A DNA stretch of 64,000 nt from Phenylobacterium sp. (lineage in GTDB: Bacteria > Pseudomonadota > Alphaproteobacteria > Caulobacterales > Caulobacteraceae), in the NCBI RefSeq assembly GCF_025351295.1, contig NZ_JANXWD010000138.1, positions 1 through 64,000 on the forward strand, written 5' to 3'. Every line of letters starts with the position of its first letter. Within the stretch, counting starts at the first letter, position 1. This document shows positions 1-64,000 of this stretch, piece after piece. The position numbers and the translations under genes are program-made. The notes below the pieces were generated by a model. That model saw nothing but the letters and a program-made list of their open reading frames with translations, was not told where the DNA came from and made no database searches.

Positions 1-555
1 CGCGGTGGGAGTCGCGCTGGCCACGGCGGGGACAGCGGGCGGCGGTGGCACATAGGCGAAGGCCCGCACGGGCTCGATGTTCTTGAGCTTCAGCTCCCCC
101 ATGTCGCTGAACTGGACCTTCAGCTTGCGCAGGTCCTCCCAGGCGCGCGCCGAGACGCAGATCCCGCCCGGTTCCGCCACCCCCTCCAGCCGCGCGGCGA
201 TGATCACGCCGTCACCGAAGACGTCATTGTCGTCGATGATGATGTCGCCGACGTTGATCCCGATCCGCAGGATGATCTGCTTGTCGCCGGCCACGCCGGT
301 GTTGCGCTTGGCGGCCGCCCGCTGCAGCTTGCGCGCGCACTCGAACGCCTCGACCACGCTGGCGAACTCGCCCAGGAAGCCATCGCCCAGGGTCTTGACC
401 ACCCGGCCCCGGTGTTCGGTGACGATCGGCCGGATCACGGTCTGGATCAGCGACTTTATCTGGCGGACCGTGCCCTCTTCGTCCCGGCCCATCAGGCGGC
501 TGTAGCCGACCACGTCAGCCGCCATGATCGCGGCAAGGCGCCGCTCAACCCTCAT
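1..555 (-). CDS. Class III adenylate/guanylate cyclase, partial (N-terminal catalytic domain; C-terminus outside window)
   Basis: Minus-strand translation begins MRVERRLAAIMAADVVGYSRLMGRDEEGTVRQ...HRGRVVKTLGDGFLGEFASVVEAFECA...LRIGINVGDIIIDDNDVFGDGVIIAARLEG, typical class III cyclase catalytic domain motifs; runs off the left edge. Confidence 0.88.
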   Translation of the reverse strand, partial: MRVERRLAAIMAADVVGYSRLMGRDEEGTVRQIKSLIQTVIRPIVTEHRGRVVKTLGDGFLGEFASVVEAFECARKLQRAAAKRNTGVAGDKQIILRIGINVGDIIIDDNDVFGDGVIIAARLEGVAEPGGICVSARAWEDLRKLKVQFSDMGELKLKNIEPVRAFAYVPPPPAVPAVASATPTA

Positions 556-657
556 GACCCCTCTCCCCCGCCCACAACCGTCCAGGGCCGAGCTTACGGG
601 ATAACGTGGTTTACAGGAAAGGACATGATCCCAGGGGACGTTCGCCCGGGACGGAGA

Positions 658-2154
658 TCAGCCCTTGGGGCATGCCTCGATGGGAATATGCCGGATCTGG
701 GCGTCCAGGCCCAGGATCTGGTTGCTGGCCTCGTTCGCCCTGGTCGCCACCGGCGCGAAGGCCTCGAACTGGCTCTTGATCCGGAACACGAAGCCGCTCT
801 GCCGGCCGTTGTATTCCTGGCCCAGCACATTGAGCGCCGATAGATAGGCGATGGCGATCTCGTTGTTGCGGTAGGCCGTGGTGTAGGCCGGCTTGAACAC
901 ATTGTTCAGATAGTCGATCTCGGCCTCGACCGAGCAGAACTTGGCCGGCAGGGTCAGCACCGGGACCGCCTCCAGCTGCGGCGGCGGCGGCATCACGTTC
1001 TCGCCCAGGCTGGCGATGGTGAAATGCATCTCCACGGGCGGCGGCGCGGCGGCGGGCGGCGGGCGCGACAAGGCCGGGCTGGGGGTGACCGAGGCGACCT
1101 GCAGCGGTGGGGCGGCGGCTGGCGGAGCTTCCGCTTGCGGCGCGGCGGCTGGCGGCCCGACCGGCGGGGCGGTGACCTGGGCCGGGGGCGCCTGAGCCGT
1201 CGGCGCGGTCGGACCGGGCGTCGGGGCCGGCGAGGCCGCTGCCGGGACCGGCAGGGAGCGATAGACGGCGCCCGGCGGCCCGGTGTTGTCCGCCGCGGCC
1301 AGTCGCGCCACCTCCGGAGCCGGCGCCGGCGCGGCCTGCACGGGTGGCGGCGCGGCCGCCGCGTAGATGGGGCGCCCGGTGGCGTTGAAGGTGAAGTCCT
1401 CCGCCAGGTCGCCGAACCGTTGCGGCGCCTGGCGGTTGGAGGTCTGGGCCCGCACCTCGCGCAGGATGCTCTGGTAGATCTTCTGGATCGAGGCGTCAGG
1501 CACCGACAGGGCGTGAGTGAAGGCCACCGCGAACACGCTGTTCTTGCTGGCCCCGCCGCCCGCATCGACGCTGGCGTCCTCTGCCACGTCGCCCGACGAC
1601 GCCGAGAACAGCACCAGGGCCCCGACCGGCGGGCTGAGCGCATGGGTGCCGGCCACCGCGCCCTTCACCCGCCGCAGGAACGGATTGTCCCGGCAGGCGT
1701 CGAACACCACGATGACCCCGAAGGTCTGTTTGTCGGAATAGAGCATGTCCAGCGGGATGCCCTGGAACTGGACCGCGGTCGGGGTCTCCAGCTTGACGTC
1801 CACCGGCAGCATATAGTCGCGCCCGTCCGCCTCGATACCGTGGCCGGCGTAGTAGATCAGCACCAGGTCGCCATCGCGCACCCGGCTCATGAACCCGCCG
1901 ATCAGGTCGCGCATGCCGCTCTGGCCGAGGTTCTTGTCGCTGGTCACCTGGAAGCCGAGCCCGGTGAGCTTGGCGGCGACCGCGTCGGCGTCGGCCTCGG
2001 GGTTATCCAGCACCCCGCCGTTGGTATAGGTGGCGTTGCCGATGACCAGGGCGATGCGGCGGCCCGGCTGGGCCTGGGCATAGGCCGGCGACAGCGCCAG
2101 GACCGACAGGATCAGCGCAAGCAGCGCCGAGGCCACGAATTTCGCGGCCAGCAT
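658..2154 (-). CDS. Caspase-like (peptidase C14) exported protein with Pro/Ala-rich linker
   Basis: Signal peptide MLAAKFVASALLALILSVLALSPAYAQA; RIALVIGNATYTNGGVLDNPEADADAVA; catalytic His in YYAGHGIE and Cys in VFDACRDNPF. ORF extends to 2187, but Met at 2154 gives the signal peptide. Confidence 0.9.
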   Translation of the reverse strand: MLAAKFVASALLALILSVLALSPAYAQAQPGRRIALVIGNATYTNGGVLDNPEADADAVAAKLTGLGFQVTSDKNLGQSGMRDLIGGFMSRVRDGDLVLIYYAGHGIEADGRDYMLPVDVKLETPTAVQFQGIPLDMLYSDKQTFGVIVVFDACRDNPFLRRVKGAVAGTHALSPPVGALVLFSASSGDVAEDASVDAGGGASKNSVFAVAFTHALSVPDASIQKIYQSILREVRAQTSNRQAPQRFGDLAEDFTFNATGRPIYAAAAPPPVQAAPAPAPEVARLAAADNTGPPGAVYRSLPVPAAASPAPTPGPTAPTAQAPPAQVTAPPVGPPAAAPQAEAPPAAAPPLQVASVTPSPALSRPPPAAAPPPVEMHFTIASLGENVMPPPPQLEAVPVLTLPAKFCSVEAEIDYLNNVFKPAYTTAYRNNEIAIAYLSALNVLGQEYNGRQSGFVFRIKSQFEAFAPVATRANEASNQILGLDAQIRHIPIEACPKG

Positions 2155-2392
2155 CGATGTCGGCCTTGTCCCCCGTTCCCGGAGCATTGCGCCCCAACCC
2201 CCATGAACGCACTCACGCGCCGTCTATACATTACCCTGGCCGACGTGCGTGAAGAAAGCCTGTTCGGTCCTCAGTCCTGATCTCCGGACGCAGTTGCCCG
2301 CCCGACGACCTGCTCGCCTCTGCGGCGAGAAGCATTGAGATTACGGCGGCGCGAGCGCTAAGGTTGCGTTGGCTGTTCGGGGGAACATCGAG

Positions 2393-3028
2393 ATGCGGAT
2401 CACCGGGCTGGTGACACTGTTGGCGTGCGTGGTCGCCGTGGGCTCGGCGAACGCCCAGGGCGCCAGGGCGGATTATTCGGCCGACGACTTCGTCAAGGCC
2501 ATCCTCACGGGCCCGCAGCCCTGCCCCAAGGGCATGAGCGCGGAAAGCTGCGAGGCCAATCCGAAGACCCGTCGCTTCAGCCTCGCCGGGCCTTCGCCGT
2601 CGGGCAGCGCGCCCGCGCACCGCCCAGCGGAGGCCAAACCGCAGCGTGGCGCGCCCCGGCTGATGAGCGCCCTCGCCCAGCCCGCCAAGCTGACCCCCGC
2701 CGACGTGCTGGTCACCTTCGCCAAGGGGTCTGCCGAGATCACGCCCCAGGGCCAGGCCAACCTCCAGAGCATCGCCGCCGGCCTCAACAAGCCCGCCCTC
2801 GTCGCCCTGCAGTTCGAGATCGCCGGCTTCACCGATGTGTCGGGGTCGGCGGTCCTGAACAAGGCGCTCTCCCAACAGCGGGCCGACGCGGTGAAGGCCT
2901 ATCTGACCTCGCTCAGTGTCAGCCCCAGCCGGCTGATGGCGGTCGGCTACGGCCCCGACCATCTGATCGATCCCGCCGATCCCACCTCCGAGGCCAACCG
3001 GCGGGTGGAGCTTCACCGCCTCAACTGA
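2393..3028 (+). CDS. Exported OmpA-family (OmpA C-terminal domain) protein
   Basis: Signal peptide MRITGLVTLLACVVAVGSANAQG; C-terminal VTFAKGSAEITPQGQANLQSIA...EIAGFTDVSGSAVLNKALSQQRADAVKAYL...GYGPDHLIDPADPTSEANRRVELHRLN. Confidence 0.88.
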   Translation: MRITGLVTLLACVVAVGSANAQGARADYSADDFVKAILTGPQPCPKGMSAESCEANPKTRRFSLAGPSPSGSAPAHRPAEAKPQRGAPRLMSALAQPAKLTPADVLVTFAKGSAEITPQGQANLQSIAAGLNKPALVALQFEIAGFTDVSGSAVLNKALSQQRADAVKAYLTSLSVSPSRLMAVGYGPDHLIDPADPTSEANRRVELHRLN

Positions 3029-3049
3029 GGCTGGCCTCCGCGCGACGGC

Positions 3050-3859
3050 TTGACGGACGCCGCGCCGTCGGCCCATGCCCCGTGCATGCTGCTCGTCGAA
3101 AAGCCCCTGGACGGCGTCGCCGTCGTCACCCTGAACCGGCCCGAGGCCATGAACGCGCTGTCCCGCGACCTGCGGGCGGCGCTCCGGAAGGCCATCGTGG
3201 CGCTGGACGAGGACCCGGCCGTCCGGGTCATCGTGCTGACCGGGGCCGGCGAACGCGCCTTCACCGCCGGCCTTGACCTCAAGGAGCTGTCCACCGATCC
3301 GCTAGGCATGGGGGCCGCCAACGCCACCGACCCGTCCGAGAACCCGGCCCGCGCCGTCCTGGCCTGCTCCAAGCCGATCATCGGCGCGATCAACGGGGTG
3401 GCGATCACCGGCGGGTTCGAGGTGGCGCTGGCCTGCGACGTGCTGATCTGCTCAACCAACGCCCGCTTCGCCGACACCCACGCCCGCGTCGGCATCACCC
3501 CCGGCTGGGGCCTGTCGCAGAAGCTCAGCCGCTGCATCGGGCCCTACCGCGCCAAGGAGCTGTCGCTGACCGGCAACTTCCTGGACGCCAAGACCGCCTA
3601 CGCGTGGGGCCTGGTCAACCGCGTGGTCGAGCCCGCCGAGCTGATGCCCGCCGCCCTGCAGCTGGCCGCCCAGATGGCCGACATCGAGGGCGACATGCTG
3701 GTCACCTACAAGGCCATGATCGACGACGGCTACGACCTGCCGATGGGCGAGGGCCTGCAGCTGGAGCACCAGCGCTCGGTCGTCCACAACGCCGCCGTCA
3801 CGCCGGAGATGGTCGCAGCCCGCCGTGCGGCGGTGCAGGCGCGGGGGCGGAACCAGTAG
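3050..3859 (+). CDS. Enoyl-CoA hydratase/isomerase (crotonase) family protein
   Basis: VAVVTLNRPEAMNALS...GAGERAFTAGLDLKEL...GAINGVAITGGFEVALACDVLI...ADTHARVGITPGWG; TTG start at 3050 or ATG at 3086. Confidence 0.9.
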   Translation: MTDAAPSAHAPCMLLVEKPLDGVAVVTLNRPEAMNALSRDLRAALRKAIVALDEDPAVRVIVLTGAGERAFTAGLDLKELSTDPLGMGAANATDPSENPARAVLACSKPIIGAINGVAITGGFEVALACDVLICSTNARFADTHARVGITPGWGLSQKLSRCIGPYRAKELSLTGNFLDAKTAYAWGLVNRVVEPAELMPAALQLAAQMADIEGDMLVTYKAMIDDGYDLPMGEGLQLEHQRSVVHNAAVTPEMVAARRAAVQARGRNQ

Positions 3860-3861
3860 GA

Positions 3862-4537
3862 TCAGGCGCGCGGGGTCGGCGGCGGATGCTCGGTGGCGGC
3901 GATCATCCAACGCCGGCGCGTAGCTCAGGTGGCGTGGATCGCCAAGTTGCTCCGGCGGCGCAAAATCCGGGTCGGCATAGACAAAGCCGCCGCCCCGCTC
4001 TCCGATGAGCCCGCTCGCGCCGAGGTCCACCAGCACGGGCCCGCCGCGCCCCACGACGACATTCGCCGGCTTCACATCGGCATGCACGAGGCCGGCTTCA
4101 TGCATGGCGCCGAGCGCTTTCAGGACAGGGCCGAGCAGCTCCCGGAGGGGAGCTTCGCCAAGGCCGCCGGGCCGGGCGGCGATCATGTCCTCCAGCGTCG
4201 GGCCCTCGACGAACCGGGTCACGACATAGGCCGTGCCGTCAGCCTCGAAGGCGTCGACCGGCCGCGCCAGGGCCGGATGGCCGACCCGGGCGAGCTTCTC
4301 CGCCTCCTGCAGAAACTGATGCAGTAGCTGTTCGGTCGAAACCCCTTCGATGGTCGGCGGGTGGCGCACGCCGGTTTCGCCGCGCGTCGAGGCGTCCTGG
4401 ACGAAGAATTCCTTCACCGCCACCCGAAGGCCGGTCGCGGCGGACACCGAGTCGTAGACCGTCGCGTAGCGGCCCCGGGCGATGACGCGTCCAAGGATGA
4501 AGCCGCCCACCGTCTTGCCCGCGCCGTCGGAGCCCAT
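3862..4537 (-). pseudogene. Ser/Thr protein kinase, apparently truncated or degraded (C-lobe missing)
   Basis: MGSDGAGKTVGGFILGRVIARGRYATVYD...RVAVKEFF...HEAGLVHADVKPANVVV...VLVDLGASG...FAPPEQLGDP, then homology stops. The open frame continues to 3452 through antisense of the crotonase; another frame gives WMIAATEHPPPTPRA-stop at 3862. Confidence 0.6.
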
Positions 4538-4684
4538 TCTTGTCGCGGCCTCACTCAGGCGGCGATTGTCGTCCAGGACGGCCGCCCGCGCAAATTGCGG
4601 GCGCGGCGCGGCGCGCGATGGTCAGCGACGGCAACCTTGGGCATGCTGCGGCGGGGCTATTCCCCGCCCCGGGGATCTTGAAAC

Positions 4685-4924
4685 ATGAACCGCAGACTTC
4701 AACTCGCCACGCTCGCTGGCGCGCTGGCGCTGGGCGCCGCCGTTGGCCACGCGTCCGCCGATCAGCCCCACATGCAGGCGGCGCTGGACTCCCTCAAGGC
4801 CGCGCGCACCGAACTGATGGCGGCCACAGCCGACAAGGGCGGCCACCGCGTCGCCGCCCTGCGCGCTACGAACGAGGCGATCAAGGAGGTCCAGCAGGGT
4901 ATCACCTTCGACCGCACCCACTGA
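4685..4924 (+). CDS. Small exported conserved hypothetical protein
   Basis: Signal peptide MNRRLQLATLAGALALGAAVGHASA, then DQPHMQAALDSLKAARTELMAATADKGGHRVAALRATNEAIKEVQQGITFDRTH. Confidence 0.75.
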   Translation: MNRRLQLATLAGALALGAAVGHASADQPHMQAALDSLKAARTELMAATADKGGHRVAALRATNEAIKEVQQGITFDRTH

Positions 4925-4946
4925 TCGACCACCCACCAACGCAAAA

Positions 4947-4970
4947 CGCCGGCCGCGGTGACGGCCGGCG
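4947..4970. terminator. Bidirectional terminator-like hairpin between the 79-aa gene and rpmF
   Basis: CGCCGGCCG-CGGTGA-CGGCCGGCG, 9-bp perfect arms between convergent stops. Confidence 0.65.
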
Positions 4971-5002
4971 CTTCGAATGCGCGGATCGGGCTAGGTCGGA
5001 GC

Positions 5003-5185
5003 CTAGTCTTCCTTCGGCGTCAGGACCTGGCGGCCCTTGTACATGCCGGTCTTCAGGTCGACGTGGTGCGGCCGCTTCAGTTCGCCCGTTTCCTTGTCTT
5101 CATGGAAGGAATTGGGGCCAAGCGCATGGTGCGAGCGGCGCATGTTCCGCCGCGACGGCGAGGTTTTGCGTTTAGGAACAGCCAT
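5003..5185 (-). CDS. rpmF: 50S ribosomal protein L32
   Basis: [55 protein letters not shown]. Confidence 0.95.
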
Positions 5186-5334
5186 CGGAGGTCTCTTCGG
5201 CGGTAGAAATGGATACGGCGGCCGCCAGGACAGAATCCCAGGCCGCCGGTGAGCGCGGGCTTATGCATGAAACCCCGCGCGCGATCAAGCCGCCTGGATT
5301 ATGCTTTACAGTGTCAGCCAATAGCGGGGCGCTC

Positions 5335-5742
5335 ATGCCACAGGACCTGATCTTCGGACCCATGGGCGCGCTGGCGCTCCTCACCTTCACCGTCCTGGGG
5401 TTCATCCCGGCCACGCGGTTCCGCGCGGGTTTCGCGGGCCAGGTCACGTCGGACGACTTCAAGCTCGGCGAATCGGCCCGGGTCCCGCCCCAGGTGGCAG
5501 TGACCAACCGCAACTACATGAACCTGCTCGAGCTGCCGATGCTCTTCTATGTGGCGGGGCTGATGTACTTCGTCGCCGGCCGGGTGAACGTCACCGTGCT
5601 GATCGTCGCCTGGGCCTACGTCGCCCTGCGCGCGATCCACTCGCTGATCCACCTGACCTACAACAAGGTCACCCACCGGCTGGTGGCCTTCGCCCTGTCC
5701 AACGCCGTGCTCGCGGCGCTCTGGATCCTGTTCTTCGTCTAG
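5335..5742 (+). CDS. MAPEG family membrane protein
   Basis: Four hydrophobic segments; NRNYMNLLELPMLFYVAGLMYF...AYVALRAIHSLIHLTYNKVTHRLVAF is MAPEG-like. Confidence 0.82.
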   Translation: MPQDLIFGPMGALALLTFTVLGFIPATRFRAGFAGQVTSDDFKLGESARVPPQVAVTNRNYMNLLELPMLFYVAGLMYFVAGRVNVTVLIVAWAYVALRAIHSLIHLTYNKVTHRLVAFALSNAVLAALWILFFV

Positions 5743-5756
5743 GGCCATCCTCAACA

Positions 5757-5884
5757 CCGCTCATCCCGGCGAACGTCGGGACCCAGATGGCATGGCTCAG
5801 ATGTGGCCTCCAGGCGCATTGAGCCCGTCCAGCCCGCCTCCCAGCTATCGAATCCGGGTCCCGGCCTTCGCCGGGATGAGCGGG
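5757..5884. repeat. Inverted pair of the CTCATCCCGGCGAA-type intergenic palindromic repeat (copy A)
   Basis: Left CCGCTCATCCCGGCGAACGTCGGGACCCAGAT; right ATCCGGGTCCCGGCCTTCGCCGGGATGAGCGG. Confidence 0.85.
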
Positions 5885-5945
5885 CATCGTTGCCTATGTC
5901 ATTGAAATTTCAGAGGTCCGACAGTGTCTGGGCCCTGGCGCGCCG

Positions 5946-6245
5946 CTAGGGCGCGATGCTGGCGCCGTCCACCAGGATCAGGTTGCGGCTCAGCGCCTTG
6001 TCGCGAACCTCGAGCGCCGTGGCGTACTCGGGCGAGGCGTACCAGCGCCGCGCGGTCTCCATGTCCGGGAACTCGACCACCACGATGGCCTTGGGGTCCC
6101 AGGCGCCTTCGAGCACCTCGATCGCCCCGCCACGGGCCACATAGCGCCCGCCATAGAGCTTGATCGCCGCCGCCGCTCGCGAACGATACATCTCCCGTTC
6201 CGGCGTGTCGTGCAGCACGAGGTCGGAGATGATGTAGGCGGGCAT
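5946..6245 (-). CDS. DUF1330 domain protein
   Basis: MPAYIISDLVLHDTPEREMYRSRAAAAIKLYGGRYVARGGAIEVLEGAWDPKAIVVVEFPDMETARRWYASPEY. Confidence 0.85.
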   Translation of the reverse strand: MPAYIISDLVLHDTPEREMYRSRAAAAIKLYGGRYVARGGAIEVLEGAWDPKAIVVVEFPDMETARRWYASPEYATALEVRDKALSRNLILVDGASIAP

Positions 6246-6255
6246 CTGGGACTCC

Positions 6256-7947
<1,692 letters not shown>

Positions 7948-7958
7948 CTATCCACCGA

Positions 7959-8417
7959 TTACTTCCTGGCCGGAGTGGCCGGGGCCGCCGCCGACGGGGT
8001 TGGGACTTGGTCGCCCGCCGGGATCGTGCCGAACGGGCTGTTGATCGTCGGCGTCGGGGCCTGCAGCGGCGCGGGCGCGCTGCCGGCGGGGCCGGGTTGG
8101 GCCGTGCCGGCCGGCGGCTCGGCCGGTTCCTTGGTCAGTTCCGCCGGGTTGATCGCATTCACCTTCAGCCGGTCGACAACCGAGGCGGCGCCACGCTCGC
8201 GGCCGGCCACGATGGTCAGCAGCAGAGCCAGGACGAAGAAGATGGCGCCAAGGATCCAGGTCGTCCGCGTCAGCAAGTCGCCGGCGCCGCGCACCGACAT
8301 CAGCGATCCGGTGCCGCCCGTGACCAGCCCGCCGCCCTCGGAGCGCTGCAGCAGCACCACGACGACCAGGAAGAAGGCGACGATGACCTCGATCACCAGC
8401 AGCAGGTTCAACAGCAT
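7959..8417 (-). CDS. secG: Preprotein translocase subunit SecG with Pro/Ala-rich C-terminal tail
   Basis: LLVIEVIVAFFLVVVVLLQRSEGGGLVTGGTGSLMSVRGAGDLLTRTTWILGAIFFVLALLLTI. Confidence 0.93.
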   Translation of the reverse strand: MLLNLLLVIEVIVAFFLVVVVLLQRSEGGGLVTGGTGSLMSVRGAGDLLTRTTWILGAIFFVLALLLTIVAGRERGAASVVDRLKVNAINPAELTKEPAEPPAGTAQPGPAGSAPAPLQAPTPTINSPFGTIPAGDQVPTPSAAAPATPARK

Positions 8418-8536
8418 AGGCGGACTTTCCGGACCTGACGGGCGGACTTAACCCCGCCGAAATGAAGCGCGCGCTCTATCACCACACCCGCTCCAAGGCC
8501 ATAGCTAGTGCGCCGCACCCCGCCGACCAAGACCCG

Positions 8537-9076
8537 ATGATTCTCGACCTCCACCGCCTACCGATCCTCGAAACCCAGCGCCTGCGGCTGGAACCGCTGA
8601 CCGTGGCGGCGGCCGGCGACCTCTACCCGCTGATGGGCGACCCGGAGGTGATGGCCTTCTGGGATGTCGCAGAGATCGACGATCTGGATCTCGTCGTCCA
8701 GATCGTCTGGGCCCAGGTCGAGCGGATGGAGGACGGCCTGGATGTCCACTGGGCTATTCGCACCCTGGATGGCGGCGCGTTCCTGGGGGTCTGCGACCTC
8801 TCCGACATTGATCGCTGGCACCGCCGCGCGGAGATCGGCTTCATGCTCGGCCGCGACGCCTGGGGCCACGGCTACGCGCAGGAGGCGATGCGCAACGTGA
8901 TTGCCTTCGCCGGCGCCAACGGCCTCCGCCGGCTGGCCGCCCGCACCCACCTGGGCAACCGCCGCTCCGATGTCCTGCTGCAGAAGCTGGGCTTCTCCGA
9001 GGAGGGCCTGCTGCGTGGCCACATCCTCAAGGACGGCGAGCGCCGCGACTGCCGCCTGTTCGGGCTTCTACTGTAG
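8537..9076 (+). CDS. GNAT family N-acetyltransferase (RimJ/RimL-like)
   Basis: ILETQRLRLEPLTVAAAGDLYPLMGDPEVMAFW...RAEIGFMLGRDAWGHGYAQEAMRNVIAFAGANGLRRLAARTHLGNRRSDVLLQKLGFSEEGLLR. Confidence 0.9.
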   Translation: MILDLHRLPILETQRLRLEPLTVAAAGDLYPLMGDPEVMAFWDVAEIDDLDLVVQIVWAQVERMEDGLDVHWAIRTLDGGAFLGVCDLSDIDRWHRRAEIGFMLGRDAWGHGYAQEAMRNVIAFAGANGLRRLAARTHLGNRRSDVLLQKLGFSEEGLLRGHILKDGERRDCRLFGLLL

Positions 9077-9100
9077 CCGGTCGGCGCCTATTTTCCCCGG

Positions 9101-9514
9101 ATGACCAACCCCATTGCGATCACCGGGTTCGACCACATCGTCCTGCGGGTCCGCGACAAGGACGCCATGCTGGGGTTCTACGTGGACGTCCTCGGCCTCA
9201 GCGTCGACTGGGACCGCCCCGAGCTCGGCCTCACCCACGTCCGCGCCGGCCCCCAGATGATCGACCTCGTCACGCTCGACGGAAAGCTGGGCCGGCTGGG
9301 CGGCGCGGCGCCGGGCGCCGAGGGCCGCAACCTCGACCACTTCGCGCTGCAGGTCCGTCCCTTCGACGAAGCCGCCATCCGCGCCCACCTGACCGCCCAC
9401 GGCGTCACCGTCGTGGAGGAAGGCCCCCGCTACGGCGCCGACGGCGACGGTTTCTCACTCTACATCCGCGATCCCGAGGGCAACACGGTCGAGCTCAAGG
9501 GACCGAGCGTCTAA
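9101..9514 (+). CDS. VOC/glyoxalase family protein
   Basis: ITGFDHIVLRVRDKDAMLGFYVDVLGLSVDWDRP...DHFALQVRPFDEAAIRAHL...FSLYIRDPEGNTVELKGPS. Confidence 0.88.
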   Translation: MTNPIAITGFDHIVLRVRDKDAMLGFYVDVLGLSVDWDRPELGLTHVRAGPQMIDLVTLDGKLGRLGGAAPGAEGRNLDHFALQVRPFDEAAIRAHLTAHGVTVVEEGPRYGADGDGFSLYIRDPEGNTVELKGPSV

Positions 9515-9526
9515 ACCTGCATCATT

Positions 9527-9654
9527 CCCCGCTCATCCCGGCGAAGGCCGGACCCAGATCCGAAGCGGGGACGCGGGTCGGGGGGGCTCAGCGCGCCTGG
9601 AGCCCACATCTGAACCCTTCACTCTGGGTTCCGGCCTTCGCCGGGATGGGCGGC
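9527..9654. repeat. Inverted pair of the CTCATCCCGGCGAA-type intergenic palindromic repeat (copy B)
   Basis: Left CCCGCTCATCCCGGCGAAGGCCGGACCCAGAT; right CTGGGTTCCGGCCTTCGCCGGGATGGGCGG. Confidence 0.85.
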
Positions 9655-9668
9655 ATGGCGCACGGATT

Positions 9669-10412
9669 CTAGACTGCCCGGATGATCCCCAGGAAGTCCG
9701 CCGCCTTCAGGGACGCCCCGCCCACCAGGGCGCCGCCCACTTCGGCGGCGTGCAGGATTTCGGCGGCATTGGCGGGTTTCACCGAGCCGCCGTAGAGGAT
9801 CGGGACCGCCCGCCCCGCGTCGCCGAACAGCGCCACCAGAGTGGCGCGGATCGCCCGGTGGACCTCCTCGATCTCCGGGGTGGTCGGGGTCAGGCCGGTG
9901 CCGATGGCCCAGACCGGTTCGTAGGCGACCGAGAACGCCTGGCCGGCCAGTTCCGCCGGCAGCGAGCCGCGGACCTGTCCCGTCACCACGCCCAGGGCCT
10001 CGCCGGCCTTGCGCTGCGCCAGGGTCTCGCCGACGCAGACGATCGGCTCCAGGCCGGCCCGCAGCGCCGCCCGGGTCTTGGCGGCCACCAGGGCGTCGGT
10101 CTCGCGATAGCCGGCGCGGCGCTCGGAGTGGCCCACGATCACCAGCACCGCGCCGGCGTCCGCCAACTGCTCGGCCGCCACATCGCCCGTGAACGCGCCG
10201 TCAGGTTCCGCGTGGCCATCCTGGCCGCCGACCAGCACCGCGGTTCCCGCAAGCGCCTCGCTCATCCGGTGGATCAGGGTCGCGGGGGGGCAGATCGCCA
10301 CACGCGCCGGCGTCGCCCCCAGGCCCGCGGCCACCGCCTTCGCCTCGGCCAGCGAGGCGGCCAGCCCGTTCATCTTCCAGTTTCCGGCGATCAACGGCCG
10401 TGGCGCGGTCAT
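9669..10412 (-). CDS. tpiA: Triosephosphate isomerase
   Basis: RPLIAGNWKMNGL...VIVGHSERRAGYRETD...AYEPVWAIGTGLTPTTPEIEEVH...ILYGGSVKPANAAEIL. Confidence 0.97.
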   Translation of the reverse strand: MTAPRPLIAGNWKMNGLAASLAEAKAVAAGLGATPARVAICPPATLIHRMSEALAGTAVLVGGQDGHAEPDGAFTGDVAAEQLADAGAVLVIVGHSERRAGYRETDALVAAKTRAALRAGLEPIVCVGETLAQRKAGEALGVVTGQVRGSLPAELAGQAFSVAYEPVWAIGTGLTPTTPEIEEVHRAIRATLVALFGDAGRAVPILYGGSVKPANAAEILHAAEVGGALVGGASLKAADFLGIIRAV

Positions 10413-10540
10413 GCCCCCTCCTGGGATGTCAGCGTGAGCCCGGGCGGTTAAGCCAAGCCGCTGCGGCTGTCACGCGCTTGCCCCAGCGAAGCCCACTCCA
10501 CTATACCGGCGCGCACGCTTCGCCGCAGGACTGGACCCGA

Positions 10541-12466
10541 ATGCTCTCTTCTATCCGCAACTTCGCGAAATCCTGGCCCGCCAGGATCCTGATGGCCATC
10601 CTGGCCGTCAGCTTTGTCGGGTGGGGGATCAACCGGACCGGCTTCCAGGCCGTGAATGGTGACGAGGTGATCCGGGCAGGCTCGCGGACCACGGACTCCT
10701 TCGTCTTCAAGCGCGAATACGACAACTACAAGAAGCGTCTTGAGGGGCAGCAGCAGGGCCAGCCGATCCCGCAGGATATGGCCGAAGCCAACCACCTCGA
10801 CACCGTGGTGCTGAACGGCCTGGCCACCCGCGAGGCCTTTTCCGAACTGCTGTCGCGCTCGGGCATCCACCCGTCCGACAAGCTGATCCTGGCGCAGCTG
10901 GAGAAGATCCCCGCCTTCTTCGACCCGATCACCGGCCGCTTCGACAAGAAGACCTACCAGCGCCGGCTGGCGGACAACAGCATGACGCCCAAGATGCTGG
11001 ACGCCGAGATCCGCGACGGCATGGCGGCCCAGAACTGGGGGGCTGGCCTGCAGAACGGTCTGGCCGTGCCGCGCGCCTACGGCGCCCTGGGCTCGGTGTT
11101 CGCGCTGGAGACCCGCGACCTCAGCTACTTCCTGGTCACCCCGCAGAGCGTGCCGCAGCCGCCGGCGCCCACCGACGCCCAGCTCGCCGCCTTCGTGGCC
11201 GAGAACCGCAGCCGCCTGAGCCTGCCGGAAATGCGGCTGATCACCGTCGTGGCCTTCGCCCCGCCTCCGCCCGAGTCGCTCGGCCCGGTGGACCCGGCCG
11301 CGCTCAAGAAGCGCTACGACTTCCGCAAGGACACGCTGTCCAAGCCCGAGACCCGCACCCTGGTGCAGATCCCGGCCAAGACCCCGGCGATCGCGGACCA
11401 GGTCGTGGCCCGCCTCGGCCGCGGCGAGGCGCCCGCTGCGATCGCCAAGTCGCTGGGCGTCGAGCCGGTGGAGTTCGCCGACAAGCCGGTCACCGCCATC
11501 CCCGACCGCAAGGCCGGCGTGGCGGCGTTCAAGATGATGCCGGGCCAGGTCGGCGCCGTGCAGGGCGACCTGGGTTTGACGGTCATCAAGGTGGTCTCGG
11601 TGACCGCCGGGCGCGAGATCACGCTGGAGGAAGCCCGTCCCATGCTGGAGGCGGAGCTGCGCAAGACCATGGCCGCCGAGAAGGTCTACGCCCAGGCCCA
11701 GGCCTTCGACGACGCCCACCAGGGCGGCGCGACCCTGGCCCAGGCCGCCGCGAAGGCCGGCGCCGAGGCCAAGACCCTGGGCCCGATCAGCGCCCAGGGC
11801 GTCGACGCCCAGCACCGCCAGCTGCAGGGGTTCCCGCCGAAGATCCTGCAACTGGCCTTCTCGCTGCCGGCCGGCGGCGAGAGCGAGATCACCGAACTCG
11901 GCAACGGCGTCTCCTTCGCCGTGCGCGTCGAGAAGGTGATCCCGGCCCATGTGCCGCCGCTGGACGAGATCCGCGCAGACGCCACCCGCGAGTGGCAGCT
12001 GCGCGAGCTGGTCAAGGCCATGGAGACCCGCGCCACCGCGCTCAGCGCGCGCATCGACAAGGGTGAGGCCCTGGACGCGGTCGCCGCCTCAGCCGGCTAT
12101 GCCCCCGTGAAGGTCGCGGCGCTGTCGCGCCAGACCGCCCAGGCCCATCCCGAGGTCCCGCGCGAGATCCTCGGCCGAGCCTTCGGCTCGAAGCCTGGCG
12201 AGGTCTGGACCACCCGCGCGCCCAACGCCCTGGCCGTCGGCCGGGTCGAGAACGTGCACATGGACCCCAGCCCCGAGGCCGCGCGCCTGGCCGAGACCAA
12301 CCGAGCCGAACTGAGCGCGGCGGTGTTCCGCGAGATGGCCGAGTCCGCCCAGGCCTATTCGCGCACCAAGCTGAAGGTGAAGGTCGACGCCGCCCGCGCC
12401 CGCGCCGCCGCCGGCTTCGGGCCGCTCTCCAAGGACGGCGCCAAGCCCGCGGAGAAGAAGGGGTGA
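10541..12466 (+). CDS. Membrane-anchored peptidylprolyl isomerase (PpiD/SurA N-terminal domain type)
   Basis: MLSSIRNFAKSWPARILMAILAVSFVGWGINRTG...; SurA_N-like helical region and parvulin-like segment. Confidence 0.85.
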   Translation: MLSSIRNFAKSWPARILMAILAVSFVGWGINRTGFQAVNGDEVIRAGSRTTDSFVFKREYDNYKKRLEGQQQGQPIPQDMAEANHLDTVVLNGLATREAFSELLSRSGIHPSDKLILAQLEKIPAFFDPITGRFDKKTYQRRLADNSMTPKMLDAEIRDGMAAQNWGAGLQNGLAVPRAYGALGSVFALETRDLSYFLVTPQSVPQPPAPTDAQLAAFVAENRSRLSLPEMRLITVVAFAPPPPESLGPVDPAALKKRYDFRKDTLSKPETRTLVQIPAKTPAIADQVVARLGRGEAPAAIAKSLGVEPVEFADKPVTAIPDRKAGVAAFKMMPGQVGAVQGDLGLTVIKVVSVTAGREITLEEARPMLEAELRKTMAAEKVYAQAQAFDDAHQGGATLAQAAAKAGAEAKTLGPISAQGVDAQHRQLQGFPPKILQLAFSLPAGGESEITELGNGVSFAVRVEKVIPAHVPPLDEIRADATREWQLRELVKAMETRATALSARIDKGEALDAVAASAGYAPVKVAALSRQTAQAHPEVPREILGRAFGSKPGEVWTTRAPNALAVGRVENVHMDPSPEAARLAETNRAELSAAVFREMAESAQAYSRTKLKVKVDAARARAAAGFGPLSKDGAKPAEKKG

Positions 12467-13995
12467 AGACCGAGCCGCCGCTCGAGGCCTTTCGGACGAC
12501 CTATGACGGCGGCGCCCCCCAGGTCGTCTGGACGCGGCTGATCGACGACCTGGAGACGCCGGTCTCGGCGTTCCTGAAGATCGGCCACGGCAAGCCCTAC
12601 GCCTTCCTGTTCGAGTCGGTGGAGGGCGGCGCCTTCCGCGCGCGGTACTCGATCATCACGCTGAACCCGGACCTGGTCTGGCGCTGCCGCGGCGATCAGG
12701 CCGAGGTCGCCACCGGGGCGGACATCGCGGCCGGCCGGTTCACGCCGCAGGTGGGCGGGGCCTTGGACAGCCTTCGCGACCTGCTGGCCGCCTCGCGCAT
12801 CCAGCTGCCGGACGGCCTGCCGCCGATGGCGGCCGGCGTGTTCGGGGCCCTGGGCTACGACACCATCCGGCTGGTCGAGCGGCTGCCGAACGTCAATCCC
12901 GACCCGCTGGGCCTGCCCGACGGGATCATGGCCCGGCCGTCGATCGTCGCCATCTTCGACGCCATCGCCCAGGAGATCGTCCTGGTCACCTCGGTGCGTC
13001 CGAACGGCGCGCCGGCGGCCGAGGCCTATGCCGCCGCCGAGGCCCGGCTGGCCGCGGTGATCGCCGACCTGCGCAAGCCGACGCCGCCGCTGCTGGGCAC
13101 GGCGCTGCCCGAGCCCGACCGCTTCACCACGCCCGTCGACCGCGAAACCTACCGGGGCATCGTCGAACGGGCGAAGGAATATGTCCGCGCCGGCGATGTC
13201 TTCCAGGTGGTGCCCAGCCACCGGTTCCGCGCACCCTTCCCGCACGACCCGTTCGCCCTCTACCGGTCGCTGCGGCGGACCAATCCCTCGCCATTCCTGT
13301 TCTTCCTGGACTTCGGCGACTTTCACCTGGCCGGGTCGTCGCCGGAGATCCTGGTCCGCCTGCGCGACGGCAAGATCACCATCCGCCCCATCGCCGGCAC
13401 CCGTCCCCGCGGCGCCACGCCCGAGGAGGACCGCCGCCTCGAGCAGGAGCTGATCGCCGACCCCAATGAGCGCGCCGAGCACCTGATGCTGCTGGACCTG
13501 GGCCGCAACGACGTGGGCCGGGTGGCCATGCTGAAGCAGAAGGGCGCGAACGAACCGCCGCCGGCCAGCCGCGCGCCCCGCGTGCGGGTCACCGCCAGCT
13601 TCTTCGTCGAGCGCTACAGCCACGTCATGCACCTGGTCTCCAACGTCGAGGGCGATGCGCCAGACGGCCTGGACCCGGTCGACGTGGTGATGGCCGCCCT
13701 GCCCGCCGGCACGCTATCGGGCGCGCCCAAGGTCCGCGCCATGGAGATCATCGACGACCTGGAGAGCGAGAAGCGCGGCCTCACCTATGCCGGCGCAGTC
13801 GGCTATTTCGGCTCCGACGGCTCGGTCGACACCTGCATCGTGCTGCGCACCGCGCTCTTCAAGAACGGCATGATGTACGTCCAGGCCGGCGGCGGCGTGG
13901 TGGCCGATAGCGACCCCGACGCGGAATACAACGAGACCCTCCAGAAGGCCCAGGCGCTGCGCAGCGCGGCAGAGGAAAGCTGGCGGTTCATCTGA
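12463..13995 (+). CDS. trpE: Anthranilate synthase component I
   Basis: GTG start overlapping the upstream stop by 4 bp; SPFLFFLDFGDFHLAGSSPEILVRL...ITIRPIAGTRPRG...ELIADPNERAEHLMLLDLGRNDVGRV...LPAGTLSGAPKVRAMEIID. Confidence 0.97.
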   Translation: MKTEPPLEAFRTTYDGGAPQVVWTRLIDDLETPVSAFLKIGHGKPYAFLFESVEGGAFRARYSIITLNPDLVWRCRGDQAEVATGADIAAGRFTPQVGGALDSLRDLLAASRIQLPDGLPPMAAGVFGALGYDTIRLVERLPNVNPDPLGLPDGIMARPSIVAIFDAIAQEIVLVTSVRPNGAPAAEAYAAAEARLAAVIADLRKPTPPLLGTALPEPDRFTTPVDRETYRGIVERAKEYVRAGDVFQVVPSHRFRAPFPHDPFALYRSLRRTNPSPFLFFLDFGDFHLAGSSPEILVRLRDGKITIRPIAGTRPRGATPEEDRRLEQELIADPNERAEHLMLLDLGRNDVGRVAMLKQKGANEPPPASRAPRVRVTASFFVERYSHVMHLVSNVEGDAPDGLDPVDVVMAALPAGTLSGAPKVRAMEIIDDLESEKRGLTYAGAVGYFGSDGSVDTCIVLRTALFKNGMMYVQAGGGVVADSDPDAEYNETLQKAQALRSAAEESWRFI

Positions 13996-14045
13996 CGGCG
14001 CGGAACGGAATTGACCTCCGCGATGCGCGATGCGAAGCCGGAACC

Positions 14046-14447
14046 ATGCGCGGCCGAGGCTTGAGCACGATGTCGGGACGGGCGCGGCGCCTGGGCGTGG
14101 CGCTGCTTGTCCTCGCCGCCGTCATGCTCCGCGCGGCCACGCCCGCGGGCTGGATGCCCAACCCTCAGGGTGCGACGGGCGCGCCGTTCGTGATCTGCAC
14201 GGGGACCGGCAGCCAGCTGCTTGAGCTTGACGGGCAAGGCAAGCCCACCACGCCCGAATCCGGCAAGCATCGCGAACTCTGCGCGTTTGCCGGCCACCAT
14301 TCGGCGCCCGCTCCAACGCCGGACCTGGACTCCGACCGGGTCACGTTCGTCAGCTTCACAGCACAGCCCGCGGCGCGCAGCGCGCCGCGGGCCGCCGCCA
14401 TCCGCCATCGGGAACAATCCCCGAGAGCGCCCCCCACCACAGTCTGA
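14046..14447 (+). CDS. DUF2946-like small exported protein
   Basis: N-terminal hydrophobic segment, ATPAGWMPNPQGATGAPFVICTG...CAFAGHHSAPAP; the spaced Cys and ATPAGWMP pattern resembles DUF2946. Confidence 0.6.
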   Translation: MRGRGLSTMSGRARRLGVALLVLAAVMLRAATPAGWMPNPQGATGAPFVICTGTGSQLLELDGQGKPTTPESGKHRELCAFAGHHSAPAPTPDLDSDRVTFVSFTAQPAARSAPRAAAIRHREQSPRAPPTTV

Positions 14448-14528
14448 GCCTGGCCGCGCGCGTCCCGCCAGTCGCCTATGCGCCGCTGGGCGGGATGCAT
14501 CGACACTTCTCGGATCTCTGGAGCGCCC

Positions 14529-15443
14529 ATGCGCAATCTCATTCTGCTGGCCTGCTCGGCGGGCCTCACGGCCACGCTCTGCGCCGGCTCCGCGACGGCC
14601 CACGCCGTGGCCGGCAACCGCTTCTTCCCGGCGACCCTCAAGACCGACGACCCTGGCGTCGCCGACGAGCTTTCGCTGCCGACGATCTCGTCATTCAAGA
14701 CCGGAGACGACCCGATGCAGCGGCAACTGGATGTCTCCGGCGAATATTCAAAGCGGCTGACCCCCAAGCTTGGCATCTCGGTCGGCGAGACCTGGACGCA
14801 GCTCAAGACCAGCGGCCTCGGCAAGGCCCAGGGCTTCCAGAACCTGGAGGTCACGGTGAAGTACCAGGCGATCACCAGCGCCGAGCACGAGACCATCGTG
14901 GCGGTTGGCCTGAGCACGGAGTGGGCTGACACGGGCGCCGACAGGGTCGGCGCGGAACATCACTCGACGTTCACGCCGAGCGTCTATTTCGGGAAGGGTG
15001 GCGGCGACCTGCCGGACAGCCTGACCTGGGCGCGGCCGCTCGCCCTCACCGGCGTCGTCGGCTACGCGATTCCGGACCGGTTGCACGATGGCGCGGACCG
15101 CAATCCCAGCGTCCTGCACTCCGGCTTCGCGCTGGAATACAGCCTTCCCTATCTGGCCTCGCACGTGAAGGATTATGGCCTGCCCGATTTCCTGAACCAC
15201 CTGACTCCCCTGGTGGAAGCCGACTTTGAAACCCCGGTCGCCCACGCCTCCGGCTCCCGGACGACCGGAACCATCAATCCCGGCGTCATCTGGGCGGGCC
15301 GCTACTACCAGCTGGGGGCCGAAGCGACCTTTCCCATCAACCACGACAGCGGCCGCGGCGTCGGCTTCGTCGTGCAACTGCACGTCTTCCTCGACGACCT
15401 GTTCCCCAGGTCGATCGGCAAGCCGGTCTGGTCTGGACAATGA
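14529..15443 (+). CDS. Exported protein, probable outer-membrane beta-barrel
   Basis: Signal peptide MRNLILLACSAGLTATLCAGSATAHA; alternating amphipathic strands; overlaps copC by 4 bp (ATGA). Confidence 0.65.
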   Translation: MRNLILLACSAGLTATLCAGSATAHAVAGNRFFPATLKTDDPGVADELSLPTISSFKTGDDPMQRQLDVSGEYSKRLTPKLGISVGETWTQLKTSGLGKAQGFQNLEVTVKYQAITSAEHETIVAVGLSTEWADTGADRVGAEHHSTFTPSVYFGKGGGDLPDSLTWARPLALTGVVGYAIPDRLHDGADRNPSVLHSGFALEYSLPYLASHVKDYGLPDFLNHLTPLVEADFETPVAHASGSRTTGTINPGVIWAGRYYQLGAEATFPINHDSGRGVGFVVQLHVFLDDLFPRSIGKPVWSGQ

Positions 15444-15802
15444 CCCGGGCCGCCCTCCTCCTCGTGACCGCCCTGGCTCTGGGCCCGACCCAGGCCGGCG
15501 CCCACGCACGGCTGCTGCACGCCTTGCCGAAGGTCGGAGCGACCGTCAGCCGCGCGCCGGCCGAACTGCGGCTGTGGTTCAGCGAGGCCATCGAGCCGGC
15601 GTTTTCCACCATCACCCTCTCGGGCGCCGACGGCCGCCCCGCGACGACCGGCCGCCTGTCCCTCGACCCGCAGGATCGCCGCGTGGCAATCGTGCCGATC
15701 CCGGTCGCCTTGCCGCCCGCCGCCTATCGCGTGCGCTGGCGGGTGACCTCGACCGACAGCCACCGGACGGAGGGCGACTTCACGTTCACGATCAAACCTT
15801 GA
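15440..15802 (+). CDS. copC: CopC-domain copper-binding periplasmic protein
   Basis: Signal peptide, then mature HARLLHALPKVGATVSRAPAELRLWFSEAIEPAFSTITL...LPPAAYRVRWRVTSTDSHRTEGDFTFTIKP; His1 and DSH copper ligands conserved. Confidence 0.9.
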   Translation: MTRAALLLVTALALGPTQAGAHARLLHALPKVGATVSRAPAELRLWFSEAIEPAFSTITLSGADGRPATTGRLSLDPQDRRVAIVPIPVALPPAAYRVRWRVTSTDSHRTEGDFTFTIKP

Positions 15803-15873
15803 GACGATAGCGATGCGGCGGGAGCGCGGAGTGGGGAGGGCAAGCCCCAGGCGCTGAGTCGTGGGCGTGCGCC

Positions 15874-16077
15874 CTACCCCGGTGCGCTCGCGGCCACGTG
15901 CTCGGTCTGCAGCGGCGGGGCGAGCACCGCCACCGCCGCGAACATCACGGAGGTCAGGGCCAGGGCCGTCGCCGCGACCAGCGCCGGCCATAGCGGGTCG
16001 CGGCGCCGGGGCGTGCGCAGCAGCCCGCGGGCCCGCTCAATAGCGATAGGATCGAGGGTCGAGTCGCTGAACCGCAT
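15874..16077 (-). CDS. Small single-TM hypothetical protein (67 aa)
   Basis: MRFSDSTLDPIAIERARGLLRTPRRRDPLWPALVAATALALTSVMFAAVAVLAPPLQTEHVAASAPG; C-terminal part of the longer ORF 15874..16938, whose N-terminal part is antisense to trpG. Confidence 0.6.
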   Translation of the reverse strand: MRFSDSTLDPIAIERARGLLRTPRRRDPLWPALVAATALALTSVMFAAVAVLAPPLQTEHVAASAPG

Positions 16078-16128
16078 GGCCGCAGCATCCCGCTTGGCGC
16101 GCGGCGCGGCAACGCCTAGAGAAGCCAC

Positions 16129-16719
16129 ATGATCCTGGTGATCGATAACTACGACAGCTTTACCTACAACCTCGTCCACTACCTGAACGAGCTGGGGGCG
16201 GAGACGGTTGTCCATCGCAACGATGCGATCACCGTGGAAGACGCCCTGGGTCTGCGGCCCGAAGCCGTCCTGCTCTCGCCGGGACCTTGTACGCCGAATG
16301 AAGCCGGGATCTGCCTCGGACTGGTCAGCCGGGCTCCGGAATCCCTGCCGATCCTCGGCGTCTGCCTGGGCCATCAGGCGATCGGCCAGGCGTTTGGCGG
16401 CGCGATCGTCCGCGCCCGCGCGCTCATGCATGGGAAAACCAGTCAAATCCATCACACCGACACCGGTGTGTTCGCCGGGTTGAAGAACCCGTTCACAGGC
16501 ACGCGATATCACTCGCTTTCGGTCGAAGCGGGCGATCTGCCGCAGGTGCTGGAGGTCAACGCTCGCACCGACGACGGCGAGATCATGGGATTCCGCCACC
16601 GCACCCGGCCAATCCACGGCGTCCAGTTCCACCCGGAATCCATCGCCACCGAGTGCGGCCACCAGCTGCTGGGCAACTTCCTGGACCTGGCCGGCGTGAA
16701 GCGGCTCGCCCAGGTCTGA
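16129..16719 (+). CDS. trpG: Anthranilate synthase component II (glutamine amidotransferase)
   Basis: [25 protein letters not shown]...[16 protein letters not shown]...[17 protein letters not shown]...[14 protein letters not shown]. Confidence 0.97.
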
Positions 16720-16732
16720 CGCACGCCACCCG

Positions 16733-17746
16733 ATGTCCGATGCATTCAAGCCGCTGCTGACGCGCCTGGCCGATGGCGGGACGCTCTCCGAGGACGACGC
16801 CGGGGAGTTCTTCGCCGCCTGCCTGCGCGGCGAACCGACGCCGTCCCAGGTGGGCGCGGCGCTCACCGCCATGCGCATGCGCGGCGAGACCCTGGGCGAG
16901 ATCGCCGCCTGCGCGCGGGCCATGCGCAAGGCGGCCATCCACCTGGACCCGCCCTACCCGACGCTCGACGTCTGCGGCACCGGCGGCGATGGCCTCCACA
17001 CCCTGAACATCTCCACCGCCGTGGCCTTCGTGGCGGCCGGTGGCGGCCTGAAGGTCGCCAAACACGGCAACCGGGCGCTCTCCTCCAAGTCCGGCGGAGC
17101 CGACGTGCTCACGGAACTGGGCGTCGCCATCGACCCCGGGGCCGAGCGCCAGCTCCAGGCCCTGGACCGGGCCGGAATCTGCTTCCTGTATGCGCCGGCC
17201 CACCATGGCGCCATGCGCCACGTCTCGCCGATCCGCGCGGAGCTGGGGTTCCGGACGATCTTCAATCTGCTGGGCCCGCTGACCAATCCGGCCGGCGCCC
17301 AGCGGCAGATCGTCGGCGTGTTCGCCGAGCGCTGGGTCGCGCCCCTGGCCCGGGTGCTGGGCGCGCTGGGCTCCGAGCGGGCCTGGGTGGTCCACAGCGG
17401 CGGCATGGACGAGATGTCCACCACCGGCGAGACCAGCGTCGCCGAACTGCGCGAAGGCCAGGTGCGGCTGTTCACCGTCACCCCCGAGGCGGTCGGCCTG
17501 AAGCGCGCCGCTCTGGCGGACCTGACCGGCGGCTCGCCCGCCCAGAACGCCGCGGCGCTTCGGGTGCTGCTGCAGGGCCAGCCGGGCGCCTACCGCGACA
17601 TCGTACTCCTGAACGCCGCCGCCGCCTTCCTGGTGGGCGAGAAGGTCGAGACCCTGCGCGAAGGCGTCGACCTGGCCGCCCAGGTCATCGACGACGGCCG
17701 CGCTCAGGCCGCGCTCGACCGGCTGGTGGAGATCGCCGGCCGATGA
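16733..17746 (+). CDS. trpD: Anthranilate phosphoribosyltransferase
   Basis: [54 protein letters not shown]...[15 protein letters not shown]. Confidence 0.97.
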
Positions 17747-18516
17747 CCGACATCCTGGAGCACATCGCGGCCTACAAGCGCCAGGAGGTGGCCGTCCGCA
17801 AGGCCGCCGCGCCGGTCGCCAACGACCGCGCCTCCGCCCCCCGCGGCTTCCGCGCCGCCCTGGACCGCGCCCATGCGCCCGGCCGCTTGGCCCTGATCGC
17901 CGAGATCAAGAAGGCCTCGCCCTCCAAGGGCCTGATCCGCGCGGACTTCGACCCGCCGGCCCTGGCGCGCGCCTACGCGGTCGGCGGCGCGGCGTGCCTC
18001 TCCGTGCTCACCGATGGCCCCAGCTTCCAGGGGGCCGACGCCTTCCTCACCGCCGCCCGCGAGGCCGTTGCCCTGCCCTGCCTTCGCAAGGAATTCCTCG
18101 TCGACCCCTGGCAGGTGGCCGAGAGTCGCGCCCTGGGCGCCGACGCCATCCTGGTGATCCTGGCGATGGTCGACGACACCCTGGCCGCCGAGTTGATGTC
18201 CGAGGCCCGGCGGCTCGGCATGGACGCCCTGGTCGAGGTCCACGACGCCGCGGAGATGGCCCGCGCCGGGCGCCTGGGCGCCGACCTCGTGGGCGTCAAC
18301 AATCGCGACCTGCGGACCTTCGTCACCGACCTCGCCGCCACCGAGCGCCTCGCCGCCGCCGCGCCGCCCGGCGCCCTGCTGGTCACCGAGAGCGGCATCG
18401 CCACCCGGGCCGATGCCGCGCGCCTCGAGCGCTCCGGCGCCGCGGCCATGCTGGTGGGCGAGAGCCTGATGCGGCAGTCGGATGTCGCCCAGGCGACTCG
18501 CATCCTGCTCGACTGA
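17743..18516 (+). CDS. trpC: Indole-3-glycerol phosphate synthase
   Basis: [49 protein letters not shown]...[13 protein letters not shown]...[12 protein letters not shown]...VTESGI. Confidence 0.97.
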
Positions 18517-18602
18517 GTCGCCGCCGCGCTCGGCACGCGGCTCCAACACATTGGATTCATGTATGTTTTGGCGCCAAACGCCTGTAACTTGACATTAATG
18601 CG

Positions 18603-18617
18603 GAACACCTAGAGAAC
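18603..18617. promoter_or_regulatory. LexA (SOS) box upstream of lexA
   Basis: GAAC-acctaga-GAAC, the reverse complement of the alphaproteobacterial consensus GTTC-N7-GTTC; downstream of TTGACA (18589-18594) and 40 bp before the lexA ATG. Confidence 0.88.
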
Positions 18618-18656
18618 ATCGGCAAGCGTTTGCGCTTTGTTCTTCGAGGTTCCGAG

Positions 18657-19346
18657 ATGCTCACCCGCAAGCAACATGAACTGCTGATGTTCATCCATGA
18701 ACGGATCAAGGAAAGCGGCGTCTCGCCGTCCTTCGACGAGATGAAGGAGGCCCTGGACCTGGCGTCGAAGTCCGGCATCCACCGCCTGATCACCGCCCTG
18801 GAGGAACGCGGCTTTCTGCGTCGCCTGCCGCACCGCGCCCGGGCGCTGGAGGTGATCAAGCTGCCGGAACAGGCGACCGCCGCCGCCCCGCCGCGCGGCC
18901 GCGCGCCCTTCAAGCCGCAACTGGTCGACGGCGGGCCCACCCAGCCGGCCGCCGCCAACGACAGCCGCGACCTGCCGATCCTCGGCAAGATCGCCGCCGG
19001 CACGCCGATCGAGGCGATCCAGCAGGAACGCGACCGCATGCCGGTGCCGGAGAGCATCCTGGGGGCCGGCGAGCACTTCGTCCTGGAGATCGCCGGGGAC
19101 TCGATGATCAACGCCGGCATCCTCGACGGCGACTTCGTGGTCATCAAGCGGACCGACAGCGCCGTCTCCGGCGACATCGTCGTGGCCCTCGTCAACGGCG
19201 AGGAGGCCACCCTGAAGCGCCTGCGCAAGAAGGGCGCCTCCATCGCGCTGGAGGCCGCCAACCCGGCCTATGAGACCCGCATCTTCGGCCCTGACCAGGT
19301 AGCCGTGCAAGGCAAGCTGGTGGGGCTCATCCGCCGCTATCACTAG
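18657..19346 (+). CDS. lexA: LexA repressor
   Basis: [67 protein letters not shown]24 domain [22 protein letters not shown]. Confidence 0.97.
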
Positions 19347-19620
19347 CGCCCACGAACACGAAATCCACGATGAACACCCGCTCGCCGCGCCCGTGGCGGG
19401 CGGTTTTCATGAGCGCCGCCAGGGAGCCGAAGCCGCCTTCGCGCGCCACGGCTTCGGTCACGTCATCCAGGTCGACCTCCTGCAGCCGCGTGACCTCGAT
19501 ATGGCCGTCCAGCAGCGGGTAGCACCCGCCGACCTTCACCTGCGGCCGCTGCCAGATCCGCACGCTGGTGGCGATCTCGCCGGAGCGCACCCGGGCGCGC
19601 AGCGGCCTGGCGAACATCAT
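19327..19620 (-). CDS. ASCH/PUA-like domain protein
   Basis: [90 protein letters not shown]; start overlaps the comEC stop. Confidence 0.6.
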
Positions 19621-21902
19621 CGCGGGTCGTAGCCCCAGGTCCACGGCCGGTGGCCGCGCAGGTCCTGCGCCCAGACGATCCGCCAGCCGGCGCCTTGCCG
19701 ATAGAGCTCCGCCGAGCCGCCGGCCGCGAAGTCCACGCCCGTCAGCACCCTGGGCGCGGCGCAGCTCTCCGGCGGAAAGTCGTTGCGCAGGATCACCAGC
19801 TCCGCGCCGGCGCAGATCGCCGCCAGCCGCCCGTCCTTCAGCGGCCGCTTGAGGTTCCACGCCGCCGCCAGCCGGACCGGCGCGCCCGGCCCCGGCGCGC
19901 AGCTCCAGTGATCGCAGTCGAACCGGGCGTCGCGCGCCGCCTCGGTCTCCAGCGGCGTCAGGCCCCGCCGCCGCGCCCACAGCTCGGCGCCGAACAGCTT
20001 TACGTCCGGCCGTAGCAGGACGGCGTCCTTGCCCTCGCGCATGGCCACCGCGGCCCCGTCGGCGCTGACCCAGACGTCGGGCGTCGGCGGCCGCGGAACC
20101 CACAGGATGGTCAGGGCCAGCGGCAGGCCCACCCAGCGCAGCCGACCGCGCCACAGGCAGACGAACAGCAGCCCGAGGAAGCTCGCCGCCAGCGTCCAGT
20201 CGGGGCCGCTCGCCACCACCACCTGGGACATCGGCGCGGCTGCCGCCCAGGCCGCCACCTGGTTGATCAGTCCGATCGACCAGCCGGCCAGCTCCAGCGG
20301 CGCCTTGCCCAGCCCGAACGGGGTCAGCGCCGCGCCCACGGCCAGGCCCGGCATCATCAGGAAGGACGAGATCGGCGCCGCGGCCAGGTTGGCGAACAGG
20401 CCCCAGGTGGAGACCCGGTTGAAATGCTGGATCGCGAACGGCCCGGTGGCGAGGCCCGCCACGAAGCTCACCGCCAGGCTGGCCGCCGTCCAGCCGACCC
20501 CGGCCTGGAACAGCCGGATCGGCAGCGGGACCTGGATCTCCTTGACCGCCCGCGGCCAGATCTCGGCCAGCGCCACCAGGGCCGCCGTCGCTGCGAACGA
20601 CATCTGGAACCCCGGCTCGGTGACCGCCTCAGGCTGCAGCAACAGCACCACCATTGCGGCCAGGCCCAGGGCATGCAGGCTGATGGCCTGCCGGTCGGCC
20701 AGCACCGCCAGGAAGGCGATGGAGGCGGTGATCGCCGCGCGCTGCGCCGGCGGTGGCCAGCCCGACAGCACCAGGTAGCCCAGCACGGCGGCGAGGCCGA
20801 AGGCGGCCGCCAGCTTCTTGCCATGCACCCTGAGCGCCAGCCACGGCCACGCGGCCACTGCCAGCCGCGCCACGCCAAAGGCGAAACCGCCGACGATGGC
20901 CATGTGCAGGCCGCTGATCGAGATGATGTGCGCCAGCCCCGCCGCGCGCAGATTGTCCACCTGCTGCTTGGGGATGTAGGCCTCGTGGCCCGTGGTCATG
21001 GCCGCCGCCAGGCCGCCGGTTTCGGGCCCCAGGGCTTCGACGATCCGCTGGGTCAGCGCCCAGCGGACCGCATTGACCTTCATGTCCAGCGCCAGCCGCC
21101 ACGGCGGCGGCGGCTCGGTGGCCACGGGTTCCGGCGGCTGCAGGGCGAGACCCACGCCGCCCACACTCTGAAAATAGGCGTCGCGGGCGAAGTCGTAGGA
21201 GCCGGGACTGGCCGGCGGTGGTGGCGGATTGACGATCGCCAGCACCCGCACCGCCTGGCCCGGCGCCGGCAGTGGCGTGCCGGGCCGCAGCGTGACCCGC
21301 ATCCGGACCGGCGTCGCAGCCGGCGCCCAGTCGCCGACCCGGATCGGCGCCAGCAGCAGCCGCTGGCCGCCCTGCCCCGGTGGGGCGATATCGACCACCC
21401 AGGCCTCCACCGGCTGCGGCCGCGCCCCGGCCTGGGCCACCGGCGCCTTGACGCTCTCGGCGCGCAGCTTGGCGACCGCGAAGCCGCCCACCGCGCAGGC
21501 CGCCAGCACCAGGGCCATGGTCGTCGCCCGCCAGGCGCTCCAGCGGGTGGCGGCCAGCAGCGCCGCGGCGAGCGGCAACAGCGCCCAGGCGATCCACGCC
21601 TGCGGCTCGCGCGCCAGCGCGAAATAGGCTCCGCATCCGCAGCCGAACGCCACCGGCGTCCACAGCGTCCAGCGATCCGCCTGCGCCTCAGCCTGGTCGG
21701 AGGCCCAGGCCCCGATCCGCGCAAAACTAGGAAGCCTCGGAAGCCGCGTGCTAAGAGGCGCCGCCGCGGCCCCCGCTGCGGGCGCCCCAGCCCCTTCGAG
21801 CTCTCCCGTTCCAGTTATGTCAGACCGTCCCGTCCGCACCCGGATTGCCCCCTCGCCCACCGGCATGATGCACATTGGCACGGCCCGCACCGCGCTTTTC
21901 AA
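19617..21902 (-). CDS. comEC: ComEC/Rec2 family DNA-uptake channel protein (exact start uncertain; maximal ORF overlaps the gltX 5' end)
   Basis: GLAHIISISGLHMAIVGGFAFGVARL (competence-domain motif); multiple TM segments; C-terminal fold remnant with CDHWSCAPG. Confidence 0.88.
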   Translation of the reverse strand: MKSAVRAVPMCIMPVGEGAIRVRTGRSDITGTGELEGAGAPAAGAAAAPLSTRLPRLPSFARIGAWASDQAEAQADRWTLWTPVAFGCGCGAYFALAREPQAWIAWALLPLAAALLAATRWSAWRATTMALVLAACAVGGFAVAKLRAESVKAPVAQAGARPQPVEAWVVDIAPPGQGGQRLLLAPIRVGDWAPAATPVRMRVTLRPGTPLPAPGQAVRVLAIVNPPPPPASPGSYDFARDAYFQSVGGVGLALQPPEPVATEPPPPWRLALDMKVNAVRWALTQRIVEALGPETGGLAAAMTTGHEAYIPKQQVDNLRAAGLAHIISISGLHMAIVGGFAFGVARLAVAAWPWLALRVHGKKLAAAFGLAAVLGYLVLSGWPPPAQRAAITASIAFLAVLADRQAISLHALGLAAMVVLLLQPEAVTEPGFQMSFAATAALVALAEIWPRAVKEIQVPLPIRLFQAGVGWTAASLAVSFVAGLATGPFAIQHFNRVSTWGLFANLAAAPISSFLMMPGLAVGAALTPFGLGKAPLELAGWSIGLINQVAAWAAAAPMSQVVVASGPDWTLAASFLGLLFVCLWRGRLRWVGLPLALTILWVPRPPTPDVWVSADGAAVAMREGKDAVLLRPDVKLFGAELWARRRGLTPLETEAARDARFDCDHWSCAPGPGAPVRLAAAWNLKRPLKDGRLAAICAGAELVILRNDFPPESCAAPRVLTGVDFAAGGSAELYRQGAGWRIVWAQDLRGHRPWTWGYDPR

Positions 21903-23223
21903 CTGGCTTTATACACGTCACACGGGTGGTCAGTTCCTTTTGCGCGTCGAGGACACCGATCGCGAACGCTCCACCGAGGCGGCCGTGCAGGTGATCTTCG
22001 ATGGCCTGGCGTGGCTGGGCCTGGAGTCGGACGAACCGCCGGTGTTCCAGTTCGCCCGCGCCGACCGCCACCGCGAGGCCGTGGACGACCTGCTCGCCCG
22101 GGGCCAGGCCTACCGCGACTACATGCTGCCGCAGGAACTGGAGGCCGAGCGCGAGCGCGCCCGCGCCGAGGGCCGCGTGGTCCGCTCCCCCTGGCGCGAC
22201 GCCGACCCCGCGACCTGGCCCGCCCGCGGCTATGCGGTGCGCCTGAAGAGCCCGCTCGACGGCGAGACCGTCGTGGCCGACGCGGTCAAGGGCGACGTGA
22301 CCTTCCAGAACGCCGGCCTGGACGACCTCATCCTGCTGCGCACCGACGGCAACCCGACCTACAACCTCGCCGTCGTCGTCGACGACCACGACATGGGCAT
22401 CACCCACGTAATCCGCGGCGACGATCACCTGAACAACGCCGCCCGCCAGACCATCATCTACCGGGCCCTGGACTGGGAGGTCCCGGTCTGGGCCCACCTG
22501 CCGCTGATCCATGGGCCGGACGGCGCCAAGCTGTCTAAGCGCCACGGCGCCCAGGCGGTCGGCGAGTTCGACGACATGGGCTATCTGCCGGAGACCCTGC
22601 GCAACTACCTGGCCAAGCTGGGCTGGGGTCATGGCGACGACGAAATCTTCTCCGACGCCCAGGCCATCGAATGGTTCGACATCAGGGATGTGGTCAGCGC
22701 CGCCGCCCGTCTGGACTGGGCCAAGCTGAACCACCTCAACAACCACTACATCCGCCAGGCCGACCCGGCCCGCCTGGCCGCGCTGGTCGCAGCCATCCTG
22801 AAGAGCCGCGACGTCACGCTGCGCCAGGGCGACGAGACGCTGATCGCCCACACCGTCCCCTTCGTCCGCGATGGCGCCAAGACCACCCTGGAACTGGCCG
22901 ACGCGGTCCTGTTCGTGCTCAAGACCCGGCCGCTTGAGCTGCCCGAAAAGACCCGGACCCAGCTCGACGCCGAGATGCTCGGCCGCATCGGGCGTCTGCG
23001 CACGGCCCTGGCCGACGTCGGCGAATGGGCCGTCCCGCCGCTGGAAATGGCCATGCGCGCCTTTGCGGACGCCGAAGGCATCGGCATGGGAAAGTTCGGA
23101 CCGCAGTTGCGCGCCGTGCTCGCGGGCGGATCGCCCGCCCCCGACCTCGCCGGCGCCATGACCGCGCTCGGCCGCGACGAGAGCCTGGGCCGTATCGACG
23201 ACGCGCTTTCGCTTGTCACCTAA
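21817..23223 (+). CDS. gltX: Glutamyl-tRNA synthetase
   Basis: TRIAPSPTGMMHIGTARTALFNWLYTRHTGGQFLLRVEDTDRERSTE...KLSKRHGAQAVGEF (HIGH- and KMSK-type motifs). Confidence 0.97.
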   Translation: MSDRPVRTRIAPSPTGMMHIGTARTALFNWLYTRHTGGQFLLRVEDTDRERSTEAAVQVIFDGLAWLGLESDEPPVFQFARADRHREAVDDLLARGQAYRDYMLPQELEAERERARAEGRVVRSPWRDADPATWPARGYAVRLKSPLDGETVVADAVKGDVTFQNAGLDDLILLRTDGNPTYNLAVVVDDHDMGITHVIRGDDHLNNAARQTIIYRALDWEVPVWAHLPLIHGPDGAKLSKRHGAQAVGEFDDMGYLPETLRNYLAKLGWGHGDDEIFSDAQAIEWFDIRDVVSAAARLDWAKLNHLNNHYIRQADPARLAALVAAILKSRDVTLRQGDETLIAHTVPFVRDGAKTTLELADAVLFVLKTRPLELPEKTRTQLDAEMLGRIGRLRTALADVGEWAVPPLEMAMRAFADAEGIGMGKFGPQLRAVLAGGSPAPDLAGAMTALGRDESLGRIDDALSLVT

Positions 23224-23275
23224 AGGGGTATAAGCCGAAACGGGTGTTTCAATCGGTGGGTTCGAAGGGGGTCAT

Positions 23276-24559
23276 ATGAGCGACGATACGGCAAAATTTG
23301 AGATCAACGGCAAGACGGTCATCCTGCCGGTGCTCAAGGGCACCGACGGTCCGGACGTCGTGGACATCCGCAAGCTCTACGCGGAAGCCGACGTCTTCAC
23401 CTACGACCCCAGCTTCACGTCTACCGCGTCCTGCGAGAGCAAGATCACCTTCATCGACGGCGACAAGGGCGTGCTGCTGCATCGCGGCTACCCGATCGCC
23501 GAACTGGCCGAGCAATCCAGCTTTCTGGAGGTCTGCTACCTGCTGCTGCACGGCGAGCTGCCGACCGCGCCGCAGTTCGCGCAATTCGAGCAGAACATTA
23601 TCTACCACACGATGCTGCACGAGCAATTCGACAGATTTTTCCAAGGCTTCCGTCGGGATGCTCACCCGATGGCGATCATGACCGGCGCAGTCGGCGCACT
23701 GTCGGCCTTCTACCACGACAGCACCAACGTCAACGATCCGGAACAGCGGATGATCTCCGCGCACCGGATGATCGCCAAGATGCCGACCATCGCAGCCCGC
23801 GCGTTCAAGTATTTCCGCGGCCAGCCCTTCGTCTATCCGCGCAACGACCTCTCCTATGCTGAGAATTTCCTTCGCATGTGCTTCTCGGTCCCGGCCGAGG
23901 ACTGGAAGCCGAACCCGGTCCTGACCAACGCCATGGACCGAATCTTCATCCTGCATGCCGACCATGAGCAGAACGCCTCGACCTCGACGGTGCGTCTGGC
24001 CGGCTCTTCGGGCGCCAACCCTTTCGCCTGCATCGCCGCCGGCATCGCTTCCCTCTGGGGCCCCAAACACGGCGGGGCCAACGAGGAATGCCTCAACATG
24101 CTGGCCGAGATCGGCACCGTCGATCGCATCCCCGAGTTCGTCCAGGGGGTGAAGGATCGTCGCTACATGCTGATGGGCTTCGGCCACCGCGTGTACAAGA
24201 ACTATGACCCGCGCGCGACGGTCATGCAGAAGACCTGCCACGAGGTCCTGAAGGAGGTCGGGGCCGAGAACGACCCGCTGCTGCAGGTGGCCATCGAGCT
24301 GGAGAAGGTGGCGCTCAGCGACCCGTTCTTCATCGACCGCAAGCTCTATCCGAACGTCGACTTCTACTCGGGCATCACGCTCCGGGCGCTCGGCTTCCCG
24401 GCCGAGATGTTCACCGTCCTGTTCGCGCTTGCGCGCACGGTCGGCTGGATCGCTCAGTGGAAGGAAATGATCGAGGATCCCTCGCAGAAGATCGGCCGCC
24501 CGCGCCAGATCTACACCGGCGAGGGCCCGCGCACCTACGCGACCATCGACAAGCGCTAA
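23276..24559 (+). CDS. gltA: Citrate synthase
   Basis: [37 protein letters not shown]...[45 protein letters not shown]...[15 protein letters not shown]. Confidence 0.98.
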
Positions 24560-25725
24560 GCGCGCTTCGCGACCAGTTCCAGGATTGCATCCGCGGCGGC
24601 TTCGTTTGGATCGGGGCCGCCGCGGCCCATTTTCAGCAGCGCCGCGTTCTGTCGTGCGATCTGGCGGCGGCGCAGGTCGGGGTCATCCAGGCGGAGCGCC
24701 ACCTCGCGCGCCAAGGCCGGGCCGTTGCAGTCGTCCTGGATCATCTCCGGGGCCACGAAGTCCTGGGCGGCGATGTTGAACAGCGTCACCCACTTCGTGC
24801 GGATCAGCCGTTTCAGGATCGCGTGGGTCACCGGCGCGAGGCGATAGGCCACCACCATGGGGCAGCCGGCCAGCGCCAGTTCCGTCGTCACCGTGCCCGA
24901 GCAGGCCAGCGCCACCGTCGCCGCCGTCATGGCGGCGCGCTTGGCCGCCTCGCCCTCCACCACATGCGCCCGGTGCGGCCAGCCGGCGACGCGGGCCTTG
25001 ACCAGCTCGGCCACCGTGGGCGCGGCGGGGACGACCACGTGCAGGCCGGGACGTTCGGGCTTCAGCCGGTTCACCGCATCCTCGAAGGCCGGCATCACCC
25101 GCTCGATCTCCACCGGCCGGCTGCCGGGCAGGACCAGCAGGATGGGATCGTCCGGTCCCGCGCCGATCTCGCGGCGCAGGCCCTCGGCGTCGGCGGCGGC
25201 GAAATCGATCGCCAGGGTCGCGTCGCCCACGAATAGGGTCTCCAGCCCCTCGCGGCGAAATGCCGGCGCGTCGAAGGCGTGGATGGTCAGCAGCAGGTCG
25301 AACCACCTGGCCGCGGTCTTCGCCCGGCCCGGCCGCGAGGCCCAGACCTGGGGCGCAACGTACTTCACGATCGGCAGCCGGGGGTCCAGCCGGCGCAGGC
25401 GGTGCGCCACGCGCAGGGTGAAGCCCCAGGAGTCGATCAGCACGGCCACGTCCGGCCGCTCGCGCGCCGCCACCGCCGCGGTCTGGTCGGCGCGACGCAG
25501 CACCTTGGCGTAGGCGAACAGGCCCTCGGTCAGCCCGAAGATCGAGAGGTCGGCGATGTCGAAGGGGCTCTCGACCCCCTCGGCGGCCAGCTTCTGGCCA
25601 CCGACGCCCACGAAGCGGACACCCGCGCCCAGCCGGCGCTTCAGCGCCCGGGCCAGGCCCGCTCCACGATCGTCGCCCGAGGCCTCGGCCGCCACCAGCA
25701 TCACGGTGAGCGGCCCCCCGCTCAC
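24556..25725 (-). CDS. lpxB: Lipid-A-disaccharide synthase
   Basis: [24 protein letters not shown]...[36 protein letters not shown]...[21 protein letters not shown]. Confidence 0.96.
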
Positions 25726-26576
25726 GGCCCGCCCTGTTCCAGGCTTGCAGGCTCCACGCCCAGGATGAAGACGCCCAGTTCGTCCGCCAGGGCGATCACA
25801 GCCTCGCGGTCCAGCACCAGCAGCCGGCCCGCCTCGCCGACAATGCCCGCCAGACCAGCCCGCGCCACGCCCTGGACGGTGGCCAGGCCGATGGTCGGCA
25901 GGTCCACACGCGTCTCCTGGATCGGCTTGGGCGCCTTGCCCAGCACGCCGGCGCCCGCGCCCGGCCGGCCCTTCAGGTGCCCTGGCAGGTCGGCCACGCG
26001 CGCCAGCATGGCGTCGGTCCCCTCCTGGGCCTCCACCGCCAGCACCAGCCCGCCCGAGACCACCGCCGCCTGACCTACGTCGAGCCGCCCGATGGCCCGC
26101 GCCACCTCCAGCGCCCGGGTGGCGTCGGCCAGTTCGTCGGTCGTCGGCGCGAGCTTGCCCAGCGGCCCGGCCGGCAGGGTCAGGTCATCCATGACCTGGT
26201 GCGCGCCCTCGACCTCGAAGCCTTCCTTCTCGAACTCGCCGACCAGCAGACGCAAGAGAGCGTCGTCGCCCTTCCGTGCGCTGGCGATCACCTTCGGCAA
26301 CAGCATCAGGCCGCGCAGGTCCGGCACCAGGCTGGCGAAGTCGGGGCGCGACACCTGCCCGGCGAGGCAGATCGAGCGGCAGCCGGCGCGCTTCAGCGCT
26401 TTCAGGCACTTGCCGATCTCCGCCAGCCCGACCTCGGCGCCGGCATAGTCGGCCAGGCCGCTGCCGGCGAAGCCCTTCAGCCGGATCACGAACAGCGGAC
26501 GGCCCGAGCGTTCGCAATGCTGGGCGATCTCCAACGGCAGACCGCCGCCGCCGGCGATCAGGCCCAGCTTGTTCAT
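25722..26576 (-). CDS. lpxI: UDP-2,3-diacylglucosamine diphosphatase LpxI (DUF1009 family)
   Basis: [38 protein letters not shown]...GKCLKALKRAGCRSICLAGQVSRPDF...DLPTIGLATVQGVARAGLAGIVGEAGRLLVLDRE. Confidence 0.93.
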   Translation of the reverse strand: MNKLGLIAGGGGLPLEIAQHCERSGRPLFVIRLKGFAGSGLADYAGAEVGLAEIGKCLKALKRAGCRSICLAGQVSRPDFASLVPDLRGLMLLPKVIASARKGDDALLRLLVGEFEKEGFEVEGAHQVMDDLTLPAGPLGKLAPTTDELADATRALEVARAIGRLDVGQAAVVSGGLVLAVEAQEGTDAMLARVADLPGHLKGRPGAGAGVLGKAPKPIQETRVDLPTIGLATVQGVARAGLAGIVGEAGRLLVLDREAVIALADELGVFILGVEPASLEQGGP

Positions 26577-27373
26577 CAGACCTCGCGGTCCGGCAGGCAG
26601 AGCGGCCGGCTGGCGTCGGCGCGGATGAAATCGATGATCTCCATCACCGGAGCGCACTGGCCGAAGGCGGTGGCGGTGTCGTCGATCCGCTCCTGGAACG
26701 TTCCCTCCTCGGCGAACAGCAGCCGGTAGGCCGAGCGCAGTTCGCTGATCGTCTCGCGGCCGAAATCGCGTCGCTTCAGCCCCACCAGGTTCAGGCCTTC
26801 GAGGTGGGCGTGGTTGCCCCACACCAGGCCATAGGGGATGACGTCCTTGGTCACCGCCGCCAGGCCGCCGATGAAGGCGTAGCGGCCCACGCGGCAGAAC
26901 TGGTGCACCGCCGCCAGCCCACTCACCGTCACGAAGTCGCCGACATGCACGTGACCGCCCAGGGTGGCGGAGTGGGCCAGGACCACATTATCGCCGACCA
27001 CGCAGTCGTGACCCACGTGGCTGGTCGCCATGTAGAAGCCGTCGTTGCCCACCCGCGTGAAGCCGTCGCCGCCGGGCGCGGCGATGTGCATGGTCACGTG
27101 CTCCCAGATCTTGTTGCGGTCGCCGATGACAAGCTCGGTCGGCTCGCCCTTGTAGCCGGTGTGGTGCGGCGGCCCGCCCAGGTTCGAGAAATTGCGGACC
27201 GAACAGTCCTCGCCGATCGTGGTGCGGTTCTCGACGACCACATGCGCCAGGATCTGGGTGCGAGCGCCCACCTTCACGTGCTCGCCGAGGATCGAATAGG
27301 GGCCGACGCTGACGCCGTCGGCCAGTTCCGCCCCCTTGGCGACCAGGGCGGTCGGGTGGATATCGACGCTCAA
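26576..27373 (-). CDS. lpxA: UDP-N-acetylglucosamine acyltransferase
   Basis: [40 protein letters not shown]...[54 protein letters not shown]. Confidence 0.96.
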
Positions 27374-27377
27374 GGCC

Positions 27378-27848
27378 TCAGGTCTCCACCACCATGGCGG
27401 CGAACTCGCACTCGGCGGCGACCTTGTCGCCCACCAGCGCCTGGCCCGCGAACTTGAACACGTCGCCGCGGTGACGGACCACCCGCACCGGCATCCGGAT
27501 CACGTCGCCCGGCCGCACCGGCGCACGGAAGCGGCAGTTGTCGGCCGACATGAAGAAGATCGCCTTGCCGCCGACGTCGACTTCCAGCGACTTCGACATC
27601 AGCACAGCGCCGGTCTGGGCCATGGCCTCGATCAGCAGCACCCCGGGCATCACCGGATAGCCGGGGAAGTGACCCTGGAAATAGGGCTCGTTCACCGTCA
27701 CGCATTTGATACCGACGATCGACTCCGAGATCTTGTACTCCTCGCAGCGATCGACCAGCAGGAACGGATAGCGGTGCGGGATCCGCGCCAGCACTTCGGT
27801 GATGTCGATCTCGGTGGGGTTGTCCGCCACCGGCGCCTTGCGCGTCAT
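27378..27848 (-). CDS. fabZ: 3-hydroxyacyl-ACP dehydratase
   Basis: [16 protein letters not shown]...[33 protein letters not shown]. Confidence 0.96.
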
Positions 27849-28861
27849 GTCTCTCCCCCACCCTTGCGGCTCGCCATCCGGGCCAGCCACGCGGTCTCTT
27901 TCAGCCACTGACGGATCGGCCGCGCCGGCATGCCGCCCCAGGTCTCGCCGGCGGGAATGTCCTTCATCACGCCGGCCGCGGCGCCGACGCGTGCGCCCGC
28001 CCCGATCGTCACATGGTCCGCCACCCCGGCCCGGCCGCCGAACTGGGCCCCGTCACCGATCGTCACGCTGCCCGAGACCCCGGTATGGGCGGCCATCACG
28101 CAGTTGCGGCCCACGCGGACGTTGTGGGCGATCTGTACAAGGTTGTCGATCTTGGTGTTTTCGCCGATCACCGTGTCCTCGAAGGCCCCCCGGTCGATCG
28201 TGGTGTTGGCCCCGATCGACACCCCGTCCTGGATGATCACCCGGCCCAGCTGGGGGATGTCGATCAGCCCCTTTGGCCCCGCGGTGGCGCCGAACCCGGG
28301 CTCGCCGATCACCGCCCCGGCCAGGATCTTCACCCGGTCGCCCACCAGGGCGAAGCCGATGGTGACGTTTGGCGCGATCTCGCAGTTGCGCCCGATCGCC
28401 ACCCCCGGCCCGATAACGCTGCCGGCGCCGATCCGCGTGCCGCGGCCGATGCGGGCGGCGGGGCCGATCACCACCCCGGCGCCCAGGATCACATCGGCCT
28501 CCAGCTCGGCATCCGCCGCCATGGCCTGGCTCGCGCCCGGCCGGGGCCGGTGCAGGCGCTGGGCGGCCAGGGCATAGGCCGCCTGCGGGTTGCCGACGCT
28601 GAGCACGGCGCAGCCGGCGGGCGCATGTCCCACCAGGGCCGGCGACTGGAAACAGGCGCCGGCGCGGCCGTTGGCCAGCTCGGCGCCGTACCTGCGGTCG
28701 GCCAGGAAGGTGATGGTGTCCGCGCCGGCCTGGGCCAGCACCGCCACCCCATAGACCAGCCGCTCGGCGTCCCGCGGATCGGCAAGCTCGGCTCCGGTCA
28801 GGGCGGCGAGCTCGCCAAGGCGCACGGGGCCAAGGTCCTCGAAGAATCGCGGATCGGGCAT
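27845..28861 (-). CDS. lpxD: UDP-3-O-(3-hydroxyacyl)glucosamine N-acyltransferase
   Basis: Hexapeptide repeats; [66 protein letters not shown]. Confidence 0.95.
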
Positions 28862-28900
28862 GGGCCGGGTTTTAAGCGCTCGGCCCGCGTCCGTCGCGGC

Positions 28901-29560
28901 CTAACGGCGCGGAGCCGCCGCGGCCGCCGGCGCCGGCGCCTGGTCCAGCCGTTCGCGATCGAAGGCGAACTGGGTGATCTTGGCGTTCAGCGCGGTGGTC
29001 ACGGCGCCGGTGATGTCGCCCGCCGGGTTGGCCACCACGATGGCCTGGCGGTTCAGCAGCACCGAGCAGACCTTCTGCTGATAGACTTGGCTGATGAAGG
29101 GCTCCATCTCGTCGTAGACACGGCTGATCGCCTTGTCCCGGGTGGCCTCCATTTCGCGCTGGCGCTGCTGGGCCTTGCGCTGGAAGGCGCTGGCGCGGAC
29201 CTGGACGGCGGCGCCGCGCTGCTCGAAGGCGTCCTGCGCCAGGGTGGCGCGCTGGGCGTCCAGGGCCTTGGCGTCGGTCTCGATAGCGGTCTGCTCGGCG
29301 GTCAGCTCGGCGTTCACCTGGGCGGCCAGCTGCTGCAGGCGCGTCTGGACGTATTTGCCGACCGTCGAGGAAGCCAGGACCTGGTCCGGCGAAACCATAC
29401 ACAGGCCGGCGATGGGCGGGCCGTGCGTGACCTGGGGCGTCGGCCCGGCGGCGGGGGCGGCGGGCCGCGGGGCGGCGGGGGCCTGGGCAAGGGCGGCCGT
29501 GGCGCCGGAGAGCGCGAAAACCGAGGCGCAACCGGCCGCGGCGAGGGTCTTGAGGGTCAT
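28901..29560 (-). CDS. OmpH/Skp-family periplasmic chaperone
   Basis: Signal peptide; VSPDQVLASSTVGKYVQTRLQQLAAQVNAELTAEQTAIETDAKALDAQRATL; between lpxD and bamA. Confidence 0.85.
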   Translation of the reverse strand: MTLKTLAAAGCASVFALSGATAALAQAPAAPRPAAPAAGPTPQVTHGPPIAGLCMVSPDQVLASSTVGKYVQTRLQQLAAQVNAELTAEQTAIETDAKALDAQRATLAQDAFEQRGAAVQVRASAFQRKAQQRQREMEATRDKAISRVYDEMEPFISQVYQQKVCSVLLNRQAIVVANPAGDITGAVTTALNAKITQFAFDRERLDQAPAPAAAAAPRR

Positions 29561-29562
29561 GT

Positions 29563-32001
29563 CTATTGGAACCTGGTTGAGGTGGAGAATCGGAAGGTTT
29601 CTTTTTGGTCGTAGGGCTGGTGGGCCAGGACCTTGCTGAAATCGAACCGGATCGGGCCCATGGGCGACTTCCAGAAGATGCTGATGCCGGCCGAGGCGCG
29701 CAGCGAAAGATCGTCACGAATGCAGGTGTTGCGCGTTCCGGGCGTCGCCAGATTGGGCAGCGTCATGGTCGGATCGGCCGGGTTGACGATAGTGGGGTTG
29801 GTGCAATCCACGTCGCCGGCGCGATAGTTGCGGTCGGCCTTGTCCAGCTTGCCCAGGGTGCCGAAATCGCTGAACAGCGCGGCCTTGATCCCATACTGGT
29901 CGGGCAGGAAGGTCGGCACGGTCAGCTCCACGGTGCCGATGGCATAGGCCTTGCCGCCCAGGGCGTCGGTCCGGCCCAGCGACAGGTCGCGCGGCCCGAT
30001 CCCGGCCGTCTGGAAGCCCCGGAAATCCAGGCCGCCCTTGTAGTAACGGTCGTTGATCCGCACCGTGTCGCCGGCCCAGCCGGTGACATAGCCGGTGAAC
30101 CCGGTGACCGAGAAGATGATGTCCTTGGTGAAGCCGTGGAACCAGCCGCCCTCGAGGTCGGTCTTGATATAGTTCACGTCGCCGCCCAGGCCGGCAACGT
30201 CCTGGTTGAAGTCGACGTAGAACCCGCGCGTCGGGTTCAGGTAGTCGTTGCGGCGGTCCCACCGCACGCCGTAGCCGATCGACGAGGTCAGCCGGCTGCC
30301 CACCTGGTCGCACAGCGCCGAGGACAGCACCTGGCCCTGGGTCGGGTCGCAAAGCAGGCCGTCGATCTGGATATCGTCCTGGCGCAGCGTGTAGCGCACG
30401 GCGCCGCGGATATCGATGCTGAGCGGGAAGCTGGCACGCAGCGTGGTGCCGAAGGTCGTGGTCTTGTAGGCCGAGTATTGCGACAGGTCGTAGCGGTAGC
30501 CGTAGACGTCGATGCCCGCCGCCACGTCGCGATCCAGGAACCGCGGCTCGGTGAACGAAAAGTCCAGCTGCTGGCGCAGCGACCCAACCGACACCCGCGC
30601 TCGTACGTCCTGGCCACGGCCACGGAAGTTGCGCTGGGTGATGCCCAGGTCCAGCACCAGCTGGTCGACCGACGAATAGCCCGCACTGAACGAGAGCTCG
30701 CCGGTCGGCTGCTCCTCGACCTTGACCTGCAACGCCGTGCGGTCCGGCGCCGAGCCCGGAATCTCGGTGATCTCGACGTTCTTGAAGAAGCCCAGCGCCC
30801 GGATCTGCCGCTTCGAGCGGTCGACAAGGGCGCGGTTGTAGGCGTCGCCTTCCACCACGCTCATTTCGCGGCGGATCACATAGTCCAGGGTCTGGGTGTT
30901 GCCGACCACGTCGATGCGGTCGACGTAGACGCGGGGCCCTTCGTTCACCTGGAAGGTCACGTCGACGACGCCCTTCTCGCGGTTCGGCACGTATTTCGGA
31001 CGCACGTCCACGAAGGCGAAGCCCGCCGCGCCGGCGGCGAAGGTCAGGGCGTCGGTCGACTCCTCGATCTTGGTGTCTTCGTAGAGCTGGCCCGACTTGA
31101 TCGGCACCAGGGCCTCAAGGACGGTCTTGTCCAGCTTCTGCAGCGTGGTCTCGACGCTGACCTTGCCGAACTTGTATTTCGGCCCCTCGTCGATCGTGTA
31201 GGTGATGACGAAGCCGTTCTTGTCCGGTGCCAGTTCCGCCACCGCCGAGGAGACGCGGAAGTCGTAGTAGCCGCGGTTGCGATAGTGCTTGCGCAGCTGC
31301 TCCTTGTCGTACTCCAGCCGGTCCGGGTCGTAGTTGGCGTTGTTCGAGAAGAATTTGTACCAGTGGGTCTCCTCGGTCACGACCACGTCGCGCAGGTCGT
31401 TGTCCGAGAAGGCGTGATTGCCCAGGAAGTTGACCGAGAGGATGCCGCTCTTCGGGCCCTCATCGATCTTGAAGATCAGGTCGACGCGCTTCTGCGGCAG
31501 TTCGATGATCTGCGGCGTCACATTGGCCGAGATGCGACCGGAGCGCCGATAGAGCTCGACGATTCGCTGGACGTCGCCCTGCACCTTGGAGCGGGTGAAG
31601 ATGCCGCGCGGGCGCACGGTCACCTCGTCGCGCAGCTTGTCTTCCTTGAGGCCATGATTCCCTTCGAAGATCACCCGGTTGATGATCGGGTTCTCCACCA
31701 CGGTGACGATCAGGTCTCCGTTCTGGAAGTCGATCTTCTCGTCCGAGAACAGGTCGGTGCGGGCCAGCGCCTTCAGCGCCAGGTCCAGCTTCGCCGAATC
31801 GATGGTCTCCCCCGGCTGCACCGGCAAGTACGAAATCACGGTCGACTGCTCGATCCGTTCGTTGCCCTGCACCAGAATCCGCTGGATCACCCCGCTCTGC
31901 ACCTGAGCGAAGGCCACGCCAGGCGCGACGAGTGCGGTCGAGCCCAACAACAGGGCAAGGCCGGTAGCAAGCGCGGCGCGAGAGACGCGGGTTTGAAACA
32001 T
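29563..32001 (-). CDS. bamA: Outer membrane assembly factor BamA
   Basis: POTRA repeats (IQRILVQGNERIEQSTVISYLPVQPGETID...) and C-terminal barrel ending SPMGPIRFDFSKVLAHQPYDQKETFRFSTSTRF. Confidence 0.97.
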   Translation of the reverse strand: MFQTRVSRAALATGLALLLGSTALVAPGVAFAQVQSGVIQRILVQGNERIEQSTVISYLPVQPGETIDSAKLDLALKALARTDLFSDEKIDFQNGDLIVTVVENPIINRVIFEGNHGLKEDKLRDEVTVRPRGIFTRSKVQGDVQRIVELYRRSGRISANVTPQIIELPQKRVDLIFKIDEGPKSGILSVNFLGNHAFSDNDLRDVVVTEETHWYKFFSNNANYDPDRLEYDKEQLRKHYRNRGYYDFRVSSAVAELAPDKNGFVITYTIDEGPKYKFGKVSVETTLQKLDKTVLEALVPIKSGQLYEDTKIEESTDALTFAAGAAGFAFVDVRPKYVPNREKGVVDVTFQVNEGPRVYVDRIDVVGNTQTLDYVIRREMSVVEGDAYNRALVDRSKRQIRALGFFKNVEITEIPGSAPDRTALQVKVEEQPTGELSFSAGYSSVDQLVLDLGITQRNFRGRGQDVRARVSVGSLRQQLDFSFTEPRFLDRDVAAGIDVYGYRYDLSQYSAYKTTTFGTTLRASFPLSIDIRGAVRYTLRQDDIQIDGLLCDPTQGQVLSSALCDQVGSRLTSSIGYGVRWDRRNDYLNPTRGFYVDFNQDVAGLGGDVNYIKTDLEGGWFHGFTKDIIFSVTGFTGYVTGWAGDTVRINDRYYKGGLDFRGFQTAGIGPRDLSLGRTDALGGKAYAIGTVELTVPTFLPDQYGIKAALFSDFGTLGKLDKADRNYRAGDVDCTNPTIVNPADPTMTLPNLATPGTRNTCIRDDLSLRASAGISIFWKSPMGPIRFDFSKVLAHQPYDQKETFRFSTSTRFQ

Positions 32002-32030
32002 CGAATCAGCCGTTTGAGGGACGTACGGGC

Positions 32031-33245
32031 CTAGGAGAATAGGCGACCGAACAAATTGAACACACGCAGGCGCTGCAAGTCGTTCCAGGTGGCGAACAAC
32101 ATCAATCCGAGAACGAGTGCAAGGCCCACGCGGTACCCTGCCGCCTGAACCTTGGCGGCAAGAGGGCGCCTCGTAACGGCTTCGTAGCCGTAGAACAACA
32201 GATGGCCGCCATCCAGCACCGGAACCGGCAGCAGGTTCATGAACCCGATGCCCACCGAGATCACCCCGGCCAACTCGAACAGCGTGATGACGCCGTTCAG
32301 GGCGAAGGTGGCCAGGTTGGGCGAGACCTCGGCCGCCTTCTTGGCCAGGTCTCCGGACAGCTGGGCCATGCCCAGGGGGCCGGCCAGCTGGTCGGCGTTC
32401 TCGCGACCGGCGAACAGGCGGCCGACGTAGGTGATCGTCGTGGTGATGGTCCCGACGGTCCGGTCCACGCCGCCGACGATCGCCTGCGGCAGGTTGTAGT
32501 GCCGGATGCCGATATCGCTGCGCCGGGTGATCTGACCCAGGCCCAGCTTGCCCAGCTTCTGCGGCCGGCCCAGGTTGTCTATGATGATCCCGCGCCGGGG
32601 CGTGGCCGTCAGGGTCACCTGCTGGGGTCCGCGCTGGACCAGGAAATTCATCGGCGTGCCGGTGCTCAGCACGACCTTGCGGGTCAGGGCGGAGAAGCTG
32701 TCGATGGACTTGCCGTCCACCTGCAGGATCACGTCACCCTTGTGGAAGCCCGCCTGCTCGGCCGGGCTGCCGCGCTCGACGCTGTCGATCCGGCCCGTGC
32801 CGGTCGGCTCGCCCAGCGTCAGCAGCAGGGTGGCGAAGATGGTGATGGCCAGCAGGAAGTTTGCGACCGGCCCCCCCGCCACGATCAGCGCCCGCTGCCA
32901 GATCGGCTTGAAGTGGAAATAGCGGTTGATCTCCGCGCCCCGGCCCTCGTCGATCAGCTGCCGGCGCATCGCCGCCAGGTCCTCGGCGTCGGGGATGCTG
33001 GCGGCGTTCTCGTCGCCGGCGAAGCGCACGTAGCCGCCGATCGGCAGCCAGCCGATTCGCCATTCCACGCCGGACTTGTCGGTCCAATGGGCGATGGCGC
33101 TGCCGAAGCCGATCGAGAACCGGTCGATCTTGGTGCCCAGCGCCTTGGCCGCCAGGAAGTGACCCAGCTCATGAATCGTGACGACCATGCCCAGCACGAG
33201 CAGGAACGGGATCACGTAGAACGCCAGGTTCATCAGCAGCGGCAT
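32031..33245 (-). CDS. rseP: RseP-type site-2 metalloprotease (Caulobacter MmpA-like)
   Basis: VVTIHELGHFLAAKALGTKIDRFSIGFG; PDZ domain GSPAEQAGFHKGDVILQVDGKSI; GFMNLLPVPVLDGGHLLFYGYEAV. Confidence 0.96.
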   Translation of the reverse strand: MPLLMNLAFYVIPFLLVLGMVVTIHELGHFLAAKALGTKIDRFSIGFGSAIAHWTDKSGVEWRIGWLPIGGYVRFAGDENAASIPDAEDLAAMRRQLIDEGRGAEINRYFHFKPIWQRALIVAGGPVANFLLAITIFATLLLTLGEPTGTGRIDSVERGSPAEQAGFHKGDVILQVDGKSIDSFSALTRKVVLSTGTPMNFLVQRGPQQVTLTATPRRGIIIDNLGRPQKLGKLGLGQITRRSDIGIRHYNLPQAIVGGVDRTVGTITTTITYVGRLFAGRENADQLAGPLGMAQLSGDLAKKAAEVSPNLATFALNGVITLFELAGVISVGIGFMNLLPVPVLDGGHLLFYGYEAVTRRPLAAKVQAAGYRVGLALVLGLMLFATWNDLQRLRVFNLFGRLFS

Positions 33246-33262
33246 GGGGCGGGTCTACTCCG

Positions 33263-34459
33263 TCAGGCGGCGGCGAGGCCGATCACGACCTCATCCGCCA
33301 CGCGCCGAGCCTCGGCGTCGGTGTTTCGGGCGCTCTCGACGGGATCGTTGTCGAGGACGGCAGGGGTCGCCGCGCGATCCATGCGTTCCAGAGTCTCCGC
33401 AACCACGTTGGGGATATCGAGAAAGCGGATGCGTCGGTCAAGGAAAGCCGCCACGGCGCGCTCGTTGGCCGCATTCATCGCCGCCGGCGCCCGGCCCCCC
33501 CTGGCCAGTGCCTGCTTGGCGATGGAGAGCGACGGAAACCTCTGTGGATCGGGGTGCTGGAAGGTCAGCGGCCCCGCCGTCACCAGGTCAAGCCTGGGCG
33601 CGGGCCAAGGCAGCCGGTCGGGCCAGGCGAAGGCGCAGGCGATCGGCGGACGCATGTCCGGCGGCCCCAGCTGGGCCAGCGTCGAGCCGTCGGCATATTC
33701 CACCAGGCTGTGGATGATCTGCTGAGGGTGAACCAGGACCTCGATCCGCTCCGGCGGCATGGCAAACAGGTAGGCGGCCTCGATCACCTCGAGGCCCTTG
33801 TTCATCATGGTCGCCGAATCGATCGAAATCTTGGCGCCCATCGAGAAGTTGGGGTGGGCCAGCGCCTGTTCCCGCGTCGCCGCCGCCATCTGGGCGTGGG
33901 TGGCGTCCCGGAACGGGCCGCCCGAAGAGGTAAGGATCAGGCGCGACACCTGGCCGGCGAGGGCCGGGTCCAGCACCTGGAAGATCGCCGAATGCTCCGA
34001 ATCGACCGGGATCACCGCCCCGCCCGCCAGCTTGGCGGTCCTCAGCAGGGACGGCCCGGCGCAGACCAGGCTCTCCTTGTTGGCGAGCGCGACTATCGCA
34101 CCGGCCTTGGCCGCCGCCAGGGTCGGCGCCAGGCCCGCGAAGCCGACGATGGCCGACATCACCCACTGGACCTCGGCCGCGGCCACATCGGTCACCGCCT
34201 GGGCGCCGGCCGCCGTGCGGATGCCGGACCCCTGCAACCGCTCGCGCAGCTCCGGCAGCGCGGCCTCGTCCTCGATCACCGCCACCTGTGGACGCCAGCG
34301 CAGCGCCTGCTCGGCCAGCCGCGCGGCGTTGCGGCCGGCGGTCAGCGCGAATATCTCGACCTCGACCCCGGCCAGTTCGAACAGCTCCAGCGTCGACATC
34401 CCGATGGAGCCGGTGGAGCCCAGGACGCTGACCGTGCGCGGCAGATTCAATGTCCCCAT
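33263..34459 (-). CDS. dxr: 1-deoxy-D-xylulose-5-phosphate reductoisomerase
   Basis: [25 protein letters not shown]...[13 protein letters not shown]...[13 protein letters not shown]...[54 protein letters not shown]. Confidence 0.97.
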
Positions 34460-35325
34460 CCCAAATGGTTGGCCAGCCGCAGCGCGGCCATCACCACCAC
34501 AGCAAACATCAGGCCATCGACCCGGTCGAGCAAGCCGCCATGACCGGGGATCAGATCCCCCGAATCCTTGACCCCGAACCGCCGCTTCAGCGCCGATTCC
34601 CACAGGTCGCCGGCCATGGTCGCCAGGCCCACCGCAAGGCCGATGAGGGCGGCGGCAAAGACGTTGAGTTCAAAGGGGCGCAGGATCGGCCAGACCCCCT
34701 GCAGGAGGTCGGGAAGCGTCTCCACGCCGACCGCCGCGAGGGTCGCCGCGAGCAGGCCGCCGAAAAAGCCCGACCAGGTCTTGTTGGGCGAGAACCGGGG
34801 CCAAAGCTTGGGCCCTTTCAGGATGCTGCCGACCGCGAATGCTCCGATGTCCGCGCCCCAGGTCGCGGCGAATAGCATCATCATCCACCACTCGCCCTGG
34901 TTGGTGCCGCGCAGCCAGACTAGGCAGAGCGCCGCCGGCGCGATGTAGAGCACGCCGTAGGCGGCGTCCGCCGGGCGCTCCGCGACGCCCCGCGCGACGA
35001 CAGCCGCGGCGGCGGCTGAAGCCAGGATCGCCGCCCACGCCCAGTGGAAGTGTCCGCGGTAACCCACGAAAACCGCTATCAGAACCGCCGCCGCCACCGC
35101 CGCCGCCACCCGGGTCGGCGAGACCGGCGCGCTCATCCCGCCCCACTCGATAGCCAGCAGGGCCACGCCGATGGCGATCAGCACCAGATAGGGCCAGCCG
35201 CCGAACCACGTCGCCGCCAGGGCGGCAGGTCCGATCACCGCGGCCGACGCAACGCGCAGGCCGAGGTTGGACCAATCGAACCGCTTAGCCGGCGGCGAGG
35301 ACGTCATCGGCAACGTTTGCGCCAT
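34447..35325 (-). CDS. cdsA: Phosphatidate cytidylyltransferase
   Basis: [40 protein letters not shown]...[32 protein letters not shown]. Confidence 0.95.
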
Positions 35326-36061
35326 AGCGCCTGTCCCGGGTGGCGAATTCCGCCAGCGCCGCCTTCAGGTGCTCCTCGCCGTAGTCGGGCCAGAGCACGT
35401 CCTGGAACACCAGTTCCGCATAGGCCGCTTCCCAGAGCAGGAAGTTCGACAGCCGCTGTTCCCCCGACGGCCGCACGATCACATCCGGCGCCGGCGCGCC
35501 GGAGGTGGCCAGCAGGCCGGCGAACATCGCCTCGTCGAGGTCGGCGGGGGACTTGCGTCCGGCCGCCACCTCCTCGGCGAAGGCCCGCGCCGCGTCGGCG
35601 ATGTCGGCCTGGCCGCCGTAGTTGAAGGCGATGTTGAGGTGGAAGGCGCGGTTGCGGTCGGTGCGGACCTGGGCGTCCTCCACCAGCCGCACCAACTCCT
35701 TCGACAGCCCCTCGCGCCGGCCGATGACCCGGACCCGCACGCCCTCGCGCTCCAGGCGGCCGATGTCGCTCTCGAAATAGCGCTTCGGCAGGGCCATCAG
35801 CTCGGCGACCTCGGCCGCGGGCCGGCTCCAGTTCTCGGTGGAAAAGCCGAACACCGTCAGCCAGCCGATGCCCAGGCCCGGCGCCGCCGACACCGTGCGC
35901 TTCAGCGCCTCGACCCCGGCGCGGTGGCCTAGCGATCGCGGCAGGCCCCGCTGCTTCGCCCAGCGGCCGTTGCCATCCATGACGATCGCCACGTGCAGGA
36001 GCCGTTCAGACCCTTCTGACGTAGACGAACCCGCGAACGGTAACTTCTCGGCGGCGGCCAT
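35285..36061 (-). CDS. uppS: Undecaprenyl diphosphate synthase
   Basis: HVAIVMDGNGRWAKQRGLPRSLGHRAGVEALKRTV...WLTVFGFSTENWSRP...VIVRPSGEQRLSNFLLWEAAYAELVFQDVLWPDY. Confidence 0.96.
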   Translation of the reverse strand: MAAAEKLPFAGSSTSEGSERLLHVAIVMDGNGRWAKQRGLPRSLGHRAGVEALKRTVSAAPGLGIGWLTVFGFSTENWSRPAAEVAELMALPKRYFESDIGRLEREGVRVRVIGRREGLSKELVRLVEDAQVRTDRNRAFHLNIAFNYGGQADIADAARAFAEEVAAGRKSPADLDEAMFAGLLATSGAPAPDVIVRPSGEQRLSNFLLWEAAYAELVFQDVLWPDYGEEHLKAALAEFATRDRRYGANVADDVLAAG

Positions 36062-36087
36062 AACTGAGCGAAAATCCTGCGCGAGCT

Positions 36088-36654
36088 TCAGACGTGCATG
36101 ATCTCTTGTTCTTTTGTTTTCAAGGCTTCGTCCACGCGCCTGATGGCTTCGTCGGTGATCTTCTGCACCTCGGTCTCCATGCGCTTCTCCTCGTCCTCGC
36201 CGATGACGCCGTCCTTCTTGGCCCGGCGGCAGTCCTCGTTGGCGTCGCGACGGATGTTGCGGACGGCGACGCGCTGCTGCTCGGCGTACTTTCCGGCCAG
36301 CTTGGCGAGGTCCTTGCGCCGTTCCTCGGTGAGCGGGGGGATCGGCAGGCGCAGCGTGGTGCCGTCCACGACCGGGTTCAGCCCCAGGTCCGACGAGCGG
36401 ATCGCCTTCTCCACCGAGATCACCAGGGCCCGGTCCCAGACGCTGACCGTGATCATCCGCGGCTCGGGGACGCTGACCGCCCCCACCTGGTTGATCGGCA
36501 CCGACGAGCCGTAGGCGTCGACCCTGATCTGGTCCAGCAGGCCGGCGTTGGCCCGGCCGGTGCGCAGGGAGGCGAACTCGTCCATCAGCGCGCCGACGGA
36601 CTTGTCCATGCGCTCCTTGTACTTCGAAAGCACCGGCTTCTCGGTCGTGGCCAT
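36088..36654 (-). CDS. frr: Ribosome recycling factor
   Basis: SLRTGRANAGLLDQIRVDAYGSSVPINQVGAVSVPEPRMITVSVWD...LRLPIPPLTEERRKDLAKLAGKYAEQQRVAVRNIRRDA. Confidence 0.97.
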   Translation of the reverse strand: MATTEKPVLSKYKERMDKSVGALMDEFASLRTGRANAGLLDQIRVDAYGSSVPINQVGAVSVPEPRMITVSVWDRALVISVEKAIRSSDLGLNPVVDGTTLRLPIPPLTEERRKDLAKLAGKYAEQQRVAVRNIRRDANEDCRRAKKDGVIGEDEEKRMETEVQKITDEAIRRVDEALKTKEQEIMHV

Positions 36655-36694
36655 GGCGGCGTCTCCGTCTTGACGTCTCTGGGGACTGTAGGCT

Positions 36695-37432
36695 TCAGGC
36701 GATGGTCGTGAAGACGCCCTCACCCTTCAGCACTTTCAACAGATTGCCCCGTTCGCGGATATTGAACACCACGATCGGGATGTGATTGTTGCGCATCAGG
36801 CTGACCGCGGAGGCGTCCATGACCTTCAGGTCCTGGCCCAGCACGTCCTGATAGCTCAGGGTGTCATACCGCTTGGCGGCAGGATCCTTCTTGGGATCGG
36901 CCGTGTAGACGCCGTCGACGCTGGTGCCCTTGAACAGGGCGTCACAGCCCATCTCGGCGGCGCGCAGGGCGGCCGGGGTGTCGGTGGTGAAGAACGGCGC
37001 GCCCAGGCCGGCGGCGAAGATCACCACCCGGCCCTTTTCCAGGTGCCGCAGTGCGCGGCGGCGGATGTAGGGCTCGCAGACCGCCTCCATCGGGATCGCC
37101 GACTGCACGCGGGTGAAGACGCCGATCTTCTCCAGCGAAGCCTGCAGCGCCAGCGCGTTCATCACCGTGGCCAGCATGCCCATGTAGTCGGCGCTGGCCC
37201 GCTCCATCCCGGCCTCGGCCAGGGCCGCGCCGCGGAAGATGTTGCCGCCGCCCACGACGACACAGACCTGGATGCCCGCCTGGATCACCTGGGCGATCTC
37301 CTCTGAGACCGCCGCCAGGGTCTTGGGGTCGATCCCGAAGCTGTCACCGCCGACGCCGGCTTCCCCAGAGAGCTTGAGGAGGATGCGCTTGAAGCGGGGC
37401 ACATTCTTTTCGGTCAATTGGACTGCGGCCAT
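36695..37432 (-). CDS. pyrH: UMP kinase
   Basis: [36 protein letters not shown]...[40 protein letters not shown]. Confidence 0.97.
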
Positions 37433-37470
37433 CGGTGAGTCCTGAAAGCAAGCGGGGAGAACATACAGCA

Positions 37471-37501
37471 AGGGCGCGGCGCGTCGAATGCGCCGCGCCC
37501 T
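37471..37501 (-). terminator. Intrinsic-terminator-like hairpin between tsf and pyrH
   Basis: AGGGCGCGGCGC-gtcgaat-GCGCCGCGCCCT, 12-bp perfect arms. Confidence 0.7.
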
Positions 37502-37523
37502 CTGGGAAGTCAGGCCGGAAAGG

Positions 37524-38462
37524 CTAGGACTTGCCGGTCATCGACGCCACTTCAGCGGCGAAATCGTCGACCTTCTTCTCCACGCCCTCGCCCAGGGCGA
37601 AGCGCACGAAGCCCTTCACCGTCACCGGCGAGCCGAGGTCCTTGGCCGTGTCAGCCACTAGTTGCTCTATGGTCTTGTCGGGATCCATCACGAAGGGCTG
37701 CTTCAGCAGCACGACCTCTTCCTGCCACTTGCGGATCCGGCCCTCGACCATCTTCTCGGCGATCTCGCGGGGCTTGCCCGATTCGACCGCCATCTGGGTC
37801 TGGATCTCGCGCTCCTTGGCCACCACCGCCGGGTCCAGCTCGCTGGTGTCCAGCGCCAGTGGCGGGGTCGGGGTGCCCGCTACGTGCAGGGCGATGCGGC
37901 GCGCCACCTCCTTCAGCGTCGCCTGGTCGCCGGCGCCTTCCAGCGCCACCAGCACGGCCAGCTTGCCGACGTCGTCGGCTTCCTTGTTGTGCAGATAGAG
38001 CGCAACGGCCCCTTGGCCGACCGAAAGGCGAGCCGAACGGCGCACGCGCATGTTCTCGCCGATCGTGGCGACCAGGTTGGTGACCTTCTCGCCCACGGTC
38101 TCGCCTGAGGCGGTCTTGGCCGCGGTGATCGCGTCCACGTCGCCGTCCACGCCCAGCGCGATCTCCGCGATGTCGCGCGCGGCGCCCTGGAACGTCGCGT
38201 TCTTCGAGACGAAGTCGGTCTCGGCGTTCAGCTCGATGACCACGCCGGTCTTGCCGTCCTGGCTCACCTTGCCGGCCACCAGGCCTTCGGCCGCGGCGCG
38301 GTCGGCCTTCTTGGCGGCCTTGGCCAGGCCCTTGGTGCGCAGCCAGTCCATGGCCGCGTCCATGTTGCCGTCGGTTTCCACCAGCGCCTTCTTGCAGTCC
38401 ATCATGCCAACGCCGGATTTTTCGCGCAGGTCCTTGACCAGCGCAGCGGTGATTTCCGCCAT
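37524..38462 (-). CDS. tsf: Elongation factor Ts
   Basis: [56 protein letters not shown]. Confidence 0.97.
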
Positions 38463-38566
38463 GGTCAGCTCCTTCAGGGTGTTTGAATCACGCCGGTCCC
38501 CTGGATGGGAACCGCCGTCGGGGTCAGGTGTCGGCCGGACGCGAACGGCGCCCGGCCGGCCAGTTG

Positions 38567-39538
38567 CTACTCGCTCGCCGCGCCAGCGCCGGTTTCAGCC
38601 GTCTCGGCCTCCGCGGCGGTGGTATCGGGCTCGGTCGCCGGGGCTTCCACCACCGCTGCAGCCACCGGAGCCTCAGCCACGGGGGCTTCAGCCGCGGGGG
38701 ACGCGGCCGCGCCGGTCATCTCGGCTTCCAGGGCCGCGGTTTCCGGGGCGGAGACCTCGGGTTCAGCCACCGGCTCCGGGGTCAGCTTGCGCGCCAGGGT
38801 CGGCTCCATGGGAGCTTCCGAGGCGCCCAGGTCGACGCCCGAGGCCGCCTGCCCGGCCGCCAGGCCATCTAGGACCGAATCGGCCAGCAGGTCGCAGTAG
38901 AGCTGGATGGCGCGCGCGGCGTCGTCGTTGCCGGGGATCGGATAGGTGATCCCGTCCGGGTTCGAGTTGGTGTCCAGGATCGCGATGACCGGGATATTCA
39001 GCTTGCGGGCTTCCTGGATCGCGATGGCTTCCTTGTTGGTGTCGATCACGAACATCAGGTCGGGGATGCCGCCCATGTCCTTGATCCCGCCCAGGCTGAG
39101 CTCCAGCTTGTCGCGCTCGCGGGTCAGCTGCAGCAGCTCCTTCTTGGAGCGGCCCTGGTTCTCGCCGGCCACCAGGGCGTCGACTTCGCGCAGGCGCGCG
39201 ATCGATGCCGAGACGGTGCGCCAGTTGGTCAGCGTGCCGCCCAGCCAGCGGTGGTTCACATAGTACTGGGCGCAGCGCTTGGCGGCCGTGGCGATCGGCT
39301 CGGAGGCCTGGCGCTTGGTGCCCACGAACAGGATGCGACCGCCGCCGGCGGCGATCTCGCGCACCTTCACCAGGGCCTGGTGCAGCAGCGGGATCGACTG
39401 GCTCAGGTCGATGATGTGGATGTTGGAGCGCGAGCCGAAGATGTACTTGTCCATCTTCGGGTTCCACCGGTGCGTCTGGTGGCCGAAGTGGGCGCCGCTC
39501 TCGAGCAGCTGGCGCATGGAGAATTCAGGCAGAGCCAT
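38567..39538 (-). CDS. rpsB: 30S ribosomal protein S2 with long acidic/Ala-Pro-rich C-terminal extension
   Basis: [47 protein letters not shown]; extension [53 protein letters not shown]... Confidence 0.97.
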
Positions 39539-39757
39539 AGTCTGTGTCTCGTCTTTCTTCCGGTTGAACCTCCGCGGGCAAACCCTCCCGAAGGAGGACC
39601 GGAACGGACACTGGCGGGATGTCTCCCCGCCAAGCCGCACACCCGCGTGTGGATTGAAGCGGCGCGTGTAGTTGGAACCGCCGGAAAAATCAAGCGCACT
39701 GACGTGGAGCCGCCACATTGGGCTGGCTGGATGGCGGCTTCGGCTGGAGGTTTTCCG

Positions 39758-40093
39758 ATGCGTTGTGTGGCTCCGTTCGTCGTGCTCGCCGTGGCTTCCG
39801 TCCTGCCGGTCGCGGCCTATGCCGGCCATCGCGCCCGGCCGCCGGCCGCTCCCGCGCCGTCCGCGGCGAGAACCGGGGCGGCCGCAGCCGTGATGGGGCC
39901 GCTGGACGCCGCGCTCGCCGGCGCGCCGGCGACCGTCGGAGGCGGCTCGAAGAGCGCGGCGGGCGACGGCCTGACGGTGTCCACCGCCTCCGGCCGGCCC
40001 GGCGCGCTTACGAAGGGCAACCTCGACGTCGCGCCCCGAAGCATTCCGTTGCCGGCGATGGACGTCGCCGTCCGCAGCGGCCCTAGACCTTAG
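39758..40093 (+). CDS. Hypothetical exported Ala/Pro-rich protein
   Basis: Signal peptide [22 protein letters not shown], then low-complexity sequence. Confidence 0.5.
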
Positions 40094-40404
40094 CGGCGCG
40101 GCTTGGAGTCAGGTCCAAACAGGCTGGTCGTCGTCGGCTTCGGCTTCGGGGCCGGCTTGTAGGGGTCCGGCTGGTCGTCCGAGGAATAGGTCGACTGGCC
40201 GTGGAACGGCTTGAAGGCCGGCGGCGCGTGGGGCTCGCTTGGCGGCTTCGGCGCTTCGGGCGCGCGGGGCGCGGCCTGCGGGGCCCAGTGCGAGCTTGGC
40301 GCCGCGTGGGAGCCGGGCGCGAAGGTCCCATAGCCCTGGGCGGTCGCCGTACCGCCAAGCCCGGCCACGGCCACCGCCACGATCAGTCCAAATTGCAGTC
40401 TCAA
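40090..40404 (-). CDS. Hypothetical exported Pro-rich protein
   Basis: TTG start; signal peptide [24 protein letters not shown], then Pro-rich [41 protein letters not shown]. Confidence 0.5.
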
Positions 40405-40481
40405 AACCCACCCTCCCAGATTGCTGCGACTATCGGCGTCGACAGAGGCCGGCCCGTCAAGGGCCAGGCCACCGCCGCGCC

Positions 40482-43949
<3,468 letters not shown>

Positions 43950-43954
43950 GGCCG

Positions 43955-44044
43955 TCAGCCCAGATGCATGGCCACGGCGCAGACCATCCAGACAAAGCTC
44001 GCCACCGACGCAAAGGCCAGTGATTCCCGGGCCAGACGAACCAT
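43955..44044 (-). CDS. sidA: 29-aa single-TM microprotein, candidate SidA (SOS-induced cell-division inhibitor) ortholog
   Basis: [29 protein letters not shown]-stop; AGGAGG 9 nt before this ATG (an in-frame ATG at 44053 abuts the SD); LexA box 44 bp upstream; directly upstream of dnaE. Confidence 0.75.
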
Positions 44045-44087
44045 CTCGCGCATCCTCCTGTGCGGGCCCTGTGGAGAACCCAAAGTC

Positions 44088-44102
44088 GTTCCGTTTTCGT
44101 TC
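44088..44102. promoter_or_regulatory. LexA (SOS) box upstream of the sidA-like microgene and dnaE
   Basis: GTTC-cgttttc-GTTC, perfect GTTC-N7-GTTC; overlaps -10 ATAAGA (44101-44106, minus) of a TTGACT (44124-44129)-N17-ATAAGA promoter. Confidence 0.87.
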
Positions 44103-44422
44103 TTATTCCCCTTTTGTTCTGACAGTCAACCCCGTCGATGCGTGGGCCCCGGCGGCGAAGGTGATCCATTGTGCAGGCTCGGACGCCTCTTCTTGTTACG
44201 CCCATTCCGAGACGGCCCGCCCTTGGACTGGTTGCAATGGGAGCACGCCCGCTTCAGTCGACCCGGTTGCCGGGCCTTGGGAGAAGCCGCGCCTGTCTAC
44301 AGCGCCGACCTTCCCTTGTTGGGCGAACGGCATTGCGCAATGGTAAACGCGGTATTTGCGCTGAATCCTCGGGGCAAGCAGAACGTCCCACGCATTAGGA
44401 TCGTTTAGGGAAGGAACGAGAC

Positions 44423-45256
44423 GTGAAACTGAAAACGCTACTCCTGGCGGCGTCGTTCGTATCGACGGCGGCCATCGCAATATCCCTCGCGACGTCGGCA
44501 CAGGCCGGATCGGTCGCCGTCTACGTCGGCTATTTCGATGGTCTGCGCGGCGGCATCGATTTCCCGAACCCTGCCGGCGTGGGCGGAACATTCACGACGG
44601 GCGGACACACCTACACGATCAGCAATCTGCTCGGCGATGTGAACGACGCCATGGATGCGGGCGGTGTCATGCTGCTCAACACGGGCGCGACCTCCGTCGT
44701 GGTCAACAACCTGGATGTCAGCAACGTAGGCGCCGCTCACGCAGACTTTCAGCTCTGGACGGGTGGCGGCGCGCTGCAACTGGGTAGCGGCCTCAACCTG
44801 GCCGCCGGCTCTGGCGCCATTTTCACGTCAACCGCGAACTACAACTTCGACACCAGCGATTTCTCCGGTGCAGCCCTCCAGGCTGGCTTCGATCCCGATA
44901 CGAATAACTGCAGCGTCGGGGCGATCGCTTCGACCTTAGCGTGTACCTCCACAGCGGCTGCCGTGACCTTCACCATCGATGGCATCGCCTCGGCGCTTGG
45001 CGATACCGGCCACGTGCTCGATACGGGCGGCTATGACACCGCGAACTACAGTCACATCCACACCGGTGGTGGCGGGGTGCCGGTGTCCAACACCAACGAG
45101 TCCCTCAACTGGCGGCTGATCGGCACGACGGGCGTCAACGATCCGGGCGGCACTGGGGGCGTGCCGGAGCCTGCGAGCTGGGCGTTGATGCTGGTGGGCT
45201 TTGGCGGCCTGGGCGCCATGCTGCGCCGCCGGCGGCGGGTCGCGCTCACCGCTTGA
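44423..45256 (+). CDS. PEPxxWA-CTERM sorting-domain exported protein
   Basis: Signal peptide MKLKTLLLAASFVSTAAIAISLATSAQAG; C-terminus GGVPEPASWALMLVGFGGLGAMLRRRRR. Confidence 0.9.
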   Translation: MKLKTLLLAASFVSTAAIAISLATSAQAGSVAVYVGYFDGLRGGIDFPNPAGVGGTFTTGGHTYTISNLLGDVNDAMDAGGVMLLNTGATSVVVNNLDVSNVGAAHADFQLWTGGGALQLGSGLNLAAGSGAIFTSTANYNFDTSDFSGAALQAGFDPDTNNCSVGAIASTLACTSTAAAVTFTIDGIASALGDTGHVLDTGGYDTANYSHIHTGGGGVPVSNTNESLNWRLIGTTGVNDPGGTGGVPEPASWALMLVGFGGLGAMLRRRRRVALTA

Positions 45257-45281
45257 TCCCACCCGATAGGACGATGGAGCC

Positions 45282-45302
45282 CCGGCGTTGTTAGAACGCC
45301 GG
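45282..45302 (+). terminator. Terminator-like hairpin after the PEP-CTERM gene
   Basis: CCGGCGTT-gttag-AACGCCGG followed by agcttatt. Confidence 0.6.
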
Positions 45303-45367
45303 AGCTTATTCATGGGTCGAATGCCGTCGCTTTAAGTTTGCCGCTCTGGAGCGCGAACGCCGCGCCG

Positions 45368-46054
45368 CTACCGCCGCTGTTCTTCCAGCCGCCCGTCCTT
45401 CAGCGCGAAAACCCGGTCCATGTGGCGGGCGAGTTCCAGGTTGTGGGTGGCGACCAGGGCGGCGACACCCTCGCTACGCGCCAGGCCGTAGAGGTTCTCG
45501 AACACGGCGGTCGAGGTGGTGGGATCGAGGTTGCCGGTGGGCTCGTCGGCCAGCAGCAGGCGGGGCGAATTGGCCAGGGCCCGGGCCACCGCCACCCGCT
45601 GCTGCTCGCCGCCGGAGAGCTGGGCCGGCTGGTGGTCGAGCCGTTCCGCCAGGCCCAGTTCGGTGAGCAGGGTCCGCGCCCGGTCCCAGGCCGCCTTGCG
45701 CCCCTGGCCGGCGATCATCAGCGGCAGGGCCACGTTGTCGAGAGCCGAGAACTCCGGCAGCAGGTGGTGGAACTGGTAGACGAAGCCGATGGTGGCCAGC
45801 CGCACCCGCGTGCGCTCCCGCTCGGCCAGGTTCGAGCAGTCGGTCCCCAGGATCGATATCCGCCCGGCGTTCGGGTGCTCCAGCAGGCCGGCGGCATGCA
45901 GCAAGCTGGACTTGCCCGACCCCGACGGCCCGATCAGGCCGACGATCTCGCCCGGCATCACGTCCAGGTCGACGCCCCGCAGCACGGTCAGCGACCCCGC
46001 CGCGGTGACATAGGTCCGCTCCAGGCCGCGGATCGACAGCACCGGCTCACTCAT
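45368..46054 (-). CDS. lolD: Lipoprotein-releasing ABC transporter ATP-binding protein
   Basis: [23 protein letters not shown]...[33 protein letters not shown]. Confidence 0.93.
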
Positions 46055-47342
46055 AGCGCAGCGCCTCGACCGGATCGAGACGCGAGGCCCGCCAGGCCGG
46101 CGGCAGGGTGGCCAGGAAGCTGACCGCCAGCGACCAGAACACGATCAGCGCCACCTCGGCCCAATCGGTCTTCGCCGGCACATGCGACAGGTAATAGACA
46201 TCCGAGGAGAACACCGCCTGGCCGGTGACATATTCCACGACGTCCTGGATCTGGTCGATATAGGTGCAGAACAGGATGCCCACCGCCAGGCCCGCCGCGG
46301 TGCCCAGCACGCCGACGCTGGCGCCGGCCATGAAGAAGATCCGCAGGATGGACCCCTGCCCCGCCCCCATGGTCCGCAGGATGGCGATGTCGCGGCCCTT
46401 GTTTTTCACCAGCATGATCAGGCCGGAGATGATGTTCAGCGCCGCGATGGCCACCACCAGCATCAGGATCAGCCGCATCACCGCCCGCTCGACCTTCAGT
46501 GCCCCCCAGAACGAGGAGTCCCGCTGGGTCCAGTCGCTGACCACGGCGGCCGGCCCGGCGGCCCGCGCGATCGGCGCCTTCATGCGCTCAGCGTGGTCGG
46601 GATCGGCGACCCGCACCTCGATGGCGTCGGCGGTGTCCTCGCGGCCAAAGAACAGCTGCGCCTGCGGCAGGGCCATGTAGATATAGGCTTGGTCGTACTG
46701 GCTCATACCGACACTGAACGTCGCGCCGACCGTGTATGGCTTCTGCAGCGGCGTGCCGCCGAACGCGGTGCTGCCGCCGGAGGGCGAAATCAGGATCAGG
46801 GTGTCGCCGACGCCCACGCCCAGCTGCTGGGCCAAGCGTTCGCCCACCACCACCACGTCGCCGCCATAATCGCCAGCCCCGAAACCCCTGAGATTTCCGT
46901 GCTTGATGTTGCCGGAGACCAGCGGCGTGGCGCGGAGGTCGCCCGCGCCGATGCCACGCACGATGGCGCCGGTGATCTGGCTCGGGCCGATGGCGATCGC
47001 CTGGGCCTCGACGATCGGCGCGGCCTGCAGTACGCTCGGAATCTTGAGAATCCGCGCCGCCGCGGCGTCGCGCTCGGACCCGTCCAGCACCCCGCCGGTG
47101 ACGAACACATGGCCCTGGAAGCCCAGGATCCGGCTCAGCAGCTCGGTGCGGAAGCCGTTCATCACCGACATCACGATGATCAGCGTCGCCACCGCCACCA
47201 TGATGCCGACGAACGAGATCAGCGAGATCAGCGCCACGCCGCCCTGGCTTCGCTTGGCGCGCAGGTAGCGCCCGGCCAGCATCCGTTCCCACAGTCCGAA
47301 GGGCGGCGCGCGCCCGCCGATCACCGCGCCCGGTTGGCTCAC
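46047..47342 (-). CDS. lolC: Lipoprotein-releasing ABC transporter permease LolC/LolE
   Basis: [51 protein letters not shown]; FtsX-like C-terminal TMs. Confidence 0.93.
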
Positions 47343-48655
47343 CCGGTGATGGCCCTGAGCGCGGCGTCGAGCGGCAGGGTCTGGCGCTCGCCGCTGCCGC
47401 GCGCCTTCAGTTCCACCACGCCCTCGGCCAGGCCCTTCGGCCCGACGATCAGCTGCCAGGGGATGCCCACCAGGTCGGCGGCCGCAAACTTGGCGCCAGG
47501 CCGGTCGTCGCGGTCGTCGTAGAGGGGGTCGAGGCCGGCCGCCGTCAGCGTGGCATACGCCGTCTCGGACGCCGCGTCGCAGGCGGCGTCACCGGCCCGC
47601 AGGTTCAGCACCGCCGCCCCGAAGGGCGCCACGCTGGCCGGCCAGATGATCCCGCTGTCGTCATGGCTGGCCTCGATGATCGCCGCCACCAGCCGTGAGA
47701 CGCCGACCCCGTAAGAGCCCATCTGCACCGGCGTGTCCTTGCCGTCCGGCCCGGTCACCAGGGCCTTCATCGGCTTCGAGTACTTGTCGCCGAAATAGAA
47801 GATGTGGCCGACCTCGATGCCGCGGGCGGTCATCCGCTTGTCTTCCGGCATCGCTTCGAACCGGGCCGCGTCGTGCATCTCGTCGGAGGCGGCGTAGAGG
47901 CTGGTGCGCCGGGTGACCTCGGGCTCCAGGTCGCCGTCCCAGTCGATGTCGGGTCCGGGCGCACCCATCTCGACCAGGTCGCGGTGGGCGAACACCTGGC
48001 TCTCGCCGGTGTCGGCCAGGATCATGAACTCATGGCTGAGATCGCCGCCGATGGGGCCGGGGTCGGCCTTCACCGGGATCGCCTTGAGGCCCAGCCGGGC
48101 GTAGACGTTGAGATAGGCCAGGAACATCCGGTTGTACGACCGCCGCGCCGCCGCCTCGTCGATGTCGAACGAATAGGCGTCCTTCATCAGGAACTCACGC
48201 CCGCGCATCACCCCGAACCGGGGCCTCTGCTCGTCGCGGAACTTCCACTGAATATTGTAAATATTCTTCGGCAACTCCTTGTAGGATTTGATATATCCTC
48301 GGAAGATGTCGGTCACCACCTCCTCCGCCGTGGGGCCGTACAGCAGGTCCCGCTCGTGGCGGTCCTTGATGCGCAGCATCTCCTTGCCGTAGTCGTCGTA
48401 GCGGCCGCTCTCGCGCCACAGGTCGGCGAGCTGCAGGGTGGGCATCAGGATCTCGATGGCCCCGGCGCGGTTCATCTCCTCGCGCACCACCTGCTCGATC
48501 TTCTTCAGCACCCGCAGTCCCAGCGGCAGCCAGGCATAGATCCCGGCCGCTTCCTGGCGGATCATCCCTGCCCGCAGCATCAACTGGTGCGAGACGATCT
48601 GGGCGTCAGCCGGCGCCTCGCGAAGCGTCGGCATGAAGTATCGCGATAGGCGCAT
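47339..48655 (-). CDS. proS: Prolyl-tRNA synthetase (short alphaproteobacterial form)
   Basis: [75 protein letters not shown]. Confidence 0.97.
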
Positions 48656-48757
48656 GGGATTCGGCAGCTTTCAGCTCAGGCGAAGGCGCCCTGATAGCCT
48701 TGCCGCGAAGACCTTGGCAACGATGAGGCGCAAGCCGCGCAGGGCGCGCCGGGGCCG

Positions 48758-49018
48758 TCAGTACCCGCTGGGCAGGTGCGGGAGCTTCACGAGGTTGAAG
48801 TGGATGACCACCAGCACGATCAGGAACAGCACCGTCGACACCCAGGTGGTGGTGAAGAACTTCTTCTTCAGCTTCGGGTCCACCGGCGAGCCCGGGTCGG
48901 TCCCGTCGCCCCGGTCGATGCCAGCCTCGGCGTGGCTAATGACGCCGATCGGCAGCACGGCGAACAGCACGGTCCACCAGATGGTCAGGTAGATCGCGCT
49001 CCAGGTGAGCGGGCTCAT
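48758..49018 (-). CDS. DUF1467 family membrane protein
   Basis: WSAIYLTIWWTVLFAVLPIGVISHAEAG...VDPKLKKKFFTTTWVSTVLFLIVLVVIH. Confidence 0.85.
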   Translation of the reverse strand: MSPLTWSAIYLTIWWTVLFAVLPIGVISHAEAGIDRGDGTDPGSPVDPKLKKKFFTTTWVSTVLFLIVLVVIHFNLVKLPHLPSGY

Positions 49019-49440
49019 CAGTGGCTACCCTTCGGCGTTTCCATGAGCTCGACGAGGACGCCGCCCATGTTCTTGGGATGGACGAAGATCACCGGCGCCT
49101 TGTGGGCGCCGATCCGCGGCACGCCGCCGTTCAGGACGGTGGCGCCCTTGGCCACCATGTCGTCGCGCGCGGCGATGATGTCCGGGACCTCGAAGCAGAC
49201 GTGATGCTGCCCGCCGGCCGGGTTCTTCTCCAGGAAGCCCTTCAGCGGGGAATTGTCGCCATAGGGCTCGATCAGCTCGATCTGGCTGTTCGGCACGTCG
49301 ACGAAACAGACCCAGACCCCCTGTTCGGGCAGGGCGAATTTCTCGCCGATCTGCGTGGCGCCCAGCATGTCGCGATAGACGGCGACGGACTTTTCGATGG
49401 AGGGCGTGGCGACGCCGACGTGGTTCAATCTTCCGATCAT
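49018..49440 (-). CDS. mce: Methylmalonyl-CoA epimerase
   Basis: MIGRLNHVGVATPSIEKSVAVYRDMLGATQ...SQIELIEPYGDNSPLKGFLEKNPAGGQHHVCFEVPDI. Confidence 0.94.
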   Translation of the reverse strand: MIGRLNHVGVATPSIEKSVAVYRDMLGATQIGEKFALPEQGVWVCFVDVPNSQIELIEPYGDNSPLKGFLEKNPAGGQHHVCFEVPDIIAARDDMVAKGATVLNGGVPRIGAHKAPVIFVHPKNMGGVLVELMETPKGSH

Positions 49441-49477
49441 CCGGGCGGTATACGCCGCTGCGGGGCTCGGCGCGAGA

Positions 49478-51751
49478 TCACGATGCGGAACCGCGCGCGG
49501 CGATTCCGCCGAAGCCGTCGGAGGCGAACACCGCCCCGCTGGCCAGCAGGCCGGCGATCCGCGCCGGCGCGATCCCCCACTCGGCCAGAACCTCCGCCGA
49601 ATGCTCCCCCAGGTCCGGCGTGGGCCAGCGGAATCCGCCTGGCGTGCGCACGAAATCGGCCACGCCGCGCACGCTGATCATCGATCCCAGCCGCCGGTGC
49701 GCCCACATCTCCAGCAGGCCGTTCTCGGCCAGCCAGGGATCCTCCAGCGACTCGGTCCCGCGCAGCGCCGGCGCCGCCGCGACCCCGGCGGCCAGCAGCG
49801 CGTCCAGCGTCGCCGCCCGCGCCCGGTCCGCGAACGCCGCCTCCAGGCGCCCGGCCAGCGCCCCATCGCGGGTTTCCGCCAGCGGCTCGGCGCCCATCGC
49901 CACGCCCAGTACCCGGCCGAGCGCCGCCGCCTCGGCGTCCGTCTCGCACACCAGCCCCAGCCAGCCGTCGGCGCAGGCGTAGTAGCGGTGCAGCGCGGAG
50001 ACCCCCAGGCAGTCCTCGCCACCCAGGTCCGGGGCCGGCCGGCCGGCATAGGTCACCGTCTCGCCCAGCTGGAACAGCAGGCTCTGGGCCATCAGGCTGG
50101 TGACGATCTCCTGCCCCTCACCGGTCCGCTCGCGGGCGTTCAGCGCCGCGATCACCGCCGCCGTCACCGAGCCGGCCGTGGCCACGTCGTTCACCGCGAT
50201 GGTGTGCAGGATCGGGTCGCCCTCGCCGCCCTGGGCCGCCATCATCCCGCCCTCGGCCTGCAGCAGCGGATCGAACCCCGGCAGGGCCGCGCGGACGCCC
50301 CGGTCGCCATAGGCGTTGATCGAGCACGAGATGATCCGCGGATTAACCGCCTTCAGCGCCGCATAGTCGATCCCCAGCCGGCCGCGCACGCCCAGCCGGT
50401 AGTTGTCGATCACCACGTCAGCGGTCTTCGCCAGGTCCAGGAACAGCTCGCGCGCCGCCGGCTGCTTGAGGTTCAGGCCCAGGGCGCGGACGCCGCGATT
50501 GTAGACCAGGAACCCGGGGCCATCCGACCGGAACGGGTCCGCCTCGGGCGGCTCGACCTTGACCACCTCGGCCCCCAGGTTGGCCAGCAGCGTCCCGGCA
50601 TAGGCCCCGGCGATCACCGTGCCCAGGTTCAGCACCCGCACACCGGCCAGCGGCGCAGCGGTCGAGGGCGTCGCCGCCCCGGCCGGTCGCGCCGTCCAGG
50701 CCGGCGGCGCGGCCACCGCCTGCGGCAGGGCTCGGATGCTGGGCGGCGTCGCGCGCAGCAGGGCCGGCGGCCCCGGCATCGCCACCTCGCCGAGCTCGGG
50801 GTGGACGAAGGTCTTGCGCAGCCCACCCTCCGCCACCGTCGGCCCCGCGAACCAGGCCTCGCGGCGGCTCACCGGGCCGCATGGCACATCATTGGCCTGC
50901 AGGTCGGCCAGCCACTCGGCCCGCGTCCGGGTCGAGAACATCTCGATCAGCAGGTCGCGCGCCGCCACCTGATCCAGGTCAAGGGCGTCGAACAGGTCCT
51001 CCAGCCCCAGCACCGCGAAGGCCTTGCGGTAGAAGTTGGTGAACAGGGTCCCCAGGAAGAACCACTCCCCGTCCGCGCATTGGTAGAGGCGATAGCGCGG
51101 GTTGGCCCCCGGCGGGATGCCGCGCGGCAGCGGCGGCACGTTCAGGAGGCGCAGCGGCCCGTTGACCTCCGAGGTCCCGTGCAGCCCGCTGACCGTCACC
51201 GCCTGGCCCAGCCCGCTGCGAGATCGCTCATAAAGCGCGGCGCCGATCGCCGAGGCCCCCATCACCGCCTGGCCGTACCAGAGCAGCGGCAGGACCAGAT
51301 GCACCGGCTGGTCGGCATAGGCCCCCTGCCGGAACGCCGTGGCGGTCATGCCGGCCAGCAGGCTGTGGTGCGGCTTGAGCTGGCTCCAGCGGCCGCTGGT
51401 CCCGTAGGGCGGCATCCAGGCGTGGACCAGCGACGGGTGGGCCTGGGTCAGGCTCGTGCCATCCAGCCCCAGCGCCTCCAGCCTGCCCGGCGTGTGGTCG
51501 AACAGCGCCACGTCGGCGCCGGCGATCAGCGTCCTGGCCGCGGCCAGCCCATCCGGCGTCTCGAGATCGAGGGTCACCACCTGCTTGTTGCGGTTCCAGG
51601 CCAGGTAGCCCGGCTGGTCCTTCGCCCGATCCCCGCCCGGCGGCTCGACCTTGACCACATCGGCGTCAAAATCGCCCAGCAGCATGGCGGCCATCGGGCC
51701 CGCCAGGCCTTGACTGAAATCGGCGATCCTGACGCCCTGGTACGCGGACAT
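49478..51751 (-). CDS. Tandem fused CaiB/BaiF-type CoA-transferase (two domains, about 757 aa)
   Basis: Domain 1 YQGVRIADFSQGLAGPMAAMLLGDFDADVVKVEPPGGD; domain 2 LAGVRVLNLGTVIAGAYAGTLLANLGAEVVKVEPPEADPFR. Confidence 0.9.
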   Translation of the reverse strand: MSAYQGVRIADFSQGLAGPMAAMLLGDFDADVVKVEPPGGDRAKDQPGYLAWNRNKQVVTLDLETPDGLAAARTLIAGADVALFDHTPGRLEALGLDGTSLTQAHPSLVHAWMPPYGTSGRWSQLKPHHSLLAGMTATAFRQGAYADQPVHLVLPLLWYGQAVMGASAIGAALYERSRSGLGQAVTVSGLHGTSEVNGPLRLLNVPPLPRGIPPGANPRYRLYQCADGEWFFLGTLFTNFYRKAFAVLGLEDLFDALDLDQVAARDLLIEMFSTRTRAEWLADLQANDVPCGPVSRREAWFAGPTVAEGGLRKTFVHPELGEVAMPGPPALLRATPPSIRALPQAVAAPPAWTARPAGAATPSTAAPLAGVRVLNLGTVIAGAYAGTLLANLGAEVVKVEPPEADPFRSDGPGFLVYNRGVRALGLNLKQPAARELFLDLAKTADVVIDNYRLGVRGRLGIDYAALKAVNPRIISCSINAYGDRGVRAALPGFDPLLQAEGGMMAAQGGEGDPILHTIAVNDVATAGSVTAAVIAALNARERTGEGQEIVTSLMAQSLLFQLGETVTYAGRPAPDLGGEDCLGVSALHRYYACADGWLGLVCETDAEAAALGRVLGVAMGAEPLAETRDGALAGRLEAAFADRARAATLDALLAAGVAAAPALRGTESLEDPWLAENGLLEMWAHRRLGSMISVRGVADFVRTPGGFRWPTPDLGEHSAEVLAEWGIAPARIAGLLASGAVFASDGFGGIAARGSAS

Positions 51752-51850
51752 TCCGCCTGGCCTCCCCAGCCTGAAGCCGCGCGGGTTCCCGCGTCTGGCC
51801 GTGGGCATGAAAGCCGCTGAACAGCGGCGCGGCAAGCCGACGCGTGCTAA

Positions 51851-51884
51851 AGCGATTGGCGGTTCGCTTGAACCGCCAATCGCT
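51851..51884. repeat. Perfect 15-bp-arm stem-loop (stem-loop 1)
   Basis: AGCGATTGGCGGTTC-gctt-GAACCGCCAATCGCT. Confidence 0.9.
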
Positions 51885-51904
51885 CAAGACTTTTGCTTAG
51901 GGAC

Positions 51905-51953
51905 AGACCATTCGCCGTGCTGAGACCGGTCCAACCAAAGCGGCGAATGGTCT
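51905..51953. repeat. 13-bp-arm inverted repeat with 23-nt loop (stem-loop 2)
   Basis: AGACCATTCGCCG-(23 nt)-CGGCGAATGGTCT. Confidence 0.9.
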
Positions 51954-51981
51954 AGCGTCGGGAAATGTTCGGAGACAGAGT

Positions 51982-52965
51982 ATGAAGAGCGTCACCCTGG
52001 GACCGTTGGGCCAGGTCAGCCGGCTGACACTGGGCGGCGGCGGCATCGGCCAGCTGTGGGGCGAGACCACCTGCGACGAAGCGCTGGCCACCCTGACCGG
52101 CGCGCTGGACGCCGGGATCGACTTGCTGGACACCGCGCCGATGTACCTCAACTGCGAGGCCTTCATCGGCCAGACCTTCGGCGGCCGCCTGCCGGCCGGG
52201 GTGAAGATCACCACCAAGTGCGGCCTGGGCACGCCGCCGCCCGGCGAGGCCGCGCGCCGCCTGACCGCCTCGCTCGAGGCCAGCCTGGCGATGATGCGGC
52301 TGGAGCGGGTGGACGTGTTCTTCCTGCACTCGAACCTGCACGCCGACGGCTATGCCTACGCCCACGGCAACGACCGGCTGGACGCCATGTCCACCAGCCT
52401 GTCGATCTACCGCGACGAGGTGGTCCCCGCCTTCGAGGCCCTGAAGGCCCAGGGCCGGATCGGCGCCTGGGGCATCACCGGCATCGGGGTGCCCAGCGCG
52501 GTGCTGCCGGCCCTGGCCGACACGCCGAAGCCGGACGTGGTGCAGGTGATCTCGAACCTGCTGGACAGCGCCGGCGCGCTGCGCCGCTTCGCCGAACCGG
52601 CCCGCCCACGCGACATCGCCGCCGCCGCCAAGGCCGCCGGCGTCAGCGTCATGGGCATCCGTGCCGTCCAGGCCGGGGCTCTGACAGCCGCGGTGGACCG
52701 CACGCTGTCGCCCAACAGCCCGGACCGCGCCGACTTCACCCGCGCCGGTCCGTTCCGCGAGCTCTGCGCACAATGGGGCGAAGATCCCGCCGCCATCGCC
52801 CATCGCTACGCCCTGTCCATGCCCAACATCGACACCCTGGTCCTGGGCGTAAAGAACCGCCACGAACTTGCCCAGTGCGTCGGGGCGGAAGCCGAGGGCC
52901 CTCTGGACCCGGCCCAGATGGCCGCGATCGACGGGCTCGGGTTGGCGGCGGCGGCGGCAACCTGA
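51982..52965 (+). CDS. Aldo/keto reductase family protein
   Basis: VSRLTLGGGGIGQLWG...ALDAGIDLLDTAPMYLNCEAFIGQTFGGRLPAGVKITTKCGLG...ASLAMMRLERVDVFFLHSN...GRIGAWGITGIG. Confidence 0.9.
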   Translation: MKSVTLGPLGQVSRLTLGGGGIGQLWGETTCDEALATLTGALDAGIDLLDTAPMYLNCEAFIGQTFGGRLPAGVKITTKCGLGTPPPGEAARRLTASLEASLAMMRLERVDVFFLHSNLHADGYAYAHGNDRLDAMSTSLSIYRDEVVPAFEALKAQGRIGAWGITGIGVPSAVLPALADTPKPDVVQVISNLLDSAGALRRFAEPARPRDIAAAAKAAGVSVMGIRAVQAGALTAAVDRTLSPNSPDRADFTRAGPFRELCAQWGEDPAAIAHRYALSMPNIDTLVLGVKNRHELAQCVGAEAEGPLDPAQMAAIDGLGLAAAAAT

Positions 52966-52967
52966 CC

Positions 52968-52999
52968 CGCTCATCCCGGCCTTCGCCGGGATGAGCGGA
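52968..52999. terminator. Bidirectional terminator-like hairpin; single-unit copy of the intergenic repeat family (copy C)
   Basis: CCGCTCATCCCGGC-CTTC-GCCGGGATGAGCGG, 14-bp perfect arms between convergent stops (52965 and 53013). Confidence 0.85.
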
Positions 53000-53012
53000 G
53001 GAAGGATAGGGG

Positions 53013-54695
53013 CTAAATCCGCAGCACCGTGGTTTCCACCACCGGGCGGCGGCCCCAGATGCGTTGGCTGGCTTTTTTCACGCCGCGGGAGATGGCCTTT
53101 TCGATGCTCTCGTCCAGCTCCAGGTCGTCGCCTTTGAGCCGCTTCAGCGCGGTCTCGGCCTCGTCGGCCAAGTCGTCCAGGACGTCGTCCAGGTGTTCCT
53201 CGTTCGCGGTGGGCAGGCCCAGGGCACGGACCTGCGGGCCCGAGACGATTCTGCCCCGACCGTCCAGCACCACCGACACCGCGATCACTCCGTTGAACGC
53301 CGCGTGCCGGCGCTCGCGCAGCGCGTCGCCGTTCTCCGGCACCACCACGCCGGCGTCCACATAGAGCCGCCCGGCCGTCACCTCGTCGATGATCTCGGCG
53401 CGGCCCGGGGCCAGGCGCACCATGTCGCCGTTGCGCGGCGTCACCTGCTGCGGCACCTGCAGGTCCCTGGCGAAGGCGGCGTGCTCCATCAGGTGGCGGC
53501 GCTCGCCGTGGGTCGGCACGGCGATCTCCGGCCGCGCCCAGCTGTACATCTCCGCCAGCTCGTCGCGGCACGGGTGGCCGGAGACGTGGATGCCCGGGTG
53601 GTCGCGCTCGGTGTAGAGCCGCACGCCGCGCTCGGTCAGCTTGTTCTGCAGATTGCGGATCGGGATCTCGTTGCCGGGGATCACCCGGCTGGAGAACAGG
53701 CAGGCGTCGTTGGCGCCCAGGTTCACGTGCGGGTGGGTCCCCTCGGCGATCCGCGACAGGGCCGCGCGCGGCTCACCCTGGCTACCGGTGCACAGATACA
53801 GCACCGCCTTGGGCGGCAGGTGCTTGGCCTCGTTGTCGTCCAGGAACGGCTTGATGTCCTGCAGCATGCCCACCGACTTGGCCGCTGCCGCCATCCGGTG
53901 CATCGAGCGACCGACCAGGCAGACGCGCCGGCCGTTGGCCTCGGCCGCGCGGATCACGCTGTCCATCCGCGCCACGTTGGACGCGAAACAGGCCACCGCC
54001 ACCTTGCCCTTCAGGGTGCCGATCAGCGGGATCAGCTTGTCGCGCACCTCGGCCTCGGACCCGGCGTGGCCGTCCACGAAGACGTTGGTCGAGTCGCAGA
54101 CCATCGCCAGCACGCCCTCGTCGCCCAGCTTGCGGATGAAGTCCGAGTCGGTCGGCCCGCCCAGCAGCGGGTCCGGGTCGATCTTCCAGTCGCCGGTGTG
54201 CAGGATCACCCCCAGCGGGGTGCGGATCGCCAGGCCGTTGGGCTCCGGGATCGAGTGGGTGAGGGTGATCAGGTCGATCTTGAACGGCCCCAGCTCGATC
54301 GAGCCGCCCAGCGGCACCTCTGTGATCGAAACCTCGTCCAGCAGGTCCTTCTCCCGCAGCTTCTCGCGCAGGATGAAGGCCGTGAACGGCGTCGCGTAGA
54401 CGGGCGCCTTCAGCCGTGGCCACAGCCAGGCCACCGCGCCGACGTGATCCTCGTGGGCATGGGTCAGCACGATGCCCAGGATGCGGTGGGCATGCTCCTC
54501 GATGAACGCGGGGTCGGGCAGGATCAGTTCGACGCCGGGCGTCGTCTGGTCGCCGAAGGTGACGCCCAGGTCCACCACGATCCACTTGCGATCGTGCGGC
54601 GGCCCGAAGCCATACAGGTTGAAGTTCATGCCGATTTCGTTCGACCCGCCCAGCGGCAGGAATACGAGTTCGTCGTCTTGACTACGCTTGGCCAT
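53013..54695 (-). CDS. rnj: Ribonuclease J (metallo-beta-lactamase/beta-CASP)
   Basis: LVFLPLGGSNEIGMNFNLYGFG...IVLTHAHEDHVGAVAWLW...HTGDWKIDPDPLLGGPTD...CTGSQGEPRAALSRIA. Confidence 0.95.
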   Translation of the reverse strand: MAKRSQDDELVFLPLGGSNEIGMNFNLYGFGPPHDRKWIVVDLGVTFGDQTTPGVELILPDPAFIEEHAHRILGIVLTHAHEDHVGAVAWLWPRLKAPVYATPFTAFILREKLREKDLLDEVSITEVPLGGSIELGPFKIDLITLTHSIPEPNGLAIRTPLGVILHTGDWKIDPDPLLGGPTDSDFIRKLGDEGVLAMVCDSTNVFVDGHAGSEAEVRDKLIPLIGTLKGKVAVACFASNVARMDSVIRAAEANGRRVCLVGRSMHRMAAAAKSVGMLQDIKPFLDDNEAKHLPPKAVLYLCTGSQGEPRAALSRIAEGTHPHVNLGANDACLFSSRVIPGNEIPIRNLQNKLTERGVRLYTERDHPGIHVSGHPCRDELAEMYSWARPEIAVPTHGERRHLMEHAAFARDLQVPQQVTPRNGDMVRLAPGRAEIIDEVTAGRLYVDAGVVVPENGDALRERRHAAFNGVIAVSVVLDGRGRIVSGPQVRALGLPTANEEHLDDVLDDLADEAETALKRLKGDDLELDESIEKAISRGVKKASQRIWGRRPVVETTVLRI

Positions 54696-55475
54696 CTATC
54701 CCTTCGCCGTGTTCCGGCGGTAAATCTCGAGCATGCCCCGGATCGTCAGATCCGGATCGAAGTGGTCGATGGCGTCCGTTGCGCCATGGAAAAGCGAGGC
54801 CACGCCGCCGGTGCCCACGACCGTCATCGGCTTGCCCCATTCGGCCTTGATCCGCGTCACCAGGCCCTCGATCAGGGCGATATAGCCCCAGAAGACCCCC
54901 GACTGCATCGAGGCCACCGTATCCTTGCCGATCGCGGTGTTGCCGCGCGGCCGCTGGATCGCCACCCGCGGCAGCTTGGCCGCCGCCTGGTGCAACGCTT
55001 CCATGCTGAGGTTGATCCCTGGCGCGATGGCGCAACCCTCCATCCCGCCGTCGGCGGCGATCACGTCGAAGGTGGTCGCCGTGCCTGAGTCGATGACGAT
55101 CAAGTCGCCCGGATAGACGATGTGTGCGCCGATGGCGTTGACCAGGCGGTCGGCGCCGGCCTCGGACGGCTTCTCGATCCGGATCTCGATGCCCAGGTCA
55201 ACGTTCTCGCCGATCACCAGCGGCTCCACGTGCAGATACCGCCGCGCCAGGTTGCGCAGGTTGAAAATCGACTGCGGCACCACGCTGGAGATGATGCAGC
55301 CGGTGAAGGCGCCCAGCGCCAGACCGGCCATCCCCAGAAGTTGCGACAGCCACACCGCATATTCATCGGCCGTGCGGCTGGAATGGGTGGCCGCCCGCCA
55401 CTGGGCGATCCACACGGTCCCGTCGTGCACCGCGAAGAGGGTGTTGGTGTTGCCCTGTTCGATGGCCAGCAGCAT
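54696..55475 (-). CDS. coaX: Type III pantothenate kinase
   Basis: [19 protein letters not shown]...[63 protein letters not shown]. Confidence 0.96.
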
Positions 55476-55476
55476 C

Positions 55477-56217
55477 TCACACGCCTCCGAAGAACACGTC
55501 GCCCGCGGTTATTCGCTCCAGCCCGCCGTCGTCCAGCCGAAGCCGCAGCGCGCCGTCCGTATCCAGGCCTTCCGCCACCCCGGCCAGCGTCCGGTTCGGC
55601 AGCCGCGCCTCGCAGCGTTGTCCGATCCCGGTCGCCCGGGCGCTCCAGCTGGCCGATATGGGGACGAACCCCTGCGTTTCCCAGGCGCGGCGCCAGCGCG
55701 CGAACGCCGCGGCCAGCACCTCCAGCGCGGCCAGGGGTTGAGGCGGCGGCCCGGCCATGTGCTCGGCGAAGGCGGTGGCCGGCCGCTCCAGGTCCTGCGG
55801 CGCGTGGGCCAGGTTCACCCCGATCCCCACCGCCAGCCACAGCCGCCCGTCGGCCCGCACGCCGGACTCCACCAGGATGCCGACGGCCTTGCGGCCCTGC
55901 ACCAGTACGTCGTTGGGCCACTTCAGCCGCGCCGCGCCGGGACCCAGGCAGGTGTCGGCCAGGTCGCACGCCGCCAGCGCCGCCACGAACGACAGCTGCG
56001 CGGCCTCGGCCGGGGGCCGGTCGGTGAGGGTCAGCAGGGTCGCCGCCAGGTTGCCCCGTTGCGTCGACCAGTTCCGGCCCCGCCGCCCGCGCCCGGCGGT
56101 CTGCACGCCGGCCGTGATCCACACCGGCCCGACCTCGCCCGCCTCCGCACGGCGGCGCGCCTCGGCGTTGGTGGAATCGAGCTCGTCGTAGGCTTCGATG
56201 GGAGGGTGGGCGGTCAA
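55477..56217 (-). CDS. birA: Biotin-[acetyl-CoA-carboxylase] ligase
   Basis: [57 protein letters not shown]...[20 protein letters not shown]. Confidence 0.94.
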
Positions 56218-56231
56218 GGCCCCTCCCCTTG

Positions 56232-56338
56232 CCGCTCATCCCCGCGAAGGCGGGGACCCAAGCTGAGCCAGTGGAGCGGCCACCGCGTCGCGGACTCCCC
56301 AGCGTCGTTTGGGTCCCCGCCTTCGCGGGGATGAGCGG
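56232..56338. repeat. Intergenic inverted repeat with perfect 30-bp arms (copy D of the repeat family)
   Basis: CCGCTCATCCCCGCGAAGGCGGGGACCCAA (56232-56261) and its exact reverse complement TTGGGTCCCCGCCTTCGCGGGGATGAGCGG (56309-56338). Confidence 0.95.
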
Positions 56339-56372
56339 AACGGGGTTGCGATCTGATCGTGGTGGTCAATCC

Positions 56373-57803
56373 CTAGGCCAGGCCGAAGGCGCGGGCCGCG
56401 GTGGCCGCCGCGGCGTCCAGGCCCTTCAGGGCCAGGATCACCACCGGGAAGGCGAACAGGGCTGTGGCCACCGCGATGGCGCGCGCCTCGAACGGCGGCT
56501 TGTCGGTCGTGCCCGCGCTGCCGTCGAACCACATCGCCTTGATCAGCTTCAGGTAATAGAAGGCCGCGACCACCGAGCCGACCAGCCCGATCACCGCCGG
56601 CCCCCAGAGGCCGGCGTTCAGCGCCGCCTTGAACACATAGACTTTCCCGAAGAAACCGGAGAACGGCGGCAGGCCCAGGGCGGAGAGCGAGAAGGCGGTC
56701 ATCGCGAGCGCGATGCCCGGCTGTTCCTTCATCAGCCCCGCCATGTCGTCGATGGTCTCCATCGGCCGCCCCTTGCGCGACAGCGCCGCCAGGCAGGCGA
56801 AGAAGCCGGTGACGTCGATCATGTAGAGCACCATGAACACCAGCATGGCCTGCACGCCCTCGGCGGTGCCCGAGGCCAGGCCCAGCAGCGCGTAGCCGAT
56901 ATTGGCGATCGAGGAGTAGGCCCACAGCCGCTTGAGGTTCTTCTGCACCAGGCCGGCGAACGCCCCCACCGCCACCGAGATCAGCGCCAGCGCCACCAGC
57001 ACCTGCTGCCACTGATGCGCCGCGCCCGGGAAGGCGTTGGCCAGGACGCGGGTGAACAGCACCATGGCCGCCAGCTTCGGCGCCGCGGCGAAGAACGCCA
57101 CCACCGGGGTCGGCGCGCCCTCGTAGACGTCCGGCGTCCACATGTGGAACGGCGCGGCGGAGACCTTGAAGGCGATGCCGCAGATCAGGAACACCAGGCC
57201 GAACAGCAGCCCGGTATTGGCCCCGCCGGCCGCTGCGATGGCGATCTGGCTGAACACCGTCGAGCCCGCGAAGCCGTAGATCAGGCTGGCCCCATACAGC
57301 AGCAGGCCGGACGACAACGCGCCCAGCACGAAATACTTCAGCCCGGCCTCCGAGGCCTTGGCGTTGTCGCGCTGCATGGCCGCCAGGACGTAGAGCGCCA
57401 GCGACTGCAGCTCGATGCCGATGTAGAGCGCGATCAGGTCGCCCGCCGCCACCATCATCCCCATGCCCAGCGCCGCCAGCAGGATCAGCACCGGGAACTC
57501 GAAGTTGCGCACCCCGCGGCGCTCGAACCAGGCGATCCCCAGCGGGATGGCCACGGCCGAGGCGACGTAGATCGCCACCTCGCCGAACACCGTCCCGGCG
57601 TCGGAGACCAGGCTGCCGCTGAACGCCCGGCCGTAGGGCTGGACGGCCGCGGCGATGGCGGCGGCAACCAGGGCCACGACCGCGCCGGCGCCCACCAGCC
57701 GCAGCTGGGTCGGTGCGAATGCCCCGGCCACCAGCAGCAGCAACGCGCTGCCGGCCAGGATCAGTTCGGGAAGTGCGAACGCCAGGTTGGCGGAGATGGT
57801 CAT
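56373..57803 (-). CDS. nuoN: NADH-quinone oxidoreductase subunit N
   Basis: YIGIELQSLALYVLAAMQRDNAKASEAGLKYFVLGALSSGLLLYGASLIYG...LKRLWAYSSIANIGYALLGLA. Confidence 0.96.
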   Translation of the reverse strand: MTISANLAFALPELILAGSALLLLVAGAFAPTQLRLVGAGAVVALVAAAIAAAVQPYGRAFSGSLVSDAGTVFGEVAIYVASAVAIPLGIAWFERRGVRNFEFPVLILLAALGMGMMVAAGDLIALYIGIELQSLALYVLAAMQRDNAKASEAGLKYFVLGALSSGLLLYGASLIYGFAGSTVFSQIAIAAAGGANTGLLFGLVFLICGIAFKVSAAPFHMWTPDVYEGAPTPVVAFFAAAPKLAAMVLFTRVLANAFPGAAHQWQQVLVALALISVAVGAFAGLVQKNLKRLWAYSSIANIGYALLGLASGTAEGVQAMLVFMVLYMIDVTGFFACLAALSRKGRPMETIDDMAGLMKEQPGIALAMTAFSLSALGLPPFSGFFGKVYVFKAALNAGLWGPAVIGLVGSVVAAFYYLKLIKAMWFDGSAGTTDKPPFEARAIAVATALFAFPVVILALKGLDAAAATAARAFGLA

Positions 57804-57813
57804 GAAAGGCCCC

Positions 57814-59322
57814 TCACCCGCCGGTCGTCGCCTGATAGACCCGCACGAGGTGGTCCACCGAGGCGGCGGTCAGGTTGAACACGGCATTGGGCTGCACGCC
57901 CAGGTACAGGGTGGCGACGATCAGCGGCGTGAAGATCGCGATCTCGCGGTTTTCGAGGTCGGTGATGGCCTCCAGCTTGGGATTGGTGATCGTGCCCATC
58001 ACCACCCGGCGATACAGCGTCAGCATGTAGACCGCCGACAGGATCACCCCGGTGGTGGCCAGGATCGCCGTCCAGGTCGAGGCCTTGTAGGCGCCCACCA
58101 CCGACAGGATCTCGCCCACGAAGCCGCTGGTCCCCGGCAGGCCGACATTGCCCATCGAGAACAGCATGAACACCGCCGCGTACCACGGCATGCGGTTCAC
58201 CAGCCCGCCGTAGAAGTCGATCTCGCGGGTGTGCATGCGGTCGTAGATCACGCCGACGCAGAGGAAAAGCGCGCCCGAAATCACCCCGTGGCTCAGCATC
58301 TGGTAGATCGCCCCCTGCACGCCCTGGGCGTTGCCGGAGAAGATCGCCATGGTCACCAGCCCCATGTGGGCCACCGAGGAATAGGCGATCAGCTTCTTCA
58401 CGTCGGTCTGCCGGAAGGCCACCAGCGAGGTGTAGATCACGGCGATCACGCTCATGGCGAAGATCAGCGGCGTGAACAGGTGCGAGGCGTCGGGGAACAT
58501 CGGCAGGCTGAAGCGCAGGAGGCCGTACCCGCCCATCTTCAGCAGGATGCCGGCCAGGATCACCGAGCCCGCGGTCGGCGCCTCGACGTGGGCGTCGGGC
58601 AACCACGTATGAACCGGCCACATCGGCATCTTCACGGCGAACGAGGCGAAGAACGCCAGCCACAGCCAGGTCTGCACGGCGGGGCTGAAGTGGTAGTTCA
58701 TCAGCTCGGGGATCGAGCTGGTGTGCGCCGTACCGATCATGAACAGGATCGCCGCCAGCATCAGAACCGAGCCTAGCAGGGTGTAGAGGAAGAACTTGAA
58801 GGCGGCGTAGATCCGCCGCTGCCCGCCCCATATGCCGATGATCAGGAACATCGGCACCAGGCCGAACTCGAAGAAGACGTAGAACACCACCAGGTCCAGC
58901 GCGCAGAATACCCCGATCACCAGGGTCTCCAGCAGCAGGAAGGCGATCATATATTCGTGGATGCGGGTCTCGATCGTCTTCCAGGAGGCCGCGATGCACA
59001 GCGGCATCAGGAAGGCGGTCAGCAGCACGAACAGCACCGAGATGCCGTCCACGCCCATCCGGTAGGCGATCCCCGCGAACCAGGGGGTCTCCTCGACGAA
59101 CTGGAAGCCCCAGTCGTTGGGATTGTAGCGCGCCACCAGCAGCACCGAGAGCGCCAGGGTGGCCAGGGTGGTGACCAGGGCGATCCACTTGGTGGCGTTG
59201 ATGTTCTTCGCGTCGTCGGCCCTGGCCGTCAGGCGCAGGCCCAGGATCGTGGCCACGCCCACCAGGGGCGCGAAGGTGATGAGGGAGAGAAGCGGCATGG
59301 TCATCCCCCTCAGGCGTTCCAC
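57814..59322 (-). CDS. nuoM: NADH-quinone oxidoreductase subunit M
   Basis: [24 protein letters not shown]...[40 protein letters not shown]...[16 protein letters not shown]. Confidence 0.96.
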
Positions 59323-61394
59323 GCCCAGAGGGCATAGGTCAGTAGACCCGCGACGCCCAGGAGCATGACGAAGGCATAGTGGTAGACATAGCCGGACTGG
59401 ATCCGCCCGACGCCCTTGCCCACCTGCACCGACAGCGCCGAGATCCCGTCAGGCCCCAGCCCGTCGATGATCCGCTGGTCGCCGCCCTTCCAGAACAGGT
59501 CGCCCAGCCACTGCGCCCCGCGCACGAACGTCGCCTGGTACAGCTCGTCGAAGAACCACTTGTTGTAGAAGAACTCGTAGAGCGGCCCGCCCTGCGCGGC
59601 CAGGCGCGCGCCCATTCCCTCGCGCAGGATGTACATGTAGGCGGCGACCAGCAGGCCTACGACCGAGACGATCAGCGGCGACTGGGCGATCCACCAGGGC
59701 GCCTCGTGCTCGACCAGCACGTGGTTGTTGGCGGCGGCGAAGATCGCGCCCTTCCAGAACGCGATGTGGTCAACGCCGATGAACTTCTCGGTGAAGGCGA
59801 AGCCCGCGAACACCGCCCCGATCGACAGCAGGATCAGCGGCAGGCGCATGGTCCAGGGGCTCTCGTGCGGCTTGTGCTCGTGGCCGCGCCCATGGCCGGC
59901 GTGATCCGGCTCGGCGTGCGTGTCCGCATGGGCGTGGTCGCCATGGGTGTCGTCGTGCACGTGGTCGCGGTTGTGCCAGTGATGCTCGAGGTCCTCGCTC
60001 GTCCACCGCGCATGGCCGTTGAAGGTGAAGAACGCCAGCCGCCAGGAATAGAAGGCTGTCAGCCCGGCCACGAACACCGCCATCACGAAGGCGAAGTAGC
60101 CCAGCGGGTCGCCCGCCGCCCCGGCCGAATAGGCCGCGCGGATGATCGAGTCCTTGGAATAGAAACCGGCGAAGCCCAGCTCCAGGCCCGGGATGCCCAG
60201 GCCGGTGATGGCGATGGTCCCGATGGTCATCACCGCGAAGGTCACCGGCAGGTACTTCGCCAGCCCGCCGTAGCGGCGCATGTCCTGCTCGTGCGCCATC
60301 CCGTGGATCACCGAGCCGGCGCCCAGGAACAGCAGCGCCTTGAAGAAGGCGTGGGTGAAAAGGTGGAACATCGAGGCCTGGTAGGCGCCGACGCCCGCGG
60401 CCATGAACATGTAGCCCAGCTGCGAACAGGTCGAGTAGGCGATCACCCGCTTGATGTCGTTCTGGGTCAGCGCCACCGTCGCGGCGAACAGCGCCGTCAC
60501 CGCGCCGATCACCACCACGATGTGCTTGGCCACCGGCGCATATTCGAACATCGGCGACAACAGGCAGACCATGTAGACGCCGGCGGTCACCATGGTCGCC
60601 GCGTGGATCAGGGCCGACACCGGGGTCGGGCCCTCCATGGCGTCCGGCAGCCAGGTGTGCAGGAAGAACTGCGCCGACTTCCCCATGGCGCCCACGAACA
60701 GCAGCGAACAGGCCAGGTCGACCAGGGCGAAGTGGCCGCCGGCGAAGTCCCAGCCGCGCGGGACCGAGGCGCCGATCTGCGGGAACAGCGGCGCGAACTG
60801 GATGGTCCCGTAGGCCCAGAACACGGTCATGATGCCGAGCGCGAAGCCGAAGTCGCCGACCCGGTTGACCACGAAGGCCTTGATCGCCGCGGCGTTGGCG
60901 GTGGGCTTGTGGAACCAGAAGCCGATCAGCAGGTAGCTGGCCAGGCCCACGCCTTCCCAGCCGAAGAACAGCTGCATGAAGTCCGAGGCGCTGATCAGCG
61001 CCAGCATGGCGAAGGTGAACAGCGACAGGTAGCTGAAGAACCGGGGCTTGGACCCGTCCTCGGCCATGTAGCCCCACGAATACAGGTGCACGAGGGACGA
61101 GACCGTGGTCACCACCACCAGCATCACCGCGCTAAGCCCATCCAGCCGGAACGACCAGTTGGAGACGAAATTGCCCACGGTGATGAACGGCGCATAGGTC
61201 ACCAGGAACGGCTGCAGCCCACCCCAGGTCCATTGGCTGAACACCACCCACGACAGCACGGCCGACAGCATCAGGAAGCCGGTGGTCACCGCCATCGAGA
61301 CCGTGTCGCCCAGCCGGCGGCCGAACAGCCCGGCCACGGCCGCGCCGATCAGCGGGCCGAACAGGATGATCGTGACGAGGAGCTTGGGATCCAC
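59310..61394 (-). CDS. nuoL: NADH-quinone oxidoreductase subunit L, with His-rich loop
   Basis: [42 protein letters not shown]...[36 protein letters not shown]. Confidence 0.97.
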
Positions 61395-61399
61395 GAACG

Positions 61400-61711
61400 C
61401 TAGCCCTTCATCATCGAGGCGTCGTCCACGGCGATGTCGCCGCGGTTGCGGAAGAAGGTGACGAGGATGGCCAGGCCCACGGCGGCCTCGGCGGCGGCCA
61501 CGGTGAGCACGAACATGGCGAAGATCTGCCCGGTGACGTTGCCCAGGAAGACCGAGAAGGCCACCAGGTTGATGTTCACGGCCAGCAGCATCAGCTCGAT
61601 CGACATCAGGATGACGATGATGTTCTTGCGGTTCACGAAGATGCCGAACACCCCGATCGTGAACAGGATGGCGGCCACCGCCAGGTAGTGGGACAGGCCG
61701 ATGCTCGTCAC
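61400..61711 (-). CDS. nuoK: NADH-quinone oxidoreductase subunit K
   Basis: GTG start; [79 protein letters not shown]. Confidence 0.96.
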
Positions 61712-62364
61712 TCGCCGATCCCCTCGCCTGACCCGATTCCTTCGCCAGAACGGGGGTTGACCATGCGCATGCCGGTGGCGGGGGTCCGCAGCACCTGGTT
61801 CATGATCACCTGCCGCTTTACGCCGGGCTTGTGGCGCAGCGTCAGCACGATGGCCCCGATCATCGCCACCAGCAGCACCATGCCCGCCGCCTGGAAGAAG
61901 TAGACATAGTCCGTGTAGAGCACCCGGCCGATCGCCTCGGCGTTGGTCACGCTGACCCCTGCGCCTGATGCCAATGTCCCTGAGGCCATCGGCCCCAGGC
62001 TGGCCTTGGCCGCCCCGCGGGTGGCCACCGTGGTGGAGACCAGGATCATCTCCACCGCCAGCACTGCGGCGACCAGCAGGCCGACCGGCATGTAGCGCGC
62101 GAAGCCCTGCCGCAGCGACGCGAAGTCCACGTCCAGCATCATCACCACGAACAGGAACAGCACGGCGACGGCGCCGACGTAGACGACCACCAGCAGCATC
62201 GCCAGGAACTCCGCCCCCAGCAGCACGAACAGCCCGGCGGCCGAGAAGAAGGCCAGGATCAGCCACAGCACCGAGTGGACCGGATTGCGGGCCGAAACCA
62301 CGCAGAATCCGGCCACCAGGGTGATGGCGGCCATCAGATAGAATGCGATCGCCTGCAGGGCCAT
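61708..62364 (-). CDS. nuoJ: NADH-quinone oxidoreductase subunit J
   Basis: [57 protein letters not shown]. Confidence 0.96.
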
Positions 62365-62428
62365 TTCGGCTCTCTAAAGTCCTTCGAATTACGCTTTAGA
62401 ACGGGGCGGCGGAATCGCGCCGCGGGGT

Positions 62429-62920
62429 TTAGCGGTACGGCGCGTCCAGTTCCATGTTCTTCGCGATCTCCCGCTCCCAGCGGTCGCCGTTGTCCAGCAG
62501 TCGCGCCTTGTCGTAGTAGAGCTCCTCGCGGGTCTCGACCGAGAACTCGGTGTTCGGGCCTTCGACGATGGCGTCCACCGGGCAGGCCTCCTGGCAGAGG
62601 CCGCAGTAGATGCACTTGACCATGTCGATGTCGTAGCGGGTCGTGCGCCGGCTGCCGTCCGCGCGCGGCTCGGCCTCGATGGTGATCGCCTGGGCCGGGC
62701 AGATCGCCTCGCACAGCTTGCACGCGATGCAGCGTTCCTCGCCGTTCGGATAGCGGCGCAGCGCGTGCTCGCCGCGGAACCGCGGGCTCTGCGGGCCGCG
62801 CTCGTGCGGGAACTGCACCGTCTTCTTGGGCGCGATCATGTACTTCATGCCCAGGCCGAAGGCCCCGACGAAGTCCAGCAGCATGGCCCCTTTGAACGCC
62901 TGTCCGATCCGGCCCAGCAT
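62429..62920 (-). CDS. nuoI: NADH-quinone oxidoreductase subunit I (2x[4Fe-4S])
   Basis: [24 protein letters not shown]...[43 protein letters not shown]. Confidence 0.97.
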
Positions 62921-63147
62921 CACTTGTCCTTCTCGCAGGCGTAGTCTTCCAGGTGCTGCGCGTCGCCGTTGCGTTGCAGCTTCAGGTGACCGCCCTTGGC
63001 CGCGCATTTGGCGGTGGCGTCCTTCAGGTCGTCATAGGTGGCGATGCCGCCGTTGTGGCCGGCGCCGACCCCGCCCATGTTCGAGCAGGCGCCGAGCGCC
63101 ACGGCCGCCAACATCACCGCCGCCAGGACCGCTGCTGTCCGCATCAT
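62920..63147 (-). CDS. Small lipoprotein encoded between nuoH and nuoI
   Basis: [26 protein letters not shown]... (lipobox LGAC), mature part with two further Cys; overlaps both neighbours' termini in operon fashion. Confidence 0.78.
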
Positions 63148-64000
63148 GCGCCGAACCCCGTGTAGACGCGCCATCCCGCCACCACGGCGACGGCCACCAG
63201 CGAGGTCGGCAGGAACACCTTCCAGCCCAGCCGCATCAGTTGGTCGTAGCGGTAGCGGGGGACGATCGAGCGCACCATCGCGTTCATGAAGAACACGAAG
63301 AAGGTCTTGATCGCGAAGATCACCAGGCCGTGCAGGCTGGCGATCCAGGCAAAGGGCACGTGGTCGAGGTAGGGCGTCGGCCAGGGCGCGTTCCAGCCGC
63401 CCAGGAACAGTACCGCCATCAGCCCGCTCATCAGCACGATGTTCGAGGTCTCGGCCAGGTAGAACAGCATGTAAGGCGTAGAACCGTATTCCACGGCATA
63501 GCCCGCTACGAGTTCGGACTCGGCTTCCGGAAGGTCGAACGGCGGACGATTGGTTTCCGCCAGCCCGGAAATGAAGAAGATCACCCCCATGGGGAACATG
63601 ATCAGGATCAGCGGCAGGTTCTTCCACCCGCCGCCGAACATGTTCCAGTTCCAGAACCAGCCGGCCTGGGCCTGGGTGATCTGGTTGAGGTTCAGGCTGC
63701 CGCTCAGCAGGATGACGGTGATGATCACGAAGCCGATCGAGACCTCATAGCTGACCATCTGCGCCGCTGAGCGCAGCGCGCCCAGGAACGGGTACTTCGA
63801 GTTGGACGCCCAGCCGCCCATGATGATCCCGTAGACGCCCAGGGACGACACGGCGAACAGGTAGAGCACGCCCACATTGATGTTGGAGACGCTCCAGCCC
63901 GGCGCGACCGGCATCACCGCCCAGCCGCCCAGCGCCAGCGTGACGCTGATCAGCGGCGCCAGCAGGAACACCGGCTTGTCGGCGCCCGCCGGGATCACCA
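63144..64000 (-). CDS. nuoH: NADH-quinone oxidoreductase subunit H, partial (N-terminus outside window)
   Basis: [49 protein letters not shown]...[28 protein letters not shown]. Confidence 0.96.

Follow-up and report, generated by a model that had tools for sequence, protein, structure and literature searches.

The window, a stretch of 64,000 nucleotides of Phenylobacterium sp. DNA, carries on its minus strand a gene of 29 codons with stop codon TGA (43955..44044), assigned here to sidA, followed directly by dnaE (40482..43949, minus strand; model NF004226, 1461.7 bits), which encodes the alpha subunit of the replicative DNA polymerase III. The named dnaE loci closest to that of the window belong to Phenylobacterium. 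The sequence-only reading had described the small frame as a 29-residue micro-ORF with one transmembrane helix and an AGGAGG motif 9 nt upstream, and it was retrieved as such, with the Shine-Dalgarno sequence at 44054..44059 (minus strand). The product has a short charged N-terminus and a predicted single-pass hydrophobic helix, the mean Kyte-Doolittle value of residues 9-25 being about 2.2 when worked out by hand. Since an in-frame ATG at 44053 directly adjoins the Shine-Dalgarno sequence and is absent from relatives, the start codon at 44044 is the likelier one. Among 17 Phenylobacterium sequences, pN/pS was 0.29 in the sidA frame versus 1.5 and 2.2 in the remaining two frames, and the corresponding values for sidA were 0.21 in Brevundimonas and 0.30 in a Caulobacter-like genus. 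Judged by these ratios, the amino-acid sequence of sidA is under purifying selection.

Upstream of the gene, a -35-like TTGACT (44124..44129, minus strand) and a -10-like ATAAGA (44101..44106, minus strand) form a TTGACT-N17-ATAAGA promoter candidate spanning 44129-44101, and motif scanning placed a perfect LexA box, GAACGAAAACGGAAC, at 44088..44102 (minus strand; GTTC-N7-GTTC on the plus strand), overlapping the -10 by 2 nt, just as had been claimed. A second box with one mismatch, GAACAAAAGGGGAAT (44105..44119, minus strand), had escaped the sequence-only reading; it was identified by motif scan and from relatives, 17 nt upstream of the perfect box, and the pair occupies the -35/-10 spacer plus the -10/start region. 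The TTGAC lies 10 nt ahead of the first box and is kept in relatives. A generic sigma-70 scan passed over this promoter, as the final T is missing from ATAAGA. The window also encodes the expected repressor, 25 kb away from sidA: lexA (18657..19343, stop codon excluded, plus strand; TIGR00498, 181.8 bits for a cut-off of 110.95) has its own perfect box, GAACACCTAGAGAAC (18603..18617, plus strand), behind a TTGACA in the same layout as in the sidA promoter, the box and gene together covering 18603-19343. These are the only two perfect GAAC-N7-GAAC sites of the whole window, one before sidA and one before lexA, and the genome-wide count of such sites was 107 versus 28 for the reversed control. 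With two boxes and lexA present, sidA of the window is putatively LexA-repressed and damage-induced.

The window peptide scored 61.4 bits (E 5.6e-17) against the curated SidA equivalog NF033228.1 (div_inhib_SidA; cut-off 35). A match to this model was likewise obtained in the control genome of Caulobacter vibrioides, and exactly one of 14 controls, presumably this one, exceeded the cut-off. C. crescentus SidA is a 29-residue inner-membrane peptide, and deletion of lexA causes filamentation because of sidA (PMC12700426). The likeness to the window extends to length, to the one hydrophobic helix, to the LexA boxes and to dnaE directly downstream. Seventeen of the 29 residues are identical to SidA of genome G096, itself encoded directly before dnaE; MipZ of G096 shows 100% identity to the protein sequence in the solved MipZ structures, and genome G077 has the same MipZ and a SidA with two differences. 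Some features differ: the likely dnaE start is located about 20-40 nt past the sidA stop in several genomes of genus Caulobacter versus 5 nt in the window, and several Caulobacter loci have two imperfect boxes where the proximal one is perfect in the window. The candidate orthology put forward in the sequence-only reading is therefore borne out by the match to NF033228, the 29-residue length, the LexA boxes and the dnaE synteny in Caulobacter genomes, G096 included, an adjacency that this reading had likewise given. Taken alone, sidA of the window is an orthologue of the ordinary kind.

FtsW/FtsN binding and a division block suppressed by ftsW or ftsI mutations are known only for C. crescentus SidA (PMC4211646), which AlphaFold 3 models of low confidence place on FtsW helix 7 (PMC13396833). 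Induction, membrane location, FtsW/FtsN contact and division block are carried over from this species to Phenylobacterium SidA, and conservation of the peptide supports this transfer. In the undamaged cell, LexA bound to the two adjacent boxes would mask the promoter from its spacer to the -10/start region, keeping sidA off. Upon damage, RecA would trigger LexA cleavage and the 29-residue SidA would be made. It would then insert in the inner membrane as one helix and hold the FtsW/FtsI/FtsN septal wall-synthesis complex inactive, preventing division before DNA repair. YneA, SosA, ChiZ, DivS and SulA are, like SidA, SOS-induced division inhibitors; their sequences and loci are unrelated to SidA, and SulA is soluble and targets FtsZ. 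Alphaproteobacteria besides Caulobacter are likewise not known to possess SulA. YneA also acts on FtsW, as SidA does (PMC13396833). DidA of C. crescentus resembles SidA as a damage-induced one-helix division inhibitor of the FtsW/I/N complex (PMC4211646), but is 71 residues long, SOS-independent (DriD) and encoded at a different locus.

The distribution of the gene within Caulobacteraceae was surveyed with a SidA profile built from ten peptides. Matches were obtained in 242 of 249 genomes and in all 22 sampled genera (E <= 1), most E-values being below 1e-7 and the weak ones largely belonging to genus g14. The synteny proposed by the sequence-only reading held across the sampled loci, where sidA was found directly before dnaE except in two cases, both chance matches. 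Paired boxes, mostly 17-18 nt apart, were present at nearly all Caulobacteraceae sidA loci, and TTGAC occurred near a box, mostly 7-11 nt ahead, in 32 of 57 loci versus 3.7% at random positions. The most divergent SidA of the family (MVSTLHNLLSFASVAGFVWVVCQLSMLVG; loci L136, L137 and L139, genus g14) has no conserved arginine/acid N-terminus, yet is double-boxed and precedes dnaE. In one metagenome-assembled genome (YX1bin14, L012), the region upstream of dnaE contained neither a sidA-like ORF nor a LexA box, and the gene may have been lost there. Some candidates were discarded: a SidA-like ORF of 37 residues elsewhere in genome G022 had no LexA box and lay inside another coding sequence, and weak matches 2-3 kb upstream of dnaE, in frames of 430-510 residues, were chance hits to helices of LolC/E-type permeases.

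Outside Caulobacteraceae, genome searches with single sequences and with the Caulobacteraceae profile returned almost nothing at E <= 0.005, the one promising match (in G826) being a micro-ORF before dnaE, and synteny and operator were thus needed as guides. Because boxes before dnaE had been seen in Parvibaculum, Phreatobacter and others, dnaE upstream regions were collected from 235 non-Caulobacteraceae alphaproteobacterial loci (66 named, 169 unnamed), a sample that may include a few duplicated genomes and is biased toward dnaE sequences most like that of the window. A perfect GAAC-N7-GAAC box was found in 45 of the 235 regions. In 43 of these it was followed by a one-helix micro-ORF, defined by an ATG at most 90 nt from the box, a Shine-Dalgarno match of at least 4 bases, a frame of 25-47 residues with one hydrophobic stretch, and an end before dnaE; dinucleotide shuffles of the post-box sequence gave 0.9%. 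When one mismatch was allowed, 49 loci had a boxed micro-ORF, of which at least one (L019) is due to chance, versus 0-2 in ten shuffled sets. Of the 256 four-base direct repeats at N7, GAAC-N7-GAAC was the commonest in the first 146 unnamed loci (28 loci versus 2 for the reversed control). The boxes of L019 and L273 lay inside the lolD coding sequence and were rejected as chance occurrences; likewise, GTTC-oriented boxes were present at 17 loci outside Caulobacteraceae, only four of them with a micro-ORF, and some of these had already been found via GAAC boxes.

Presence of the boxed micro-ORF was mostly all-or-none by family (f4, 6/6; f5, 6/6; f46, 4/4; f125, 3/3; f8, 3/3; f127, 2/2; f86, 2/2; f9, 4/5; f14, 4/5, the fifth having a GTG start), and many alphaproteobacterial families in the 235-locus survey had none before dnaE. 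Families f3-f5 are sister families of Caulobacteraceae in the same order, and named bearers belong to Sneathiellales (L014), Parvibaculum (L018, L020 and L027) and Phreatobacter (L022). The downstream gene was the replicative dnaE and not the SOS polymerase gene dnaE2 in all eight cases tested. TTGAC was found within 22 nt of the box, mostly 9-12 nt ahead, in 30 of the 43 outside loci (3.7% at random positions), and the distance from box to ATG ranged from 12 to 64 nt. At the level of sequence motifs, a putative promoter architecture of TTGAC followed by the box is common to Caulobacteraceae sidA and to the outside micro-ORFs.

The relationship of these outside peptides to SidA was evaluated by profile comparison. 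None of nine outside representatives matched NF033228 at its cut-off of 35 bits, and the representatives tested were covered by no NCBIfam or Pfam family. However, an HMM built from Caulobacteraceae only, run against 4887 six-frame upstream fragments (562 of them hydrophobic), gave 12 matches at E <= 1, all of them SOS micro-ORFs; 11 had been flagged automatically and the twelfth was a GTG-start copy in L180. Upon iteration, only further dnaE-upstream micro-ORFs joined. When SidA was aligned with 24 of the outside peptides by hhalign, the probability was 96.6% and the score 39.4 over 29 columns, versus decoy maxima of 14.4 (60 column-shuffled) and 18.1 (60 helix-shuffled). As a few of the 24 had been chosen by HMM, the comparison was repeated with all 41 box-selected peptides (94.7%, score 30.1); restriction to those from outside the order gave 93.9% and 28.95, and none of forty decoy sets, assembled from small hydrophobic ORFs of this DNA, scored above 13.3. 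Conversely, a profile built from outside peptides only and run over whole genomes recovered Brevundimonas sidA in G024 and G002 (E 1e-5 to 2e-5), as well as members absent from its build in G906, G587, G793, G701 and G524, in all five of which a perfect box starts 32-57 nt ahead of the match.

Homology to SidA was thus detectable at the profile level for the pooled outside micro-ORFs, and was clear singly for f4, f8, f14 and the pool f130/f120/f62/f174/f23, whereas f5, f9, f46, f125 and f127/f86 taken singly scored 7-15 with hhalign, which falls within or close to the range of the decoys. It is conceivable that the window ORF is a SidA orthologue while the SOS micro-ORFs outside the family are convergent and not homologous. 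The peptides of f5, f9, f46, f125 and f127/f86, individually without significant similarity to SidA, could include some analogues, and SOS division inhibitors have arisen repeatedly in bacteria (YneA, SosA, ChiZ, DivS; PMC4211646). General convergence nevertheless appears unlikely to us, given the same place, the same promoter layout and the family-coherent presence of these genes, a profile-profile score exceeding all decoys and reciprocal HMM matches. In roughly half of the families under study, common descent with SidA is well supported by sequence, and SidA appears to be a single branch of a more ancient SOS micro-gene that Alphaproteobacteria carry between lolD and dnaE. We infer that the outside micro-ORFs may be division inhibitors sharing their function with SidA.

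Another possible explanation is that the box mainly confers SOS control on dnaE, the peptide being secondary. A box and promoter do lie upstream of dnaE, and a search of the window revealed no terminator between sidA and dnaE; this and the 5-nt gap make SOS read-through from the sidA promoter into dnaE plausible, as the sequence-only reading had suggested. However, the peptide is conserved and not the box alone, the spacing from box to ATG is short (12-64 nt), dnaE as an essential gene has to be expressed at a basal level, and the main text of a 2025 Caulobacter SOS study makes no mention of dnaE, so that primary control of dnaE seems quite improbable. The reading of the ORF as a leader peptide or an upstream ORF without function, only setting dnaE translation or transcription by way of a coupling that the 5-nt distance would permit, can hardly be credited in view of the conserved amino acids (pN/pS 0.29) and the match to the curated SidA model, of gaps to dnaE of tens to hundreds of nt in Brevundimonas and outside Caulobacteraceae, and of two f130 genomes in which the peptide stays beside lolD with dnaE out of reach, which argues against a mere dnaE leader role. 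In these two genomes (G734 and G817; L368 and L375), the SidA-like micro-gene (MQIWLKDTLALVSLFALTWMGMAWIAVLDLT; position 1500, match strand) directly follows lolD, has an imperfect box (GAACAAATAGCGTAC) and is followed by an NtrY-like sensor kinase gene instead of dnaE.

We are highly confident that the window ORF encodes SidA, a predicted LexA-controlled membrane peptide that would arrest division, and that SidA represents one branch, that of Caulobacteraceae, of a more ancient family in Alphaproteobacteria. The new part is the wider micro-ORF family outside Caulobacteraceae, whose reach far beyond Caulobacterales the sequence-only reading had missed; the literature searched yielded no description of SidA relatives from outside Caulobacter and showed SidA to have been studied only in that genus. 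It is probable that SidA is no Caulobacter invention but a branch of an ancestral alphaproteobacterial checkpoint, in which a LexA-controlled one-helix micro-protein of 25-47 residues, with the signature [KR][DE]xxAL before the helix and encoded at the lolD-dnaE junction, would respond to DNA damage by arresting division via the septal wall-synthesis complex, and which occurs without annotation in taxa that include Parvibaculum, Sneathiellales, Phreatobacter and families that are sisters to Caulobacteraceae. With its box and its constant site, the micro-gene, annotated by no family model, represents a ready candidate for SOS division arrest in dozens of genomes, and position combined with operator can find very small genes missed by profile searches alone.

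On the other side of sidA in the window, an ORF of 277 residues on the opposite strand (44423-45256) lies between sidA-dnaE and a lolC-lolD-like pair (minus strand, 46047-47342 and 45368-46054); its product begins with a stretch resembling a signal sequence and ends in a PEP-CTERM-like tail (VPEPASWALMLVGFGGLGAMLRRRR). The gene upstream of sidA-dnaE varies among Phenylobacterium relatives.
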